A stretch of 64,000 nt of DNA from Mariniflexile fucanivorans (lineage in GTDB: Bacteria; Bacteroidota; Bacteroidia; Flavobacteriales; Flavobacteriaceae), in the NCBI RefSeq assembly GCF_004341235.1, contig NZ_SLUP01000007.1:1-64000 (forward strand). Direction: 5' to 3'. The notes under the pieces are model-generated. The model did no database searches. It was not told the origin of the DNA and saw only the letters and a list, made by a program, of their open reading frames with translations. The position numbers and the translations under genes were made by a program. Below, in pieces: positions 1-64,000 of this stretch. Position 1 is the stretch's first letter. The number at the start of each line of letters is the position of its first letter.

Positions 1-1727
1 TGTATGGTGTAATTGCCAGCATCGGTCACATTGAATTCTGGAGTAGCCCCAATCTGTTCAATAATCAATGTTGGTCCAGATGTCAATACATATACTACTT
101 CGTAGTTGGCAGGCACCGTAGGAGCTGTTGCTTGAGTAGCGCTAATGGTTACAACGCTTCCCGATAATTGAACAGGGGTTAAGTCTGCTGTTAACGTGCC
201 GGCATCTGCAGTACAAGTCTCTACGGTAATGGGTGCACCGGTTACATCCAATGAAGCGCAGAGTCCGTTAGAGGTTACAAGTCCTAGCACATCCCCACCA
301 GTGGTGGTTCCGGGCACTACGATGGTTGCATCTAAAAAGTTAGGGTCATCGGAATCAGATAGTTCAGCTACCAGAGTATGTATGGTATAATTGCCAGCAG
401 CGGTCACATTGAATTCTGGAGTAGCCCCAATCTGTTCAATAATCAATGTTGGTCCAGAAGTTAGCACATATACTACTTCGTAGTTGGTAGGCACCGTAGG
501 AGCTGTTGCTTGAGTAGCGCTGATGGTTACACCGCTTCCCGATAATTGAACAGGAGTCAAGTCTGCTGTTAACGTGCCGGCATCTGCAGTACAAGTCTCT
601 ACGGTAATGGGCGCACCGGTTACATCCAATGAAGCGCACAGTCCGTTAGAGGTTACAAGTCCTAGCACATCGCCACCAGTGGTGGTTCCGGGCACTACGA
701 TGGTTGCATCCAAAAAATTAGGGTCATCGGAATCGGATAGTTCAGCTACCAGAGTGTGTATAGTATAATTGCCAGCAGCGGTCACATTGAATTCTGGAGT
801 AGCCCCAATCTGTTCAATAATCAATGTTGGTCCAGATGTCAATACATATACCACTTCGTAGTTGGCAGGCACCGTAGGAGCTGTTGCTTGAGTAGCGCTG
901 ATGGTTACACGGCTTCCCGATAATTGAACAGGGGTTAAATCTGCTGTTAACGTACCGGCATCTGCAGTACAAGTCTCTACGGTAATGGGCGCACCGGTTA
1001 CATCCAATGAAGCGCAGAGTCCGTTAGAGGTTACAAGTCCTAGCACATCCCCACCAGTGGTGGTTCCGGGCACTACGATGGTTGCATCCAAAAAATTAGG
1101 GTCATCGGAATCGGATAGTTCAGCTACCAGAGTATGTATGGTGTAATTGCCAGCATCGGTCACATTGAATTCTGGAGTAGCTCCAATCTGTTCAATAATC
1201 AATGTTGGTCCAGATGTCAATACATATACTACTTCGTAGTTGGCAGGCACCGTAGGAGCTGTTGCTTGAGTAGCGCTGATGGTTACACCGCTTCCCGATA
1301 ATTGAACAGGGGTTAAGTCTGCTGTTAACGTGCCGGCATCTGCAGTACAAGTCTCTACGGTAATGGGCGCACCGGTTACATCTAATGAAGCGCACAGTCC
1401 GTTAGAGGTTACAAATCCTAGCACGTCGCCACCAGTGGTGGTTCCGGGCACTACCATGTTTGCATCCAAAAAATTAGGGTCATGGGAATCGGATAATTCA
1501 GCTACCAGAGTGTGTATGGTATAATTGCCAGCAGCGGTCACATTGAATTCTGGAGTAGCTCCAATCTGTTCAATAATTAGTGTTGGTCCAGAAGTTAGAA
1601 CATAAACCACTTCGTAATTAGTAGGCACCGTAGTAGCGGTTGCTTGAGTGGCGCTGATGGTTACGCCGCCTCCCGATATTTGAACAGGGGTTAGGTCTGC
1701 TGTTAAAGTACCGGCACCTGCAGTACA
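1..1727 (-). repeat. Tandem 378-bp coding repeats (4.6 copies)
   Basis: Unit boundaries on the minus strand, read at the TGTACTGCA codons, are 1727, 1349, 971, 593 and 215, giving a strict 378-bp (126-codon) period. Units 2-5 are almost identical at the DNA level. Unit 1, nearest the signal peptide, carries more substitutions (for example GGG for GSG, NMVVP for TIVVP, FVTS for LVTS). Exact length without indels and near identity suggest recent duplication or gene conversion. Confidence 0.95.
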
Positions 1728-1829
1728 TTGTGCATTCAATTCATTGCTGAATAATAAATTAATAAACATCAGCAAGATCAAAGAAGCCAATGTTCTTTGA
1801 ATTTTCTTTACAATGGAAATTTGTTTCAT
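1..1829 (-). CDS. Large secreted repeat protein, 5' part (runs off window)
   Basis: The frame is open from the ATG at 1829 down to the window edge, so the C-terminus is missing. Residues 1-34 form a signal peptide (basic start, hydrophobic LASLILLMFINLLF, cut near LNAQ). From Cys35 the protein consists of 126-residue repeats, each starting with a Cys-Thr-Ala motif and containing YEVVYVLTSGP, GNYTIHTLVAEL and a conserved pair of cysteines. Such repeats occur in very large flavobacterial surface adhesins exported by the type IX system; the export signal would lie in the unseen C-terminus. The function is inferred as cell-surface adhesion or matrix. The repeats look richer in GC than the surrounding genes. 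Several 64-67 residue open frames inside it on either strand are shadows of the repeat. Confidence 0.85.
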   Translation of the reverse strand, partial: MKQISIVKKIQRTLASLILLMFINLLFSNELNAQCTAGAGTLTADLTPVQISGGGVTISATQATATTVPTNYEVVYVLTSGPTLIIEQIGATPEFNVTAAGNYTIHTLVAELSDSHDPNFLDANMVVPGTTTGGDVLGFVTSNGLCASLDVTGAPITVETCTADAGTLTADLTPVQLSGSGVTISATQATAPTVPANYEVVYVLTSGPTLIIEQIGATPEFNVTDAGNYTIHTLVAELSDSDDPNFLDATIVVPGTTTGGDVLGLVTSNGLCASLDVTGAPITVETCTADAGTLTADLTPVQLSGSRVTISATQATAPTVPANYEVVYVLTSGPTLIIEQIGATPEFNVTAAGNYTIHTLVAELSDSDDPNFLDATIVVPGTTTGGDVLGLVTSNGLCASLDVTGAPITVETCTADAGTLTADLTPVQLSGSGVTISATQATAPTVPTNYEVVYVLTSGPTLIIEQIGATPEFNVTAAGNYTIHTLVAELSDSDDPNFLDATIVVPGTTTGGDVLGLVTSNGLCASLDVTGAPITVETCTADAGTLTADLTPVQLSGSVVTISATQATAPTVPANYEVVYVLTSGPTLIIEQIGATPEFNVTDAGNYTI

Positions 1830-2238
1830 GTCTTTTTGTTTAATTATTATTCAATAAAGTTAAACAAAATATTAATTAAAACATCAAATTTCTTAAAAAA
1901 AATGAAATTTTGTTTTTTGATATTGAAAAATTCATGTCAAAATTTGATAAATCAGTAATGAATTTATTTGTTTGATTATCATTAAGTTAATTTCGGTTTA
2001 AGAATTTAAAATATATTGGGAATTAAAAAAAAGATAACAATCAATTAATATGAGTTTATTAAAAATATAGTTTTTTTATTTCTTTATATTTGGAAGAGGA
2101 TAAAAAAGAAAGTAACTAAAACGTTATAGTTTCCGTTATTTTCAAATATTCCGTAATACATGACTTCTGTCATAATTTAGAAAGGAGTCTTCCTTTAATT
2201 TTGATACTTATTAAACATTAAACTATAACATTTTAATT
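1830..2238. other. Divergent AT-rich intergenic region
   Basis: This 409-bp gap separates the leftward surface protein from the rightward methylmalonyl-CoA operon, so it should hold both promoters. It is very AT-rich with no credible open frame or RNA gene. A TAATTTTG box near the right end is the only good promoter-like match seen; nothing convincing was found for the leftward gene. Confidence 0.6.
2196..2203 (+). promoter_or_regulatory. Candidate -7 box for the methylmalonyl-CoA operon
   Basis: TAATTTTG fits the Bacteroidota TAnnTTTG -7 consensus and lies 35 bases before the ATG of the first operon gene. No clear TTTG or TTG is placed 17-23 bases upstream, so the call is tentative. Confidence 0.35.
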
Positions 2239-2643
2239 ATGAATATTACACACATTGAGCACATAGGAATAGCTGTTGATAATCTTGAAGAATCTATTAA
2301 ATATTATGAAGGGGTTTTAGGAATGAAATGCTATTCAATTGAAGAGGTTGTTGATCAGAAGGTGAAGACAGCCTTTTTTTTGGTAGGTAATACAAAAATT
2401 GAATTACTTGAAAGTACATCGCCCGATGGTCCTATTGGGAAATTCATTGAGAAAAAAGGTCAAGGGATACACCACATCGCTTTTGCGGTTAAAAATGCGA
2501 CAGAAGCTTTACAACAAGCTGAGGAAAGAGGCGTAACGCTTATTGATAAAGTATCAAGAAAAGGTGCAGAAGGGTTGAATATTGGTTTTTTACATCCAAA
2601 GTCAACGTTAGGTGTGCTAACAGAACTTTGTTCAAAAGAATAA
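2239..2643 (+). CDS. mce: Methylmalonyl-CoA epimerase
   Basis: This 134-residue protein covers a complete vicinal-oxygen-chelate (glyoxalase-like) fold, the usual length for the enzyme that interconverts (R)- and (S)-methylmalonyl-CoA. The N-terminal HIEHIGIAV, the central GIHHIAFAV and the C-terminal LTELC segments carry the expected metal-binding His and Glu residues. It is the first gene of the operon, 33 bp before the decarboxylase alpha subunit, and links the mutase product (R form) to the S form used by the decarboxylase. The context makes the assignment firm over other VOC enzymes. Confidence 0.93.
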   Translation: MNITHIEHIGIAVDNLEESIKYYEGVLGMKCYSIEEVVDQKVKTAFFLVGNTKIELLESTSPDGPIGKFIEKKGQGIHHIAFAVKNATEALQQAEERGVTLIDKVSRKGAEGLNIGFLHPKSTLGVLTELCSKE

Positions 2644-2676
2644 AAAAATAAAGGGAAAAGCAAATACATCAAAGTA

Positions 2677-4236
2677 ATGGCAAATCAAGATAAAATCAAC
2701 GAACTCATTGAAAAAAGAGTTAAAGCAAGATTAGGTGGTGGTGAAAAACGTATTGATTCCCAGCATGCTAAAGGAAAGTTGACTGCTCGCGAAAGAATTG
2801 ACATTCTTTTGGACGATAATAGTTTTGAGGAGTTTGATATGTTCGTTACCCATAGAACAAAATCATTTGGACTGGATAAGGAAATTTATTTATCCGATGG
2901 TGTTGTAACGGGTCATGGTACTATTGATGGAAAAATTGTTTATGTATTTGCTCAAGATTTTACGGTTTTTGGTGGTTCGCTTTCAGAAACTTACGCCTTA
3001 AAAATCTGTAAAATCATGGATATGGCCATGAAAATTGGTGCGCCTGTAATTGGACTTAATGATAGTGGAGGAGCTCGTATTCAAGAAGGTGTTAGGTCGT
3101 TAGCTGGTTATGCCGAAATTTTCCAAAGAAACATTATGGCATCAGGTGTCATTCCTCAAATTTCGTCCATTTTAGGGCCTTGTGCTGGGGGAGCGGTATA
3201 TTCACCTGCCTTAACAGATTTTACTATCATGACAGACAAAACCAGTTACATGTTTGTAACGGGGCCCAAGGTAGTGCAAACGGTAACAGGTGAAGTGGTA
3301 ACGGCAGAACAATTGGGTGGTGCGAGCATACATTCCACCAAATCTGGGGTATCACACTTTTTGGCTGAAAACGATGAAGAAAATCTGCTTTTAATTAGAA
3401 AATTATTAAGCTATTTACCTTCAAATAACTTGGAAGATCCACCAAGTATTTCAACATCAGACCCTATTGATAGGTTGGATGATATTTTAAATACCATTAT
3501 CCCTGAAAATGCGAATCAAGCTTATGATATTATTGATGTTATTTCAACAATTACAGATAATGGTGAGTTTTTAGAAGTTCACAGAAATTATGCGAAAAAT
3601 ATTGTTGTAGGGTTTGCTCGTTTTAATGGGCGTTCGGTTGGAATTGTAGCTAATCAACCTAAATATTATGCAGGTGTATTGGATAGTGAATCATCTAGAA
3701 AAGCGGCCAGATTTGTGCGTTTTTGTGATGCTTTCAATATTCCCATTGTAACTTTAGTAGATGTACCAGGGTTCTTGCCAGGTACTGGACAAGAATATGG
3801 TGGTATTATTTTACACGGCGCCAAATTATTATTTGCTTATGGAGAAGCTACTGTACCAAAGGTAACCATCACACTTCGTAAATCTTATGGAGGTGCACAT
3901 GATGTGATGAGCTGTAAACAGTTGCGAGGCGATTTAAATTACGCATGGCCAACGGCAGAAATTGCCGTAATGGGTGCTAAAGGTGCTGTTGAGGTTTTAG
4001 AAGGTTCCAATATTAGCAAGATTGAAGATGCTGATGAAAAACAGCATTATATAGAAGAGAAAGAGCACGAATACAATACCAAATTTGCCAACCCATATGT
4101 GGCTGCTAAATATGGTTTTATTGACGATGTTATTGAACCTAGAAACACACGCTTTAGAATCATTAGAGCATTAGAGTTGCTAGCAAATAAAAAGGATGTG
4201 AATCCGCCTAAAAAACACTCAAATATTCCATTGTAA
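2677..4236 (+). CDS. mmdA: Methylmalonyl-CoA decarboxylase alpha subunit (carboxyltransferase)
   Basis: This 519-residue acyl-CoA carboxyltransferase has two crotonase-like halves. GGARIQEGV near residue 130 and [12 protein letters not shown] near 362 are family signatures of acyl-CoA and biotin site loops. On its own it could be the beta subunit of propionyl-CoA carboxylase. The following genes (OadG-like subunit, biotin carrier, membrane beta subunit) and the lack of a biotin carboxylase gene here argue for the sodium-pump decarboxylase, in which it moves CO2 from (S)-methylmalonyl-CoA to biotin. The TAATGA overlap with the next gene implies translational coupling. Confidence 0.9.
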
Positions 4237-4598
4237 TGACACATATTTTTTTAATGACCGATACGATTACTGAAGGTTACATCATTTTAATAACGGGATT
4301 GTCCATAGTTTTTAGTGGTTTGTTACTGTTAACCTTGTTTTTTAAATTTGCCATGCCTGTAATGCTGTATGTTTATAAAATAATTACTAAAGGTCCAGAT
4401 AAAAAAATAAAGGAAATTTCACCTAAAGTGAACGATCAATTTACTGGTGAAATTGCTGCGGCCATTTCGGCGGCAATTCATATGTATTTAAACAGCCAGC
4501 ACGATCATGAGAATGCTATTTTAACCATAAAACAGGCTAGAAAAATGTATTCTCCTTGGAGTTCTAAAATTTATAGTGCTTATAGAAACAGACTATAA
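4236..4598 (+). CDS. mmdD: OadG-like delta subunit of methylmalonyl-CoA decarboxylase
   Basis: This small protein (120 residues) has one N-terminal membrane helix (about residues 15-45, GYIILITGLSIVFSGLLLL) and a charged cytoplasmic tail containing a predicted helix with EIAAAISAAIHMYL. This is the architecture of the OadG/MmdD anchor that ties the soluble carboxyltransferase and biotin carrier to the membrane pump. Its ATG overlaps the alpha-subunit stop by one base. A second ATG at 4254 would give a shorter protein and is an equally plausible start. The function rests on topology plus position, since this family diverges strongly. Confidence 0.82.
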   Translation: MTHIFLMTDTITEGYIILITGLSIVFSGLLLLTLFFKFAMPVMLYVYKIITKGPDKKIKEISPKVNDQFTGEIAAAISAAIHMYLNSQHDHENAILTIKQARKMYSPWSSKIYSAYRNRL

Positions 4599-4634
4599 TT
4601 CAGAATGATTTAAATCTGATAAAGAAAGGTAACA

Positions 4635-5054
4635 ATGAAAAATTTCTCATTCAAAATAAACGAAAACAGTTACGGAGTTAAAATTGTTTCGCACGAAGAT
4701 AATACTATAGAATTGGAAGTAAACGGGACCTCCTATTCTGTTAAAATGAAAGAAGAGGTTAAAAAAATCAAAACACCAACGCTTGTTCGTAAGCCATCAA
4801 GTGCAACTGTTGAGCCAATTAAAATAAACCCAAGTTCTTCAATAGCCAAAATTATTGCTCCAATCCCAGGTATTATTTTGTCCATTAACGTGAAAATTGG
4901 AGATACCATTAAGGTGGGAGATGTATTATTGGTTTTAGAGGCTATGAAAATGGAAAACAGTATAGCTTCAGAAAAATCAGGTACCGTTACAGCCATTAAT
5001 GTTAAGGTTGGACAACAAGTATTACAAAGTGAAGTCATGATAGAATTAGAATAA
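4635..5054 (+). CDS. mmdC: Biotin carrier subunit of methylmalonyl-CoA decarboxylase
   Basis: The 139-residue protein ends in a biotinyl domain with the classic LEAMKMENSI motif; Lys105 is the biotinylation site. A Pro-rich and Ser-rich linker (about residues 45-70) joins it to an N-terminal beta-rich segment. It carries the carboxyl group from the alpha subunit to the membrane beta subunit. It is 36 bp from the delta gene and 80 bp before the beta gene; that gap holds a strong hairpin. Confidence 0.92.
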   Translation: MKNFSFKINENSYGVKIVSHEDNTIELEVNGTSYSVKMKEEVKKIKTPTLVRKPSSATVEPIKINPSSSIAKIIAPIPGIILSINVKIGDTIKVGDVLLVLEAMKMENSIASEKSGTVTAINVKVGQQVLQSEVMIELE

Positions 5055-5071
5055 TAAAATGATAGGTCATT

Positions 5072-5116
5072 TTAAACGATGCCGAGGAATTTAACCAAAA
5101 TTACCGCATCGTTTAA
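5072..5116 (+). promoter_or_regulatory. Intercistronic hairpin between mmdC and mmdB
   Basis: TTAAACGATGC (5072-5082) pairs perfectly with GCATCGTTTAA (5106-5116) around a 23-base loop. A second small stem (AAAATGA with TCATTTT, about 5057-5073) partly overlaps its left arm, so the two are mutually exclusive. There is no T-tract, so it is not an ordinary terminator. An RNA-stability or translation-tuning role inside the operon is inferred. Confidence 0.6.
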
Positions 5117-5134
5117 TATTTGCCAATCATTAAA

Positions 5135-6463
5135 ATGAAAAAAATGAAGAAAGTAATATTAATATTTGGAGTTCTATCACTACTAGTTTTCATCCGACCT
5201 GTTTTTGGGATGAATGCAAGTTCCGCCAACGTCCAAACAACTACAACAGTTGCACAAATGGAAGACGAAACTAGTGAAAGCTTTTTTGCTGAAGCTGTTA
5301 ATGGTATTAAGCAATTCTATAGTTTTACAGGCTTTGCCAATGCGCAATCGGGCAACATTCTCATGATTTTTATAGGTATTGTATTTATTTATCTGGGAAT
5401 AAAATTTGATTACGAACCACTTTTGTTAATACCTATAGGAACCGGTGTCATACTTGGTAATATTCCTTTTGTGGCAGGCTACCAAACAGGAATATATGAA
5501 ACAGGTTCCGTATTAAATTATTTGTATTTTGGGGTAGTGAAAGGGGTGTATCCACCGCTTATATTTTTGGGTATTGGAGCGATGACGGACTTTTCATCTT
5601 TAATAGCGAACCCTAAACTGATGCTTTTAGGTGCTGCAGCTCAAATTGGGGTATTTGGTACATTTTTAGGTGCTTTATATTTAGGATTTAGTTTGCCCGA
5701 AGCTGGTGCAATAGGTATTATTGGAGGTGCCGATGGACCAACTGCTATTTTCTTGTCATCAAAATTAGCCAATGGGATTAATATTTTGCCCGATGGCACT
5801 ACGGTTAAAAACCTAATAGGACCTATTGCTATTGCAGCCTATTCTTATATGGCATTAGTACCGGTTATTCAACCACCAATCATGAAATTATTAACCACTA
5901 AAAAAGAGCGTTTAATAAGAATGAAACCTCCAAGAGCAGTAACTCAAAAGGAGAAAATGATTTTTCCAGTAGTTGCATTATTGCTAACAACCTTTATTTC
6001 GCCTAGTGCCTTACCATTATTAGGGATGTTGTTCTTCGGGAATTTATTAAAAGAATCTGGTAGAACAGAACGTTTAGCAGATACGGCGCGTACTAAATTA
6101 ATTGATATTGTAACCATCTTGTTAGGTGTTACTGTAGGAGCATCTACCCAAGCAGATATTTTTATTACTAAAGATTCGTTGATGATTTTTGGATTAGGAG
6201 CCATTTCATTTGTTATAGCAACAATGGGCGGATTGCTATTTGCAAAATTCATGAATCTTTTCCTTAAAGGAGAAGATAAGTTAAACCCACTTATTGGTGC
6301 TGCAGGCGTTTCAGCAGTTCCAGATAGTGCTAGGGTAGTGCACGCCGAAGGTATAAAAGCCGACCCGCATAATTACTTGTTAATGCACGCCATGGCGCCA
6401 AACGTTGCCGGAGTTATAGGATCTGCTATTGCTGCCGGTATTATATTGAGTTTTTTAGGATAA
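5135..6463 (+). CDS. mmdB: Methylmalonyl-CoA decarboxylase beta subunit (sodium pump)
   Basis: This 442-residue OadB/MmdB-family membrane protein has many hydrophobic helices. Asp200 in GIIGGADGPTAIF matches the aspartate essential for decarboxylation-driven sodium transport in this family, and SAVPDSARVVH near the C-terminus is also typical. It has an N-terminal extension with a signal-like segment (about residues 1-25) and a linker before the conserved core, as in other Bacteroidota homologues. I start at ATG 5135; an upstream TTG at 5120 is less likely, and ATG 5144 is an alternative. It decarboxylates carboxybiotin and exports sodium across the inner membrane. Confidence 0.93.
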   Translation: MKKMKKVILIFGVLSLLVFIRPVFGMNASSANVQTTTTVAQMEDETSESFFAEAVNGIKQFYSFTGFANAQSGNILMIFIGIVFIYLGIKFDYEPLLLIPIGTGVILGNIPFVAGYQTGIYETGSVLNYLYFGVVKGVYPPLIFLGIGAMTDFSSLIANPKLMLLGAAAQIGVFGTFLGALYLGFSLPEAGAIGIIGGADGPTAIFLSSKLANGINILPDGTTVKNLIGPIAIAAYSYMALVPVIQPPIMKLLTTKKERLIRMKPPRAVTQKEKMIFPVVALLLTTFISPSALPLLGMLFFGNLLKESGRTERLADTARTKLIDIVTILLGVTVGASTQADIFITKDSLMIFGLGAISFVIATMGGLLFAKFMNLFLKGEDKLNPLIGAAGVSAVPDSARVVHAEGIKADPHNYLLMHAMAPNVAGVIGSAIAAGIILSFLG

Positions 6464-6510
6464 ATTAAAATAATAATAATAATACAATCAAATTTTTAAA
6501 ATTTAAAGAA

Positions 6511-7797
6511 ATGAATTTACCAAATAAAATGACAGCAGACGAAGCTGTAAAATTGATTAAATCGGGAGATCGCGTATTAATTCAAGGAGGGTCAGCTACA
6601 CCTCAAGCTTTGATAAGAGCTATGGTTGCTCGCGGTCCTGAATTAAAAGGTGTAGAAATCTGTCATTTACATACAGAGGGAGAATGTGGATATGTTGCTC
6701 CTGAACTAAGAGATAGTTTTCATACTAGTGCCTTTTTTATTGGCGGAAACGTTAGAAAAATGGTTGGTGATACTGTAGATTATATTCCAATTTTTTTAAG
6801 TGATATTCCAAGTTTATTCCGTCAAGGATATATGAATTTAGATGTTGTTTTAGTTAATGTGTCGCCTCCAGACCAACATGGATTTTGTTCTTTAGGAGTT
6901 TCAGTAGATATTGTTTTATCTGGAATTGAGCACGGTAAAACTATTATAGCTCAAATTAACCCAAGAATGCCAAGAACTTTTGGAGATGCTCAGGTTCATT
7001 TAAGAAACTTTTCTGCTTGTGTAGAAGTTGTTGAGGAAATTTATGAAATGAAATTTGTACAACCATCTGAAGAAGAAAAAGCTATTGGTAAAAATATTGC
7101 TGGCATTATTGATGATGGTGCTACACTTCAAATGGGTATTGGTGGAATTCCAAATGCGGTTTTAACTTATTTAACAAACCACAAAAATTTAGGAGTTCAT
7201 ACTGAAATGTTTTCTGAAGGTTTAGTAGATTTGGTTGAAAGAGGCGTTGTTAACGGTTCTCAAAAGAAAACAAATCCATATAAAATTGTATCAGGATTTG
7301 CTATGGGTACTAGAAGATTATACGATTTTATGGATAACAATCCAGAAATTGAAATGAGAGACATCGCTTATGTAAACGACACGTCTATTATCCGTCAAAA
7401 TCCAAAAGCTACAGCCATTAACTCTGCTATAGAAATAGATATTACTGGTCAGGTTTGTGCGGATTCAATTGGTACAAGAATGTTCTCTGGTGTTGGTGGA
7501 CAAATGGACTTTATGCGTGGTGCAGCCTTATCTCAAGGAGGAAAACCAATTATTGCAATTTCCTCACAAACATTAAAAGGCGTCTCTAAAATTACACCAA
7601 TGTTAAAACAAGGTGCAGGCGTAGTAACTACCAGAGCACATGCACGTTTTGTAGCAACCGAATTTGGTATTGCAGAGCTTTTTGGAAGAAACTTAAAACA
7701 ACGTGCAACAGCCTTAAGAGACATTGCACATCCTAATCATAGAGAAGAATTAGATAAAGCTATTTTTGAGAGATTTGGAAATAGTATAACCGTTTAA
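6511..7797 (+). CDS. Acetyl-CoA hydrolase/4-hydroxybutyrate CoA-transferase family protein
   Basis: The 428-residue protein belongs to the Cat1/AbfT class I CoA-transferase family. Glu232 in VHTEMFSEG matches the glutamate that forms the CoA-thioester intermediate, and GVGGQMDFMRGA near residue 330 is the oxyanion and CoA-site loop. Located between the decarboxylase and mutase genes, it most likely moves CoA between propionyl-CoA and succinate or acetate. Substrate choice among succinate, acetate and 4-hydroxybutyrate cannot be read from the sequence. The 47-bp upstream gap and 29-bp downstream gap indicate cotranscription. Confidence 0.85.
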   Translation: MNLPNKMTADEAVKLIKSGDRVLIQGGSATPQALIRAMVARGPELKGVEICHLHTEGECGYVAPELRDSFHTSAFFIGGNVRKMVGDTVDYIPIFLSDIPSLFRQGYMNLDVVLVNVSPPDQHGFCSLGVSVDIVLSGIEHGKTIIAQINPRMPRTFGDAQVHLRNFSACVEVVEEIYEMKFVQPSEEEKAIGKNIAGIIDDGATLQMGIGGIPNAVLTYLTNHKNLGVHTEMFSEGLVDLVERGVVNGSQKKTNPYKIVSGFAMGTRRLYDFMDNNPEIEMRDIAYVNDTSIIRQNPKATAINSAIEIDITGQVCADSIGTRMFSGVGGQMDFMRGAALSQGGKPIIAISSQTLKGVSKITPMLKQGAGVVTTRAHARFVATEFGIAELFGRNLKQRATALRDIAHPNHREELDKAIFERFGNSITV

Positions 7798-7826
7798 ATA
7801 TAAAAGTTGAACATAATATAAATAGT

Positions 7827-9614
7827 ATGGATACTAATAAAAAGCTTTTTTCAGAATTTGCTCCTGTAACCAAGCAGCAATGGATTGAAAAAGTAAATGC
7901 CGATTTAAAAGGCGAAGATTTTAATAAAAAACTAGTTTGGAATAATTTAAGTGGTCTCGATTTTCAGCCTTTTTATACAAATGAAGATGCTATTACCCAA
8001 CTTAAAAACACAGGAGAAAATTCACAAGCATTAGTGAATTACAGAACTGTTGCAGTTTGTTGTGCTGAATCTGGAAACGAATCAGCAAAAAAAGCAGTTG
8101 AAGAAGGTCTTAACGGAATCATTTTTCAGTTAATAGATAAAGTAGCTGTTTCAGAACTTCTAAACGGAATAGATTTAAACACTGTTACAGTTTCTTTTGA
8201 AGTGTATAATAATGCCATTGATTTCACTAAAGATTTAGTGGCTTTTGCAAAAGGGAAAAACCTGAAAGGTTATATTGATACAAAAATTATTTCTAGCTAT
8301 GTAACAACAGCCTCTTTTGATGAAAGTAAAGTGGATGTTGCTGCAGAATTAGTAAAATTAACGGCCGATTTCCCAAACTTTAAAGCCATTACCGTTTCTG
8401 GAACAGAATATTTAGATTCTGGTGCAAACCAAGTTCAAGAGATTGCTTATACTTTAAATTCCTTAGTTTTTTTAGTTGAAAAATTAAAAGAAAAGGGTGT
8501 TGAGGCACAATCCATTTTCAACAACTTAAATGTGCAATTAGCTATAGGCTTAGAGTACTTTGTTGAAATTGGTAAATTCAGAGCGTTTAATAATTTATTA
8601 GCTGAAGTGGCTGCAAAATATGGTGTTACAGATTTTTCTAATACCATAACTGCTAAAACGTCTATTTGGAGTAAATCGGTTACCGATGCAGAAACAAACT
8701 TATTACGTTGTACGACTGAAGCTATGTCTGCCATCTTAGGTAATGTAGATGGTGTTTTAATTGATGCTTACGATAAAGAGTTTAAGAGTTCTTCAGATTT
8801 TTCTAGTAGAATCGCTGGAAACATCACCACTATTTTAAGAGAAGAATCTTATTTTGGGAAAGTTTCAAATCCAGTTGATGGTTCGTATTATATTGAAGAA
8901 GTAAGTTCTAAAATTGCTGAAAAAGCATTGGAATTATTTAAAGCAATTCAATCTGAAGGAGGTTTTTATACTGCTTTTGAAAACGAAACCATTCAACAAC
9001 AAATTGCTGAAATTCGTTTAACAAAATTAAAATTCCTAAGTCAACGTCGTTCTGCCATGGTAGGTATTAACAAATATCCTAACTTAATGGAAACGGTAGA
9101 ACCTAGTATTCTTTCTAAAGCTGATGCTGCAAATCCAAAAGTGTTAACGCCACGAAGAGCGTCTTTAGAAATTGAAGCAATGCGAAGAGTGACTGAAGAA
9201 TTAGTTGCAGCTACTAACGTACGTCCCATAGTGCAATTAGCGAGTTACGGAAATTTAACCATGCGTAAGGCCAGAGCTGCTTTTGCTTATGATTTTATTG
9301 GAGTAAGTGGTTTTGACGTTCACCAAGAAGAAAGCTTTGAAAGCGCTGTAGTTGCTGCTACACAAAGTGCCAAATCTAATTCTCACGTTGTTGTTATCTG
9401 TAGTTCAGATCAAGATTACGATGAAACAGCAATGGACTTCATAAAAGCATTTAGAGCTATTAATACTGATAAAGTATTATTATTAGCTGGTGCTCCTAAA
9501 AATATGGACGAATTAACTGAAGCAGGTTTAGATGGTGTTGTAAATATGAGATCAGATGTTCTTGTAACACTTTCAGCTATTCAGAAAAAAGTTCAAAAAA
9601 CATTAAATTCTTAA
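7827..9614 (+). CDS. mutA: Methylmalonyl-CoA mutase small subunit
   Basis: The 595-residue protein matches the non-catalytic subunit of heterodimeric mutases. It has an N-terminal [11 protein letters not shown] segment, a degenerate TIM barrel, and a C-terminal Rossmann domain (about residues 470-595) lacking the DxHxxG cobalamin motif found in its partner. It stabilises the catalytic subunit. The large-subunit gene starts four bases after its stop, consistent with stoichiometric translation. Confidence 0.93.
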
Positions 9615-9618
9615 GACT

Positions 9619-11751
9619 ATGCAACCAGATTTTTCAGATATAAAATTAAATTCAGCTGTTAAACCAACCGTTGAAAATAAAAATAATCAAGACGTTTGGA
9701 ATACGCCTGAAGGCATCCCTGTAAAAAAACATTTTACAAAGGACGATATTTCAGAAGCAGAACATCTAAACTATGTTGCTGGAGTACCTCCTTTTTTAAG
9801 AGGACCTTATACCGCAATGTATGCCATGCGTCCTTGGACAATTAGACAATATGCAGGTTTTTCTACTGCCGAAGAGTCAAATGCTTTTTACAGAAGAAAC
9901 TTAGCAGCAGGTCAAAAAGGACTTTCAGTAGCATTCGATTTAGCAACACATAGAGGGTACGATTCCGATCACCCTCGTGTAACAGGTGATGTTGGTAAAG
10001 CAGGTGTGGCAATCGATTCTATTTTAGATATGGAAATTTTATTCGACCAAATTCCGTTGGATAAAATGTCTGTTTCTATGACCATGAACGGTGCTGTATT
10101 ACCCATTATGGCGTTTTACATTGCAGCAGCTAAAAAACAAGGTGTTTCTTTAGACCAATTAAGTGGAACCATCCAAAACGATATTTTAAAAGAGTTTATG
10201 GTGCGTAATACATACATCTACCCACCATTACCTTCTATGAAAATTATTGGTGATATTTTTGATTACACCACTAAAAACATGCCTAAGTTTAACTCTATTT
10301 CTATTAGTGGTTACCACATGCAAGAAGCTGGTGCAACGGCCGATATTGAGTTAGCTTATACCTTAGCTGATGGTATGGAATACATTAGAACAGGTTTAGC
10401 ATCTGGTTTAAAAATTGATGAATTTGCACCTCGTTTATCGTTCTTCTGGGCGGTAGGAATGAATCACTTTATGGAAATTGCAAAAATGCGTGCTGCACGT
10501 ATGCTTTGGGCAAAAATTATAAAATCATTCAATCCACAAAATCCAAAATCAATGGCATTGCGTACGCATAGTCAAACATCTGGATGGAGTTTAAGTGAGC
10601 AAGATCCTTTTAACAATGTGGCACGTACGTGTATTGAAGCAATGGCTGCTACGTTAGGAGGAACACAATCTTTGCATACCAATGCATTGGATGAAGCGAT
10701 AGCGTTACCAACCGATTTCTCTGCAAGAATTGCACGTAATACACAAATATTCATTCAAGATGAAACCCAAATGACTAAATCAGTCGATCCTTGGGCAGGT
10801 TCTTATTATGTAGAATATTTAACTCAGGAAATAGCTAAAAAAGCTTGGAAACTTATTGAAGAAGTTGAAGAGTTAGGTGGTATGGCAAAAGCTATTGAAA
10901 CCGGTGTTCCTAAAATGCGTATTGAAGAAGCTTCGGCAAGAAAACAAGCGCGTTTAGATTCTGCTCAAGATATTTTAGTTGGGGTTAATAAATTTAGAAC
11001 CGAAGAAAAATCGAATATTCAAATTTTAGAAGTTGATAATTCAGTTGTTAGATTATCTCAAATTGAACGTTTGAAAAAATTAAGAGCAAACAGAGATCAG
11101 AATGTTGTTGATGCGAAATTAAAAGCATTATCAGAATGTGCTGCAACTGGAAAAGGAAACTTATTACAGTTAGCTGTTGAAGCTGCTGAAAATTTTGCCA
11201 CTTTAGGTGAGATTTCAGATGCTTTAGAAGCTCATTTTGGTCGTCATAAAGCCGATAACAAATTAATTAGCGGTGTATATGGTAAAGAAGTAAGCGACGA
11301 TAGTACATTTGCACAAGCACAAAAAATTGCTGATAATTTTGCTGAAATTGAAGGACGTCGTCCGCGTGTGATGGTTGCTAAAATGGGACAAGATGGGCAT
11401 GATAGAGGTGCTAAAGTGGTAGCTTCTAGTTTTGCCGATTTAGGTTTTGATGTGGATATGGGGCCTTTATTCCAAACTCCTGAAGAAGTTGCAAAACAAG
11501 CTATTGAAAATGATGTGCATTTTGTTGGAGCTTCTAGTTTAGCGGCTGGTCATAAAACCTTAATTCCTCAATTAATTGGTGAATTAGAAAAATTAGGAAG
11601 ACCAGATATTATGGTGTTTGCAGGTGGTGTGATACCAGAGCAAGATTATCAATATTTGTTAGATCGTAAAGTTGCTGCCATTTTTGGACCAGGAACTGTA
11701 ATTTCTAAAGCAGCGATTTCCATTATGGAAAAATATTTAGAACAGGATTAA
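9619..11751 (+). CDS. mutB: Methylmalonyl-CoA mutase large (catalytic) subunit
   Basis: The 710-residue protein has the substrate-binding TIM barrel (about residues 20-420) and a C-terminal cobalamin domain with DGHDRG at 592-597. His594 is the lower-axial cobalt ligand. GASSLAAGH and [11 protein letters not shown] complete the B12 site. It isomerises succinyl-CoA and (R)-methylmalonyl-CoA. It is the last gene of the operon, followed by a strong terminator. Its repair GTPase, MeaB, is encoded convergently about 1.2 kb downstream. Confidence 0.97.
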
Positions 11752-11771
11752 TAGCATAATACGTTCGACTT

Positions 11772-11812
11772 AAAAAACCCACTTATGTTTCAAAACATAG
11801 AGTGGGTTTTTT
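11772..11812 (+). terminator. Rho-independent terminator of the methylmalonyl-CoA operon
   Basis: AAAAAACCCACT pairs with AGTGGGTTTTTT, extended by TATGTT/AACATA across a single bulged G, with a four-base loop. The 3' arm ends in a run of T. It starts 21 bases after the mutB stop. The A-rich 5' side makes it potentially bidirectional. Confidence 0.88.
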
Positions 11813-11908
11813 GTTTTAAATAATAATCCGTTGAGGGAAATTCGAAATTTATTCTATGAAATCATTATCGTCCTATTAAATTTTATTGTATTAAAGAATT
11901 ATAATTTA

Positions 11909-11973
11909 CTCGCTTGCAAAGTTACAAAGTCGTAAAGTTGGTTATGTTCTTTGCGACTTTGAGTCTTTGCGAG
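11909..11973. repeat. Imperfect palindrome of CAAAG/CTTTG units
   Basis: The left part carries repeated CAAAG/TAAAG units and the right part their complement (CTTTGCGACTTT, then CTTTGCGAG), giving an inverted repeat with arms of about 25 bases. Short runs of CGCAAAG units are a familiar dispersed intergenic repeat in bacteria; this looks like a facing pair. The rest of the gap from 11813 to 12194 shows only AT-rich sequence and one other small element. Confidence 0.65.
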
Positions 11974-12121
11974 AAAAAAAACAAGTCAAGTAAATTTTGA
12001 GGCTTTTATAAAAACAATAAAATCAATAATTTATCAAAATATTGGAAGCTTTTTTCGGGTAAAAACCCTATGAAATCGTTTTACGATGCAATTTTTTCAG
12101 CCAATTAAAAGCTAAAATGTC

Positions 12122-12142
12122 AGTCTGAGCTTGTCGAAGACT
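12122..12142. repeat. Short dispersed element with TGAGCTTGTCGAAG core
   Basis: AGTCT...AGACT flank the core TGAGCTTGTCGA. This core is a common dispersed intergenic sequence in Bacteroidota genomes (recognised from general familiarity, not searched). It lies 53 bases beyond the 3' end of the thioesterase gene and may act as an RNA 3'-end hairpin. Confidence 0.5.
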
Positions 12143-12194
12143 TTATTGAATACCGATCAAATAAACTATTCAATCTTACAGAAACGTTTTGCTT

Positions 12195-12947
12195 TCAATA
12201 TTTCTTCCATAAAGTCGTGGCAGTAGCACAAACTCTATGGCTACCTTCAATTTTTATGGTATGCACAAAAGAGTTATCTGTAGCTAGTTGTTTTGTTAGA
12301 GATAAAACCGTGTCGCCATACTGCGCTTCGGCTATAAAACGGCCATCAATTTTATGTAAAAAGTAATTATCTACAATGTCTTCGGGGATAGATTCAATAA
12401 CCCATTGTAGGTACCTGATGTTGTTCACATGTTTATTCATGTCGGTATCAAACCTATTAACAATAAATTGTTTTGTATAGTCTGGAACGTCTACAGAATC
12501 TATTTTTTTCTTGATGTTTCTATCAATGGATGCTTCACTAAAATAAGACCATTTTTCTTTAATTTCATCAAAAATAGGTATGGGCCTTCTTTTTTCAATA
12601 TCGAAAAATACCCATAAACCTTTGGCTCTGCCTATTATGTTTTGCTTTTCATCAAAAATAATGTTCTCTCTATAGCCTTTAATAGACGAGTAACTTGATA
12701 ACCAAGTTCTAATCGTGATTTTTTCTTTATAACTGGGGTAACGGTCCATTTGTAAAACGCCAGAAACCAATACCCAACCTACATTTTTTTCTGCTAAAGT
12801 AAATAAACAATGATTTATGGAATAACAATGGTCTGCGGCAGTTTCTTCCAGCAAACCTAACATGATTGTAGGCGTTGCCAGCCCCATTGGATTCATTTCA
12901 AAATATCGTAATTCAAATTCTTTATCAAAATAATGTTCAAATATCAT
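12195..12947 (-). CDS. Acyl-ACP thioesterase family protein
   Basis: The 250-residue double hot-dog protein has the N-terminal ELRYFEMNPMG region and a C-terminal DTDMNKHVNNIRYLQW motif, which resembles the Asn/His catalytic region of plant FatA/FatB and bacterial acyl-ACP thioesterases. It hydrolyses acyl-ACP (or acyl-CoA) to free acid. It lies 36 bp downstream of meaB on the same strand and is probably cotranscribed. Whether it acts in fatty-acid release or on short-chain thioesters of the neighbouring pathway is unknown. Confidence 0.85.
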   Translation of the reverse strand: MIFEHYFDKEFELRYFEMNPMGLATPTIMLGLLEETAADHCYSINHCLFTLAEKNVGWVLVSGVLQMDRYPSYKEKITIRTWLSSYSSIKGYRENIIFDEKQNIIGRAKGLWVFFDIEKRRPIPIFDEIKEKWSYFSEASIDRNIKKKIDSVDVPDYTKQFIVNRFDTDMNKHVNNIRYLQWVIESIPEDIVDNYFLHKIDGRFIAEAQYGDTVLSLTKQLATDNSFVHTIKIEGSHRVCATATTLWKKY

Positions 12948-12983
12948 TTTTAATTTTTTTCAAAGGTTTGAATCATTCATAGT

Positions 12984-13988
12984 TTAAAACGATGCCTTAA
13001 ACTTTTCAATTATTTGTTGAGCCGCTTTTACGGGCGATATTTCATCTGAAATAATATCTTTTTCAAGAACAGAAAGTTGGCTAGAAATGTCTTTAGAACC
13101 ATAAAACATGTGTTTAAGTTCTTCATTAATATTATCGTACATCCAACGTATTTTCTGGTAATTTCTGTTTTTATCGAAATAACCGTTGTCTGTAACTAAT
13201 TGTTTGTATTTTGAAATTTCCTCCCAAACGGTATCGATACCTATATTTTTTGTTGAAGAGGCTTTGGTAACAACAGGTTCCCAACCAGATTCCGATTGCG
13301 GAAAAATATGCAGTGCATTTTGGTATTGTAAACGTGCCATTTCGCTCATGCGTACATTGTCGCCATCCGCTTTATTAATAACCACCATATCTGCCATTTC
13401 CATGATGCCTTTTTTAATGCCTTGCAATTCATCGCCGGCACCTGCCAACATAAGCAGTAAGAAAAAATCGGTCATACCATGAACCGCAGTTTCAGATTGC
13501 CCTACACCAACAGTTTCAATTAAAATAACATCGTAACCGCCAGCTTCACAAAGCAACATGCTTTCTGCCGTTTTGTTGGCAACACCACCAAGGGTGTCAC
13601 CAGAAGCTGATGGACGTATATACGCATTTTCTAAATTGCTAAGTTCTTCCATGCGGGTTTTATCTCCCAAAATACTTCCTTTGGAACGTTGACTACTGGG
13701 GTCTATGGATAGTATGGCAACTTTATGCCCTTTTGTAATGAGGTGCTTGCCAAAGGCTTCAATAAAAGTACTTTTTCCAACCCCAGGTACGCCTGTAATT
13801 CCAATACGTATGGAGTTTCCAGAAGCTGGTAAAATGGCTTGAATAATATCTTTGGCTAAAAGTTTGTCGCTTTCTAAATTGCTTTCTATTATGGTGATGG
13901 CTCGGGATAGAATAACGCGGTCGCCACGTAAAACACCATCAATATAGGCTTGGGCGGTGAGTCTGTTTTTTCGTTTGTAATTAGTCAT
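12984..13988 (-). CDS. meaB: Methylmalonyl-CoA mutase-associated GTPase MeaB
   Basis: The 334-residue G3E-family GTPase has the Walker A motif GVPGVGKST at 66-74, the switch segment ETVGVGQSE from 158 and the NKAD base-specificity motif at 205-208. It gates adenosylcobalamin loading and removes damaged cofactor from the mutase; older annotations call it ArgK. Its placement near mutAB, though on the other strand, fits. A helical N-terminus and a C-terminal dimerisation arm are both present, so it appears complete. Confidence 0.95.
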   Translation of the reverse strand: MTNYKRKNRLTAQAYIDGVLRGDRVILSRAITIIESNLESDKLLAKDIIQAILPASGNSIRIGITGVPGVGKSTFIEAFGKHLITKGHKVAILSIDPSSQRSKGSILGDKTRMEELSNLENAYIRPSASGDTLGGVANKTAESMLLCEAGGYDVILIETVGVGQSETAVHGMTDFFLLLMLAGAGDELQGIKKGIMEMADMVVINKADGDNVRMSEMARLQYQNALHIFPQSESGWEPVVTKASSTKNIGIDTVWEEISKYKQLVTDNGYFDKNRNYQKIRWMYDNINEELKHMFYGSKDISSQLSVLEKDIISDEISPVKAAQQIIEKFKASF

Positions 13989-14163
13989 TTAATAGTGGAA
14001 AATTAAAGCTATAAAGATACTGATAATGTGAAAATTTGCCACGTGTATTGGGGTGTTTTTTGTTAAAATTCATGGGATTTCAATTAAAATGAACCTAATT
14101 TAAGTATGATCCTGATTTCTATAAAAATACATGGTTGTAAAGGTGAACTCACGTTATAATTCC

Positions 14164-14186
14164 AGCGAGGCACGAAGCAATCTCAT
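14164..14186. repeat. Partial palindrome-element head
   Basis: This copy begins at GCGAGGCACGAAGCAATCTC without the leading CGTCATT and without a right arm, so it looks like a decayed or truncated relative of the complete elements downstream. The gap from 13989 to 14163 contains nothing else recognisable. Confidence 0.7.
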
Positions 14187-14195
14187 TCTCGCTTA

Positions 14196-14294
14196 CGTCA
14201 TTGCGAGGCACGAGGCAATCTCATCAAACGTACTAAAGTGTGTTAAGGTAAACAACCAACAGATTACTTCGGTCGTGCCTCCCTCGTAATGACG
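14196..14294. repeat. Complete palindromic element, copy A
   Basis: The left arm starts CGTCATTGCGAGGCACGAGG and the right arm ends CCTCCCTCGTAATGACG, its imperfect complement; the roughly 45-base centre includes ACGTACTAAAG and GGTAAACAACCAACAG. Each arm can also fold alone: ATTGC with GCAAT on the left, ATTAC with GTAAT on the right. Confidence 0.9.
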
Positions 14295-14310
14295 AAATGT
14301 ATGATGTTCC

Positions 14311-14412
14311 CGTCATTGCGAGGCACGAAGCAATCTCATGAAACGTACTAAAAAGTGTTTTCAAGGTAAACAACCAACAGATTACTTCGGTCGTGCATCC
14401 CTCGTAATGACG
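14311..14412. repeat. Complete palindromic element, copy B
   Basis: It is nearly identical to copy A, including the centre with GTACTAAA and GTAAACAACCAACAG, and in the same orientation. It ends 19 bases before the ATG of the GIY-YIG gene, leaving little room for a promoter outside the element. Confidence 0.9.
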
Positions 14413-14431
14413 AAAAATATTATATTAGAGC

Positions 14432-14731
14432 ATGAAAAAATCATATGTGTACTTTTTAACAAACAAAAATAAGACGGTTATTTATATAGGAGTTACAAGT
14501 AATTTGTTAAAACGGGTTTACCAACACAAAACAAAATCATATAAAGGATTTACTCAAAAATACAATTGTGATATTCTTGTTTATTTTGAAGAATTTGAAG
14601 ATATTAATCAAGCTATTTCTAGGGAAAAACAATTGAAATCTGGGAACAGAAAACGTAAGGAAGCACTAATAAATTTAGAGAATCCTAATTGGAGTGATTT
14701 ATCGGACGGTTGGTTGTTCTATTTTGATTAA
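14432..14731 (+). CDS. Small GIY-YIG endonuclease-like protein
   Basis: The 99-residue single-domain protein has YVYFLT at 5-10 and YIGVTSNLLKRV at 18-29, the two halves of the GIY-YIG motif. The catalytic Arg is likely Arg28 and the metal-binding Glu is Glu65 in AISREKQLK. The length matches the stand-alone UPF0213/YhbQ-type nucleases. It is enclosed by palindromic elements, copy B 19 bases before it and the copy C head 21 bases after it, all in one orientation. A role in mobilising or processing those palindromes is my inference. No partner gene adjoins it. Confidence 0.88.
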   Translation: MKKSYVYFLTNKNKTVIYIGVTSNLLKRVYQHKTKSYKGFTQKYNCDILVYFEEFEDINQAISREKQLKSGNRKRKEALINLENPNWSDLSDGWLFYFD

Positions 14732-14752
14732 TAAGTCCGTTATTGTTTTTCC

Positions 14753-14803
14753 CGTCATTGCGAGGCACGAAGCAATCTCATGAAACGTACTAAAATGTTT
14801 CAA
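14753..14803. repeat. Palindromic element, copy C (left arm only)
   Basis: It matches copies A and B from CGTCATTGCGAGGCACGAAG through ATGAAACGTACTAAAATGTTT and then stops exactly where the IS982-type element begins. The right arm is not found on the other side of the insertion, so the element was truncated, not simply split. Confidence 0.85.
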
Positions 14804-15825
14804 ACCTGAGTTCGACCTAAGAAATCGATTTTTTAACATAGAAAAAGTAGAATATTTAGTGTATTAAAGTACTGAATTCCAATATATTGTAAAATATTCT
14901 GCTATGATTTCTAAAGATAAAGTTACTGAAATATTCTGTTCTATCGGTGATTTTTGCCTTGTTTTTGAACCTGCAGTTCAAAAACGACAGCTTTCCACAG
15001 GGAAAAAGACCGGAAAACGTAAATTTACCATGTCCACCAGTGAGATTGTTACCATTACCGTTCTGTTCCATTTAAGTGGAGTAAGAACCTTTAAACACTT
15101 TTATATTGGCTATGTCCAAAAGCACCTCGCGCAAGAATTCCCCAACACGGTTTCATACAATCGTTTGTTGAGCTCATGCAATCCAACATACTACCGTTGA
15201 CCCTGTACATGAAGACCTGTTGTTTGGGGCAATGTACTGGAATATCTTTTATAGACACGACCCCGATACGTGCCTGTAAAAACAAACGTATAGCACAAAA
15301 CAAAGTGTTTAAAGATATAGCTACTGTAGGTACTACCATGGGGTGGTTCTATGGTTTTAAGCTCCACATCATTGTGAACGACAAAGGCGAACTGCTTGAT
15401 TTTATTATAACCCAAGCCAATGTAGATGACAGGGCACCTTTGAAAGAAGATAACTTTTTGAAGAAAATATTCGGAAGCTTATATGCTGATAAAGGGTACA
15501 TATCCAAAGAGCTTTCCAGTTTGTTATTTGACCAAGGACTTCATCTGGCAACCTGTATCAAAAACAACATGAAAAATGTAATGATGACCATGAGAGATAA
15601 AATATTGCTCAGAAAACGCTCGCTTATAGAAACCATAAATGACCAATTAAAAAACATTGCTCAAGCTGAACATTCTCGACATAGAAGTTTTGGTAATTTC
15701 ATTACCAATTTAGTCGCCAGTCTTATTGCCTATTCTTTTCAAGAAAGGAAGCCAAGCATAAATTTGAAACAGAAAACACAGCGCAATTGGCTCTTTTTTA
15801 TTAAATCTTTAAATCGAACTCAGGT
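14804..15825 (+). mobile_element. IS982-family insertion sequence (inactive)
   Basis: The terminal inverted repeats are ACCTGAGTTCGA at 14804-14815 and TCGAACTCAGGT at 15814-15825, weaker further in. The length is 1022 bp, and starting with ACC plus about 1 kb size is typical of IS982. It contains one transposase frame broken by a frameshift. No target duplication is evident between the flanks. It sits on the edge of palindromic element C. Confidence 0.85.
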
Positions 15826-15886
15826 TCTTACAAAAACCCAAATGTTTTCAACCCTACGATTACCATTAATCGATAATTTAAAATAG
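14904..15886 (+). pseudogene. IS982-family transposase, frameshifted
   Basis: The N-terminal part (from 14904, MISKDKVTEIF) and the remainder (DDE segments FIDTTPIRACKNKR, LYADKGYISKEL and RSLIETINDQLKN) lie in different frames. The switch falls at CGTTTGTTGAG (15163-15172): one extra T would restore a continuous reading of YNRFVELMQS. This is best explained by a one-base deletion in a T run. The second frame also reads through the right terminal repeat and stops at 15886 in flanking DNA. All three catalytic acidic residues remain, so the decay is recent. Confidence 0.85.
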
Positions 15887-15917
15887 TTTTTAGAGGTCTC
15901 CTTCGAGTCACCTTCGA

Positions 15918-15987
15918 CATTCCTTCGAGGATTCTTCGTAAAAAGCCTTATTTTACGAAGGATTCCCGAAGAACCCTCGAAGAAGTG
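15918..15987. repeat. Long imperfect inverted repeat rich in CTTCG
   Basis: The core stem CTTCGTAAAA (15934-15943) pairs with TTTTACGAAG (15951-15960) around a seven-base loop. An outer stem, CTTCGAGG (15923-15930) with CCTCGAAG (15975-15982), is separated from it by an asymmetric internal loop. It lies just outside the insertion sequence and is not part of it. The remaining gap to 16200 holds only a terminator. Confidence 0.7.
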
Positions 15988-16014
15988 TGGGAGAATGCAT
16001 TTTGAATTATATAA

Positions 16015-16061
16015 AAAACACCGATGAAATACATGAATGTTGTGCATGTCGTCGGTGTTTT
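16015..16061 (-). terminator. Terminator downstream of the dienelactone hydrolase gene
   Basis: AAAACACCGA (16015-16024) pairs with TCGGTGTTTT (16052-16061), with an inner ACATG/CATGT helix. Read leftward, the stem is followed by a run of T, so it suits the minus-strand hydrolase gene, 140 bases from its stop; it may also stop rightward transcription from the insertion sequence. Confidence 0.7.
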
Positions 16062-16200
16062 ACTAAAAATAGGTATGTGTTTCGATAAAACGAGCTATTC
16101 ATAATGCCGTTTATCGATTATTTTAAATGATTAGCTACATGTTGTGGTAACTGTAAAGATGTAATAAAGTGGGTTGTATTAAGTCAATTCTTTTTTAGGG

Positions 16201-17088
16201 TTACTTCAACTTCTCCTTGAAAAAAGCAATCGTTCTTTCCCAAGCCAAAGTCGCTGCTTTTTCATCATACCGTGGTGTGGTATTGTTGTGAAAGCCATGG
16301 TTTGCATCGGGGTAAAAATGTGCAGTGTATTCTATGTTGTTTTCTTTTAAAGCATCTTGGTAAGCTGGCCAACCTTCATTTACACGGGTATCTAAACTGG
16401 CATAATGTAACTGCAAAGGTGTTTTTATTTGAGCCGCTTCTTCGGCTGTGGGTTGTCCACCATAAAAAGGAACAGCTGCTTTTAAGGTTGGAACTTTTAC
16501 AGCCATCATATTGGAAATCCACCCACCAAAACAAAAACCAACAACACCTATATTGCCATCGCAATTGGGGTGGGCGCTTAGGTAGTGGAAAGCGGCAATA
16601 AAATCTTCAAGCATGTCATTTTTATCACGTTTTTTCTGAAGCTCTCGTCCATCGTCATCATTTCCGGGGTAGCCCCCTAAAGGTGATAAAGCATCAGGTG
16701 CTAAGGATATAAAATTTTCAATAGCGGTGCGTCTGCCTACATCTTCAATATAAGGGTTTAAGCCTCGGTTTTCGTGTACAACAATAACACCTGGTAATTT
16801 TTTCGTGGTATTATCGGGCATAGATAATAACCCTTTTATGGTGCCACCACCTTTAGGCGATTCGTAGGTGATATATTTGGAATCTAAGCGCGCATCATCT
16901 GGTTTTACTAAAAGGGTATTGATGTAATCTGGGGTTATAAAACTTAATAAAGAGCCTACCGTAATACCTCCAACGGCATATATAGATAGTTTTTCAACAA
17001 ATTGGCGTCTATCTATTTTGTTATGAACGTAATAATCATACAAATCAAAAACTTCTTGGTTGATATCCTCTTTGGTGAGCTTTTTCAT
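16201..17088 (-). CDS. Dienelactone hydrolase family protein with Tat-like signal
   Basis: This 295-residue alpha/beta hydrolase has the catalytic triad Cys186 (GVVGFCFGGW), Asp233 (ASLDTRV) and His264 (DANHGFH), the cysteine-nucleophile set of dienelactone hydrolases. Residues 26-50 (DRRQFVEKLS followed by a hydrophobic stretch) resemble a twin-arginine signal or anchor, placed after a 25-residue N-terminal extension as in YghX-type proteins. The physiological substrate is unknown. It is probably the second gene after the esterase, 24 bp apart. Confidence 0.85.
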   Translation of the reverse strand: MKKLTKEDINQEVFDLYDYYVHNKIDRRQFVEKLSIYAVGGITVGSLLSFITPDYINTLLVKPDDARLDSKYITYESPKGGGTIKGLLSMPDNTTKKLPGVIVVHENRGLNPYIEDVGRRTAIENFISLAPDALSPLGGYPGNDDDGRELQKKRDKNDMLEDFIAAFHYLSAHPNCDGNIGVVGFCFGGWISNMMAVKVPTLKAAVPFYGGQPTAEEAAQIKTPLQLHYASLDTRVNEGWPAYQDALKENNIEYTAHFYPDANHGFHNNTTPRYDEKAATLAWERTIAFFKEKLK

Positions 17089-17112
17089 CTTTATATGTTT
17101 TAATTTTCAGTA

Positions 17113-17976
17113 TTATAGCCCTAAGTTATTCAAAAATTTCCAAATACTTTTACTTAAAAGTATGTTTTGTTTTTTTGTGAAGTTTCCATGTTTGCCCTTT
17201 TTAAGAGTTAAAAGCCTCGTTTTAACCTTATGGGCTTTCAGCCTTTTATATAGTATAACCGATTGTTTGTAAGGTACAATAGGGTCTGCATCGCCATGCG
17301 CTATAAAAATGGGCGGACTGTTTTTAGACACATAATTTATAGGCGACACTTTTTTTACAAATTCGGCATCGGTATTATTAAGTCCGAGCCAATCTCTTGG
17401 AGAATTTCTATAGGCAAGTGGTGTTAAATCGGTTACGCCATATTTGTCAATAATCGCCGCTACTTTAATGTGCTCGGAGTTTGGGCAATTACTGTCAAAA
17501 CTATTATTATCACCCAATAAACCTGCCATAAGCGCTAAATGCCCTCCAGCAGAACCACCCAAAAGAATGATTTTTGAAGGATCTATATTTAAAGACTTGG
17601 CGTTTTTATAAATATATAACAAGGCGCACCTTACGTCTTGAATAGCTGCGGGGGCAGGGGCAACATCTACTAAGCGGTAGCTTACATTAGCAACTGCATA
17701 TCCACGACTAAAAAAAGTTTCAAGTCCAGTTTGCGATTCTTTCTGTCCATTTTTCCAACCACCTCCATGTATATTAATCACTACTGGTGTTGGGTTGGTG
17801 GCGTTGGGATTGATAAATATATCCATGTAGCCTTTCCAATTATCTTCTTGGGTGTAAAGCACATTAATTTTTGAAATATAGTCTTCAGGGTACTCAACAG
17901 AAGTATAATCTTTTTCTTGAGGGAATAATAATTGTATATAGCTAAAAAAAGCCATGATAAACATGCAATACTTCAT
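17113..17976 (-). CDS. Secreted alpha/beta hydrolase (esterase/lipase, HGGG type)
   Basis: The 287-residue protein has an N-terminal signal peptide (about residues 1-20). HGGGW at 70-74 forms the oxyanion hole, Ser142 in GGSAGGH is the nucleophile, Asp231 (HGDADPIVP) the acid and His263 (GKHGNF) the base. This is the hormone-sensitive-lipase/BD-FAE layout. It likely acts in the periplasm on small esters. It lies between the PaiB-like gene (21 bp) and the dienelactone hydrolase gene (24 bp), suggesting a three-gene minus-strand operon. Confidence 0.85.
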   Translation of the reverse strand: MKYCMFIMAFFSYIQLLFPQEKDYTSVEYPEDYISKINVLYTQEDNWKGYMDIFINPNATNPTPVVINIHGGGWKNGQKESQTGLETFFSRGYAVANVSYRLVDVAPAPAAIQDVRCALLYIYKNAKSLNIDPSKIILLGGSAGGHLALMAGLLGDNNSFDSNCPNSEHIKVAAIIDKYGVTDLTPLAYRNSPRDWLGLNNTDAEFVKKVSPINYVSKNSPPIFIAHGDADPIVPYKQSVILYKRLKAHKVKTRLLTLKKGKHGNFTKKQNILLSKSIWKFLNNLGL

Positions 17977-17997
17977 AAAAATGGGTAGCTATAAAAG

Positions 17998-18591
17998 TTA
18001 AAATACGTTATTTAAAAAACGGGCAATATTTTCTTGGTTGGCACGTATTAATTCGGCTCGGGCATTTTCAACATCTTGAGGTTTTTTGTCTTTTGAAAGT
18101 TTGAATTTACCTTCCCAAGTATCAATGGTTATTTCAAACATGTCAATATAATCTAAAGCACATAGCATGCGTTGGTTGTCGGGTTCTAAAACGTATTTAT
18201 GGCCTGGCGCTTCTAAAAATTCGGTCATAGTAATAATAGATTCTTTTAAAGCATCTTTACTTTCTATAGCATTAACCGTGCCTTTTAGGTGTACTTTAAT
18301 GTAATTCCAAGTTGGTAGCTGCGTAGTGGTATAAATACTAGGCGATATATAACACTGTGGACCTGAAAATAAAACAGTTATAGGTTTTTTGTTTTTTAAT
18401 AAAGCAGCCTGAGGATTTTGCTTATCAATATGTCCTATTAATTTGCCGTATTCATTATAAATTAAAGGTAAATGCGTAATAAAAGGCTCATTATCTTTAA
18501 TCGAAATTATGGTGGCTAACGGGTAGGTTTTAATAACCTCAATCATATGATTAATGTCGTTGTCTTGATGTATTTTTGGTGGATAATTCAA
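17998..18591 (-). CDS. PaiB-like FMN-binding protein
   Basis: The 197-residue protein matches the PaiB family annotated as FMN-binding negative transcriptional regulators. It shows THLPLI, GHIDKQNPQA, FSGPQCYISPSIY and LPTWNYIKVHLKG, the usual order of conserved segments of the split-barrel flavin fold. It has no DNA-binding helix-turn-helix that I can see, so an enzymatic or redox role is as likely as regulation. It is divergent from radC across 64 bp. Confidence 0.85.
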   Translation of the reverse strand: MNYPPKIHQDNDINHMIEVIKTYPLATIISIKDNEPFITHLPLIYNEYGKLIGHIDKQNPQAALLKNKKPITVLFSGPQCYISPSIYTTTQLPTWNYIKVHLKGTVNAIESKDALKESIITMTEFLEAPGHKYVLEPDNQRMLCALDYIDMFEITIDTWEGKFKLSKDKKPQDVENARAELIRANQENIARFLNNVF

Positions 18592-18655
18592 TTGAATTTA
18601 CAATTTTAGATTTACGAATTACGGTTTTTAAAATTACAATATTTATATTTACTTT

Positions 18656-19354
18656 ATGCAAGAAAAAAAAGCCTCATTTTCAATAAAAAATTGGAGTCAA
18701 GATGACCAACCCAGGGAGAAATTACTCTATAAAGGCAAAGCGACATTAAGCGATGCAGAGTTGGTGGCTATTTTAATTGGTTCGGGCAACAGGGATGAAA
18801 GTGCGGTAGATTTATGCAAGCGTATTTTAGCAAGCGTCAATAATAATTTAAGTGAACTCGGGAAGCTTTCCATTAAACAACTCATGGAATTTAAAGGGAT
18901 TGGTGAAGCAAAAGCCATTACCATTGCAGCAGCTTTGGAGTTGGGACGACGACGACGTGGCGAGGAGGCTTTAGATAGGAAGAAAATAACCTCTAGCAAA
19001 TCGGTTTTCGAGTTGATGCAACCTATAATTGGCGAATTGCAACATGAAGAATTTTGGATTGTTTATTTAAATAATTCCAATAAGGTCATACAAAAAAATC
19101 AATTAAGCAAAGGAGGTATTACGGGTACTTTGGTAGATGTGCGTTTGGTTCTTAAAAATGCCTTAGAAGTTGGAGCTACCGGACTTATTTTAGCGCATAA
19201 CCACCCATCTGGCACCTTAATACCGAGTGAAGCAGATAAGCAAATAACCAACAAATTAAAAATTGCAGCAGAAAGTTTAGATATAAAAGTGTTAGATCAC
19301 CTAATTATAACCGAAAATGCATACTTTAGTTTTGCCGATGAAAACCTCTTATAA
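18656..19354 (+). CDS. radC: RadC family JAB/MPN protein
   Basis: The 232-residue protein has an N-terminal helix-hairpin-helix-like region (LMEFKGIGEAKAITIAAALELG, abbreviated: KGIGEAKA) and a C-terminal JAMM metalloprotease-like core. The metal ligands are His181 and His183 (HNHPSG) and Asp194 (PSEAD). It was historically called DNA repair protein RadC, but the biochemical role is unsettled. It is monocistronic by spacing. Confidence 0.92.
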   Translation: MQEKKASFSIKNWSQDDQPREKLLYKGKATLSDAELVAILIGSGNRDESAVDLCKRILASVNNNLSELGKLSIKQLMEFKGIGEAKAITIAAALELGRRRRGEEALDRKKITSSKSVFELMQPIIGELQHEEFWIVYLNNSNKVIQKNQLSKGGITGTLVDVRLVLKNALEVGATGLILAHNHPSGTLIPSEADKQITNKLKIAAESLDIKVLDHLIITENAYFSFADENLL

Positions 19355-19378
19355 GGCAAATCACAAAAAAACAAAACA

Positions 19379-19446
19379 AAATTCCAATAGTTATGGATTT
19401 TAATTAATAGTTTTTTTTGGATTTTGGAATTTTAATATTGGAATTT
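19379..19446. promoter_or_regulatory. Inverted repeat before the deacetylase-like gene
   Basis: AAATTCCAATA (19379-19389) and TATTGGAATTT (19436-19446) are perfect 11-base arms, with additional TTTTGGAATTTT between them. The repeat ends 9 bases before the ATG at 19456. It could form a terminator-like hairpin after radC or sequester the translation start; it may also be just the AT-rich spacer type common in flavobacteria. Confidence 0.45.
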
Positions 19447-19455
19447 ATATTTTAG

Positions 19456-20763
19456 ATGCTTTTAGTTTACACACATAATATCACACCCCGATTAAAGTAC
19501 GTATTTAAGCATGTTTGTACACGCGTTTTAGGTTTTGAGGTTTCTTTTACCACGAAGGTTGAAGAATTTATTGCGCACGATAGCTTAAAAATATCTTATA
19601 CAAAACAGCAACTTAGCAACGAATTTTTTATTAAGAGTCATGAAATTTTATATGACCAAGGTTTAAATGATATCGAAATAAATGTACAACCTTGGAAACA
19701 GACCAAATGCTTCTTTTTTAATGGTGAAAAAAGTGCCATTCCTTTCGATATTTTTGCAGCATCATTTTATTTGCTTTCAAGATATGAAGAGTATTTACCC
19801 CATGTAAAAGATGATTTTGGACGCTTTCTAGCAACCGAAAGCATTGCGTTTAAACATAATTTTTTACATCAGCCTGTTGTAGATATTTGGGCCTATAAAT
19901 TTAGGGATGCCTTAAAAACACAATTCCCAGACTTTGAGTTTCCCGAAAGAACTTATAGCGTAAAACCAATAATCGATGTACCAAGTCCCTATCATTTTAA
20001 ATTGAAAGGCGTCATGCGAAGTTTTGGAGGTAGCTTAAAAGACTTATTTAAATTTGAATTTAAAAGTTTTTACAATAGATTTATCGTTATTTTCGGGTTG
20101 AAACACGACCCGTACGATACCTTTAAATATATAATTAATAAACAAAAGCAAAGTAAATTTAAGTTTTTGTTTTTCTTTTTAATAGGCGATTTTTCTACGT
20201 ATGATAAAAGTATCAACCCTAATAAACGTAAATTTGTGTCACTTATAAAACATGTGGCCGATTATTGTGAAGTAGGTTTAAAAACTTCCTTTTTCGCACT
20301 TGATAATTTTTCTATTTTGAAAAAAGAAAAGCTTAAAATGGAAGATATTATCAATACCACATTAAAAGCATCACGCCAATCGTTTTCAAAATTAAACCTG
20401 CCAGAATCGTACAGAAACTTAATAGAATTAGAGGTTTTAGAAGATTACACCATGGGTTATGTAAACCAAATAGGCTTTCGTGCAGGGTCTTGCACCCCTT
20501 TTTTCTTTTACGATTTAGATTATGAAATTCAAACACCACTAAAAATCCATTCGTATCATATCATGGATTATGTGTTGTTAAAACATCATTCGTTGCTAGA
20601 TAAAATAAAAACTTTAAACGAAGTTATTAGCGAAGTAAAGCAAGTAAATGGCGAATTTATTCCCGTGTTTCATAACTATACATTTAGTGATATCGAGCGC
20701 TGGAAAGGCTTTAAGGAATTATTTAATATTATTTTAGAATCAGGACATGAAAAGAGCATGTAA
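19456..20763 (+). CDS. Polysaccharide deacetylase-like conserved flavobacterial protein
   Basis: The 435-residue protein resembles flavobacterial proteins annotated as polysaccharide deacetylase family with an N-terminal domain of unknown function (segments PFDIFAASFYLLSRYEEYL and PVVDIWAYKFRDAL). The NodB-like half is divergent: the usual metal-binding Asp-Asp/His-x3-His pattern is not obvious (PIIDVPSP and GFRAGSCTPFFFYD are the best counterparts), so catalytic activity is doubtful. No signal peptide is seen, so it may act in the cytoplasm. The neighbours give no pathway. Confidence 0.65.
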   Translation: MLLVYTHNITPRLKYVFKHVCTRVLGFEVSFTTKVEEFIAHDSLKISYTKQQLSNEFFIKSHEILYDQGLNDIEINVQPWKQTKCFFFNGEKSAIPFDIFAASFYLLSRYEEYLPHVKDDFGRFLATESIAFKHNFLHQPVVDIWAYKFRDALKTQFPDFEFPERTYSVKPIIDVPSPYHFKLKGVMRSFGGSLKDLFKFEFKSFYNRFIVIFGLKHDPYDTFKYIINKQKQSKFKFLFFFLIGDFSTYDKSINPNKRKFVSLIKHVADYCEVGLKTSFFALDNFSILKKEKLKMEDIINTTLKASRQSFSKLNLPESYRNLIELEVLEDYTMGYVNQIGFRAGSCTPFFFYDLDYEIQTPLKIHSYHIMDYVLLKHHSLLDKIKTLNEVISEVKQVNGEFIPVFHNYTFSDIERWKGFKELFNIILESGHEKSM

Positions 20764-20832
20764 AAAGCTGATTATTTAACGTGATTATTAACAGCAAACG
20801 GCATGTGACCTTAAGATAAATAAAAAAAACAC

Positions 20833-21522
20833 ATGAAAATTAATGGTATAACCGATGTATTTTTCGATTTAGATCATACACTTTGGGATTTTGATAAAAA
20901 TTCAGAATTAACATTAGATAAAATTTTTAAAATGAACGCGATTGAAGTGGAGTTAAATGACTTTTTATCACATTATCGCGATATCAATTTTCAATATTGG
21001 AAACTTTATAGAGACGCGAAAATTGATAAGGAAGTGTTACGCTTTGGTCGATTGAAAGACACCTTTGTGGCAACCAATATTCATGTACCCGATGCTATGG
21101 TTCACAAATTATCAAACGATTATATTATTTATCTTACTGATACTAATTATTTGTTTGAAAACACCATTGAGATTTTAGATTACCTAAGTTTAAATTACAA
21201 TCTACATATACTCTCTAACGGGTTTGAGGAAGTGCAATCTAGAAAGCTATTAAAATCCAACATTCGCCATTATTTTAAAACCATTACTAATGGTGAGGAC
21301 ATTGGTGTTAAAAAGCCACATCCAGAGATTTTTCATTATGCCGTTAAAAAAGCCGAAACTGAAATAAGCAGAAGTATTATGATTGGTGATGGCTATGAAG
21401 CTGATATTGAAGGGGCTTTAAATGTTGGGATGGATGTAATTTATTTTGACACTAATAATATGAATATTGAAACGGATGTTAAGCAAATTAAGGGATTAAT
21501 AGAGATTAAAAATTATTTATAA
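20833..21522 (+). CDS. HAD-family phosphatase, YjjG-type nucleotidase
   Basis: The 229-residue HAD hydrolase has motif I DLDHTLWDFD (Asp12 nucleophile, Asp14 acid/base), motif II LSNGFEE, motif III Lys in GVKKPHPEIF and motif IV MIGDGYEADIEGA. The helical cap between motifs I and II fits subfamily IA and the noncanonical pyrimidine nucleotidase YjjG group, which dephosphorylates modified nucleoside monophosphates. Substrate specificity is inferred only by family resemblance. Confidence 0.85.
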   Translation: MKINGITDVFFDLDHTLWDFDKNSELTLDKIFKMNAIEVELNDFLSHYRDINFQYWKLYRDAKIDKEVLRFGRLKDTFVATNIHVPDAMVHKLSNDYIIYLTDTNYLFENTIEILDYLSLNYNLHILSNGFEEVQSRKLLKSNIRHYFKTITNGEDIGVKKPHPEIFHYAVKKAETEISRSIMIGDGYEADIEGALNVGMDVIYFDTNNMNIETDVKQIKGLIEIKNYL

Positions 21523-21559
21523 ATATAATATATACTTATTATAACGTTTTAAAATATAG

Positions 21560-22123
21560 ATGATAAAACAGCTATTTACATACACATACATTGTTATTCT
21601 AATAAATAGTATGTGTTTATCGTGCTCAAAGCCTGTTGATTTTGATCAAGTAAACGATTTGGAGATTACTCCAGTAATGGAATCTAGCCTTGTTTATTTA
21701 AATCAGCCAGCAACGAGTTTTTTAAATGACGGCAACCAAATAAGTACCGTTCAAGACTATGTGCAAGTGCAATTTTTTAATAGTGATTTTATAGTTGATA
21801 ATTTAGTAAAAGCTGAATTTGTATTTGAAACCACAAATTCCATTAACAGTGGTTTTCAAGTAAAAGTGGATTTTTTAGATGTCAATTCTCAATTACAGCA
21901 TTCGTTTTCATTCTTGGTAGAAGCATCAACAAATAACTTAAATACAACATCCAATTTTACCGAAGTTTTTCAAGACAATACCTTGCTAGCTTTAAAAAAC
22001 ACATCCATGTTAGTGTTTACTTTAAAAATGCTTTCAGGTACGCCCGTAACTCAAAACACGGTTGGGTATGTAAGTTTAAAATCTAAAGGTGTTTTTTATT
22101 TTAATATAGATGCAGATTTATGA
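21560..22123 (+). CDS. Putative lipoprotein of unknown function
   Basis: The 187-residue protein has a signal peptide ending in a lipobox (SMCLSC, with Cys22 the likely lipidated residue). The mature part is beta-rich and Asn/Ser/Thr-rich with no domain I recognise. Its stop overlaps the next start (ATGA at 22120-22123), so it is translationally coupled to the following membrane-associated protein. Periplasmic face of the outer membrane is the likely location. Confidence 0.7.
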   Translation: MIKQLFTYTYIVILINSMCLSCSKPVDFDQVNDLEITPVMESSLVYLNQPATSFLNDGNQISTVQDYVQVQFFNSDFIVDNLVKAEFVFETTNSINSGFQVKVDFLDVNSQLQHSFSFLVEASTNNLNTTSNFTEVFQDNTLLALKNTSMLVFTLKMLSGTPVTQNTVGYVSLKSKGVFYFNIDADL

Positions 22124-23523
22124 GATATCTAGCAATTATATTTTTAGTTACGGGTATGTCGTTCGCACAAAACAAACAAATACTTTATGGTTTTTCAGAA
22201 ATTCCTCAAACACTAATGCTTAATCCCGGTGGGCAAATTAATAATTCAGGATATTTTGGTTTGCCATTCGTATCCCACATACACGCAAGCGCAGGAATTT
22301 CTGGGTTTACAGTTTATGATTTGTTCGCAAATAATGGGGTAGATTTTAATATCAAACTCCGAGATGCTATTTACAATTCCAAACCAAGGGATTTTGGAAG
22401 TATAAACCAACAAGTTGAAATTCTATCTGGTGGCTTTGCAATTGGTAATATTTTTAAGAAAAATGAATATATAAGTTTTGGACTCTACCAAGAACTAGAC
22501 GGTATTTGGTATTTTCCTAAAGATTACGCTATTTTAGCTTTGGAAGGAAATCAGAATAACATAAACAAAGTTTTTAATGCGAGCCATTTAAAACTAAGTG
22601 GCGAAGTCATTTCGGTGCTTCATGTTGGGTACAATAAAAAAGTAAATAATCAATTCTCTTATGGTGTGCGAGGTAAAATTTATTCAAACATTTTAAATGT
22701 TAACTCCATTAAGAATAGAGGGACTTTTGTTACTGAAATAGGTGATAATAATATCTATAATCACATTTTTAATTTAGATTTAGAATTAAGAACCTCTGGT
22801 ATTGCAGGTTTTGAAGACAGTGAAGCAGACGATGTTTACAGAGAACTAAAAAAGCGCACCTTAATGGGTGGCGATAAAGGATTGGGTTTTGATATAGGGT
22901 TTAGCCATCAAATAAGCAAACAATGGTATGTTGATGGTAGTTTGTTAGATATAGGTTTTATAAACCATTCTAAAGATGTTGAAAATTATTCTATAAAAGG
23001 AACCTATCAGTTTGAAGGGATTAATCCGTTTTTTTCAGAATTGGAAACAGGACAAACAGCAAATGATTATTGGAATAAAATTCAAGATGAATTTAGTGAA
23101 GTTTTTGAACCCGATACAACATACACTAAATTTACAACATGGCGTCCCATTAAATTAAATGCCTCTTTAAATTATGCTTTTGGTGAAAAAAAAGAAAAAG
23201 AATGTAATTGTATAAAAAAGGAAAAAGAGTACCAAAACAGGATAGGGGCACAGTTATATGCTATTAATCGACCAAGACAACCACAGGCGGCCTTAACATT
23301 ATATTATTACAGAAAACTATTTAAAGGGCTATCAATGAAAACAACTTATACAGCAGATTCTTATAGCTTAAATAATATTGGTTTTGGACTATCTGCAAAT
23401 TTGGCGAACGTAAATTTTTATGTTATGGCAGATAATTTATTGCAATATAAAAATATTTATGATGCACAAAGTGTATCTTTACAATTAGGTTTTAACTATA
23501 TATTTAAAAAAAATGAAGACTAA
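22120..23523 (+). CDS. DUF5723-like outer-membrane beta-barrel protein
   Basis: The 467-residue protein has a cleavable signal (LAIIFLVTGMSFAQ). The body alternates aromatic and polar residues with many Gly turns and ends with a strand-like QLGFNYIF segment, suggesting an outer-membrane barrel similar to DUF5723/PorP-like flavobacterial proteins. The motif SEIPQTLMLNPGG near the mature N-terminus is typical of that group. It is coupled to both neighbours by overlaps of 4 and 11 bases. Function unknown. Confidence 0.72.
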   Translation: MRYLAIIFLVTGMSFAQNKQILYGFSEIPQTLMLNPGGQINNSGYFGLPFVSHIHASAGISGFTVYDLFANNGVDFNIKLRDAIYNSKPRDFGSINQQVEILSGGFAIGNIFKKNEYISFGLYQELDGIWYFPKDYAILALEGNQNNINKVFNASHLKLSGEVISVLHVGYNKKVNNQFSYGVRGKIYSNILNVNSIKNRGTFVTEIGDNNIYNHIFNLDLELRTSGIAGFEDSEADDVYRELKKRTLMGGDKGLGFDIGFSHQISKQWYVDGSLLDIGFINHSKDVENYSIKGTYQFEGINPFFSELETGQTANDYWNKIQDEFSEVFEPDTTYTKFTTWRPIKLNASLNYAFGEKKEKECNCIKKEKEYQNRIGAQLYAINRPRQPQAALTLYYYRKLFKGLSMKTTYTADSYSLNNIGFGLSANLANVNFYVMADNLLQYKNIYDAQSVSLQLGFNYIFKKNED

Positions 23524-24388
23524 AATTTCAGCACTATTTGTAATATGTTTTTTAACAATTGGGGCATTTGCTCAAACTAATTTAAACAATTATAAGTACA
23601 TTATCGTACCAAATAAATTTGATTTTTTAAAGGAAGCCGATCAATATCAATTAAATTCTTTAACTGAATTTTTATTCAATAAGTATGGGTTTTTAGCATT
23701 AATGGAAGGTTCCACTTATCCTGACGATGTTCTTAAAAATAGATGTTTGGCATTAAAATCGAATTTGATAAAAGACAGCAGTATGTTTAAAACTAGGGTG
23801 GCTATAGAACTTAAAAACTGTAACGACCAAGTGGTGTATACTTCAGAAATGGGAGAAAGTAGAGAAAAAGAATATCAACGCGCTTACACTGAAGCATTGA
23901 GGAATACTTTCAAATCTATTGAAGCACTTAATTATAAATATGTTCCAAGCACTACTCCTAGCGTAGAAGTTTCACAAGAAGCAGAAATCAAGAATGAAGT
24001 TTCAAAAGAAATTCAACAATTAAAAGAGGAAATTCAAAATCTTAAAAAGGAAAAAGAAATTGCGGTGGTTGAAAAGGTAGTGCCAAAGGTTGAAGCTGTG
24101 CCACAAGTTCCTGTAAAAGAAGCCATCATTGAAAAAGTTGAAACTGTAAATACACCAGCTATAAAAGAAATGTCAACAGGTGTTTTATATGCTCAAGCCA
24201 TTGAAAACGGATTTCAGCTAGTAGATAGTACACCTAAAGTGGTTTATAAAATCAAAAAAACGGGTATTGCCGATGTGTATTTAGTAGAAAACAAAAACGC
24301 AACATTATACAAAAAAGGCAGTAACTGGATTTTAGAATATTATGAAAATAATGTTTTAAAACAAGAACCGCTTGACATCAAATTTTAA
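23513..24388 (+). CDS. Secreted protein with central coiled coil, unknown function
   Basis: The 291-residue protein has a signal peptide (ISALFVICFLTIGAFAQ), a folded N-terminal domain (about residues 20-145), a charged Lys/Glu coiled-coil and Val/Pro-rich linker (about 155-225), and a small C-terminal beta domain. It starts 11 bases inside the preceding barrel gene. No known domain is recognised. It may bridge an outer-membrane partner and the periplasm. Confidence 0.7.
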   Translation: MKTKISALFVICFLTIGAFAQTNLNNYKYIIVPNKFDFLKEADQYQLNSLTEFLFNKYGFLALMEGSTYPDDVLKNRCLALKSNLIKDSSMFKTRVAIELKNCNDQVVYTSEMGESREKEYQRAYTEALRNTFKSIEALNYKYVPSTTPSVEVSQEAEIKNEVSKEIQQLKEEIQNLKKEKEIAVVEKVVPKVEAVPQVPVKEAIIEKVETVNTPAIKEMSTGVLYAQAIENGFQLVDSTPKVVYKIKKTGIADVYLVENKNATLYKKGSNWILEYYENNVLKQEPLDIKF

Positions 24389-24446
24389 TAATAGTTAAGT
24401 CGTTTTTTGTTTATTAGTTAAGTTTATTAAACAACTCAACAACAAA

Positions 24447-25724
24447 CTAATACCCATATTTATCCTTCCAACGCTGTTTTAAAAACTCTCGATGAGCATT
24501 TTCTCTGGCATTATTTCCAGGGTCGTAAAGTTTGGTGTTTTTTACGATATCGGGCATGAATTCTTGATTAGCAAAATTATTTTCGTAGTTGTGAGCGTAT
24601 TGGTAGTTTTCACCATAACCCAGTTCCTTCATAAGTTTTGTGGGTGCATTTCTAATATCAATAGGCACAGATAAATCTCCAGTTTCCCTAACCAATTGTT
24701 GCGCCTTGCCAATAGCCGTATAAGCGGCATTACTTTTTGGTGAACAGGCTAAATAGGTAGCACATTGGCTTAATAAAATTCTAGATTCCGGATTTCCAAT
24801 AACAGAAACCGCTTGAAACGTGTTGTTGGCAATAACCAAAGCTGTAGGGTTGGCATTACCAATATCTTCACTGGCAGCAATAAGCAATCTGCGAGCAATA
24901 AATTTAACATCTTCACCACCTTCAATCATACGTGCCAACCAATACACAGCAGCGTTGGGATCGCTTCCACGAATGGATTTAATAAACGCTGAAATAATAT
25001 CATAATGTTGTTCGCCCGTTTTATCGTATCGAACTGTGTTATTCTGAATTTTTTTCAGAACACTTTCATCTGTAATTTCAATTGATTCTCCACTTTCAGA
25101 ATTTACAATCAATTCAAAAATATTCAGCAGTTTTCTTGCATCACCACCCGATAGCCTTAAAAGCGCATTCGTTTCCTTTAGGTTTATACTTTTTTTAGCT
25201 AGATACTCATCATTTTCAATAGCGCGTTTTAAAAGTGTCTCTAAATCGCTCTTATCAAAAGCATTCAAAATGTAAACTTGGCAACGCGATAAAAGTGCAG
25301 GGATCACCTCAAAACTAGGGTTTTCGGTAGTTGCACCAAAAAGTGTAATCCAACCTTTTTCAACGGCTTGCAATAACGAATCTTGTTGCGATTTACTAAA
25401 CCTATGTATCTCATCAATAAACAAAATCGGGTTTTTGGTAGTAAACAAGCCACCACTTTGTTTGGCTTTATCGATAATATCCCGAACATCTTTAACCCCA
25501 GAATTTATAGCACTCAAACTGTAAAAAGGTCTGCCAGATTGGGTAGCAATAATGTTCGCCAAGGTTGTTTTTCCCGTTCCGGGAGGTCCCCATAAAATCA
25601 TAGATGGAATTAACCCTTGCTTTATATGTTGTGTTAACGCACCATTTTCACCAATCAAATGCGTTTGGCTCACATAGTCCTCTAAGGTTTGTGGACGTAA
25701 TCGTTCTGCTAAGGGTTCGTTCAT
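24447..25724 (-). CDS. rarA: Replication-associated recombination protein RarA (MgsA)
   Basis: The 425-residue AAA+ ATPase is of the clamp-loader type. Walker A is GPPGTGKT at 46-53, Walker B is ILFIDEIHRFSKSQQDSLL (DEIH), sensor 1 is GATTENPSFE and the arginine finger is in LLSRCQVY. The C-terminal tetramerisation domain is complete. It acts at stalled replication forks. It is convergent with the coiled-coil gene across 58 bp, where a weak hairpin (AGTT/AACT and GTTT/AAAC at 24416-24436) could end both transcripts. Confidence 0.95.
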   Translation of the reverse strand: MNEPLAERLRPQTLEDYVSQTHLIGENGALTQHIKQGLIPSMILWGPPGTGKTTLANIIATQSGRPFYSLSAINSGVKDVRDIIDKAKQSGGLFTTKNPILFIDEIHRFSKSQQDSLLQAVEKGWITLFGATTENPSFEVIPALLSRCQVYILNAFDKSDLETLLKRAIENDEYLAKKSINLKETNALLRLSGGDARKLLNIFELIVNSESGESIEITDESVLKKIQNNTVRYDKTGEQHYDIISAFIKSIRGSDPNAAVYWLARMIEGGEDVKFIARRLLIAASEDIGNANPTALVIANNTFQAVSVIGNPESRILLSQCATYLACSPKSNAAYTAIGKAQQLVRETGDLSVPIDIRNAPTKLMKELGYGENYQYAHNYENNFANQEFMPDIVKNTKLYDPGNNARENAHREFLKQRWKDKYGY

Positions 25725-25787
25725 ACTGTAAAATTAAAACAATTCCTTTGTAAAAAGGAATCTCTTTGCTATTAAGTTTTCTTTTTT

Positions 25788-25882
25788 GGGCGTGTCCCCG
25801 AAAAAAAATCGGGGTCGGGCTTTTCGTTACAATCTTTTTGTTCGTGCCTCACAAAAAGGATTTCCACTTCAATCCCTCACGC
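25788..25882 (-). repeat. Dispersed structured element, copy 1
   Basis: Read on the minus strand it begins GCGTGAGGGATTGAAGTGG and ends GGGGACACGCCC. The termini pair (GCGTG with CACGC), and two internal hairpins are present: CCCCGA/TCGGGG at 25796-25814 and an 11-bp AATCTTTTTGT stem at 25831-25862. The same element, with a compensating change in the closing stem, occurs at 54063-54159. It lies between the starts of divergent rarA and rhomboid genes. Confidence 0.8.
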
Positions 25883-25943
25883 GTGTGTCTGCCATTTTAG
25901 CACACACTTAAAAGTTGGTTAACTATTTGCTATATTTAGTTCT

Positions 25944-26669
25944 ATGAACAACCAAGACCATTTTAAATTTTCAACAGGTGTCGTTGCATACCCCATTAGT
26001 TTTGTGCTCATTATTTGGTTGGTATTTTGGTTTGAAGTACGTTTTGGATTCGATTTTAATAAATTCGGTGTTTATCCACAAACTCTAAAAGGTTTACGGG
26101 GTGTTGTGTTCAGCCCATTTATTCACGGTAGTATTCAACACCTGTATCATAACACGGTACCATTGTTTGTGTTGTCTATGGCGCTATTCTATTTTTACAG
26201 ACCCATTGCTTGGAAAGTATTAGTCTTCGGGATTATCGTATCTGGTTTTTTAACATGGTGTATTGGTAGACCTTCCTATCATATTGGAGCCAGCGGAATC
26301 ATTTACCTTTTAGTAAGTTTTATATTTTTCAAAGGTGTTTTCGCAAAACATTACAGACTCATTGCTTTGTCTTTATTAGTGGTTTTTCTTTACGGAAGTT
26401 TAATTTGGTATGCCTTACCCTTAGAAGAAGGCGTCTCGTGGGAAGGTCATTTATCAGGCTTAATCACAGGACTTCTATTTGCATTAACGTTTAGAAAAGC
26501 CATAGCAAAACCAAAAAAATATATTTGGGAACAACCCGATTACAATCACGATGACGATCCCTTTTTAAAACATTTCGATGAAAACGGAAATTTCATTGAA
26601 AACCTAAATCCAGAAATAGAGCAGGAGCAACCTACAATAAAATATACCTTCAAAGAAAATAAAGAATAG
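25944..26669 (+). CDS. Rhomboid family intramembrane serine protease
   Basis: The 241-residue protein has about six membrane helices. The catalytic dyad is Ser117 in GASG and His169 in WEGHLSGL; His66 and Asn70 (HLYHN) match the oxyanion-stabilising residues of rhomboids. The C-terminal 60 residues are a hydrophilic cytoplasmic tail rich in Asp, Glu and Asn. It cleaves membrane proteins within the bilayer. The substrate is unknown. Confidence 0.9.
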   Translation: MNNQDHFKFSTGVVAYPISFVLIIWLVFWFEVRFGFDFNKFGVYPQTLKGLRGVVFSPFIHGSIQHLYHNTVPLFVLSMALFYFYRPIAWKVLVFGIIVSGFLTWCIGRPSYHIGASGIIYLLVSFIFFKGVFAKHYRLIALSLLVVFLYGSLIWYALPLEEGVSWEGHLSGLITGLLFALTFRKAIAKPKKYIWEQPDYNHDDDPFLKHFDENGNFIENLNPEIEQEQPTIKYTFKENKE

Positions 26670-26700
26670 TTCTTAAATAGTAATTCGTAAATCAAAAATC

Positions 26701-27441
26701 TTAATTCAAGAGTCTTTGTCTCACCGCTTCATATAAAAAAGCACCACAAGCTACCGATACATTTAAAGATTCAATATCACCCAATAAAGGCAATTTTGCT
26801 TTAGCATCCACCACTTTTAAAATAGAAGGATTAATACCCCTATCTTCAGATCCCATGATGATGGCACAAGGTTCAGTAAAAGACACATCATAAACGGTGT
26901 CATCTGTTTTTTCAGTGGCTGCTATAACTTTAATACCCGAAGCTTGCATATGGAAAACAGCATCTTTAATATGGTCTACTTTACAAATAGGTATTTTAAA
27001 AACAGCACCAGCACTTGTTTTGATGGTGTCTCCATTAACAGGTGCACCGCCTTTTTTCTGAATGATTATACCATGAACACCGGCACATTCAGCAGTACGT
27101 ATAATAGCACCAAAATTTCGAACATCGCTTAATTGATCTAACAGCAAAAACAAAGGTGTTTTTCCAGACTCTATAACGTTCATAACAAGTGTTTCTAAGT
27201 CATGAAAAGCGATAGGTGAAATTTGCGCAACGGCACCTTGATGATTGCCTTTAGTTAACCTATTTAGTTTTTCAATAGGGACGTAAGATGAGTTTATTGA
27301 ATTTTTGCGTATAATCGCTTCTAATTCGCTATATAATTCGCCATGTAAACCTTTTTGAAGAAATACTTTATCTATGGTCTCTTCTGAATTTATGGCCTCT
27401 ATAATAGCTCGTATTCCGAATATTTGTGTTTGCTTTTCCAT
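26701..27441 (-). CDS. rlmB: 23S rRNA (guanosine-2'-O-)-methyltransferase RlmB
   Basis: The 246-residue SPOUT (TrmH-type) methyltransferase has an N-terminal substrate-binding domain (FGIRAIIEAI near the start) and a C-terminal knot with LDQLSDVRNFGAIIRTAE, IIMGSEDRGI and LNVSVACGAFLYEA, the three TrmH motifs. RlmB modifies G2251 in the 23S peptidyl-tRNA loop. The length and motif order fit RlmB better than tRNA TrmH. Confidence 0.92.
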   Translation of the reverse strand: MEKQTQIFGIRAIIEAINSEETIDKVFLQKGLHGELYSELEAIIRKNSINSSYVPIEKLNRLTKGNHQGAVAQISPIAFHDLETLVMNVIESGKTPLFLLLDQLSDVRNFGAIIRTAECAGVHGIIIQKKGGAPVNGDTIKTSAGAVFKIPICKVDHIKDAVFHMQASGIKVIAATEKTDDTVYDVSFTEPCAIIMGSEDRGINPSILKVVDAKAKLPLLGDIESLNVSVACGAFLYEAVRQRLLN

Positions 27442-27459
27442 TGGGTTAAAGGTATAAAA

Positions 27460-27487
27460 AAACCGAAGAAATTTATTTCTTCGGTTT
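27460..27487 (-). terminator. Terminator of the SusC/SusD operon
   Basis: AAACCGAAGAAAT (27460-27472) pairs perfectly with ATTTCTTCGGTTT (27475-27487), a 13-bp stem. Read leftward it is followed by a run of seven T including the arm end, so it ends the minus-strand operon whose last gene stops at 27511. Confidence 0.88.
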
Positions 27488-27510
27488 AATTTATTGAATT
27501 TGTTTTATTA

Positions 27511-28005
27511 TTAATGTTCGTCTTCTAAGAAACCTGTTCTTTTATAACCTTCTATATGGTATATAGTACCTGGATCATCAGAGAATTCTATATCAAATGA
27601 TATTTTATCTACAGTTCTACCGGATGTGCTTGTAGTGCCATTTTTTGTAATAGATCCATTTGTTACGCTAACTGTTATCTCATAATCATCAACTATACTT
27701 TCTAAATTAGAACCCGCAAAAGTTAAGGATGAAATGTCAGCAGGAACAGCTGCATTAAATTCCCAAATATTTCCATGATCATTAATTTGAATAGCAGTAC
27801 CATCGTCTTCAGGAGTGTTTGAAACTGTAATAACTTGATAACCTATGGCTAAATCGCCATCAACAAATGTTTCTACATGCCAATCTCCTGACATCTCAGA
27901 AACTGCAGACTTATCAACTGTCAAATCTGCATATCCTTCTTCATTAGTACATGATACCCCTAATGTTAAGAGAAGAATTAAACTATATCTATATATATTT
28001 TTCAT
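27511..28005 (-). CDS. Lipid-binding-like SusCD accessory lipoprotein
   Basis: The 164-residue protein has a lipoprotein signal (LLLTLGVSC, Cys19). The mature part (SGDWHVETFVDGD and a C-terminal HIEGYKRTGF) resembles the Bacteroidota lipid-binding putative hydrolase family that often follows SusC/SusD pairs. It is beta-rich, of lipocalin-like size. It is the last gene in the operon, 11 bp after the Ig-like lipoprotein. The ligand is unknown. Confidence 0.75.
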   Translation of the reverse strand: MKNIYRYSLILLLTLGVSCTNEEGYADLTVDKSAVSEMSGDWHVETFVDGDLAIGYQVITVSNTPEDDGTAIQINDHGNIWEFNAAVPADISSLTFAGSNLESIVDDYEITVSVTNGSITKNGTTSTSGRTVDKISFDIEFSDDPGTIYHIEGYKRTGFLEDEH

Positions 28006-28016
28006 AATTACTTTTT

Positions 28017-28670
28017 TTAATTTTTAAGAAATACTCGGTTAAATATTCCAAAAGAACCAATACTTGTTCGTAGTGAAATACTTACTCCATTAACGAAATC
28101 GCCACCACTTGCCGCATTTATAGCTGGATCAGCAAAAACTGGACCGAAGCCAGAAGATTGATTTGGGATTATAACTTGATTTGCAGAAACTTGCACCATA
28201 ACCACATTAACGCCATTGGGAGGTAAAACATCATCAGCGTTATAAAAGCCATCTGCAATTTTTGTGACGTTCATTTTATGTGCGGCGTTAGTATTTCTTG
28301 TATAACTACCAGACAAATCATTAGCACGTACAGCAGCTAAGTCATCAACAACTGCGACAAATCTAAAAGTAGTACCATCAAAACCATCAGCATTGGTTGC
28401 TGCATAGGTTAATTTGTATACGCCAATTTTGCTGGTATCCACAAAACCAGTTGTTGTTAAAGGTAGTACTGCTCCCCCTGAAGAAGCAGTAACTCCTGGA
28501 TCTGTAAAAGTAGTTCCCAGTTCTATTGCCATATATTGGTCTCCTGAAATTTCAAAGTCTGGGTAAAACGTAATTTCAGACCGAATAGGGTTTTCTTCTG
28601 TACAAGATACCATCAAAAACACTATTAGCATTAATGACAGACGACTTATATATTTAAATGTTTTTTTCAT
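28017..28670 (-). CDS. Ig-like SusCD accessory lipoprotein (DUF5012-like)
   Basis: The 217-residue lipoprotein has the signal LMLIVFLMVSC (Cys23). Residues 35-110 (PDFEISGDQYMAIELGTTFTDPG, key DPGV and YKLTYAATNADG) form a DUF5011/5012 Ig-like fold. The C-terminal half, beginning at LSGSYTRN, resembles the second domain of surface lipoproteins in Sus-like loci. It likely captures a ligand at the cell surface for the SusCD complex. It is 29 bp downstream of the susD gene. Confidence 0.75.
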   Translation of the reverse strand: MKKTFKYISRLSLMLIVFLMVSCTEENPIRSEITFYPDFEISGDQYMAIELGTTFTDPGVTASSGGAVLPLTTTGFVDTSKIGVYKLTYAATNADGFDGTTFRFVAVVDDLAAVRANDLSGSYTRNTNAAHKMNVTKIADGFYNADDVLPPNGVNVVMVQVSANQVIIPNQSSGFGPVFADPAINAASGGDFVNGVSISLRTSIGSFGIFNRVFLKN

Positions 28671-28699
28671 CTTTTATTTTTTTTAAATTGATTTTACGC

Positions 28700-30172
28700 T
28701 TATTTCTGATCCCACCAAATTTTTTCGGTAAGTGACCCTTTTTGAGTCAAATTAATATTTCTATCAACTTCATCATCTGGGTATAACAAGGTTTTTGGTG
28801 TTTGCCCTCCAGCTAAAACAGAACTTTTAGATATTATTAAATTACCTATAGAATAATTTTGAGTTCCAAACGCTACAATCTCTGGGTATTTAGTTCTGGT
28901 CAATTCAAAAAACGCTTCCATATTATTAATGTATGCTAAAGAAGCCCATTTTTGTACCATTACTTGTCTTATTGCTGTTTCTACAGTTGCAGAAGGTACA
29001 TATTCATAAGCACCGCCTGTATTAGTAAGTGCATTTGCTTCCGCAGCTGTTAACCCGTATGTAAGAAATGAATTTAGTACACCTGCATTGTATTTAGCAC
29101 CTGCACCTGCACCACCAGCATATCTAATTAATGCTTCAGCTTGAAGAAAGTTGCTTTCACTCACTGTCATTAAATAAACAGGGGTATTAGTTTTTATGTT
29201 GGGTCTAGAGAATGCCGTGGCTAAAATAGAACCGGTATAAGCCCCTCTATCACCTTGGTCAATAGCTCTGTGCACACTAGGAGTGGCAGTGTTCTTACGG
29301 TAAACTGCATCAATTCTAGGGTCACTGTTATCGGTATAAAACTGTAAAAGTGAGGAACTAGCTATGTTATTTACGTCTCCAAGATGTGCAATTTGAACAT
29401 CATAGAATGGGTTGTTTTTATCTTCTTCAATGTTTTCAGAATATACAGAAAATGTAGCATCAGATTCTAGAAAATTATTTTCAGCTAAAAGAGCGTTTAC
29501 AGCCGTTGGATTAGCCAAAGTTGTATAAGCCATTCTTAAATACATTTTAAGTTTTAAAGTATTGGCAAATTTTATCCAATCGCTCATATTGGCATTGTAT
29601 ATAACGTCTTGACTTCCTACACTTGAGTCTACAGGTGAATTATCATAATTAGTTAGAGCATTATCGATACTTGATATTAAAGCTGGATAGATCTCCTCTC
29701 CAGCATCGGGAGCAGGACTAATATTTTCTTGACTCAAAAGTGCTTCAGAATAAGGAACACTACCAAATAAGTCGGTCAATACTTGAAATGTATAGGCTTC
29801 TAGTAACGTCGCGATTAAATAAGAACCAGTATCACCCTCATCTTCTGAAACTTGTTTTACGTATTTTAAATCATTTAAAGCGCCTGCATATAATTCTGTC
29901 CACATTCTATTTGCAAAGTCAGCATTCATATTATAAGTGTCGATATCCAAATATTGAGAAGCTGAAGGAGCTTGCGTATGGTATTGGGCCAAAAATCCAC
30001 CTAAGTTCGTTAAATTCCCGCCCATTGTTGTTGCTATTGATGCTTGGGCAGCGGTCAATACAAAGCTTTTGTCAACTCCAATTGGGGTATTAGGATCTGT
30101 ATTTATGTTCAAATCTTCTTCACATGATGTTAATATGATTGTAAGAAAAAGAAACTTTATTATATTTTTCAT
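28700..30172 (-). CDS. SusD/RagB-like nutrient-binding lipoprotein
   Basis: The 490-residue protein has the lipobox LTSC (Cys16) and the N-terminal NINTDPNTP segment. A helical scaffold with LIATLLEAYTFQVLTDLFGSVPYSEA and repeated Tyr/Trp-rich helices identifies the SusD-like_2 group. It forms the lid of the SusC transporter. It is 20 bp downstream of susC in the same operon. There are no glycoside hydrolases nearby, so the ligand may be something other than a glycan. Confidence 0.9.
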   Translation of the reverse strand: MKNIIKFLFLTIILTSCEEDLNINTDPNTPIGVDKSFVLTAAQASIATTMGGNLTNLGGFLAQYHTQAPSASQYLDIDTYNMNADFANRMWTELYAGALNDLKYVKQVSEDEGDTGSYLIATLLEAYTFQVLTDLFGSVPYSEALLSQENISPAPDAGEEIYPALISSIDNALTNYDNSPVDSSVGSQDVIYNANMSDWIKFANTLKLKMYLRMAYTTLANPTAVNALLAENNFLESDATFSVYSENIEEDKNNPFYDVQIAHLGDVNNIASSSLLQFYTDNSDPRIDAVYRKNTATPSVHRAIDQGDRGAYTGSILATAFSRPNIKTNTPVYLMTVSESNFLQAEALIRYAGGAGAGAKYNAGVLNSFLTYGLTAAEANALTNTGGAYEYVPSATVETAIRQVMVQKWASLAYINNMEAFFELTRTKYPEIVAFGTQNYSIGNLIISKSSVLAGGQTPKTLLYPDDEVDRNINLTQKGSLTEKIWWDQK

Positions 30173-30192
30173 TTGTATTTTTTTAAAATTAA

Positions 30193-33100
30193 TTAAAATC
30201 TCGCTTTTAATGTAACACCAAGGCTTTTTGTACTTGGATTAGCACTAAATTCACCAAACTGACTTGATAAATCTGTACCAAACGTAGAAACCTCTGGATC
30301 GATAAATTGGTTGGATTCAGGAGTGAATAACAACAGATTTCTTCCTATTAAACTAATTGATAAATCCTCAAAAGGGGTTTTACCTATAATTTTCTTAGAG
30401 AATCTATAAGAAAGAATGACTTCTCTTAGTTTAACAAACGATTTATCAATAACATTTTCTCTAGCAATTGCGTCAGCTCTGTAATAATCATCCCAGTGCT
30501 CTGTGTCAATTGCAGTAGTATTGGTTTGATAAACACCTGGACTTACTTCCTGTACTGAACCAGGTATGATGTATGGTTGTCTATCGTTTAATGTAGTGGT
30601 AATAGAGTTACCAGTAAATCTTGTAATATCTGCAGTTCTAGAAAACATTAATCCGCCTTGTCTTATATCAAAAGTAAAAGCAAAAGAAAGGTTTTTATAC
30701 GAAAATTCGTTTGAAATACCTAAAGTGTAATCGTATTGTGTATCACCATATACCTCTTTTTCTGAGGAGGCTACTGGTATTCCATTCGCATCAACTACTA
30801 TGTTACCATTATCATCTCTTTTAGGTACGCTACCTTCTATCAAAGCCAACGGTTCCCCTTCTCTGGCCACTAATGAAGTTGTACTTAAACCACCTAGTGA
30901 TACTTGATCCAATCTATCATCAAGTTCTTCTAAAATAGCATCATTTGTGGAAAAATTCAAAGTAGTATCCCAGTTAAATCCATCTGGATTATTAAATATA
31001 CCTAATTTAAGCAAGGCTTCAATCCCTTTGTTTGATATTACTCCAATGTTTGCCGTTTGACTAGTATAACCAGAAGATGCTGCTAGTGGAAGACTCAATA
31101 TTTGATTTTCAACTTTGGCATCATAATAGGTGAAATCAATAGATATACGATTTTTAAGAAATGACAACTCAGTACCTATCTCAAACTCTTTTCTTCTTTC
31201 GGGTTTTAAATCAGGATTTGCAGCTCTATTTCCAATTTCATAAGCATTTGTGCCATTTGCAGGAAATGCCAAACTTCTAAACCCTTGGTTATCTACATTA
31301 CCAAGAATAATAACTGGATTTACTTGGTATGGATCGGTATCAACACCGGTTTCACCATAACCTACTCTTAATTTTGCATAACTTATGACATCTTTAATTT
31401 CAGGGAATGTATTGGTAGCAACCCAAGAACCATTAACGCCACCATATAATACCGATCTATTTTCAACAGGAAGCGTTGAATACCAGTCATTTCTTATATT
31501 AGCTGTTATATATAACATGTCGTTATAAGATAATGTGGTTGAATTGAAAACACCATATAATCTTCTTTTGTTAATTACAGAAGATGTAATTGGAGTATTT
31601 GTTGAATTTGTTAGTGCAAAATAATCTGGGATATCTTGAGAACTAACTGATGATGAAATACTTGTGTCAAAACGATCATTATAATTAAAACCGAAGGTAG
31701 ACTCTATCATGAATTTTTCATTTGCTTCTATACTTAAGTTATAAAATAAATCATGATTGAATTGTTTAAAAATAGAAGTTCTTTCAAAATATGAGCCTTC
31801 ATCTAGAGTACTACTACCAAAGTTTGGAGTACCAGGTAATGGTTTTACTATAGCTTGCCATACCTTTGTATTATCAGTATAAGAATCAATACCAAAACGG
31901 TAGCCAATACTTGACCATGAATTTATTTCTGCAGTTACATCGAACGCTCCATAAACGCGTTCTTTTAAATAACCACTTCCATCTTCATTTAAAGTGAAAT
32001 ATGGGTTGGTAACACCATAAGGAGTATAATAGTTGGATATACTATTAAATGGATCGTTTTTATAATCTTTAAATTCTGTAATATCTATATCTGTAGGGAT
32101 TTGCATTAAATTATTGATTACAGAAAGACCTTGGCCTGAAGCAACTGCACTACCAGATGTGTTAACATAATTTAAACTCCCTCCAAAAGTTAAAAAATCT
32201 AATTTGGAATTGAAAGATAGTGTAAGCGTATTTCTTTCGTAACTATCTGATTTGGTTGGGTATATTCCGTCAGATGTTGAATTGTTAACAGAAATCCTAC
32301 CAGTGGTGTTGTCTGATCCACCAGAAATAGCAACGTTTGTAACATAAGATTCCCCAACATCAAAAAAGTTTCTTAATTGATCTTTTTGAAAAGAATAAGG
32401 TTTTAATTTTTGAGAATTGTTTACAACATTGCCCCAAACTTGAACAGTGTTATCAAATCGAGGACCCCAAGATCCATTTTCGCCTAAATAATGTTGTCCA
32501 TCCCAACCTTGACCGAACTCAGTTTGATAATTAGGAGCTCTTAATAGATCTGAAAAAATCATAGTGGTAGAAACATCTATATCTAATTTAGAAGATTTTC
32601 CTTTTTTTGTTGTTATTAAAATAACACCATTTGCTGCTCTAGAACCATAAAGTGCGGTACTTGAAGCGCCTTTTAAAACAGATATAGACTCAATGTTTTC
32701 AGGGTTTATATCTCCAGATCCGCGTCCGAAGTCATAAGCACCGTCTAAGCTTGAAGAAAACCTTGAACCATCATTAATAGGAATACCATCCACGATGTAT
32801 AAAGGTTGGTTGTTCCCGCCTAAGGAGCTAAATCCTCTAATAATAACCCCAGAAGAAGCACCCGGATCAGTAGACGAATTTGAAATCACTACACCTGCTA
32901 CTTTTCCTTTTATGGCATCAGCCATAGTTGTTTGGGAACCTTCGTTAAGTTGATCTGAATTTACTGTTGTAATTGCAGAACCAATGGAAGCTTTCTCTCT
33001 TTTTATTCCTAATGCTGTTACTACAACTTCTTCTAAAGCTTCGGCATCCTCACTCAATTGAACATTAATTGAGCTTGAAGAACCAATTCTAGCTTCTTTA

Positions 33101-33339
33101 GTTGTATAACCAACAAAACTAAATACAAGAGTAGCCCCCTGATTAGCTTTAATTGAATATTTACCATCGAAATCTGTTGATGTACCCGATTTAGTACCTT
33201 TAACTAAGACAGTAGCTCCAGGAAGTGGTAAGCCAGAAGGATCTGATACTGTACCTGAAATAGTCTTTTCTTGTGCGAACGTTAGCTGCACGACAAACGC
33301 TAGCAATAGCGTTAGAATTCCACTAAACTTTGTTTTCAT
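30193..33339 (-). CDS. SusC/RagA TonB-dependent transporter
   Basis: The 1048-residue outer-membrane transporter has a signal peptide (MKTKFSGILTLLLAFVVQLT, then FAQ), an N-terminal carboxypeptidase-D-like domain (ISGTVSDPSGLPLPGATV), a TonB box region (EEVVVTALGIKRE), a plug (VKGKVAGV-type ADAIKGKVAGVVIS, PLYIVDGIPIN, KGASSTALYGSRAANGVILI) and a 22-strand barrel ending in LKARF. An upstream in-frame ATG at 33369 would add ten residues before an otherwise perfect signal peptide and is rejected. It heads the four-gene uptake operon. Confidence 0.93.
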   Translation of the reverse strand: MKTKFSGILTLLLAFVVQLTFAQEKTISGTVSDPSGLPLPGATVLVKGTKSGTSTDFDGKYSIKANQGATLVFSFVGYTTKEARIGSSSSINVQLSEDAEALEEVVVTALGIKREKASIGSAITTVNSDQLNEGSQTTMADAIKGKVAGVVISNSSTDPGASSGVIIRGFSSLGGNNQPLYIVDGIPINDGSRFSSSLDGAYDFGRGSGDINPENIESISVLKGASSTALYGSRAANGVILITTKKGKSSKLDIDVSTTMIFSDLLRAPNYQTEFGQGWDGQHYLGENGSWGPRFDNTVQVWGNVVNNSQKLKPYSFQKDQLRNFFDVGESYVTNVAISGGSDNTTGRISVNNSTSDGIYPTKSDSYERNTLTLSFNSKLDFLTFGGSLNYVNTSGSAVASGQGLSVINNLMQIPTDIDITEFKDYKNDPFNSISNYYTPYGVTNPYFTLNEDGSGYLKERVYGAFDVTAEINSWSSIGYRFGIDSYTDNTKVWQAIVKPLPGTPNFGSSTLDEGSYFERTSIFKQFNHDLFYNLSIEANEKFMIESTFGFNYNDRFDTSISSSVSSQDIPDYFALTNSTNTPITSSVINKRRLYGVFNSTTLSYNDMLYITANIRNDWYSTLPVENRSVLYGGVNGSWVATNTFPEIKDVISYAKLRVGYGETGVDTDPYQVNPVIILGNVDNQGFRSLAFPANGTNAYEIGNRAANPDLKPERRKEFEIGTELSFLKNRISIDFTYYDAKVENQILSLPLAASSGYTSQTANIGVISNKGIEALLKLGIFNNPDGFNWDTTLNFSTNDAILEELDDRLDQVSLGGLSTTSLVAREGEPLALIEGSVPKRDDNGNIVVDANGIPVASSEKEVYGDTQYDYTLGISNEFSYKNLSFAFTFDIRQGGLMFSRTADITRFTGNSITTTLNDRQPYIIPGSVQEVSPGVYQTNTTAIDTEHWDDYYRADAIARENVIDKSFVKLREVILSYRFSKKIIGKTPFEDLSISLIGRNLLLFTPESNQFIDPEVSTFGTDLSSQFGEFSANPSTKSLGVTLKARF

Positions 33340-33456
33340 TTTATAATTATTTGAATTAGTCAATGCCAAAAATCATAATAAAAAGTTAATAAACCAATAA
33401 ATTATGGTTAAAATTTGCGATTTAATGCATAAAATTAAGAAAATGACAAATAAGTG

Positions 33457-35151
33457 CTAAAAATTTGCGGTTAAACTAAGATGTATTTTAGAATTGGAAA
33501 GTTTAAATGGGTTATTCTCAATTTTACCGTTTGCGTAATTAAATTTCAGCAGTCCTGTTTTGGTAAAAATGCCAAAACCAAAGCCAATTCCAAAAAGTTT
33601 TTCGTCTGTATTAGAAATTTTGTTTTCAAAATAAGCCAAATCGGTAATGCTGTGAACGTAAATTGAATTGTTAAGCTGAAAACGGTACTCTGTATTTAAC
33701 AATCCCAATAATGTGGCATAAATACTGTTTTCTTCAAACCCTCTGATGGAATTGATGCCGCCAAATCGAATCAATTCATTTTCTAAATAAGTGTTAGAAT
33801 TAAGTGTTGCGCCATTAGCTCTTATATAAATGCTGTTTTTAAGATCTAAATTGAAGATTTTAAAAGCATCAAAACTCAATAAGGATTGTTTTTCTTGTTG
33901 GTTTGATTGGTTCTTTTTTCCAAAATTTGTTTCAAGATAAAATTGAGAATTAATTGGAAATAACAAATTAGAACTTTGATTTTTTAAAAACTGATAAGCT
34001 ATTGTGTAATAAGTTGTTTTATAATCCAGTATTGTTGCTGATGTAACTTCGTTTAATAAATTATTAGACTGTGTAGATGAAATGCCCGAATAAATTTTAT
34101 GCTTCGCGTTTATTTGATAATGGATTTTTGCATTTTGATTAACAGTACTAAACGAAGAATCCCTTTTAAAAATGCGTAATGCCAAATCCAAACCAATAGG
34201 CGATTTAAATAGGTATGGTAACGACATGTTCGTTTCAAATGTTTTTTGGTCGTTTTCGTCACTTTTATATAATAACCTAAAGGACTCTCCGTAATTTAAA
34301 TTATTAGTAAGGTTTAAGTTCAAATAGCCATCAAATTGCAGTTTGTTGGTGTCTTCATTTGTGCCAAAGCCTAAAAAGCCATCAAATGAATTGCTTTTGG
34401 TTTTTTGAAGATATAAATATAAGGTTGTTGAATCTTTTGAAAACAATACTTCTGGCGATTTCATTTCACTTGCAAACCTTAAATTATTTAATTGTTGGGT
34501 TTTTGATTTTATAAGATTCAAATTAAATGTTTGATTGGGTTTGATTTTCAGGTAGTGTTTTAAGTAGGAGCGCGGAAATTTGTCATAACCCTTTATTATA
34601 ATGTCACTAATTATACGTTTTTCCTTTGGGGTTTCTACAACTAAGTTTGCTTTTAAATCACTTTCAGTATCAATTTCAATATTGGATAAATGCAATTTCG
34701 TGAATGGAAACCCTTTTTCAGAAATTTTGGAGTTGATAAAAACTAGAGCATTTTCGAGTTCAGAAAAAGGTATGGTAAAATAATTGTCAAATACTTTTTT
34801 TGATAAGGTGTTTAATAGTTTTGGGTCAATATCAGAAGTGTTGTAATATATAGATACATTATTATATTTTTTTTTCAGATGAATTTTTGCTGAAAACATA
34901 GAATCATTAATTCTGTTGATGCTATTTAATTCATTTTCAATATATCCAATTTTATACAAGGTTTTTTGAATTGAATCTGCTTCGCTTTTTATAGACAAAT
35001 AGTTTGCGTGGTTTTTAATGTAACCTATAGAATCAATAGCCGTAGTTTCTGCATCGGCATTTCCATTTATTTTAAGCTGCAAATTTTGGCAAAACAGTGC
35101 AGGGGAAAATGTAGTATATATAATAAGGTATAAAAAGAGAGTTTTCCGCAC
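33457..35151 (-). CDS. Omp85/BamA-like outer-membrane protein
   Basis: The 564-residue protein has a signal peptide (LFLYLIIYTTFSPALFCQ), two or three POTRA-like segments (about residues 30-255; for example KRIISDIIIKGYDKFPRSYL) and a C-terminal barrel. FGGINSIRGFEENS is the conserved Omp85 (S)RGF loop-6 motif, and the chain ends in a strand with terminal Phe. It is shorter than BamA, so it may be a TamA-like or stand-alone surface-export barrel. It lies between the Sus operon and the ribosomal cluster, possibly in its own transcript. Confidence 0.85.
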   Translation of the reverse strand: MRKTLFLYLIIYTTFSPALFCQNLQLKINGNADAETTAIDSIGYIKNHANYLSIKSEADSIQKTLYKIGYIENELNSINRINDSMFSAKIHLKKKYNNVSIYYNTSDIDPKLLNTLSKKVFDNYFTIPFSELENALVFINSKISEKGFPFTKLHLSNIEIDTESDLKANLVVETPKEKRIISDIIIKGYDKFPRSYLKHYLKIKPNQTFNLNLIKSKTQQLNNLRFASEMKSPEVLFSKDSTTLYLYLQKTKSNSFDGFLGFGTNEDTNKLQFDGYLNLNLTNNLNYGESFRLLYKSDENDQKTFETNMSLPYLFKSPIGLDLALRIFKRDSSFSTVNQNAKIHYQINAKHKIYSGISSTQSNNLLNEVTSATILDYKTTYYTIAYQFLKNQSSNLLFPINSQFYLETNFGKKNQSNQQEKQSLLSFDAFKIFNLDLKNSIYIRANGATLNSNTYLENELIRFGGINSIRGFEENSIYATLLGLLNTEYRFQLNNSIYVHSITDLAYFENKISNTDEKLFGIGFGFGIFTKTGLLKFNYANGKIENNPFKLSNSKIHLSLTANF

Positions 35152-35255
35152 GGTTTAAAAGACTGTTTTGTTCTGTAAATCTAACGGAAAATTGGCGCTA
35201 ATAATATATCTAATAAAAAAATATTATAAATGATGTGAAAATTAATGAATTAGGG

Positions 35256-35286
35256 TTTGAAATTCACATTTTAATTTCTACCTTTG
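35256..35286 (+). promoter_or_regulatory. Promoter of the ribosomal protein supercluster
   Basis: TTTG at 35256-35259 and TACCTTTG at 35279-35286 with a 19-base spacer match the Bacteroidota housekeeping consensus closely. Expected transcription start is about 35292, giving a leader of roughly 40 bases before rpsL. Confidence 0.85.
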
Positions 35287-35290
35287 CAGC

Positions 35291-35304
35291 CCTCTTAAAA
35301 GAGG
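35291..35304 (+). promoter_or_regulatory. Small hairpin at the 5' end of the rpsL leader
   Basis: CCTCTTAAAAGAGG is a perfect self-complementary stem (six pairs with a two-base centre, slightly opened in RNA) placed right at the predicted transcript start. It probably protects the mRNA 5' end; it may also bind a regulator. Confidence 0.6.
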
Positions 35305-35329
35305 ATTTTAAAATTTATATATAATATAT

Positions 35330-35743
35330 ATGCCAACAATTTCACAATTAGTACGAATAGGAAGAGCCAAAATAACCAAGAAGAGTAAATCGGCTGCTTT
35401 AGATTCGTGTCCACAACGTCGTGGGGTTTGTACGCGTGTTTACACTACTACACCTAAAAAACCTAACTCAGCAATGCGTAAAGTTGCTCGTGTTAGATTA
35501 ACAAATGGTAATGAAGTAAATGCATACATCCCAGGTGAGGGTCACAATCTACAAGAGCACTCGATAGTATTGGTTAGAGGTGGAAGAGTAAAAGATTTAC
35601 CAGGAGTTAGATATCACATCGTTCGTGGTGCCTTAGACACAGCAGGTGTTGCAGGTAGAACACAACGTAGATCTAAGTATGGTGCTAAACGTCCAAAACC
35701 AGGACAGGCAGCAGCTGCACCAGCAAAAGGTAAGAAAAAGTAA
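35330..35743 (+). CDS. rpsL: 30S ribosomal protein S12 (uS12)
   Basis: The 137-residue protein contains the decoding-centre loops [17 protein letters not shown] and [13 protein letters not shown]. It is 13 residues longer than the Escherichia coli protein, owing to an Ala/Lys-rich tail ([13 protein letters not shown]). The lysine corresponding to the streptomycin-site Lys (TTPKKPNS) is wild type. It is the first gene of the str segment, under the promoter at 35256. Confidence 0.98.
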
Positions 35744-35765
35744 TTAAAACTTTTAAGAAGAAGAC

Positions 35766-36242
35766 ATGAGAAAAAGAGCAGCAAAAAAGAGACCGCTTTT
35801 ACCAGATCCACGTTTTAACGATCAGTTAGTAACTCGTTTCGTTAACATGATGATGTGGGATGGAAAGAAGTCTGTGGCTTTTAAAGTATTTTACGATGCG
35901 ATTGACATTGTAGAGTCGAAAAAAACAAACGAAGAAAAAACAGCTTTAGAAACTTGGAAAGATGCTTTATCAAATGTGATGCCTCACGTAGAAGTACGTA
36001 GTCGTCGTGTTGGTGGTGCAACATTCCAAATTCCAATGCAAATTCGTCCAGACCGTAAAGTTTCTACAGCTATGAAATGGCTAATTAGCTATTCTCGTAA
36101 AAGAAACGAAAAATCTATGGCGCAACGTTTAGCTTCAGAAATTTTAGCAGCAGCTAAAGAAGAAGGAGCAGCGGTTAAGAAAAGAGTAGATACTCACAAA
36201 ATGGCAGAAGCTAACAAGGCATTCTCTCACTTTAGATTTTAA
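35766..36242 (+). CDS. rpsG: 30S ribosomal protein S7 (uS7)
   Basis: The 158-residue length is typical. Basic N-terminus ([19 protein letters not shown]), [17 protein letters not shown] and the C-terminal [14 protein letters not shown] are standard uS7 segments contacting 16S rRNA head and E-site tRNA. It sits 22 bp after rpsL and 6 bp before fusA. In other bacteria S7 is the str-operon autoregulator; no obvious extra hairpin is seen in these short gaps. Confidence 0.98.
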
Positions 36243-36248
36243 TACAAT

Positions 36249-38375
36249 ATGGCAAGAGATTTAAAATATACAAGAAATATAGGTATTGCTGCTCACATTG
36301 ATGCTGGTAAAACAACAACAACAGAGCGTATACTTTATTATACAGGAGTTTCTCATAAAATTGGTGAGGTACATGATGGTGCTGCCACTATGGACTGGAT
36401 GGAGCAAGAGCAAGAGCGTGGTATTACCATTACTTCTGCAGCTACAACCTGCGAATGGGTGTTTCCAAGAGAAAATGGCGAGCCAACTGATGATTCTATG
36501 AGTTATCATTTCAACATTATTGATACTCCTGGTCACGTTGATTTTACTGTTGAAGTAAATCGTTCATTACGTGTGTTAGATGGTTTAGTATTCTTATTTA
36601 GTGCAGTTGATGGTGTTGAGCCACAATCTGAAACTAATTGGAGACTTGCTGATAACTATAAAGTGCCACGTATTGGTTTCGTAAATAAAATGGACCGTCA
36701 AGGTGCTAATTTTATGGAAGTATGTCAACAAGTAAAAGACATGTTAAGATCTAACGCTGTGCCAATCGTTTTGAACATTGGTGACGAAATTGATTTTAAA
36801 GGTATTGTTGATTTAGTAAAAAACAGAGCAATTGTTTGGCATGATGAAACTCAAGGGGCAACTTTTGATGTTATCGAAATTCCAGAAGAATTGAAAGCTG
36901 AAGCAAAAATGCTTCGTGGTAAACTTATTGAAGAAGTTGCTGCTTACGATGAAAACTTGCTTGAAAAATATATGGAAGATGAAGATTCGATTACAGAAGA
37001 CGAAGTGCATGCTGCACTTAGAGCTGCTGTAATGGATATGTCAATCATCCCCATGATTTGTGGTTCTTCATTTAAAAATAAAGGAGTACAGTTCTTATTA
37101 GATGCTGTATGTCGTTATTTGCCTTCTCCAATGGATAGAGAAAGTGTTATTGGAGTGAATCCAGATACTGAAAAAGAAGAAAGACGTAAGCCAGATGTTA
37201 AAGAGCCGTTTGCGGCATTAGCATTTAAAATTGCTACAGATCCTTATGTGGGTCGTTTAGCATTCTTCCGTGCTTACTCTGGTCGTTTAGATGCAGGTTC
37301 TTATGTGTTAAACAACCGTTCAGGAAATAAAGAACGTATTTCACGTATCTACCAAATGCATGCTAACAAGCAAAATGCTATCGATTTTATCGAAGCAGGT
37401 GATATTGGAGCAGCAGTAGGTTTTAAAGATATTAAAACTGGAGATACACTTTCAGCTGAAAAACACCCAATTGTTTTAGAAAGTATGAACTTCCCTGATC
37501 CTGTAATTGGTATCGCGGTGGAGCCTAAAACGAAAGCAGACGTAGATAAACTAGGTATGTCTTTAGCTAAATTGGCTGAAGAAGATCCAACATTTACAGT
37601 TAGAACTGATGAAGCTTCAGGACAAACTATTATATCTGGTATGGGTGAGCTTCACTTAGATATTATTGTAGATCGTTTACGTCGTGAGTTTAAAGTTGAA
37701 GTGAACCAAGGTGCACCTCAAGTAGAATATAAAGAGGCGATTACTCGTAAAGCGGAACATAGAGAAGTTTACAAAAAACAATCTGGTGGTCGTGGTAAAT
37801 TTGCTGATATCGTATTTACATTAGAGCCAGCAGAAGAAGGTAAAACAGGTTTAGAGTTTGTATCTGCAATTAAAGGTGGTAACGTTCCTAAAGAATTTAT
37901 CCCTTCTATTGAAAAAGGATTTAAAATGGCTATGCAAAATGGTCCATTGGCAGGATACGAAGTTGATGCTATGAAAGTAACATTAACAGATGGTTCTTAC
38001 CATGATGTGGATTCTGATCAATTGTCATTCGAATTAGCTGCTAAATTAGGTTTTAAAGCATCTGCAAAAGCTGCAAAAGCTGTAATTATGGAGCCTATTA
38101 TGAAACTGGAAGTTATTACTCCAGAAGAAAATATGGGTGATATTGTTGGTGATTTAAATAGACGTCGTGGACAAGTAAATGACATGGGTGATAGAGCAGG
38201 AGCAAAAACTGTAAAAGCACACGTGCCATTATCTGAAATGTTTGGTTATGTAACTACATTAAGAACATTATCGTCAGGTCGTGCAACATCAACAATGGAA
38301 TTTTCACATTATGCTGAAACACCTTCAAATATATCTGAAGCAGTTATTAAGGCAGCAAAAGGCGTTGAAGCTTAA
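36249..38375 (+). CDS. fusA: Elongation factor G
   Basis: The 708-residue translocase GTPase has the P-loop AHIDAGKTT (residues 15-23), DTPGHVDF, the NKMD base-recognition motif and domains II-V, with [15 protein letters not shown] and [20 protein letters not shown] near the end. It drives mRNA-tRNA translocation. Unlike the enterobacterial str operon, no tuf gene follows; rpsJ starts 11 bases later, as is usual in Bacteroidota. Confidence 0.98.
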
Positions 38376-38386
38376 AATCTAAGAAA

Positions 38387-38692
38387 ATGAGTCAAAAAAT
38401 CAGAATAAAATTAAAATCATACGATCACAATTTAGTAGATAAATCTGCTGATAAGATTGTTAAAACTGTAAAAAGTACAGGTGCGGTGGTAACAGGTCCA
38501 ATTCCATTACCAACAAACAAGAAAATTTTCACTGTATTACGTTCTCCTCACGTAAATAAAAAGGCTAGAGAACAATTTCAATTAAGCTCTTACAAGCGTT
38601 TATTGGATATTTACTCTTCGTCTTCAAAAACAATTGATGCTTTAATGAAACTTGAATTGCCAAGTGGTGTTGAAGTTGAGATTAAAGTGTAG
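38387..38692 (+). CDS. rpsJ: 30S ribosomal protein S10 (uS10)
   Basis: The 101-residue protein shows [25 protein letters not shown] and the extended loop segment [12 protein letters not shown]; length is standard. Besides the 30S head, the same protein acts as NusE in antitermination. It is joined to fusA by an 11-bp gap but separated from rplC by 124 bp containing two hairpins, so the S10 gene appears to belong with the str transcript. Confidence 0.98.
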
Positions 38693-38708
38693 TTAGAACA
38701 AAAACATG

Positions 38709-38728
38709 TCCTTAACGATGGTTAAGGA
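38709..38728 (+). promoter_or_regulatory. Hairpin after rpsJ
   Basis: TCCTTAAC and GTTAAGGA form a perfect 8-bp stem with the loop GATG, 16 bases past the rpsJ stop. No T-run follows. It precedes a terminator-like stem and may form part of a leader controlling rplC onward. Confidence 0.65.
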
Positions 38729-38743
38729 AAAACGGTAAAATAC

Positions 38744-38782
38744 AATTCAAGGCTGAAACGTATTTTTGGCCTTGAATTTTTT
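38744..38782 (+). terminator. Terminator- or attenuator-like hairpin between rpsJ and rplC
   Basis: AATTCAAGGC (38744-38753) pairs with GCCTTGAATT (38769-38778) around a 15-base loop, then T continues to 38782. It sits upstream of rplC, with no recognisable promoter between it and the ATG. An essential operon must read through it, so regulated attenuation is more likely than full termination. Confidence 0.65.
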
Positions 38783-38816
38783 AATAACAAATAGTAATAA
38801 TTAATAAATAATAAAT

Positions 38817-39434
38817 ATGTCTGGGTTAATTGGAAAAAAAATCGGTATGACCAGCATTTTCGATGAAAATGGAAAAAACATTCCATGTACAGTAATCGAA
38901 GCTGGACCATGTATCGTTACCCAAGTCAGAACTGAAGAAGTTGATGGTTATAAAGCCCTTCAACTTGGTTTCGATGACGCGACAGAAAAAAGTGCTACTA
39001 AAGCGGACTTAGGTCACGCTAAAAAAGCAGGGACTTCTGTAAAACGCAAAATCGTTGAATTCAAAGGTTTTGATGAGGAGTACAAATTAGGTGATGCAAT
39101 CACCGTAGAGCACTTTATCGAAGGTGAATTCGTTGATATTGCTGGAATATCAAAAGGAAAAGGTTTCCAAGGTGTTGTAAAACGTCACGGTTTTGGTGGT
39201 GTAGGTCAAGCAACACACGGTCAACACAACCGTTTAAGAGCACCAGGTTCTATTGGAGCTGCTTCATATCCTGCAAGAGTATTTAAAGGAATGAAAATGG
39301 CCGGAAGAATGGGTGGCGATAGAGTGAATGTTGAAAATTTAAGAGTTTTGAAAATAGTAGCCGATAAAAATCTACTAGTTGTTAAAGGTTGTGTACCTGG
39401 ACATAAAAATTCTTATGTAATTATTCAGAAATAA
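38817..39434 (+). CDS. rplC: 50S ribosomal protein L3 (uL3)
   Basis: The 205-residue protein begins [18 protein letters not shown] and carries the long loop [16 protein letters not shown]...[10 protein letters not shown] that reaches the peptidyl-transferase region. Length is standard. Its stop codon overlaps the rplD start by one base (TAATG), implying coupled translation. Confidence 0.98.
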
Positions 39435-40063
39435 TGAAAGTAGCAGTTTTAGATATAAACGGAAAAGATACAGGAAGAAAGGCAGACCTTTCTCAAGATG
39501 TATTTGCTATTGAACCTAATAATCACGCAGTATATTTGGATGTTAAACAATATTTAGCAAACCAACGTCAAGGAACTCACAAAGCTAAAGAGCGTGCTGA
39601 GATCTCTGGAAGTACTCGTAAAATTAAAAAACAAAAAGGAACAGGTACCGCAAGAGCAGGTTCTATTAAGTCTGGAGTTTTTAAAGGTGGTGGTCGTATG
39701 TTCGGTCCAAGACCAAGAAGCTATAGCTTCAAACTTAATAAAAACGTGAAGCGTTTGGCTCGTAAATCAGCCTTAAGTATCAAAGCAGGTGAGCAGTCAA
39801 TTGTTGTGTTGGAAGATTTTAATTTCGACACTGCAAAAACTAAAAATTTCACTGCTATTTTAAAAGCATTAAACTTAGAAAACAAAAAATCTCTGTTTGT
39901 GTTGGGTGCATCGAATAATAATGTATATTTGTCGTCACGCAATTTGAAAGGTTCTGAAGTTATAACTAGCTCAGAATTAAACACTTACAAAATTTTGAAT
40001 GCAGGTCAAGTTGTGCTTTTAGAGGGAGCTTTAGAAGGAATTGAAACAAATTTAAGTAAATAG
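39434..40063 (+). CDS. rplD: 50S ribosomal protein L4 (uL4)
   Basis: The 209-residue protein contains the tunnel-lining extended loop ([17 protein letters not shown] and [12 protein letters not shown]) where macrolide-resistance changes occur; it looks wild type. L4 represses the S10 operon in Escherichia coli by acting on the leader. Here the paired hairpins before rplC are the natural candidate target. Confidence 0.98.
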
Positions 40064-40068
40064 AAACC

Positions 40069-40359
40069 ATGAGTATCTTAATTAAACCTATAATCACAGA
40101 AAAAGCGACAGCAAATAGCGAGTTAAGTAACTGCTATACTTTTGCGGTGAAAACTAAGGCGAACAAGGTAGAAATAAAAAAGGCTGTGGAAGCAACCTAT
40201 GGCGTTTCTGTTGAAAAAGTTCGTACTATAAATGTCCGTCCAGATAGGAGTACCAAATACACAAAAACTGGTATCCAACATGGTAAAACAAATGCTGTTA
40301 AAAAAGCAATTGTACAACTGGCGGAAGGTGAAATGATTGATTTATACAGTAACATGTAA
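40069..40359 (+). CDS. rplW: 50S ribosomal protein L23 (uL23)
   Basis: The 96-residue protein starts SILIKPIITEKATA and has VEIKKAVEATYGVSVEKVRTIN, the standard uL23 core at the tunnel exit where trigger factor and SRP dock. The fourth quarter contains the basic loop RPDRSTKYTKTGIQHGK. Position between rplD and rplB is canonical. Confidence 0.98.
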   Translation: MSILIKPIITEKATANSELSNCYTFAVKTKANKVEIKKAVEATYGVSVEKVRTINVRPDRSTKYTKTGIQHGKTNAVKKAIVQLAEGEMIDLYSNM

Positions 40360-40369
40360 TTAAAGACTA

Positions 40370-41197
40370 ATGTCAGTAAGAAAATTAAAACCAATCACAC
40401 CAGGACAGCGATTTAGAGTAGTAAATGGATTTGACGCCATTACTACTGATAAGCCGGAAAAGAGTTTACTCGTTCCGAACAAAAGGTCTGGTGGTAGAAA
40501 CAGTCAAGGAAAAATGACCATGCGCTATATAGGTGGAGGTCATAAAAGAAAGTATCGTATTATCGATTTTAAACGTAACAAAGCAGGGATTCCAGCGGAA
40601 GTTAAGTCTATCGAATACGATCCAAACAGAACCGCCTTTATCGCATTATTGAATTATCAAGATGGCGAGAAAAGATATATCATTGCACAAAATGGCTTGC
40701 AAGTAGGTCAAACTGTAGTGTCTGGTCAAGAAGGAGTGGCTCCAGAAATTGGAAACGCCATGCCGCTTAGCCAAATTCCTTTAGGAACCATTATTTCTTG
40801 TGTAGAGTTGCGTCCAGGTCAAGGAGCTATTATGGCTCGTAGTGCTGGTGCTTTTGCTCAATTAATGGCAAGAGATGGTAAGTTTGCAACAATTAAACTG
40901 CCTTCTGGTGAAACAAGATTAGTGCTTGTTAACTGTTTAGCAACTGTAGGTGTGGTTTCTAATTCAGATCATCAATTGTTAGTATCTGGTAAAGCAGGTA
41001 GAACAAGATGGTTAGGAAGACGTCCACGTACAAGACCAGTAGTGATGAATCCTGTTGATCACCCTATGGGAGGTGGTGAAGGTAAATCTTCTGGAGGACA
41101 CCCACGTTCTAGAAACGGTATTCCAGCTAAAGGTTATAGAACACGTTCTAAAAAGAATGCAAGTAATAAATATATTGTAGAACGTAGAAAGAAATAA
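40370..41197 (+). CDS. rplB: 50S ribosomal protein L2 (uL2)
   Basis: The 275-residue protein includes the [21 protein letters not shown]-terminal segment and, near the end, [19 protein letters not shown], containing the histidine implicated in peptidyl transfer and subunit joining. Length is normal. It sits 10 bp after rplW and 3 bp before rpsS. Confidence 0.98.
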
Positions 41198-41200
41198 GAC

Positions 41201-41479
41201 ATGGCAAGATCATTAAAAAAAGGACCGTTCGTTCATTATAAATTAGAGAAAAAAGTGGCTGATAATGTTGAAGCTAACAAAAAAACAGTAATCAAAACGT
41301 GGTCTAGAGCCTCTATGATTACGCCGGATTTTGTTGGACAAACTATTGCAGTTCACAATGGCCGCCAATTTGTACCAGTATATGTTACTGAAAACATGGT
41401 AGGTCATAAATTAGGAGAATTTTCACCAACACGTTCATTCCGTGGACATGCAGGTGCTAAAAATAAAGGTAAAAAGTAG
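41201..41479 (+). CDS. rpsS: 30S ribosomal protein S19 (uS19)
   Basis: The 92-residue protein starts [17 protein letters not shown] and contains [21 protein letters not shown] and [16 protein letters not shown], the full uS19 signature on the 30S head. Length equals the Escherichia coli protein. Gaps to neighbours are 3 and 6 bp. Confidence 0.98.
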
Positions 41480-41485
41480 TAAGCT

Positions 41486-41893
41486 ATGGGAAGTCGTAAA
41501 AAACAAATGGCAGACGCTATTAAGGAAGGTAATAAGCTTGTTGCTTTTGCAAAACTTAATAATTGTCCTACGTCACCGAGAAAAATGCGTTTAGTAGCCG
41601 ATTTAGTAAGAGGCGAAAAAGTAGAGAAAGCACTTAATATCTTAAAGTTCAACCAAAAAGAAGCTTCAGCTAAATTGGAAAAATTGCTTTTATCAGCAAT
41701 TGCTAACTGGCAATCTAAAAATGAAGAAGTTAGCATTGAAGATGCAGAGTTGGTTGTAACAGAGATACGAGTAGATGGAGGGGCAATGCTAAAAAGATTG
41801 CGTCCAGCACCACAAGGTCGTGCACACAGAATTAGAAAACGTTCAAACCACGTAACAATCGTAGTTGGAGCTAAAAATAACACACAAAGCTAA
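41486..41893 (+). CDS. rplV: 50S ribosomal protein L22 (uL22)
   Basis: The 135-residue protein has the core [21 protein letters not shown] and the tunnel beta-hairpin [24 protein letters not shown] (hairpin tip RPAPQGRA). It is about 25 residues longer than the Escherichia coli form, from an N-terminal extension ([16 protein letters not shown]) usual in Bacteroidota. Confidence 0.97.
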
Positions 41894-41901
41894 GATAGAC
41901 A

Positions 41902-42630
41902 ATGGGACAAAAAACAAATCCAATCGGAAATCGCTTAGGTATTATCAGAGGATGGGAATCTAACTGGTACGGAGGTAATGATTATGGAGATAAGCTTGCC
42001 GAAGACGATAAGATTAGAAAATACGTACATGTACGTTTATCTAAAGCTAGTGTAAGTAGAGTAATTATTGAAAGAACTTTAAAACTTGTAACCGTTACTA
42101 TCACTACTGCAAGACCTGGTATTATTATTGGGAAAGGTGGTCAAGAGGTAGACAAGTTAAAAGAAGAACTTAAAAAGATTACTGGAAAAGAAGTTCAGAT
42201 TAATATTTTTGAAATTAAAAGACCTGAACTTGATGCATTTTTAGTAGGATCAAGCATCGCTCGTCAAATTGAAAACAGAATTTCTTACAGACGTGCAATT
42301 AAGATGGCTATTGCTGCAACAATGCGTATGAACGCTGAAGGAATTAAAGTTCAAATTAGTGGTCGTTTAAATGGTGCTGAAATGGCACGTAGTGAACACT
42401 ACAAAGAAGGACGTATTCCTTTATCAACCTTTAGAGCCGATATTGACTATGCTTTAGTTGAGGCACACACTACTTATGGTAGATTGGGTGTTAAAGTATG
42501 GATTATGAAAGGTGAAGTATATGGTAAAAGAGAACTTTCTCCGCTAGTTGGTTTATCCAAAAAGCAAGGGAAGGCAGGTGCAGGAGCACCTCGTGGAGGA
42601 AATAATTCTAAGCCACGTCGTAGAAAGTAA
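41902..42630 (+). CDS. rpsC: 30S ribosomal protein S3 (uS3)
   Basis: The 242-residue protein has [18 protein letters not shown] at the N-terminus, a KH domain with the GxxG loop in [17 protein letters not shown], and the C-terminal domain [19 protein letters not shown] Gly/Arg-rich tail ([11 protein letters not shown]) ends the chain. It lines the mRNA entry channel and contributes to helicase activity. Confidence 0.98.
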
Positions 42631-42651
42631 TTTTTTATAAAGTAAAGAAAA

Positions 42652-43071
42652 ATGTTACAGCCTAAAAGAACAAAATTTCGTAAGCAACAAAAAGGACGTA
42701 TGAAGGGTCTTTCTCAAAGAGGACATCAACTTTCTTATGGTACTTTTGGTATAAAATCACTCGAGTCTGAGTTTTTAACATCACGTCAAATAGAAGCTGC
42801 ACGTATTGCTGCTACACGTTACATGAAAAGAGAAGGTTCATTATGGATTAAAATATTTCCAGATAAGCCAATTACAAAGAAACCTCTTGAAGTACGTATG
42901 GGTAAAGGTAAAGGTGCCGTTGAATATTGGGTAGCTGTTGTTAAGCCAGGAAGAATGCTTTTTGAAATAGGAGGAGTATCGCTAGAAATCGCTAAAGAAG
43001 CGTTACGTTTAGCAGCTCAAAAACTACCAGTTAAAACTAAGTTTATAATTGCTCGCGATTACGAAGCATAA
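42652..43071 (+). CDS. rplP: 50S ribosomal protein L16 (uL16)
   Basis: The 139-residue protein begins [19 protein letters not shown] and contains the arginine substrate context [18 protein letters not shown], whose equivalent Arg is hydroxylated in some bacteria. It organises the A-site tRNA region. Length is normal. Confidence 0.98.
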
Positions 43072-43084
43072 TTTATTTGATATC

Positions 43085-43276
43085 ATGAAACAATCAGAAA
43101 TTAAAGAATTATCAGTAGCCGAGTTACAAGAGAAACTTGGTGAAACAAAAAAGAGTTATTCAGACCTAAAATTAGCTCATGCAATATCTCCTTTAGAAAA
43201 TCCAATTCAATTACGTTCTGTAAGAAGAAGCGTAGCTAGAATTGCGACCGAATTAACTAAAAGAGAATTACAATAA
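43085..43276 (+). CDS. rpmC: 50S ribosomal protein L29 (uL29)
   Basis: I place the start at the ATG of 43085 (MKQSEIKELSVAELQEKL), giving 63 residues as in Escherichia coli. A longer in-frame start at 43049 overlaps rplP and adds twelve unrelated residues, so it is rejected. Two antiparallel helices with the LENPIQLRSVRRSVARI motif near the tunnel exit are typical. Confidence 0.96.
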   Translation: MKQSEIKELSVAELQEKLGETKKSYSDLKLAHAISPLENPIQLRSVRRSVARIATELTKRELQ

Positions 43277-43288
43277 TTCTGCTAAAAG

Positions 43289-43546
43289 ATGGAAACAAGA
43301 AATTTAAGAAAAGAACGTATAGGAGTTGTTACAAGTAACAAGATGCAGAAATCTATTGTGGTTTCTGAGGTGAAAAAAGTAAAACACCCTATGTATGGTA
43401 AGTTCGTGTTGAAAACAAAAAAATATGTTGCACACGACGAAACAAACGATTGTAATATTGGAGATACAGTAAAGATCATGGAAACAAGACCTTTAAGTAA
43501 ATCTAAATGTTGGAGATTAGTTGAAATCATAGAAAGAGCTAAATAA
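43289..43546 (+). CDS. rpsQ: 30S ribosomal protein S17 (uS17)
   Basis: The 85-residue OB-fold protein contains [28 protein letters not shown] and [24 protein letters not shown], the uS17 hallmarks. It binds 16S helices 7 and 11 early in assembly. It is 12 bp after rpmC and 1 bp before rplN. Confidence 0.98.
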
Positions 43547-43547
43547 T

Positions 43548-43916
43548 ATGTTACAGCAAGAATCAAGATTAAAAGTAGCAGATAACACTGGAGCAAAGGA
43601 AGTTTTAACTATCCGTGTTCTAGGTGGTACTAAAAGAAGATACGCTTCTGTAGGAGACAAAATAGTTGTTTCAATTAAAGATGCAACACCTAATGGAAAC
43701 ATTAAAAAAGGTGCTGTTTCAACTGCAGTTGTTGTACGTACAACAAAGGAAGTAAGAAGACCAGACGGATCTTATATCAGATTCGATGATAACGCATGTG
43801 TGCTTTTAAACGCTCAAGGTGAGATGAGAGGAACACGTGTATTTGGTCCTGTTGCTAGAGAACTTCGTGATAAACAATTCATGAAAATTGTATCATTAGC
43901 ACCTGAAGTGCTTTAA
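43548..43916 (+). CDS. rplN: 50S ribosomal protein L14 (uL14)
   Basis: The 122-residue beta-barrel protein starts [19 protein letters not shown] and ends with [29 protein letters not shown] segments (ends SLAPEVL), as in all bacterial uL14. It sits at the subunit interface and is the docking site for RsfS. Length is standard. Confidence 0.98.
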
Positions 43917-43930
43917 TACATTAATGTAAG

Positions 43931-44242
43931 ATGACAAAGCTTAAAATAAAAACTGGAGATACTGTTAAAGTAATTGCTGGAGACCATAAAGGTGCTGAAG
44001 GTAAAGTACAAAAAGTATTAATAGATAAGAACAAAGCGATCGTTGAGGGAATTAACATGGTGAAGAAACATACTAAGCCAAGTGCACAAAACCCACAAGG
44101 AGGAATCGTTGAAAAAGAAGCTGCTATTCATATTTCAAACTTATCGTTGTTAACCTCTAAAGGAGAAGCAACACGAGTTGGATATAGAGTAGAAGGCGAT
44201 AAAAAAGTAAGATTTTCAACAAAATCTAATGAAGTAATATAG
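43931..44242 (+). CDS. rplX: 50S ribosomal protein L24 (uL24)
   Basis: The 103-residue protein has an N-terminal KOW motif ([17 protein letters not shown]) and the basic [19 protein letters not shown] loop; it is an assembly initiator at the 23S 5' end. Length is standard. It overlaps nothing, with 14 bp before and 2 bp after. Confidence 0.98.
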
Positions 44243-44244
44243 TT

Positions 44245-44796
44245 ATGGCATATTCACCGAGACTTAAAGAAGAGTATAAAAGCAGAGTAATTGCAGCTCT
44301 TACCGAAGAATTTGGATATAAAAATGTAATGCAAGTTCCTAAACTAAAAAAGATAGTAATATCTAAAGGTGTTGGAGCAGCAGTTGCAGACAAAAAGTTA
44401 ATTGACTACGCAGTAGAAGAATTATCTACAATATCTGGACAAAAAGCTATAGCAACCATATCTAAAAAAGACGTTGCATCTTTCAAATTACGTAAAGGTA
44501 TGCCAATTGGGGCTAAAGTAACTTTACGTGGGGAAAGAATGTATGAGTTTTTAGATCGTTTAGTTACTTCTGCACTTCCACGTGTAAGAGATTTTAACGG
44601 AATTAAAGCTACAGGATTTGACGGACGTGGTAACTACAATTTAGGAGTTACTGAACAAATTATATTCCCAGAGATTAATATTGATAAAGTTAATAAAATC
44701 TCAGGTATGGATATTACATTTGTAACGTCTGCAGAAACTGATAAAGAAGCAAAATCATTATTAACCGAATTAGGATTACCTTTTCAAAAGAACTAA
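44245..44796 (+). CDS. rplE: 50S ribosomal protein L5 (uL5)
   Basis: The 183-residue protein contains [18 protein letters not shown] and [21 protein letters not shown], which contact 5S rRNA and P-site tRNA, and [16 protein letters not shown] near the C-terminus. In Escherichia coli S8 represses spc translation at the rplE start; no comparable structure was evident here. Confidence 0.98.
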
Positions 44797-44799
44797 GAT

Positions 44800-45069
44800 A
44801 TGGCTAAAGAATCAATGAAAGCCCGTGAGGTAAAAAGAGCTAAAACAGTAGCTAAGTATGCAGAAAAACGTAAAGCTTTAAAAGAAGCTGGCGATTATGA
44901 AGCATTACAAAAGTTACCAAAAAACGCTTCTCCTGTTCGTATGCATAATAGATGTAAATTAACAGGAAGACCTAGAGGGTATATGAGAACATTTGGAATT
45001 TCTCGTGTAACTTTTAGAGAAATGGCCAATAATGGTCTTATTCCTGGAGTTAGAAAAGCAAGTTGGTAA
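44800..45069 (+). CDS. rpsN: 30S ribosomal protein S14 (uS14, zinc-free type)
   Basis: The 89-residue protein has [22 protein letters not shown] and ends PGVRKASW. It lacks the CxxC...CxxC ribbon of the short zinc-binding form, so it is the C-minus variant. It binds the 16S 3' major domain. It is followed by 67 bp with a hairpin before rpsH. Confidence 0.97.
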
Positions 45070-45093
45070 TATTATTTAAATAATCAGATTTAA

Positions 45094-45115
45094 GGTTCGG
45101 AATAGTCCGAAAACC
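45094..45115 (+). promoter_or_regulatory. Hairpin upstream of rpsH
   Basis: TTCGGA and TCCGAA form a 6-bp stem with the loop ATAG, extended by GG/CC across two unpaired A. It is 21 bases before the rpsH ATG. S8 is a translational repressor in other bacteria, so this could be its mRNA target; the resemblance to the S8 site on 16S rRNA has not been checked. Confidence 0.5.
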
Positions 45116-45136
45116 AAAATCACAAATCAATTCATT

Positions 45137-45535
45137 ATGTACACAGATCCAATAGCGGATTATTTGACAAGAATTAGAAATGCAGTGCGTGCTAACCACA
45201 GAGTGGTTGAGATCCCAGCATCTAATCTTAAAAAAGACATCACTAAAATATTATTCGAACAAGGATATATTTTAAGTTACAAGTTTGATGACTCTTCAGT
45301 ACAAGGCACTATCAAAATAGCGCTTAAGTACAACAAAGAAACTAAAGAGCCTGTAATCAAAAAGATTCAAAGAATAAGTAAACCAGGTTTACGTAAATAC
45401 GCAAGTTCAAAAGAATTACCTAGAATCCTTAACGGTCTTGGTATTGCCATTGTTTCTACATCTCATGGTGTAATGACAGGTAAACAAGCCAAAAGAGATA
45501 ATGTAGGTGGTGAAGTATTGTGTTACGTATACTAA
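45137..45535 (+). CDS. rpsH: 30S ribosomal protein S8 (uS8)
   Basis: The 132-residue protein has MYTDPIADYLTRIRNAVRAN and the C-terminal rRNA-binding segment IVSTSHGVMTGKQAKRDNVGGEVLCYVY. Length is standard. It is the only spc gene here preceded by a long spacer (67 bp), and that spacer folds. Confidence 0.98.
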   Translation: MYTDPIADYLTRIRNAVRANHRVVEIPASNLKKDITKILFEQGYILSYKFDDSSVQGTIKIALKYNKETKEPVIKKIQRISKPGLRKYASSKELPRILNGLGIAIVSTSHGVMTGKQAKRDNVGGEVLCYVY

Positions 45536-45546
45536 AAAGATAAGAT

Positions 45547-46089
45547 ATGTCTAGAATAGGTAATAACCCAGTAGTAATTCCACAAGGAGTTACAGTTGAT
45601 ATAAAAGACGGAATAGTTACAGTAAAAGGAAAAATGGGTGAGTTAACTCAAAATTTCGATTCTGTAGATATTAAAGTTGAAGATGGAAATGTATTAGTAA
45701 CACGTTCTTCGGATTCTAAAGATCAAAAAGCAAAACATGGTTTATATAGATCATTAATGCTGAACATGATTGAAGGTGTTTCTAACGGATGGACCAAACA
45801 ATTAGAATTAGTAGGTGTAGGATATAGAGCAAGTAACCAAGGTCAAAAATTGGAATTAGCTTTAGGTTTTTCTCACGCTATTGTAATGAGTTTAGCTCCT
45901 GAAGTTAAAGTTGAAACAATTTCAGAAAAAGGTAAGAACCCAATCATTAAACTTACTTCTCACGATAAACAACTTGTTGGACAAGTTGCTGCAAAAATTC
46001 GTGGATTTAGAAGACCAGAACCTTACAAAGGAAAAGGTATTAAGTTTGTTGGTGAGGTATTAAGAAGAAAAGCAGGTAAATCAGCTTAA
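45547..46089 (+). CDS. rplF: 50S ribosomal protein L6 (uL6)
   Basis: The 180-residue protein comprises two homologous domains. SRIGNNPVVIPQGV starts the first; LVGVGYRASNQGQKLELALGFSH starts the second (key VGVGYRA), and RRPEPYKGKGIKFVGEVLRRK is the conserved end near the GTPase centre. Length is standard. Confidence 0.98.
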   Translation: MSRIGNNPVVIPQGVTVDIKDGIVTVKGKMGELTQNFDSVDIKVEDGNVLVTRSSDSKDQKAKHGLYRSLMLNMIEGVSNGWTKQLELVGVGYRASNQGQKLELALGFSHAIVMSLAPEVKVETISEKGKNPIIKLTSHDKQLVGQVAAKIRGFRRPEPYKGKGIKFVGEVLRRKAGKSA

Positions 46090-46099
46090 TAAGTAAGTT

Positions 46100-46456
46100 A
46101 TGGCGTTGACAAAATACGAAAGAAGAATAAGAATTAAAAGCAGAATTCGCAAGATAGTTTCTGGTACGGAAACAAAACCTAGATTAGCTGTTTTTAGAAG
46201 TAATAAAGAAATCTATGCTCAAGTTGTAGATGACGTAACTGGTGTAACCATCAGTGCAGCATCTTCAAGAGATAAAGATATTAGTTCTGCAAAAGCAACT
46301 AAAATTGAAGTAGCTAAGTTAGTAGGTAAGTCGCTTGCTGAAAAAGCTTTAAAAGCAGGTGTAGAAACTATCGCTTTTGATAGAGGTGGTTATTTATATC
46401 ATGGTAGAGTAAAATCATTAGCTGAAGGAGCTAGAGAAGCAGGACTTAAATTCTAA
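46100..46456 (+). CDS. rplR: 50S ribosomal protein L18 (uL18)
   Basis: The 118-residue protein has a basic N-terminal tail ([18 protein letters not shown]), [18 protein letters not shown] and the end [26 protein letters not shown] (key [11 protein letters not shown]), the 5S rRNA-binding uL18 signature. Length is standard. Confidence 0.98.
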
Positions 46457-46462
46457 GAAATT

Positions 46463-46987
46463 ATGTTTAAAAAATATAAAAGTGCAGAATTAGTAAAACC
46501 AGGTGGATTAGATCTTAAAGATCGTTTGGTTGGTGTACAAAGAGTTACAAAAGTAACTAAAGGTGGTAGAGCATTTGGTTTCTCGGCAATTGTTGTGGTT
46601 GGTGATGAAGCTGGTGTTGTAGGACAAGGTTTAGGAAAATCTAAAGACGTTGCTAGTGCAATTGCAAAAGCTGTTGAAGATGCTAAGAAAAACCTAGTAC
46701 GTATTCCTTTAAAAGGAAAAACATTACCACATGAGCAAAAAGGTAAATTTGGTGGAGCAAGAGTAAACATTATTCCTGCGGCAAAAGGTACAGGTGTAAT
46801 TGCTGGTGGTGCTGTAAGAACAGTGCTTGAGGCAGTTGGTGTACACGATGTATTATCAAAATCTCAAGGATCTTCAAATCCTCATAACGTAGTAAAAGCA
46901 ACTTTTGATGCTTTATTACAATTAAGAGATGCCAATACCATTGCTAGAGACAGAGGTATTTCACTTGAACAAGTTTTTAAAGCTTAA
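46463..46987 (+). CDS. rpsE: 30S ribosomal protein S5 (uS5)
   Basis: The 174-residue protein has [20 protein letters not shown] (the fidelity-related loop), [20 protein letters not shown] and the C-terminal [16 protein letters not shown]. It is slightly longer than in Escherichia coli, owing to the N-terminus ([19 protein letters not shown]). It lies at the mRNA entry site. Confidence 0.98.
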
Positions 46988-46998
46988 TACAGACAGAG

Positions 46999-47181
46999 AT
47001 GGCAAAGATAAAAGTAACAAAAGTTAAAAGCGCAATCAATTGTCCACAAAGACAAAAAAGAGTTTTAGAATCTTTAGGTCTTAAAAAGATTGGTCAAGTA
47101 AAAGAGCACGAAGCTACATCAAGTATTCTTGGTATGGTAAGTAAAGTAAATCACTTAGTTTCTGTTGAAGAAATTAAATAA
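46999..47181 (+). CDS. rpmD: 50S ribosomal protein L30 (uL30)
   Basis: The 60-residue protein contains VKSAINCPQRQKRVLESLGLKK and MVSKVNHLVSVEEIK, the complete bacterial uL30. Position between rpsE and rplO is canonical, with 11 and 14 bp gaps. Confidence 0.98.
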   Translation: MAKIKVTKVKSAINCPQRQKRVLESLGLKKIGQVKEHEATSSILGMVSKVNHLVSVEEIK

Positions 47182-47195
47182 TAATATACTGAAAA

Positions 47196-47648
47196 ATGGA
47201 TTTAAGTAATTTAAAACCTGCAGAAGGTTCAGTTAAAAATCAAGGAAAAAGAATAGGTCGAGGACAAGGTTCTGGTAAAGGTGGTACTGCTACTCGTGGT
47301 CACAAAGGAGCTAAATCGCGTTCTGGTTATTCTAAGAAAGTAGGTTTTGAAGGTGGACAAATGCCACTTCAAAGACGTGTGCCTAAGTTTGGTTTTACTA
47401 ACATTAACCGTGTAGAGTATCAAGGTATCAATTTAGATACTTTGCAACAATTAGCTGACGACAAAAAAGTTGGTGATACTGTTGATTTTGAAACATTATT
47501 CACAAACCGTTTAATCGGTAAGAACGATCTAGTTAAAATATTAGGTAGAGGTGAATTAAAAGCAAAATTAAAAGTAACTGCACATAAGTTTACTGCTTCA
47601 GCAAAAGCTGCTATTGAAGCTGCTGGCGGAGAAGTTGTAACGTTATAA
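47196..47648 (+). CDS. rplO: 50S ribosomal protein L15 (uL15)
   Basis: The 150-residue protein begins MDLSNLKPAEGSVKNQGKRI and has the Gly-rich basic stretch GRGQGSGKGGTATRGHKG and GFEGGQMPLQRRVPKFGF, typical of uL15 threading through the 23S core. The C-terminal AKAAIEAAGGEVVTL is standard. Confidence 0.98.
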   Translation: MDLSNLKPAEGSVKNQGKRIGRGQGSGKGGTATRGHKGAKSRSGYSKKVGFEGGQMPLQRRVPKFGFTNINRVEYQGINLDTLQQLADDKKVGDTVDFETLFTNRLIGKNDLVKILGRGELKAKLKVTAHKFTASAKAAIEAAGGEVVTL

Positions 47649-47663
47649 GACCTTATTATAAGT

Positions 47664-49010
47664 ATGAAATTTATAGAATCGTTAAAGAATGTTTGGAAAA
47701 TAGAAGAACTAAGAAATAGAATCATGGTAACTCTTGGTCTGTTATTAGTTTATCGTTTTGGTGCCCAAGTTGTATTACCAGGTATTGATGCTGCTCAATT
47801 AGAAGGGTTAGCAGATAGTACTGATGGTGGTTTATTAGGATTACTAAATGCTTTTACAGGTGGCGCTTTTGCAAATGCTTCGGTTTTTGCATTGGGTATT
47901 ATGCCTTACATTTCTGCTTCTATTGTGGTTCAGTTAATGGGAATAGCAATTCCTTATTTACAAAAACTACAAAAAGAAGGTGCTAGTGGTCAAAAGAAAA
48001 TCAACCAAATAACACGTTGGTTAACTATTGCAATCTGTTTGCTACAAGCACCAGGTTATTTAGCAAGTTTACCAGCATTAGGAATTCCAACAAGTGCTTT
48101 TTTATTAGGTACTGGACCCTTATTTTATTTCTCATCAGTTACAATTTTAGTAACGGGCTGTATCTTCGCAATGTGGTTAGGAGAAAAAATAACAGATAAA
48201 GGTATTGGAAATGGTATTTCATTATTAATTATGGTTGGTATTATCGCAAGACTACCTGCATCATTCATTCAAAATGCTGCTACAAGATTAGAAGGTAATA
48301 ATGTAATGCTTATTCTTTTTGAATTGGTATTATGGTTCGCTATTATTCTTGGTTGTATCATGTTAGTTATGGCTGTTAGAAAAATTGCAGTACAATATGC
48401 AAGAAGAACAGCTACAGGCGATTATGAAAAAAGTGCTATGGCAGGTTCTAGACAGTACATTCCATTAAAGCTTAATGCTTCGGGAGTAATGCCTATTATA
48501 TTTGCACAAGCGATCATGTTTGTCCCTAGTTTAATTGGAGGTTCTTCACTTTTAAAAGAAACTGCTTTTGGTGCATGGATGCAAACAAATTATGCTGATA
48601 TTTTCGGATTAGCTTATAACATTACATTTGCTATACTTATTATAATATTCACATATTTCTATACGGCAATCACGGTTCCTACCAATAAAATGGCAGATGA
48701 CTTAAAACGTAGTGGTGGTTTTATTCCTGGTATTCGTCCCGGATCTGAAACCTCTGAATATTTAGATAAGATTATGTCTCAAATAACCTTACCAGGTTCT
48801 ATATTTTTAGCGTTCATAGCTGTGTTCCCAGCCTTAATAGTTAAAATTATGGGTGTTCAACAAGGATGGGCATTGTTTTTTGGAGGCACCTCATTAATCA
48901 TTTTAGTGGGTGTAGCTATCGATACTATGCAACAAGTAAATTCTTATTTGTTAAATAGACATTATGACGGCTTGATGAAAACTGGTAAAAATAGAAAAGC
49001 AATAGCTTAA
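47664..49010 (+). CDS. secY: Protein translocase subunit SecY
   Basis: The 448-residue protein has ten predicted membrane helices, the plug region after helix 1 (GLLNAFTGGAF), SASIVVQLMGIAIPYLQKLQKEG and the cytoplasmic loop containing KRSGGFIPGIRPG, which contacts SecA and the ribosome. It forms the inner-membrane protein-conducting channel. Neither map nor adk follows; infA starts 9 bases later. Confidence 0.98.
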   Translation: MKFIESLKNVWKIEELRNRIMVTLGLLLVYRFGAQVVLPGIDAAQLEGLADSTDGGLLGLLNAFTGGAFANASVFALGIMPYISASIVVQLMGIAIPYLQKLQKEGASGQKKINQITRWLTIAICLLQAPGYLASLPALGIPTSAFLLGTGPLFYFSSVTILVTGCIFAMWLGEKITDKGIGNGISLLIMVGIIARLPASFIQNAATRLEGNNVMLILFELVLWFAIILGCIMLVMAVRKIAVQYARRTATGDYEKSAMAGSRQYIPLKLNASGVMPIIFAQAIMFVPSLIGGSSLLKETAFGAWMQTNYADIFGLAYNITFAILIIIFTYFYTAITVPTNKMADDLKRSGGFIPGIRPGSETSEYLDKIMSQITLPGSIFLAFIAVFPALIVKIMGVQQGWALFFGGTSLIILVGVAIDTMQQVNSYLLNRHYDGLMKTGKNRKAIA

Positions 49011-49019
49011 TATTATACT

Positions 49020-49235
49020 ATGGCAAAACAAGCAGCAATAGAGCAAGACGGCACCATTATAGAAGCATTATCAAATGCGATGTTCCGTGTTGAATTAGAG
49101 AATGGTCACATTGTGACGGCACATATTTCGGGTAAAATGCGAATGCATTACATAAAATTATTACCAGGAGATAAGGTGAAATTAGAAATGAGTCCTTATG
49201 ATTTATCTAAGGCGAAAATAACTTATAGATACTAA
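49020..49235 (+). CDS. infA: Translation initiation factor IF-1
   Basis: The 71-residue OB-fold protein has [40 protein letters not shown] and [14 protein letters not shown], a complete IF-1. It binds the 30S A site during initiation. The next gene, rpmJ, starts 5 bases later. Confidence 0.98.
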
Positions 49236-49240
49236 CACAG

Positions 49241-49357
49241 ATGAAAGTAAGAGCATCAGTAAAAAAAAGAAGTGCAGATTGTATAATCGTGCGTAGAAAA
49301 GGTAGACTTTACGTGATAAACAAAAAGAATCCTAGATTTAAACAAAGACAAGGGTAA
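49241..49357 (+). CDS. rpmJ: 50S ribosomal protein L36 (bL36), zinc-ligand-poor
   Basis: This 38-residue gene is easily missed. It reads [20 protein letters not shown] and ends NPRFKQRQG, a clear bL36. Of the four zinc ligands of the C-plus form (Cys11, Cys14, Cys27, His33), only Cys14 remains; the others are Ser11, Asn27 and Phe33, so zinc binding is not expected. It ends two bases before the rpsM ATG. Confidence 0.96.
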
Positions 49358-49359
49358 TT

Positions 49360-49734
49360 ATGGCAAGAATTGCAGGTGTAGACATACCAAAAAACAAAAG
49401 AGGAGTTATCGCTTTAACTTACATCTATGGTGTAGGTAGAAGTAGAGCAAAAGAAATTTTAGCTGAAGCTAAAGTTGATGAAAGTATTAAAGTTCAAGAT
49501 TGGAACGATGACCAGATTGCTGGTATTCGTGAAGCTGTGGGTACTTTTACTATCGAAGGTGAATTACGTTCTGAAATTCAATTAAACATTAAACGTTTAA
49601 TGGATATTGGATGTTATAGAGGAATTCGTCACAGATCGGGTCTTCCATTAAGAGGGCAACGTACTAAAAACAACTCTAGAACTAGAAAAGGTAGAAGAAA
49701 AACTGTTGCTAACAAGAAAAAAGCAACTAAATAA
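49360..49734 (+). CDS. rpsM: 30S ribosomal protein S13 (uS13)
   Basis: The 124-residue protein has [20 protein letters not shown], the helix-two-turn-helix region [17 protein letters not shown], and the basic tail [17 protein letters not shown] that touches P-site tRNA. It starts the alpha segment. The 100-bp spacer after it is unusually long for the cluster; I see no strong structure in it. Confidence 0.98.
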
Positions 49735-49834
49735 CAATTAGTCTTTAGTATTTAGACGTTGGAAGGAATCTGTTTGAAATTATAAAAGGTTTAGGATTCT
49801 AGCGACTATCAACTATAACTGAAAACTATAAACA

Positions 49835-50227
49835 ATGGCAAAATCAAACACAAAAACTACAAAAAAACGTAAAGTTATTGTAGACTCTGTAGGAGAAGCA
49901 CATGTAAATGCTTCTTTTAATAACATCATAATTGCACTTACCAACAAAAAAGGAGACGTTATTTCTTGGTCTTCTGCTGGTAAAATGGGATTTAGAGGTT
50001 CTAAGAAAAACACGCCTTATGCTGCTCAATTAGCTGCTGAAGATGCTTCTGCGGTTGCATTAGAAGCTGGCTTAAAGAAAGTAAAAGTATATGTTAAAGG
50101 TCCAGGAAACGGTAGGGAATCTGCTATCCGTTCTATCCACAATGCAGGAATTGAAGTAACTGAAATTATTGATGTTACGCCACTTCCACATAATGGATGT
50201 CGTCCTCCAAAACGTAGAAGAGTATAA
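49835..50227 (+). CDS. rpsK: 30S ribosomal protein S11 (uS11)
   Basis: The 130-residue protein has [41 protein letters not shown] and the C-terminal [18 protein letters not shown], all standard. It lies on the 30S platform. It is followed by a strong terminator and a new promoter before rpsD. Confidence 0.98.
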
Positions 50228-50295
50228 GAAATTACGATTTCAAGATTTACGATTTTATATTTAAATATCGTAATTCGAAAGCGTACTTCAAAATT

Positions 50296-50337
50296 AAATT
50301 AATATCAACTGTTTTTAATAGTTGATATTAATTTTTT
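50296..50337 (+). terminator. Intrinsic terminator inside the alpha segment (after rpsK)
   Basis: AAATTAATATCAACT (50296-50310) pairs perfectly with AGTTGATATTAATTT (50320-50334), a 15-bp stem with a 9-base loop and T up to 50337. This is one of the best terminators in the window and lies 69 bases after the rpsK stop. Confidence 0.82.
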
Positions 50338-50350
50338 ATGTGTAAATTTG
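50322..50350 (+). promoter_or_regulatory. Promoter for rpsD-rpoA-rplQ
   Basis: TTG at 50322-50324, inside the terminator's 3' arm, and TAAATTTG at 50343-50350 with an 18-base spacer fit the Bacteroidota promoter consensus. A start near 50357 gives a leader of about 100 bases before rpsD, long enough for S4-mediated control. Confidence 0.7.
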
Positions 50351-50456
50351 CACACTCAAAAAAATAATTATTAACAAGTATCAACAAGAGATCAACGATT
50401 ATCGAAGGATAAGATTAAGACCTTAATTCATAATCACTCTTAAAAAACAATTAAAA

Positions 50457-51062
50457 ATGGCAAGATATACTGGTCCTAAAACTAAAATAGCTCGTAAATT
50501 TGGTGAAGCTATATTCGGAGAAGATAAATCTTTTGAAAAAAGAAATTACCCTCCAGGTCAACACGGTAACGCAAGAAAACGTGGAAAAAAATCTGAATAC
50601 GCAATTCAATTGCAAGAAAAGCAAAAAGCTAAATATACCTACGGTATTTTAGAGCGTCAATTCAGAAATATATTTAAAAGCGCTAGAGCTGCTCAAGGTA
50701 TTACAGGCGAGGTTTTATTACAACTTTGCGAATCTAGATTAGATAACGTAGTATATAGAATGGGAATTTCCCCTTCTAGAAGCGGTGCTAGACAATTAGT
50801 ATCTCACAGACACATTACAGTAAATGGGGAGTTGGTAAACATACCTTCTTACCAATTAAAAGCTGGTGATGTTGTTGCTGTTAGAGAAAAATCTAAATCT
50901 CTTGATGCTATCGCAAGTTCTTTGTCTAATTCAAATCATGTTTATGAATGGATTACTTGGAATGATGATACAAAACAAGGTACTTACGTTTCTGTTCCTG
51001 CAAGAATTCAAATTCCAGAAAACATAAATGAACAATTCATAGTCGAATTATATTCTAAATAA
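50457..51062 (+). CDS. rpsD: 30S ribosomal protein S4 (uS4)
   Basis: The 201-residue protein starts [20 protein letters not shown] and has the S4 RNA-binding domain ([30 protein letters not shown], key [11 protein letters not shown]). The N-terminus carries no zinc-binding cysteines. S4 initiates 30S assembly and autoregulates the alpha operon elsewhere. Here it is the first gene of a separately promoted segment. Confidence 0.98.
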
Positions 51063-51158
51063 TAAATTAATCACATTGGTATTTAGCCAAAGGGTTTATT
51101 GGTACTTCTTCAAACTTTTAAACCGCGCAACTAAATAACAATTAAAACGAAGAAAAAC

Positions 51159-52151
51159 ATGGCAGTATTTAATTTCCAAAAACCAGATAAAGTAATCATG
51201 ATTGATTCTACTGATTTCGAAGGTAAATTCGAATTCAGACCTTTAGAACCTGGTTATGGTTTAACAGTAGGTAACGCATTAAGAAGAGTTTTACTTTCTT
51301 CTTTGGAAGGTTTCGCTATTACATCCGTTAGAATTGAAGGTGTAGATCACGAATTTTCTGCAATCCCAGGTGTTGTGGAAGATGTTACCGAAATTATCTT
51401 AAATTTAAAACAAGCACGTTTTAAAAGACAAATAGAAGATATCGATAACGAGTCTATCTCTATTTCAATATCTGGTCAAGAACAAATTACAGCTGGAGAT
51501 TTTCAAAAATTTATTTCTGGTTTCCAAGTATTAAATACAGAATTAGTAATCTGTAACTTAGATCCTAAAGTGAATTTCAATATGGAAATCACAATAGAAA
51601 AAGGTAGAGGATATGTTCCTGCAGAAGAAAACAAAAAAGCTGCTGCACCAGTTGGAACTATTTTTACAGATTCTATTTATACACCAATAAAAAACGTTAA
51701 GTACAGCATTGAAAACTATCGTGTTGAGCAAAAAACTGATTATGAAAAATTAGTTTTTGAAATCATTACAGATGGTTCAATCACTCCACAAGATGCTTTA
51801 ACAGAAGCTGCAAAAACATTAATTCACCACTTCATGTTATTCTCTGATGAGCGTATTACATTAGAAGCCGATGAAATTGCACAAACTGAAACTTATGATG
51901 AAGAATCTCTTCACATGCGTCAGTTGCTTAAAACGAAGTTAATCGATATGGATTTATCTGTACGTGCGCTTAACTGTTTAAAAGCTGCAGAAGTTGATAC
52001 TTTAGGAGACTTAGTATCTTTCAATAAAAATGACTTAATGAAATTCAGAAACTTTGGTAAAAAGTCTTTAACTGAGCTAGAAGAACTAGTAAACGTTAAA
52101 GGTTTAAACTTCGGAATGGATTTAAGTAAATATAAATTAGATAAAGACTAA
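51159..52151 (+). CDS. rpoA: RNA polymerase alpha subunit
   Basis: The 330-residue protein has the dimerisation/assembly N-terminal domain ([25 protein letters not shown], key [11 protein letters not shown]) and the C-terminal DNA- and activator-binding domain ([33 protein letters not shown]). Length is standard. A 140-bp spacer with a strong inverted repeat follows before rplQ. Confidence 0.98.
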
Positions 52152-52160
52152 ACGAATTAC

Positions 52161-52209
52161 GATTTGTGAATTACGATTTTGGATTTATTTCAATCGTAAT
52201 TCATAAATC
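52161..52209. repeat. 18-bp inverted repeat between rpoA and rplQ
   Basis: GATTTGTGAATTACGATT (52161-52178) pairs with AATCGTAATTCATAAATC (52192-52209) with one G-T wobble and a 13-base loop. The GAATTACGATTT motif recurs in other spacers of the window (about 18616-18630, 26679-26700, 50228-50275). Confidence 0.8.
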
Positions 52210-52291
52210 AAAAATCAATTAATTATTAACGACACATAATTTGCTCTCCAAAAAGGATATGGTAGCAAGATGTAGTCAAATTTAAAATGTC

Positions 52292-52765
52292 ATGAGACAC
52301 GGAAAAAAAATTAACCATTTAGGTAGAAAAACTGCTCATAGAAAATCTATGTTGGCAAATATGGCTTGTTCTTTAATAGAGCACAAACGTATTAACACAA
52401 CTGTTGCTAAAGCAAAAGCTATAAAACAATTTGTTGAGCCAATGATTACTAAGTCTAAAGAAGATACAACACATAACAGACGTATTGTGATGGCAAACTT
52501 AAGACAAAAAGATGCTGTAGCAGAGTTATTTAGAGATGTTGCTGCAAAAGTAGCGAATCGTCCAGGTGGTTACACACGTATTATTAAGCTTGGTAATCGT
52601 TTAGGTGATAACGCTGATATGGCAATGATTGAGTTAGTTGATTACAACGAACTTTACAACGCCGGTAAGCCAGAGAAGAAAACAACGCGTAGAAGTAGAA
52701 GAGGTGGTTCAAAACCTGAAGCTGCTCCTGCTGTTGAACCAAAAGCAACCAACGAAGAAGAATAA
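52292..52765 (+). CDS. rplQ: 50S ribosomal protein L17 (bL17)
   Basis: The 157-residue protein begins [20 protein letters not shown] and has [17 protein letters not shown] and [20 protein letters not shown]. It is about 30 residues longer than the Escherichia coli protein because of a charged tail ([18 protein letters not shown] onward) usual in Bacteroidota. It is the last gene of the cluster, followed by a terminator. Confidence 0.98.
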
Positions 52766-52788
52766 ATGTTAATAAGCATTTAATAGAT

Positions 52789-52823
52789 AAAGGATAAACT
52801 ATTTTAGTTTATCCTTTTTTTTT
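52789..52823 (+). terminator. Terminator of the ribosomal cluster
   Basis: AAAGGATAAACT (52789-52800) pairs with AGTTTATCCTTT (52806-52817), then T continues to 52823: a 12-bp stem, 5-base loop and 9-T run (52815-52823), 23 bases after the rplQ stop. Confidence 0.92.
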
Positions 52824-52854
52824 AGCATTTTTGCAAAACTTTTTTATTTAATAC

Positions 52855-53961
52855 ATGAAATATCAAAAAAGACAAAAAGCCATCATTCTTTTAGCAGATG
52901 GCACCATTTTTTACGGAAAAGCTGTAGGAAACAAACAAGGAACTGCATTTGGTGAAGTTTGTTTTAATACGGGAATGACTGGTTACCAAGAAATTTTTAC
53001 AGATCCATCTTATTATGGTCAGTTAATGGTTACCACGAATGCACACATTGGAAATTACGGTGTTAATAATGATGAAATTGAATCGGATTCCATTAAAATA
53101 GCTGGGTTGATTTGTAAAAACTTTAGCTACGATTATTCTCGTGATGCCGCTGATGGTTCTTTAGAGAACTTTTTAGAAGAAAATAATTTATTAGCAATTT
53201 CAGATGTTGATACCAGAGCTTTAGTAAGTTATATTAGAGATAATGGCGCTATGAATGCTGTTATTTCTACCGATGTAGATAATATTGAAGGACTTAAAAA
53301 AGAGTTAGCAAACGTACCTGATATGAATGGTTTAGAGTTGGCTTCTCAAGTTTCTACCAAAGAACCTTATTATTTCGGTGATGAGAATGCCACTTATAAA
53401 GTAGCTGCTTTGGATATTGGTATTAAAAAGAACATCCTTAGAAATATAGCAAAAAGAGATGCTTACATAAAAGTGTTTCCATACAATGCTAAATTTGAAG
53501 ATTTAGAAGCTTTTAAACCAGACGGCTATTTCTTATCCAACGGACCTGGAGATCCAGAACCATTGGCAGATGCTCAAGCATTGGCTAAAGAAATTATTAA
53601 AAGAGATTTACCATTATTTGGTATTTGTTTGGGACACCAAATTATTGCTTTAGCAAATGGAGTTTCAACTTATAAAATGCATCATGGGCATAGAGGAATT
53701 AACCATCCAGTAAAAAACATAACAACAGGTAAAGGTGAAATTACTTCTCAAAATCATGGCTTTGCTGTGAATAGAGAAGAGGCCGAAGCACACCCAGACC
53801 TGCTTGTAACACATGTGCATTTAAATGACCATACGGTTGCAGGATTAGCGATGAAGAGCAAGAATTGTTTTTCGGTACAATACCATCCAGAAGCTAGCCC
53901 AGGACCACATGATTCATCCTATTTGTTTGATCAATTTATTGAAAATATAAAGAAAAATTAG
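52855..53961 (+). CDS. carA: Carbamoyl-phosphate synthase small subunit
   Basis: The 368-residue protein has an N-terminal CPSase domain (FNTGMTGYQEIFTDPSY) and a class I glutamine amidotransferase domain with Cys258 (FGICLGHQI), His344 and Glu346 (QYHPEA) as catalytic triad. It releases ammonia from glutamine for carbamoyl phosphate, feeding pyrimidine and arginine synthesis. The large subunit carB is not adjacent. It is flanked by terminators on both sides, so it is monocistronic. Confidence 0.96.
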   Translation: MKYQKRQKAIILLADGTIFYGKAVGNKQGTAFGEVCFNTGMTGYQEIFTDPSYYGQLMVTTNAHIGNYGVNNDEIESDSIKIAGLICKNFSYDYSRDAADGSLENFLEENNLLAISDVDTRALVSYIRDNGAMNAVISTDVDNIEGLKKELANVPDMNGLELASQVSTKEPYYFGDENATYKVAALDIGIKKNILRNIAKRDAYIKVFPYNAKFEDLEAFKPDGYFLSNGPGDPEPLADAQALAKEIIKRDLPLFGICLGHQIIALANGVSTYKMHHGHRGINHPVKNITTGKGEITSQNHGFAVNREEAEAHPDLLVTHVHLNDHTVAGLAMKSKNCFSVQYHPEASPGPHDSSYLFDQFIENIKKN

Positions 53962-53970
53962 TAATTTAAG

Positions 53971-54004
53971 CCTCACAGGTATGTAACCTGTGAGGTTTCT
54001 GTTT
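53971..54004 (+). terminator. Terminator of carA
   Basis: CCTCACAGGT (53971-53980) pairs with ACCTGTGAGG (53986-53995), loop ATGTA, followed by the T-rich TTTCTGTTTT, nine bases past the stop. Confidence 0.85.
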
Positions 54005-54062
54005 TATTGACATTTTTAAAAGGTAATTAATTAGTGAAGGTTCTAAACCTAACTATTTACCT

Positions 54063-54159
54063 GCGTTAGGGATTGAAGCGAAAAGCCCACAGCGATCCCG
54101 ATATTTATCGGGAGCGCGAGGACTTGTAGAGGAAAGCCCGACCCGATAGGGTAACGCCC
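54063..54159 (+). repeat. Dispersed structured element, copy 2
   Basis: It begins GCGTTAGGGATTGAAGCG and ends GGGTAACGCCC. The ends pair as GCGTTA (54063-54068) with TAACGC (54152-54157). Inside are CCCGATA/TATCGGG (54098-54113) and AAAGCCCGACCCGATAGGG. It corresponds to the minus strand of copy 1 at 25788-25882, with divergent middle. It occupies the 326-bp carA-eno gap; the rest of that gap contains the carA terminator and the eno promoter region. Confidence 0.8.
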
Positions 54160-54249
54160 AAATTTATTTGATAAAATGTAACTAAAACGTTGTAGAAGAT
54201 TTTTTGAATATTAATTTAAAAAGATCCTAAAAAAAACAAGATTTAAGCG

Positions 54250-54257
54250 TAAATTTG
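54250..54257 (+). promoter_or_regulatory. Candidate -7 box for eno
   Basis: TAAATTTG matches TAnnTTTG, 30 bases before the eno ATG. No TTG is found 17-23 bases upstream; the nearest TTTG is more than 40 bases away. Confidence 0.45.
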
Positions 54258-54281
54258 AAGTAAAATAAAGTTTAAAAATAA

Positions 54282-55580
<1,299 letters not shown>

Positions 55581-55596
55581 AAATTTAAATTTTTAT

Positions 55597-55635
55597 AAAA
55601 AAGCGGTTATTATTTTTAATAATCGCTTTTTTTTT
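55597..55635 (+). terminator. Terminator of eno
   Basis: AAAAAAGCGGTTATT pairs with AATAATCGCTTTTTT (one G-T wobble) around a short T-rich loop, with T continuing to 55635. It lies 16 bases after the eno stop and may work in both directions. Confidence 0.9.
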
Positions 55636-55752
55636 GCATTAATTTTATATAATTTGTTAATTGATTGAATCTTTTGTTTTTAAGCATTATCTTAGTAAAG
55701 AGATATTTTGTAAATTAGCAATCCAATTATAGAATCTAAATCATTAAAACAT

Positions 55753-57039
55753 ATGGCAAACACTGCTACCATTGAGGTAAACGGAAAAAAAATTGTGCTT
55801 CCTGTTATAGAAGGAACAGAAAATGAACTAGCTATTGACATTTCGAATTTGAGAAGTGAATCTGGTGGTGTCATTACTTTAGATCCTGGATATAAAAACA
55901 CGGGTTCTTGTGAAAGTGCTATTACGTTTCTAGATGGTGAAAAGGGTATTTTAAGGTATCGTGGTTATGCCATAGAAGAGCTAGCAAAAAAAGTAGACTT
56001 CTTAGAAGTTACTTATCTTTTAATTTTTGGTGAGTTACCAACAAAATCTCAAAACGATAAGTTTCATGAGGATATTAAAGCTCAGTCAGCTGTTGATGAG
56101 GATATAAAGAAAATTTTAGATGCTTTCCCTAGAACGGCACATCCAATGGGGATTATTTCTTCATTAACAAGTGCGTTAACAGCCTTTAATCCTTCTTCTG
56201 TGAATGTAAATTCAGAAGAAGATATGTATAAAGCCATCGTTAAAATTTTGGGTAAAATGCCAGTTTTAGTAGCATGGACCATGCGTAAAAGACAAGGTTT
56301 GCCTTTCGATTATGGTGACGAAAGTCTAGGTTATGTTGAGAACCTTCTTAAAATGATGTTTTCAAAACCTAATTCTTGCTATGTACAAAGTAAAATTTTA
56401 GTGGATGCTCTAGATAAATTATTAATATTACATGCAGATCACGAACAAAATTGTTCTACATCTACCGTACGTATTGTAGGTTCTGCACATGCAGGATTAT
56501 TTGCTTCTATTTCAGCAGGAATTTCAGCTTTATGGGGACCTCTGCATGGTGGAGCAAATCAAGCGGTGTTAGAAATGCTTCAAGCTATTGAGGCCGATGG
56601 TGGAGATACTAAAAAGTATATGGCTAAAGCTAAAGATAAAAATGATCCTTTTAGATTAATGGGCTTCGGACACCGTGTATATAAAAATTTCGACCCACGA
56701 GCAAAAATTATTAAAAAAGCAGCAGATGATGTTTTAGATGCTTTAGGCATTGATGATCCAATTCTTGCCATCGCTAAAGGTTTAGAAAAAGAAGCTCTAG
56801 AAGATCCATACTTTGTAGAAAGAAAATTATATCCAAACGTAGATTTCTATTCAGGGATTATTTATAGAGCCATGAATATTCCTCAAGAAATGTTTACTGT
56901 TATGTTTGCTATTGGTCGTTTACCAGGATGGATTGCGCAATGGAGAGAAATGCGTTTACGTAAAGAACCAATTGGTCGTCCTCGTCAATTATATATTGGT
57001 GCAACCGAAAGACCTTTTGTGCCAGTAGAAGAAAGATAA
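55753..57039 (+). CDS. gltA: Citrate synthase
   Basis: The 428-residue protein is of the hexameric, Gram-negative type. It has HADHEQNCSTSTVR, the oxaloacetate-site GPLHGGANQAV, FGHRVYKNFDPRA with the second active-site His, and the C-terminal RPRQLYIGATERPFVP. An N-terminal 50-residue beta domain (EVNGKKIVLPVIEGTENE) is present, as in NADH-sensitive enzymes. It condenses acetyl-CoA and oxaloacetate into the citric acid cycle that also supplies the succinyl-CoA of the mutase operon. Confidence 0.97.
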   Translation: MANTATIEVNGKKIVLPVIEGTENELAIDISNLRSESGGVITLDPGYKNTGSCESAITFLDGEKGILRYRGYAIEELAKKVDFLEVTYLLIFGELPTKSQNDKFHEDIKAQSAVDEDIKKILDAFPRTAHPMGIISSLTSALTAFNPSSVNVNSEEDMYKAIVKILGKMPVLVAWTMRKRQGLPFDYGDESLGYVENLLKMMFSKPNSCYVQSKILVDALDKLLILHADHEQNCSTSTVRIVGSAHAGLFASISAGISALWGPLHGGANQAVLEMLQAIEADGGDTKKYMAKAKDKNDPFRLMGFGHRVYKNFDPRAKIIKKAADDVLDALGIDDPILAIAKGLEKEALEDPYFVERKLYPNVDFYSGIIYRAMNIPQEMFTVMFAIGRLPGWIAQWREMRLRKEPIGRPRQLYIGATERPFVPVEER

Positions 57040-57067
57040 TATTCTTTAATAAATAAAAATAAATGAG

Positions 57068-57098
57068 GCTTCATAACTAAACATTATGAAGCTTTTTT
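57068..57098 (+). terminator. Terminator of gltA
   Basis: GCTTCATAA (57068-57076) pairs with TTATGAAGC (57084-57092), loop CTAAACA, then T to 57098. It lies 28 bases after gltA and 12 bases before the next start, so the following gene needs read-through or a very short promoter region. Confidence 0.9.
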
Positions 57099-57109
57099 AT
57101 ATTTACAGC

Positions 57110-58024
57110 ATGCTACAACTGAATATAAAAAACGAAACCTCTAGGTTAAGAGCTGTTATTTTAGGAACGGCAGAAAGTAACGGGCCAACACCAAGCGTGG
57201 AAAACTGTTACGACCCAAAAAGTATCGAGCATGTTTTGGCAGGAACATACCCTACTGAAGCTGACATGACAAAAGAACTGGATGCCGTAGCAGCTGTTTT
57301 TAAAAAATACAATGTTGAAGTTTTTAGACCAAAAGTTATTAAAAACTGCAATCAGATATTTTCTCGCGATATTGCTTTTGTGATTGAAGATAAAATAATT
57401 AGAGCCAATATTTTACCAAATAGAGAAGCCGAAATTGAAGCCATTCGTTATGTTTGGAACCAAGTGGATAAAAAAAATCGTATTGTTTTGCCTCCCGAAT
57501 GCCATGTGGAAGGTGGCGATGTGATACCTTGGGGCGATTATATTTTTATTGGCACCTATTCAGGTGAAGATTATCCAGAATTAATTACAGCCCGTACTAA
57601 CATGGATGCTGTTATTGCCATACAAGAATTATTTCCAGATAAAACCGTAAAGTCGTTTGAACTTAGAAAGTCGAATACCAATGCCAAAGAAAACGCATTG
57701 CATTTAGATTGCTGTTTTCAGCCTTTAGGAAGAGGAAAAGCCATTATCCATAAAAATGGATTTTTAATTGAACGTGAATATGATTGGTTGGTTAATTTCT
57801 TTGGAAAAGAGAATGTTTTTGAAATTACTAAAGACGAAATGTACAATATGAACAGTAATATTTTTTCAATTTCAGAAGATGTTATTGTATCTGAAAAAAA
57901 CTTTAATCGATTAAATACCTGGTTGCGCCAACAAGGTTTTACGGTAGAAGAAGTGCCTTATGCTGAAATTTCCAAACAAGAAGGGTTGTTGCGTTGTAGT
58001 ACGATGCCTTTGGTGCGGGATTAA
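57110..58024 (+). CDS. Arginine deiminase/DDAH-fold amidinohydrolase
   Basis: The 304-residue pentein has Glu134-Gly-Gly-Asp137 (HVEGGD), His198 (ALHLD) and the nucleophile Cys296 (LLRCSTMPL), the triad of dimethylarginine dimethylaminohydrolase-like enzymes. It probably hydrolyses a guanidino compound (arginine, a methylated arginine or similar) to citrulline or ornithine-type products; the substrate cannot be fixed. I start at ATG 57110; the in-frame ATG at 57086 lies inside the gltA terminator. It probably works with CtlX, encoded 2.8 kb downstream. Confidence 0.85.
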   Translation: MLQLNIKNETSRLRAVILGTAESNGPTPSVENCYDPKSIEHVLAGTYPTEADMTKELDAVAAVFKKYNVEVFRPKVIKNCNQIFSRDIAFVIEDKIIRANILPNREAEIEAIRYVWNQVDKKNRIVLPPECHVEGGDVIPWGDYIFIGTYSGEDYPELITARTNMDAVIAIQELFPDKTVKSFELRKSNTNAKENALHLDCCFQPLGRGKAIIHKNGFLIEREYDWLVNFFGKENVFEITKDEMYNMNSNIFSISEDVIVSEKNFNRLNTWLRQQGFTVEEVPYAEISKQEGLLRCSTMPLVRD

Positions 58025-58156
58025 ATTACTGCGAAAGCAGGAATCTTTTAAATTATGTTTTGTGTAAAGTTATTTGTGTTTAGATAGCTAATTATAAAAT
58101 ATTTAAAGACCAATAAAATCCTTGTGTATTTTCGTAAGAATATTAAAATCAAGCAA

Positions 58157-59227
58157 TTATTTTGAGATACTGTTTGATATTTGTAATTTATTGTAATTTA
58201 TGCTTTTTTTTATTTCCTTAGCGATAACACTAGCTCCAATTGGAGACCAGTGTGTACTGCTATAGTAATAAACGTCTTTATTTTTTTCTATTTCCCTTGT
58301 TAAAATTTCTAAGGCGTTTATATGGATATAATCTTTTGACAAACTATTGTAGAATTTAAAAAATTTAGGCTCTTTAAAAATGTTCTTATACTTGATATGC
58401 GGGTAATATAAATCATATTTGTCAGGACTAATTAAGACAATAAGTTGAATGTTTTTTTTAGTTAGTAAAGAATTTATTTTGTTAAGATTATTGGTACATT
58501 CTATAATTTTTAACGAATCATTTTTAAATGCCATATAATCAATATCATCCTTAAAAAACAATAAGTGTTTTGGGTTACCAGTAAAAAGATTATCCCTACT
58601 TATGTCAACTTTGTAGGTTTGAGAGTAATTTGGTTTGTTATTAAATAAGTACTGAATATTAGTTAGCGGTATTTTTAGTGTAGCCTTAGAAAAGAAAGCT
58701 AAATTTTGTTTAGGAACTTTTTCTTCATAGTTGTTTATTTGACTTTTCATACTACTCAGTGTGAGTGATTTGGAAAAGTCAATTTTTTGAAATCTTTGAA
58801 CAAATTCTCTTTCAACTGATTGTAAAACAACATATTTTATGCTTACAAAATCAAAAAAATCACTATTAATAAGTTCAATTAATTTTTGGATTGGATTCTC
58901 TGACAAGAACCGATCTATATGTAAAACAGAAATATCTTCTTTTGCTAGAAAATTTTTGTAACCAAGGCTGTCCTGCTCTGAAAATGAATCACCAATTGTT
59001 AACACATCAAAATTTGTTTTTGTATTAAGGTTTAATTCGGAAGTAAGAGTGTATTGTTTAGATAGAGAGAATTGCATTGATACTTTACTCATAGGAGAGG
59101 GGTTGTTATAGAAATAACCTATTCTGTTTAAATCACCTTCATTATTTAAATAAAAAAAAATATTTATAAAGTGCAAAAAAAGAAATGGGATAATAAAAAA
59201 ACTGGTTTTTAGTATAATTTTTTTCAT
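58157..59227 (-). CDS. SGNH-hydrolase-like membrane-anchored protein, MBOAT partner
   Basis: The 356-residue protein has an N-terminal membrane anchor (about residues 6-26, FFIIPFLFLHFINIFFYL). GDSFSEQDSLGY at 79-90 is the SGNH block with Ser81, and THWSPIGASVIA (His326) is the C-terminal block. The aspartate normally three residues before that His is Ser323, so activity is uncertain. It starts two bases after the MBOAT stop; such pairs O-acetylate surface polysaccharides, as AlgI with AlgJ/AlgX do. A longer start at 59329 overlaps the MBOAT gene and lacks a signal, so it is rejected. Confidence 0.75.
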   Translation of the reverse strand: MKKIILKTSFFIIPFLFLHFINIFFYLNNEGDLNRIGYFYNNPSPMSKVSMQFSLSKQYTLTSELNLNTKTNFDVLTIGDSFSEQDSLGYKNFLAKEDISVLHIDRFLSENPIQKLIELINSDFFDFVSIKYVVLQSVEREFVQRFQKIDFSKSLTLSSMKSQINNYEEKVPKQNLAFFSKATLKIPLTNIQYLFNNKPNYSQTYKVDISRDNLFTGNPKHLLFFKDDIDYMAFKNDSLKIIECTNNLNKINSLLTKKNIQLIVLISPDKYDLYYPHIKYKNIFKEPKFFKFYNSLSKDYIHINALEILTREIEKNKDVYYYSSTHWSPIGASVIAKEIKKSINYNKLQISNSISK

Positions 59228-59229
59228 TT

Positions 59230-60678
59230 TTAAAATTGAAAATAAATAAATTGTTGTTCTTTTCCTCCAAACCAAAATAATGAAAAAATAATTGAAGCGT
59301 ACATGAAGTATCTCAATAATGGTTTCCATTTTAAGCCTAAATTAGCAATTGCATATTGTTGAAATCTTCCTAACCACTCGATAATTATAAAAATGAATAA
59401 TAGAATGAATATTGGTTTCACAAAAGCATCGTTTTCAAAATTTGGAGATGTAAATAGTGAGTTTGAAAAGATTTTAGAAATGTAGTTTAACGCATGTTCA
59501 ACGTTATTGGCTCTAAAAAATATCCAAGCAAAAACAGTTAGACTAAAAGTGAATACTATTGAAAAAAAATCTTTTACATTAGGAAAGTGTTTTCTACTGG
59601 AAACTATACTTAGATTATTTCGATTATTATTAGTTAAAAATACAGGTAAAAAGTATAAGGCATTTAGAGCACCCCAAATAATAAATGTCCAATTAGCACC
59701 ATGCCAAAAACCACTAACAATAAAAATAATAAAAACATTTCTAATTTTGTTCCAAGTACTTCCTCTACTACCTCCTAAAGGGATATAAAGATAATCTCTA
59801 AACCAGGTAGAAAGAGATATGTGCCAACGCCTCCAAAATTCCGCAATATCTCTTGAAAAGTATGGAAAATTAAAATTTTGTTTTAAGTTAAAGCCAAATA
59901 GGCGAGAAGTTCCAATAGCGATATCCGAATACCCTGAAAAATCGCCATAAATTTGGAACGTAAAGAATATTGCTCCCAGAACTAAAGTACTACCCGAGTA
60001 TTCAGATGAATTATTAAAAATGATATTGGCATATTGAGCGCAATTATCAGCTATCACTATTTTCTTAAATAAACCCCAAAGTATTTGTCTCATTCCATCT
60101 ACAGCTTTTTTGTAGTCAAAATTTCGTTTTTTATAGAATTGAGGAAGTAAATTTGTTGCTCGTTCAATTGGCCCAGCGACTAATTGAGGAAAGAAACTAA
60201 CAAATGCAGAAAAACCAATAAAGTCTTTGGTTGGTTTTAATTTTCGTGTATATACATCTATTGTATAACTTAAGGTTTGGAACGTATAAAAACTAATTCC
60301 AACAGGTAAAATGATGTTTAGAGAATTTGCTTTTATTTCAGTTCCAAAAAATGAAAAAGCTAATACAAAGTTGTCGAGAAAGAAGTTATAATATTTAAAA
60401 AAAGAAAGTAATCCGAGATTTACTAAAATACTTATCCAAAGTAGAATTTTTCTTTTGTTTAAATTTTCTTGCTTTGATAGGCCAATTCCAATAGAGTAAT
60501 CTACTATAGTACTAAATAGGATTAGAGATAAGAATCGCCAATCCCACCAACCGTAAAATATATAACTTGCTATTACTATTAAAAAGTTTTGAAGCTTTAA
60601 ATTTTTGTTTGTAACAAACCAATATAGAATAAAAATGATTGGTAAAAAAAGAGCAAAGTCAATGGAGTTAAATAGCAT
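59230..60678 (-). CDS. MBOAT family O-acyltransferase (AlgI-like)
   Basis: The 482-residue membrane-bound O-acyltransferase has more than ten hydrophobic helices. His286 (RRWHISLSTW) and His326 (SGFWHGANW) match the two active-site histidines of AlgI. It passes acetyl groups across the inner membrane for modification of an exported glycan. It is the first gene of a two-gene operon that lies opposite to, and between, two amidinohydrolase genes. The base composition appears lower in GC than the neighbours. Confidence 0.92.
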   Translation of the reverse strand: MLFNSIDFALFLPIIFILYWFVTNKNLKLQNFLIVIASYIFYGWWDWRFLSLILFSTIVDYSIGIGLSKQENLNKRKILLWISILVNLGLLSFFKYYNFFLDNFVLAFSFFGTEIKANSLNIILPVGISFYTFQTLSYTIDVYTRKLKPTKDFIGFSAFVSFFPQLVAGPIERATNLLPQFYKKRNFDYKKAVDGMRQILWGLFKKIVIADNCAQYANIIFNNSSEYSGSTLVLGAIFFTFQIYGDFSGYSDIAIGTSRLFGFNLKQNFNFPYFSRDIAEFWRRWHISLSTWFRDYLYIPLGGSRGSTWNKIRNVFIIFIVSGFWHGANWTFIIWGALNALYFLPVFLTNNNRNNLSIVSSRKHFPNVKDFFSIVFTFSLTVFAWIFFRANNVEHALNYISKIFSNSLFTSPNFENDAFVKPIFILLFIFIIIEWLGRFQQYAIANLGLKWKPLLRYFMYASIIFSLFWFGGKEQQFIYFQF

Positions 60679-60825
60679 TATTTTATTCTAAATATTTAAT
60701 ATTGATAAGTTTTTTGTCATGAATAACAAAGAATCAATTTTTTGATATAGTACTATTAAACGAATTTAGTTCAAATCTTTTATAAAGCCAAGATGTATAC
60801 TCTAATTTAATAATATAAATAAAAT

Positions 60826-60833
60826 TATATTTG
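60826..60833 (+). promoter_or_regulatory. Candidate -7 box for ctlX
   Basis: TATATTTG fits TAnnTTTG and lies 19 bases before the ctlX ATG at 60853. No -33 TTG is seen at proper distance. The surrounding 174-bp divergent gap to the MBOAT gene is AT-rich without other features. Confidence 0.4.
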
Positions 60834-60852
60834 TAATATAATACGGTACACC

Positions 60853-61788
60853 ATGCAACAAACCACCAATACTATTTTAATGATTCGTCCTATAAATTTT
60901 AGAATGAACGAGCAAACCGCTGTAAACAATTACTACCAAAAAATACTGAATAATGTGTTACCACAAACAGTAAATGCCAAAGCACAAAAAGAGTTTGATG
61001 CTTATGTAGAAAAATTAAAAAGTGTTGGGGTTAACGTAATTGTGGTAAACGATACTAATGAATTTGATACACCAGATGCTGTTTTTCCAAATAACTGGGT
61101 GTCGTTTCATGAAAATGGTGATGTGGGTTTATACCCCATGTTTGCAGAAAACAGACGTTTAGAGCGTAGTGAAGATGTTCTGGAAGCGGTTGAACAAGCT
61201 GGTTTTGTAATTAATAATATAGTTGATTACACAGATGCTGAGGAAGAAGGTGTTTTTCTTGAAGGTACTGGAAGTGTTTTGTTGGACCGCGCTAACCGAA
61301 AAGCTTATTGTGCCTTATCACCCAGAGCGGATGAAGATTTGTTTATTGAGTTTTGTGAAGATTTTGAATATATGCCCGTTCTTTTTATAGCGAACCAAAC
61401 TGTAAATGGTGAACGAAAAGCCATTTACCATACCAATGTTATGATGTGTTTGGGTGAAACTTTTGCGGTAATTTGCCTAAGTAGCATTGACGATAAAAAA
61501 GAACGCAAAAACGTCATGGACCATTTAAGAGAAAATGGCAAGGAAATTATAGATATTACCGAAGCACAGGTGAATAATTTTGCAGGTAATATGCTGCAAG
61601 TTAGAGGTGCTAATAACGAAACGTATTTAGTGATGAGTACATCGGCTTATAATTCCTTAACAAAAAATCAAATTGAGAAACTTGAAAAACACACTAAAAT
61701 ACTTTCAAGTTCTTTAGATACTATTGAGACTTGTGGTGGAGGTAGTGCCCGTTGTATGATGGCAGAAGTGTTTTTACCTAAAGCTTAA
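60853..61788 (+). CDS. ctlX: Citrulline utilization hydrolase CtlX-like amidinotransferase-fold protein
   Basis: The 311-residue pentein has TPDAVFPNNWVSFH, the acid in FLEGTGSVLLDR, His in IYHTNVMMC and the terminal CGGGSARCMMAEV, with Cys301 the likely nucleophile. These match CtlX-type proteins, linked by annotation to citrulline or arginine catabolism. It is distinct from the amidinohydrolase at 57110 (different motifs around the cysteine). Confidence 0.85.
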   Translation: MQQTTNTILMIRPINFRMNEQTAVNNYYQKILNNVLPQTVNAKAQKEFDAYVEKLKSVGVNVIVVNDTNEFDTPDAVFPNNWVSFHENGDVGLYPMFAENRRLERSEDVLEAVEQAGFVINNIVDYTDAEEEGVFLEGTGSVLLDRANRKAYCALSPRADEDLFIEFCEDFEYMPVLFIANQTVNGERKAIYHTNVMMCLGETFAVICLSSIDDKKERKNVMDHLRENGKEIIDITEAQVNNFAGNMLQVRGANNETYLVMSTSAYNSLTKNQIEKLEKHTKILSSSLDTIETCGGGSARCMMAEVFLPKA

Positions 61789-61822
61789 AGGAGTTTATAA
61801 TTTTTGATTACAGCTAATGCCA

Positions 61823-63880
61823 CTAATCTGTTCTGGATTTTGGCAATTGCACATAGAAAGTGCTACCAACATTTACAGTGCTTTCAACCCAAATTTTACC
61901 GTTATTTAACTCTACTAATTCTTTACAAATAGACAAGCCTAAGCCAGTACCTTTTTCGTTATTAGTGCCCACGGTGGTGAATGAGCTGTTTTTGAATAGT
62001 TTTTCGATGTTTTGTTTTGAAATGCCAATGCCAGTATCGGCTATACTAACAATGCAGCTACCGTTACTTATATGGTTTGAAATGGTAATGGTGTCGCCGT
62101 TTTTACAGAATTTTAAAGCGTTTGCAAGTAGGTTTTGTACAACAATTTCGAACATGCTTTTATCGGCATAGGCGAAATCGCGTAAGGAATGGTCAACCAA
62201 TTCAATACCCTTGTTTTCCATGCGTTGTTCAATAAGTTTTATTTTATCTTCAAAAACTTCCTGAACATCAAACAAGCTTGGTTTGGGTTCTAAAGATTGC
62301 ATTTGGGATTTAGACCAATTAAGTAAGTTGAATAAAAGCAATGATGCGTTGTTGGCGTTTTCGCTTAATTCTGGAATTAAATTATCGAACTCTTCCCTGC
62401 TTAACGAACCATCTTTTAATAAATCAATAAACCCATTAATTGATGATAGTGAATCTTTTAAGTCATGAGAAACAATTGAAAACAGTTTGTCTTTTACATT
62501 ATTAACATTTTCAAGGTGCTTTGTTTGTTCTAAAAAGGCTTCGTTTTGCAATTCAATTTTTAGGTTTTTCTCCTCTAATTCTTGTGTGTATTTTATGTTG
62601 CTATTTCTTTTTAAATAAATTAATATTAAAAAGGTTGAAACAATGGCGAGTGCTGCTAGAAGACCATAAAAAATAAGTTGAGATTTATCTAAATCTGTAT
62701 TTAAAATAGAGAGTGAACTTTTTGTAGGGGTTTCAACAAAGTTATTGTTGATTGTTACATCTTTTTCAAAATTAGGGTTAAAATCCAATGGAACAGAATC
62801 GGAATTCTTTAAGTTATTGTCATTAAGACTTCTTTGTAAATTGTAGTATTGGCGTTGCCATGTAAACGCACTATCAAATTTATTTTTGGTAGAGTCTAAA
62901 GCCATCATTAACTTATAATATTTAAGCAATTCTGGTTTGTTATTAATGTTTTTGGCAATTGTTCCCGCTTCGTAAAGTTGCTGTTCAGCCAAAACTAATT
63001 GATTATTTTGTAAATTTAATTCACCCAAACTGTTCAAGGCCAATAAAATGCCATCTTGGTTGTTGGATTTTCTATTGATACTTAAACCCTGAATTAAATA
63101 TTTCGAGGCATTTTCAAAATCATTGAATTTTAAATATTCTGCTCCCAATTTCGGATAAATTAGACCTTGTAAAGAATCTAACTTAATATTACTTGCACTT
63201 AAAACTTTCTGGTAATACTCAATGGCTTTTCTGTTTTCGTTTTTGGATGAGTATAGCTCAGCTAATTGGCTGTAAGATTGAGTAAGTGATGTAGTATCAT
63301 TTAACTTTTTTTGCACTTCCAGAGCTTTTAAATTGAACTGAATGGCTCTGTCTACAGCATTAATTTTTTGGTATGCTTTGGCCAAATTACTGTAAGCTAA
63401 ACTAAGGTCTCTTTTAAGGTTTTGTTTTTCTAATTCTTTAATGGCTGCTAGCGAATATTGTAAACCTTTTGAGTAATTGCCACGTTTAATTTCAATTAAG
63501 CCAATACTGTTATTAACTTTTGCAATTCCTAGTGTGTCCTTTAAATTTTTAAATAATTCTTTAGATTTTTCATAACCACTTACGGCATTAATATAGTCGC
63601 CTTTTTGTGCATAAATAAGCGATTTAAAATAAGTTGTTTCTGCAATGCCTTTTGTGTATTTTAAGTTGGTTGAGAGTTTTTCACTTTCAATAATATATTT
63701 TAAAGCTCTATCATAATCATTAATTTCATAAAGCGATTTAATAAGTTTTAAAGAGGTCTTTATTTTTAGAGAATCTTGAGTTTCGAAAGCAAGTTGTATG
63801 GAAAGACTATCCAGTTCTTTGGTTTGAGAGAAACCTAAGAATGCAGACAAAAGAATAATTAAAATAATTACTTTCCTCAT
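61823..63880 (-). CDS. TPR-containing sensor histidine kinase
   Basis: The 685-residue protein has a signal peptide (MRKVIILIILLSAFLGFSQ), a periplasmic TPR array (about residues 25-350, for example AKVNNSIGLIEIKRGNYSKGL), one membrane helix (about 400-425, LIFYGLLAALAIVSTFLILIYL), a short coiled coil, a HisKA domain with His472 (SHDLKDSLS) and a HATPase domain (NLLANALKFCKNG, ADTGIGIS, GTGLGLSICKELVELN). No receiver domain or response-regulator gene is in the window. The signal and target are unknown. Confidence 0.92.
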   Translation of the reverse strand: MRKVIILIILLSAFLGFSQTKELDSLSIQLAFETQDSLKIKTSLKLIKSLYEINDYDRALKYIIESEKLSTNLKYTKGIAETTYFKSLIYAQKGDYINAVSGYEKSKELFKNLKDTLGIAKVNNSIGLIEIKRGNYSKGLQYSLAAIKELEKQNLKRDLSLAYSNLAKAYQKINAVDRAIQFNLKALEVQKKLNDTTSLTQSYSQLAELYSSKNENRKAIEYYQKVLSASNIKLDSLQGLIYPKLGAEYLKFNDFENASKYLIQGLSINRKSNNQDGILLALNSLGELNLQNNQLVLAEQQLYEAGTIAKNINNKPELLKYYKLMMALDSTKNKFDSAFTWQRQYYNLQRSLNDNNLKNSDSVPLDFNPNFEKDVTINNNFVETPTKSSLSILNTDLDKSQLIFYGLLAALAIVSTFLILIYLKRNSNIKYTQELEEKNLKIELQNEAFLEQTKHLENVNNVKDKLFSIVSHDLKDSLSSINGFIDLLKDGSLSREEFDNLIPELSENANNASLLLFNLLNWSKSQMQSLEPKPSLFDVQEVFEDKIKLIEQRMENKGIELVDHSLRDFAYADKSMFEIVVQNLLANALKFCKNGDTITISNHISNGSCIVSIADTGIGISKQNIEKLFKNSSFTTVGTNNEKGTGLGLSICKELVELNNGKIWVESTVNVGSTFYVQLPKSRTD

Positions 63881-64000
63881 ACTGTCATAATATTACAACA
63901 AGTAATAAAACTATAATAAGTATGACTTATTTGAGGGAAATAAGTATTACTTTTTAAGTTGTAATATTTTTGTTGGTTAAAAAAAATTCATCCCAATGGA

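Follow-up and report, generated by a model that had tools for sequence, protein, structure and literature searches.

The small GIY-YIG nuclease gene of Mariniflexile fucanivorans considered here is bracketed by repeats, which raises the question of whether gene and repeats belong together and, if so, what the enzyme might do with them. Re-reading of the sequence in the window (the whole 64,000-nucleotide stretch of DNA analysed) revealed a partial unit, two dimers, the GIY-YIG gene, a half dimer and then an insertion sequence (IS), all in one orientation (Table 1), with the ATG 19 bases beyond copy B and copy C beginning 21 bases past the end of the stop codon. The preliminary description had placed A, B, the ATG, the stop and the third copy, as well as their common orientation, correctly. 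Its reading of A and B as complete palindromes of about 100 bases is replaced here by that of head-to-head dimers, in which a unit CGTC-ATTGC...GCAAT-CT and an inverted, longer unit with ATTAC...GTAAT flank a centre of ~40 bases that is part of neither REP unit. The third copy starts where it had been placed, but it is a half dimer only, cut by the IS and lacking its right half. The inverted ends of the IS were located by eye at 14804-14815 and 15814-15825, and a clear target duplication was not seen by eye in copy C. Two overlapping frames share a split DDE_Tnp_1_3 transposase, the first (14904-15200) having no Pfam match and the second (15176-15886), which matches DDE_Tnp_1_3, extending beyond the right IS end as read.

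Table 1. Coordinates of the repeat units, the nuclease gene and the adjoining insertion sequence in the window.
Feature	Position	Strand	Remark
Partial CGTC-REP unit (GCGAGGCACGAAGCAATCTCAT)	14165..14186	+	direct repeat family
Copy A, head-to-head dimer of two CGTC-REP units	14196..14294	+	dimer DNA fold z -4.6
Copy A unit 1	14196-14222	+	
Copy A unit 2	14261-14294	-	
Copy B, second head-to-head dimer	14311..14412	+	dimer DNA fold z -5.0
99-aa GIY-YIG nuclease gene	14432..14731	+	PF01541, 62.6 bits (cut-off 22.6)
Copy C, left half of third dimer, truncated by IS	14753..14803	+	
Insertion sequence, outside module, interrupts copy C	14804..15825	+	ends ACCTGAGTTCGA / TCGAACTCAGGT, by eye

The window unit reads CGTCATTGCGAGG...GCAATCT; it is palindromic, bears the CGTC tag terminally on one side and is present in many copies. 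Six matches to its arm (≤2 mismatches) were detected in the window, five at the module and one, with 2 mismatches, at 28211, compared with 0.42 expected and at most 2 in any of 100 shuffles. Folded as single strands of DNA, A and B are far more stable than shuffled sequences (z in Table 1; 0/200 shuffles equal), and the single units fold weakly and no better than shuffles (left units, -2.3 and -2.4 kcal/mol; right units, -1.4 and -1.2 kcal/mol), the left-unit fold consisting of a clean paired stem of 5 bp and a 10-base loop. A reading of the locus as an RNA element was rejected, no Rfam family spanning the palindromes or the gene in the range 13900-16200, where five matches at E up to 1 were obtained between 15062 and 16076, each of them below its gathering score. 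An inverted repeat CCTTCGA...TCGAAGAAG at ~15896-15988 in the window has several matches in same-genus genomes. The preliminary description knew of no formal account of such a system; this is only partly correct, since the repeats have been published as CGTC-REPs (available text of PMC3733652). A GIY-YIG nuclease family with cognate genomic repeats (Ssn) was also reportedly described in 2025. For a link between GIY-YIG enzymes and REPs, no paper was found among titles and abstract openings (preprints and most subscription papers lying outside the scope). No word starting with 'GIY' occurs in the main text of PMC3733652 or in the available text of a 2025 REP survey (PMC12306157).

The protein itself carries a clear, stand-alone GIY-YIG domain, and its AlphaFold model has a pLDDT of 94.8. 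The nearest solved structures were UPF0213 (Z 7.1), Slx1 (6.8), UvrC (5.7) and I-TevI (5.4), unrelated entries starting at Z 3.4 and below. Residues Y7, Y18, R28 and E65, which we take to be the catalytic positions of the GIY-YIG fold, were invariant in alignments of 16 and of 29 sequences. The window protein thus has its fold in common with UPF0213 (1zg2, 1ywl), UvrC, Slx1 and I-TevI, for none of which we know of cognate dispersed repeats.

At the scale of the genome, CGTCATTGCGAGG was found at 84 sites when a single mismatch was tolerated (26 sites being exact and 58 differing at one base), compared with 2 for the reversed control, so that solo copies outnumber the five arms at the gene, in line with the expectation of the preliminary description. 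Three of the 26 exact sites are in the window, 24 lie outside ORFs as predicted by a simple program, and for 11 a partner in the opposite orientation (≤2 mismatches) occurs no more than 170 bases away. An array of about eight REP repeats with spacings of 115-154 bp was also observed at G000:C1:601559-602571, ~78 kb from the nearest GIY-YIG match among those listed on that contig. In addition, ten GIY-YIG matches were detected in the genome, comprising seven small genes (L031-L034 and L036-L038, with a stop in L038) and three matches within open frames that encode 458-603 aa (L035, L039, L040). As judged by eye, palindromes bracket all seven small genes and differ in type, namely GTCATTGCG at the window gene, GTCATTTCG at L036, GTCA..CTGAGC at L031, L037 and L038, and ..CCTGAA..TTCAGG at L034 and, with a degraded tag, at L032. 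Of the GTCA..CTGAGC..GTCGAAG type, 10 copies were counted in the genome (control 0). The GTCATTTCGACG repeat of the L036 type is represented by 4 exact copies, of which three lie at the gene, and shows no genome-wide excess when one mismatch is allowed (13 vs control 18), a count that is uninformative. Histidine-operon-like surroundings (hisA/hisB neighbours, proteins read by eye) were seen for the GIY-YIG genes L032, L187 and L200.

Such repeats could in principle be moved by a REP-associated tyrosine transposase (RAYT) or another transposase, with the nuclease incidental, given that the available text of PMC3733652 reports CGTC-REPs without a dedicated transposase and perhaps moved by several. 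A Y1_Tnp (PF01797) profile search of this genome, however, gave no match at E ≤ 0.001, compared with matches in 5/14 control genomes. RAYT mobilisation in this genome was accordingly rejected, and the transposase explanation as a whole appears very improbable.

Linkage between gene and repeat was then assessed across genomes. Protein alignment against genome contigs confirmed at least 543 relatives, and the 80 best were retained together with flanks of up to 10 kb; these were mostly from Flavobacteriaceae, others being titled, e.g., Chloroflexota, Microgenomates or Helicobacter, and many were MAGs. The arm GTCATTGCGA (≤1 mismatch) occurred within 300 bp of 72/80 GIY-YIG genes in this best-80 set, compared with 97/860 other ORFs at the same loci, and words of at least 14 bases common to both flanks were found for 53/80 GIY-YIG genes vs 24/860 ORFs. 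Since the repeats are mostly intergenic, the linkage test was redone on intergenic gaps alone, where the GTCATTGCGA arm was present in 117/146 gaps beside the gene vs 55/502 elsewhere, at densities of 7.8 and 0.83 copies per kb, respectively. At 13 selected loci that either belong to groups other than Bacteroidota or have unclear titles, the arm was found on at least one side in 11 and was absent at L127 and L140. The predicted association of small GIY-YIG genes with the repeats beyond chance was thus borne out as a strong enrichment beside family genes in many genomes. It might be argued that variable intergenic regions simply gather REPs and small genes without any functional link, as REPs and gene do lie in variable regions and the stretch beside meaB varies among the six genomes of the genus; this is largely contradicted by the intergenic-only control and by the co-variation of protein clade and repeat type described below, and hitch-hiking of this kind is highly implausible. 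At L290 (G174:C34, ~6990-9750), about eight tandem 364-bp units were observed, each with a more distant GIY-YIG match and, by eye, an apparent tRNA 3' end (GGTTCGAGTCC).

Pairing of repeat type with protein clade was assessed as well. At least 132/199 same-family genomes have a homologue, and the loci already collected plus 60 hand-picked from the 199-genome listing gave 188 GIY-YIG frames, or 183 after removal of duplicates (including one long protein, L039). Five tag types, defined by regular expressions with variants allowed, were searched for in 400-bp flanks, and at least one was present at 141/183 genes (76 ATTGCGA, 34 xCTGA, 17 ATTTCGA, 11 ATTCCxGC and 3 ATTCCGA), with the tag on both sides of 100/141, compared with 6/183 after one mononucleotide shuffle of each flank. 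The other 42/183 genes had none of the five types within 400 bp, many of them looking hairpin-bracketed by eye. A generic hairpin test gave no separation when either side counted (58/183 GIY-YIG genes vs 261/879 controls) and a mild difference for both sides (18/183 vs 27/879; untagged genes 10/42). When repeat types were mapped on a quickly built tree of 177 proteins (136 with a label), 12 changes were counted, compared with an average of 54.9 and never fewer than 48 when the labels were shuffled 1000 times; this test is inflated by the common ancestry of loci, yet paralogues in this genome bear different repeats. Repeats tied to other clades include GTCATTTCGA and GTCATTCCTGC.

The copy number of the repeat also followed the homologue. 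Among the 22 genomes with a best homologue of at least 96 bits, exact GTCATTGCGAGG copies averaged 5.2, vs 1.0 in the other 177, and at least one exact copy was present in 15/22 vs 48/177 (p 3.5e-6, or 1.4e-5 without this genome). Because the 96-bit cut had been picked by eye with the copy counts already known, the comparison was rerun at 120 bits (17 genomes, mean 5.1 vs 1.1, p 2.6e-4) and at 90 bits (35 genomes, mean 3.9 vs 0.95, p 6.0e-7), both of which gave a difference in the same direction. Exceptions were G016 with 27 exact copies and no homologue among the matches listed, G110 with 22 and no close homologue among the matches listed, and 7/22 close-homologue genomes without an exact copy. 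The earlier proposal that a GIY-YIG enzyme recognises the palindromes gains indirect support from the co-variation of protein clade and repeat type, which would make the repeat a putative substrate of the enzyme.

The junction between trpB and trpA offered a site at which occupied and empty states could be compared. A TrpA query from a gene-bearing genome matched 186/199 genomes, and the best 70 junctions were read, of which 67 were readable; as only the best 70 of 186 were used, the sample is skewed to the relatives of the query. GIY-YIG genes at the junction were found by profile search. Fifteen of the 67 junctions measured 2-14 bases (start codon counted) and were repeat-free, and 14/67 held a GIY-YIG gene, with hairpin motifs in all. 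Ten of these genes form one lineage, with ATTTCCG and 82-100% identity to L168, and four form a second, with the GTCATGCTGAAC type and 70-100% identity to L181; at least L259 and L278 are decayed. Another 14/67 matched the tagged-repeat expression with no detectable gene (shuffled rate 2.6%), including L226, L228 and L261, which resemble decayed cassettes by eye, and L265 (841 bases), where the match may be chance. The remaining junctions had only another repeat family (13/67) or neither (11/67), and no target duplication was seen at trpB-trpA by eye. A second dispersed family, GCGTTACCxCAAGGGTCGGGCTTTC ... TAACGC, was noticed at trpB-trpA (L212, L213, L225, L227, L229 and others), with 11 copies (≤2 mismatches; control 0) in the M. 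fucanivorans genome, e.g., at G000:C3:147908.

These junctions bear on a homing-endonuclease style of mobility, in which the GIY-YIG gene alone would be mobile and would enter existing REP dimers spread by other means. The fold does include I-TevI-like homing enzymes, and the unit-gene-unit layout, also at trpB-trpA, could correspond to a dimer split by the gene. Nevertheless, the two trpB-trpA lineages each have their own hairpin and 15 genomes are repeat-free there, repeat type tracks protein clade, paralogues of this genome bear different repeats, and whole dimers precede the gene in the window, all of which make homing an unlikely account. The window gene itself has an intergenic position, and a half dimer follows it.

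Comparison within the genus revealed further turnover. At L021, a gene-less dimer of this genome, 174 bases lie between the anchors, and the dimer is absent in G201, G202 and G200 (60, 55 and 63 bases, respectively); G199 has a different 319-base stretch in which the arm was not seen by eye, and G134 was left out as one anchor was not found. The meaB gene is present in 6/6 genus genomes. In two, namely here and in G202, a close GIY-YIG homologue (78-79% identical) occurs in its vicinity, separated from it in G202 by another gene. This intervening gene of 292 aa (L330, 1316-2194) has the look of an Mrr-type restriction protein by eye. In G201 the close homologue is located ~295 kb from meaB within a repeat array near a contig end, and gene-less repeats occur ~1.9 kb from meaB. 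No full-length close GIY-YIG match was found by DNA in G134, G199 and G200, with short partial matches (77-114 bases) at other places in G199 and G200. Outside the genus, meaB adjoins no other fetched GIY-YIG locus (L042-L210). Moreover, the right-hand gene (16201-17088) does not adjoin meaB in any of the four relatives possessing it, so that the right side of the module marks a rearrangement point.

Taken together, physical linkage is strong, repeat type is tied to protein clade, repeats and gene come and go between relatives, gene-bearing cassettes and gene-less repeats occupy the same sites, and the units act like insertions (trpB-trpA, L021). It is therefore likely that the small GIY-YIG protein and the surrounding CGTC-tagged REP units constitute a cognate nuclease/repeat module, in which the dimers would be either the mobile offspring of the enzyme or its genomic target set. 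Points that count against this reading are the weak folds of the single window units, the absence of a visible target duplication at trpB-trpA, the genomes that break the copy-number trend, the 42 untagged genes and the low count of the L036-type repeat. A further step, which we propose tentatively, is that the enzyme actually moves CGTC-REPs, the module being an insertion-like element whose GIY-YIG nuclease acts on tagged hairpin ends; gene-bearing cassettes would then be the autonomous form and REP dimers their non-autonomous offspring. The enzyme would bind the GTC-tagged hairpin as a single strand, made available by replication, uptake or extrusion, recognise the hairpin of its own clade and nick at or next to the tag, and repair or copying of the freed ends would occasionally spread a dimer or a unit-bracketed gene to new intergenic or intercistronic sites. 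By analogy, gene-less dimers would stand in the same relation to the cassette as REPINs do to RAYT loci. The repeats may also be copied by ordinary duplication or recombination.

A host-kept function, possible on the present evidence, would depart from this scheme only at its last step and is compatible with the module: tagged single-stranded DNA would be cut and the repeats would modulate uptake, exchange and recombination, with the enzyme moving none of them. The reported role of Ssn in Neisseria points in this direction, as do the GIY-YIG genes and repeats at trpB-trpA and, judging from neighbouring proteins read by eye, at his operons, whereas the empty sites, the decayed genes and the site differences among close relatives resemble the turnover of an element. 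The two roles may coincide in the cognate module, which may also persist because cleavage of tagged single-stranded DNA adjusts uptake or recombination, as is reported for Ssn in Neisseria.

With regard to known systems, CGTC-REPs were defined in 2013 by Di Nocera et al. in five phyla, with Bacteroidetes and G. forsetii among the named carriers and, in the available text, no dedicated transposase reported (PMC3733652). The repeats described here resemble them, as far as the available text of PMC3733652 goes, in the CGTC tag, the AT at the stem start, the head-to-head dimers and the mostly intergenic location, and differ in the tightly linked GIY-YIG gene and apparently in the stem (8-9 bp as published, 5 bp in the fold of the window left units). 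Published loops measure 4-5 bases and that of the window left units 10 bases; head-to-head dimers predominate in the published set, and 11/26 exact sites here have an opposite partner. The clade-specific link names the ~100-aa GIY-YIG nuclease as a candidate enzyme for CGTC-REPs, makes the target of each enzyme predictable from its flanks and allows the spread of CGTC-REPs to be tested using a protein other than an HUH transposase. If the enzyme mobilises them, the gap left in 2013 by the missing dedicated transposase would be filled, and if the targets are cut, the pairing would provide a list of nucleases, specific for hairpin or single-strand sequences, that could serve as tools.

Two further systems are close to the module. 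Ssn nucleases (Nature Communications 2025) are reportedly GIY-YIG enzymes that cut single-stranded DNA site-specifically at repeats (NTS) dispersed in Neisseria, and the study is said to cover thousands of homologues with a range of specificities. The module is similar to Ssn, as reported, in combining a small stand-alone GIY-YIG enzyme with a dispersed genomic repeat that goes with it; the six weak NCBIfam matches to the window protein include none named Ssn. REP/RAYT systems, for their part, consist of a Y1/HUH tyrosine transposase gene bracketed by repeats with a GTAG tag. The likeness to their layout proposed in the preliminary description holds for the dimers, the gene-bracketing units and the gene-less copies: as in REP/RAYT systems and REPINs, the gene is bracketed by repeats, gene-less inverted dimers occur, and solo copies outnumber gene-linked ones, whereas the bracketed gene encodes a GIY-YIG enzyme instead of a Y1/HUH transposase and the tag is CGTC/GTCA, not GTAG. 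By analogy, the module probably works like REP/RAYT with a GIY-YIG enzyme in place of the transposase, and probably represents the Ssn nucleases among flavobacteria.
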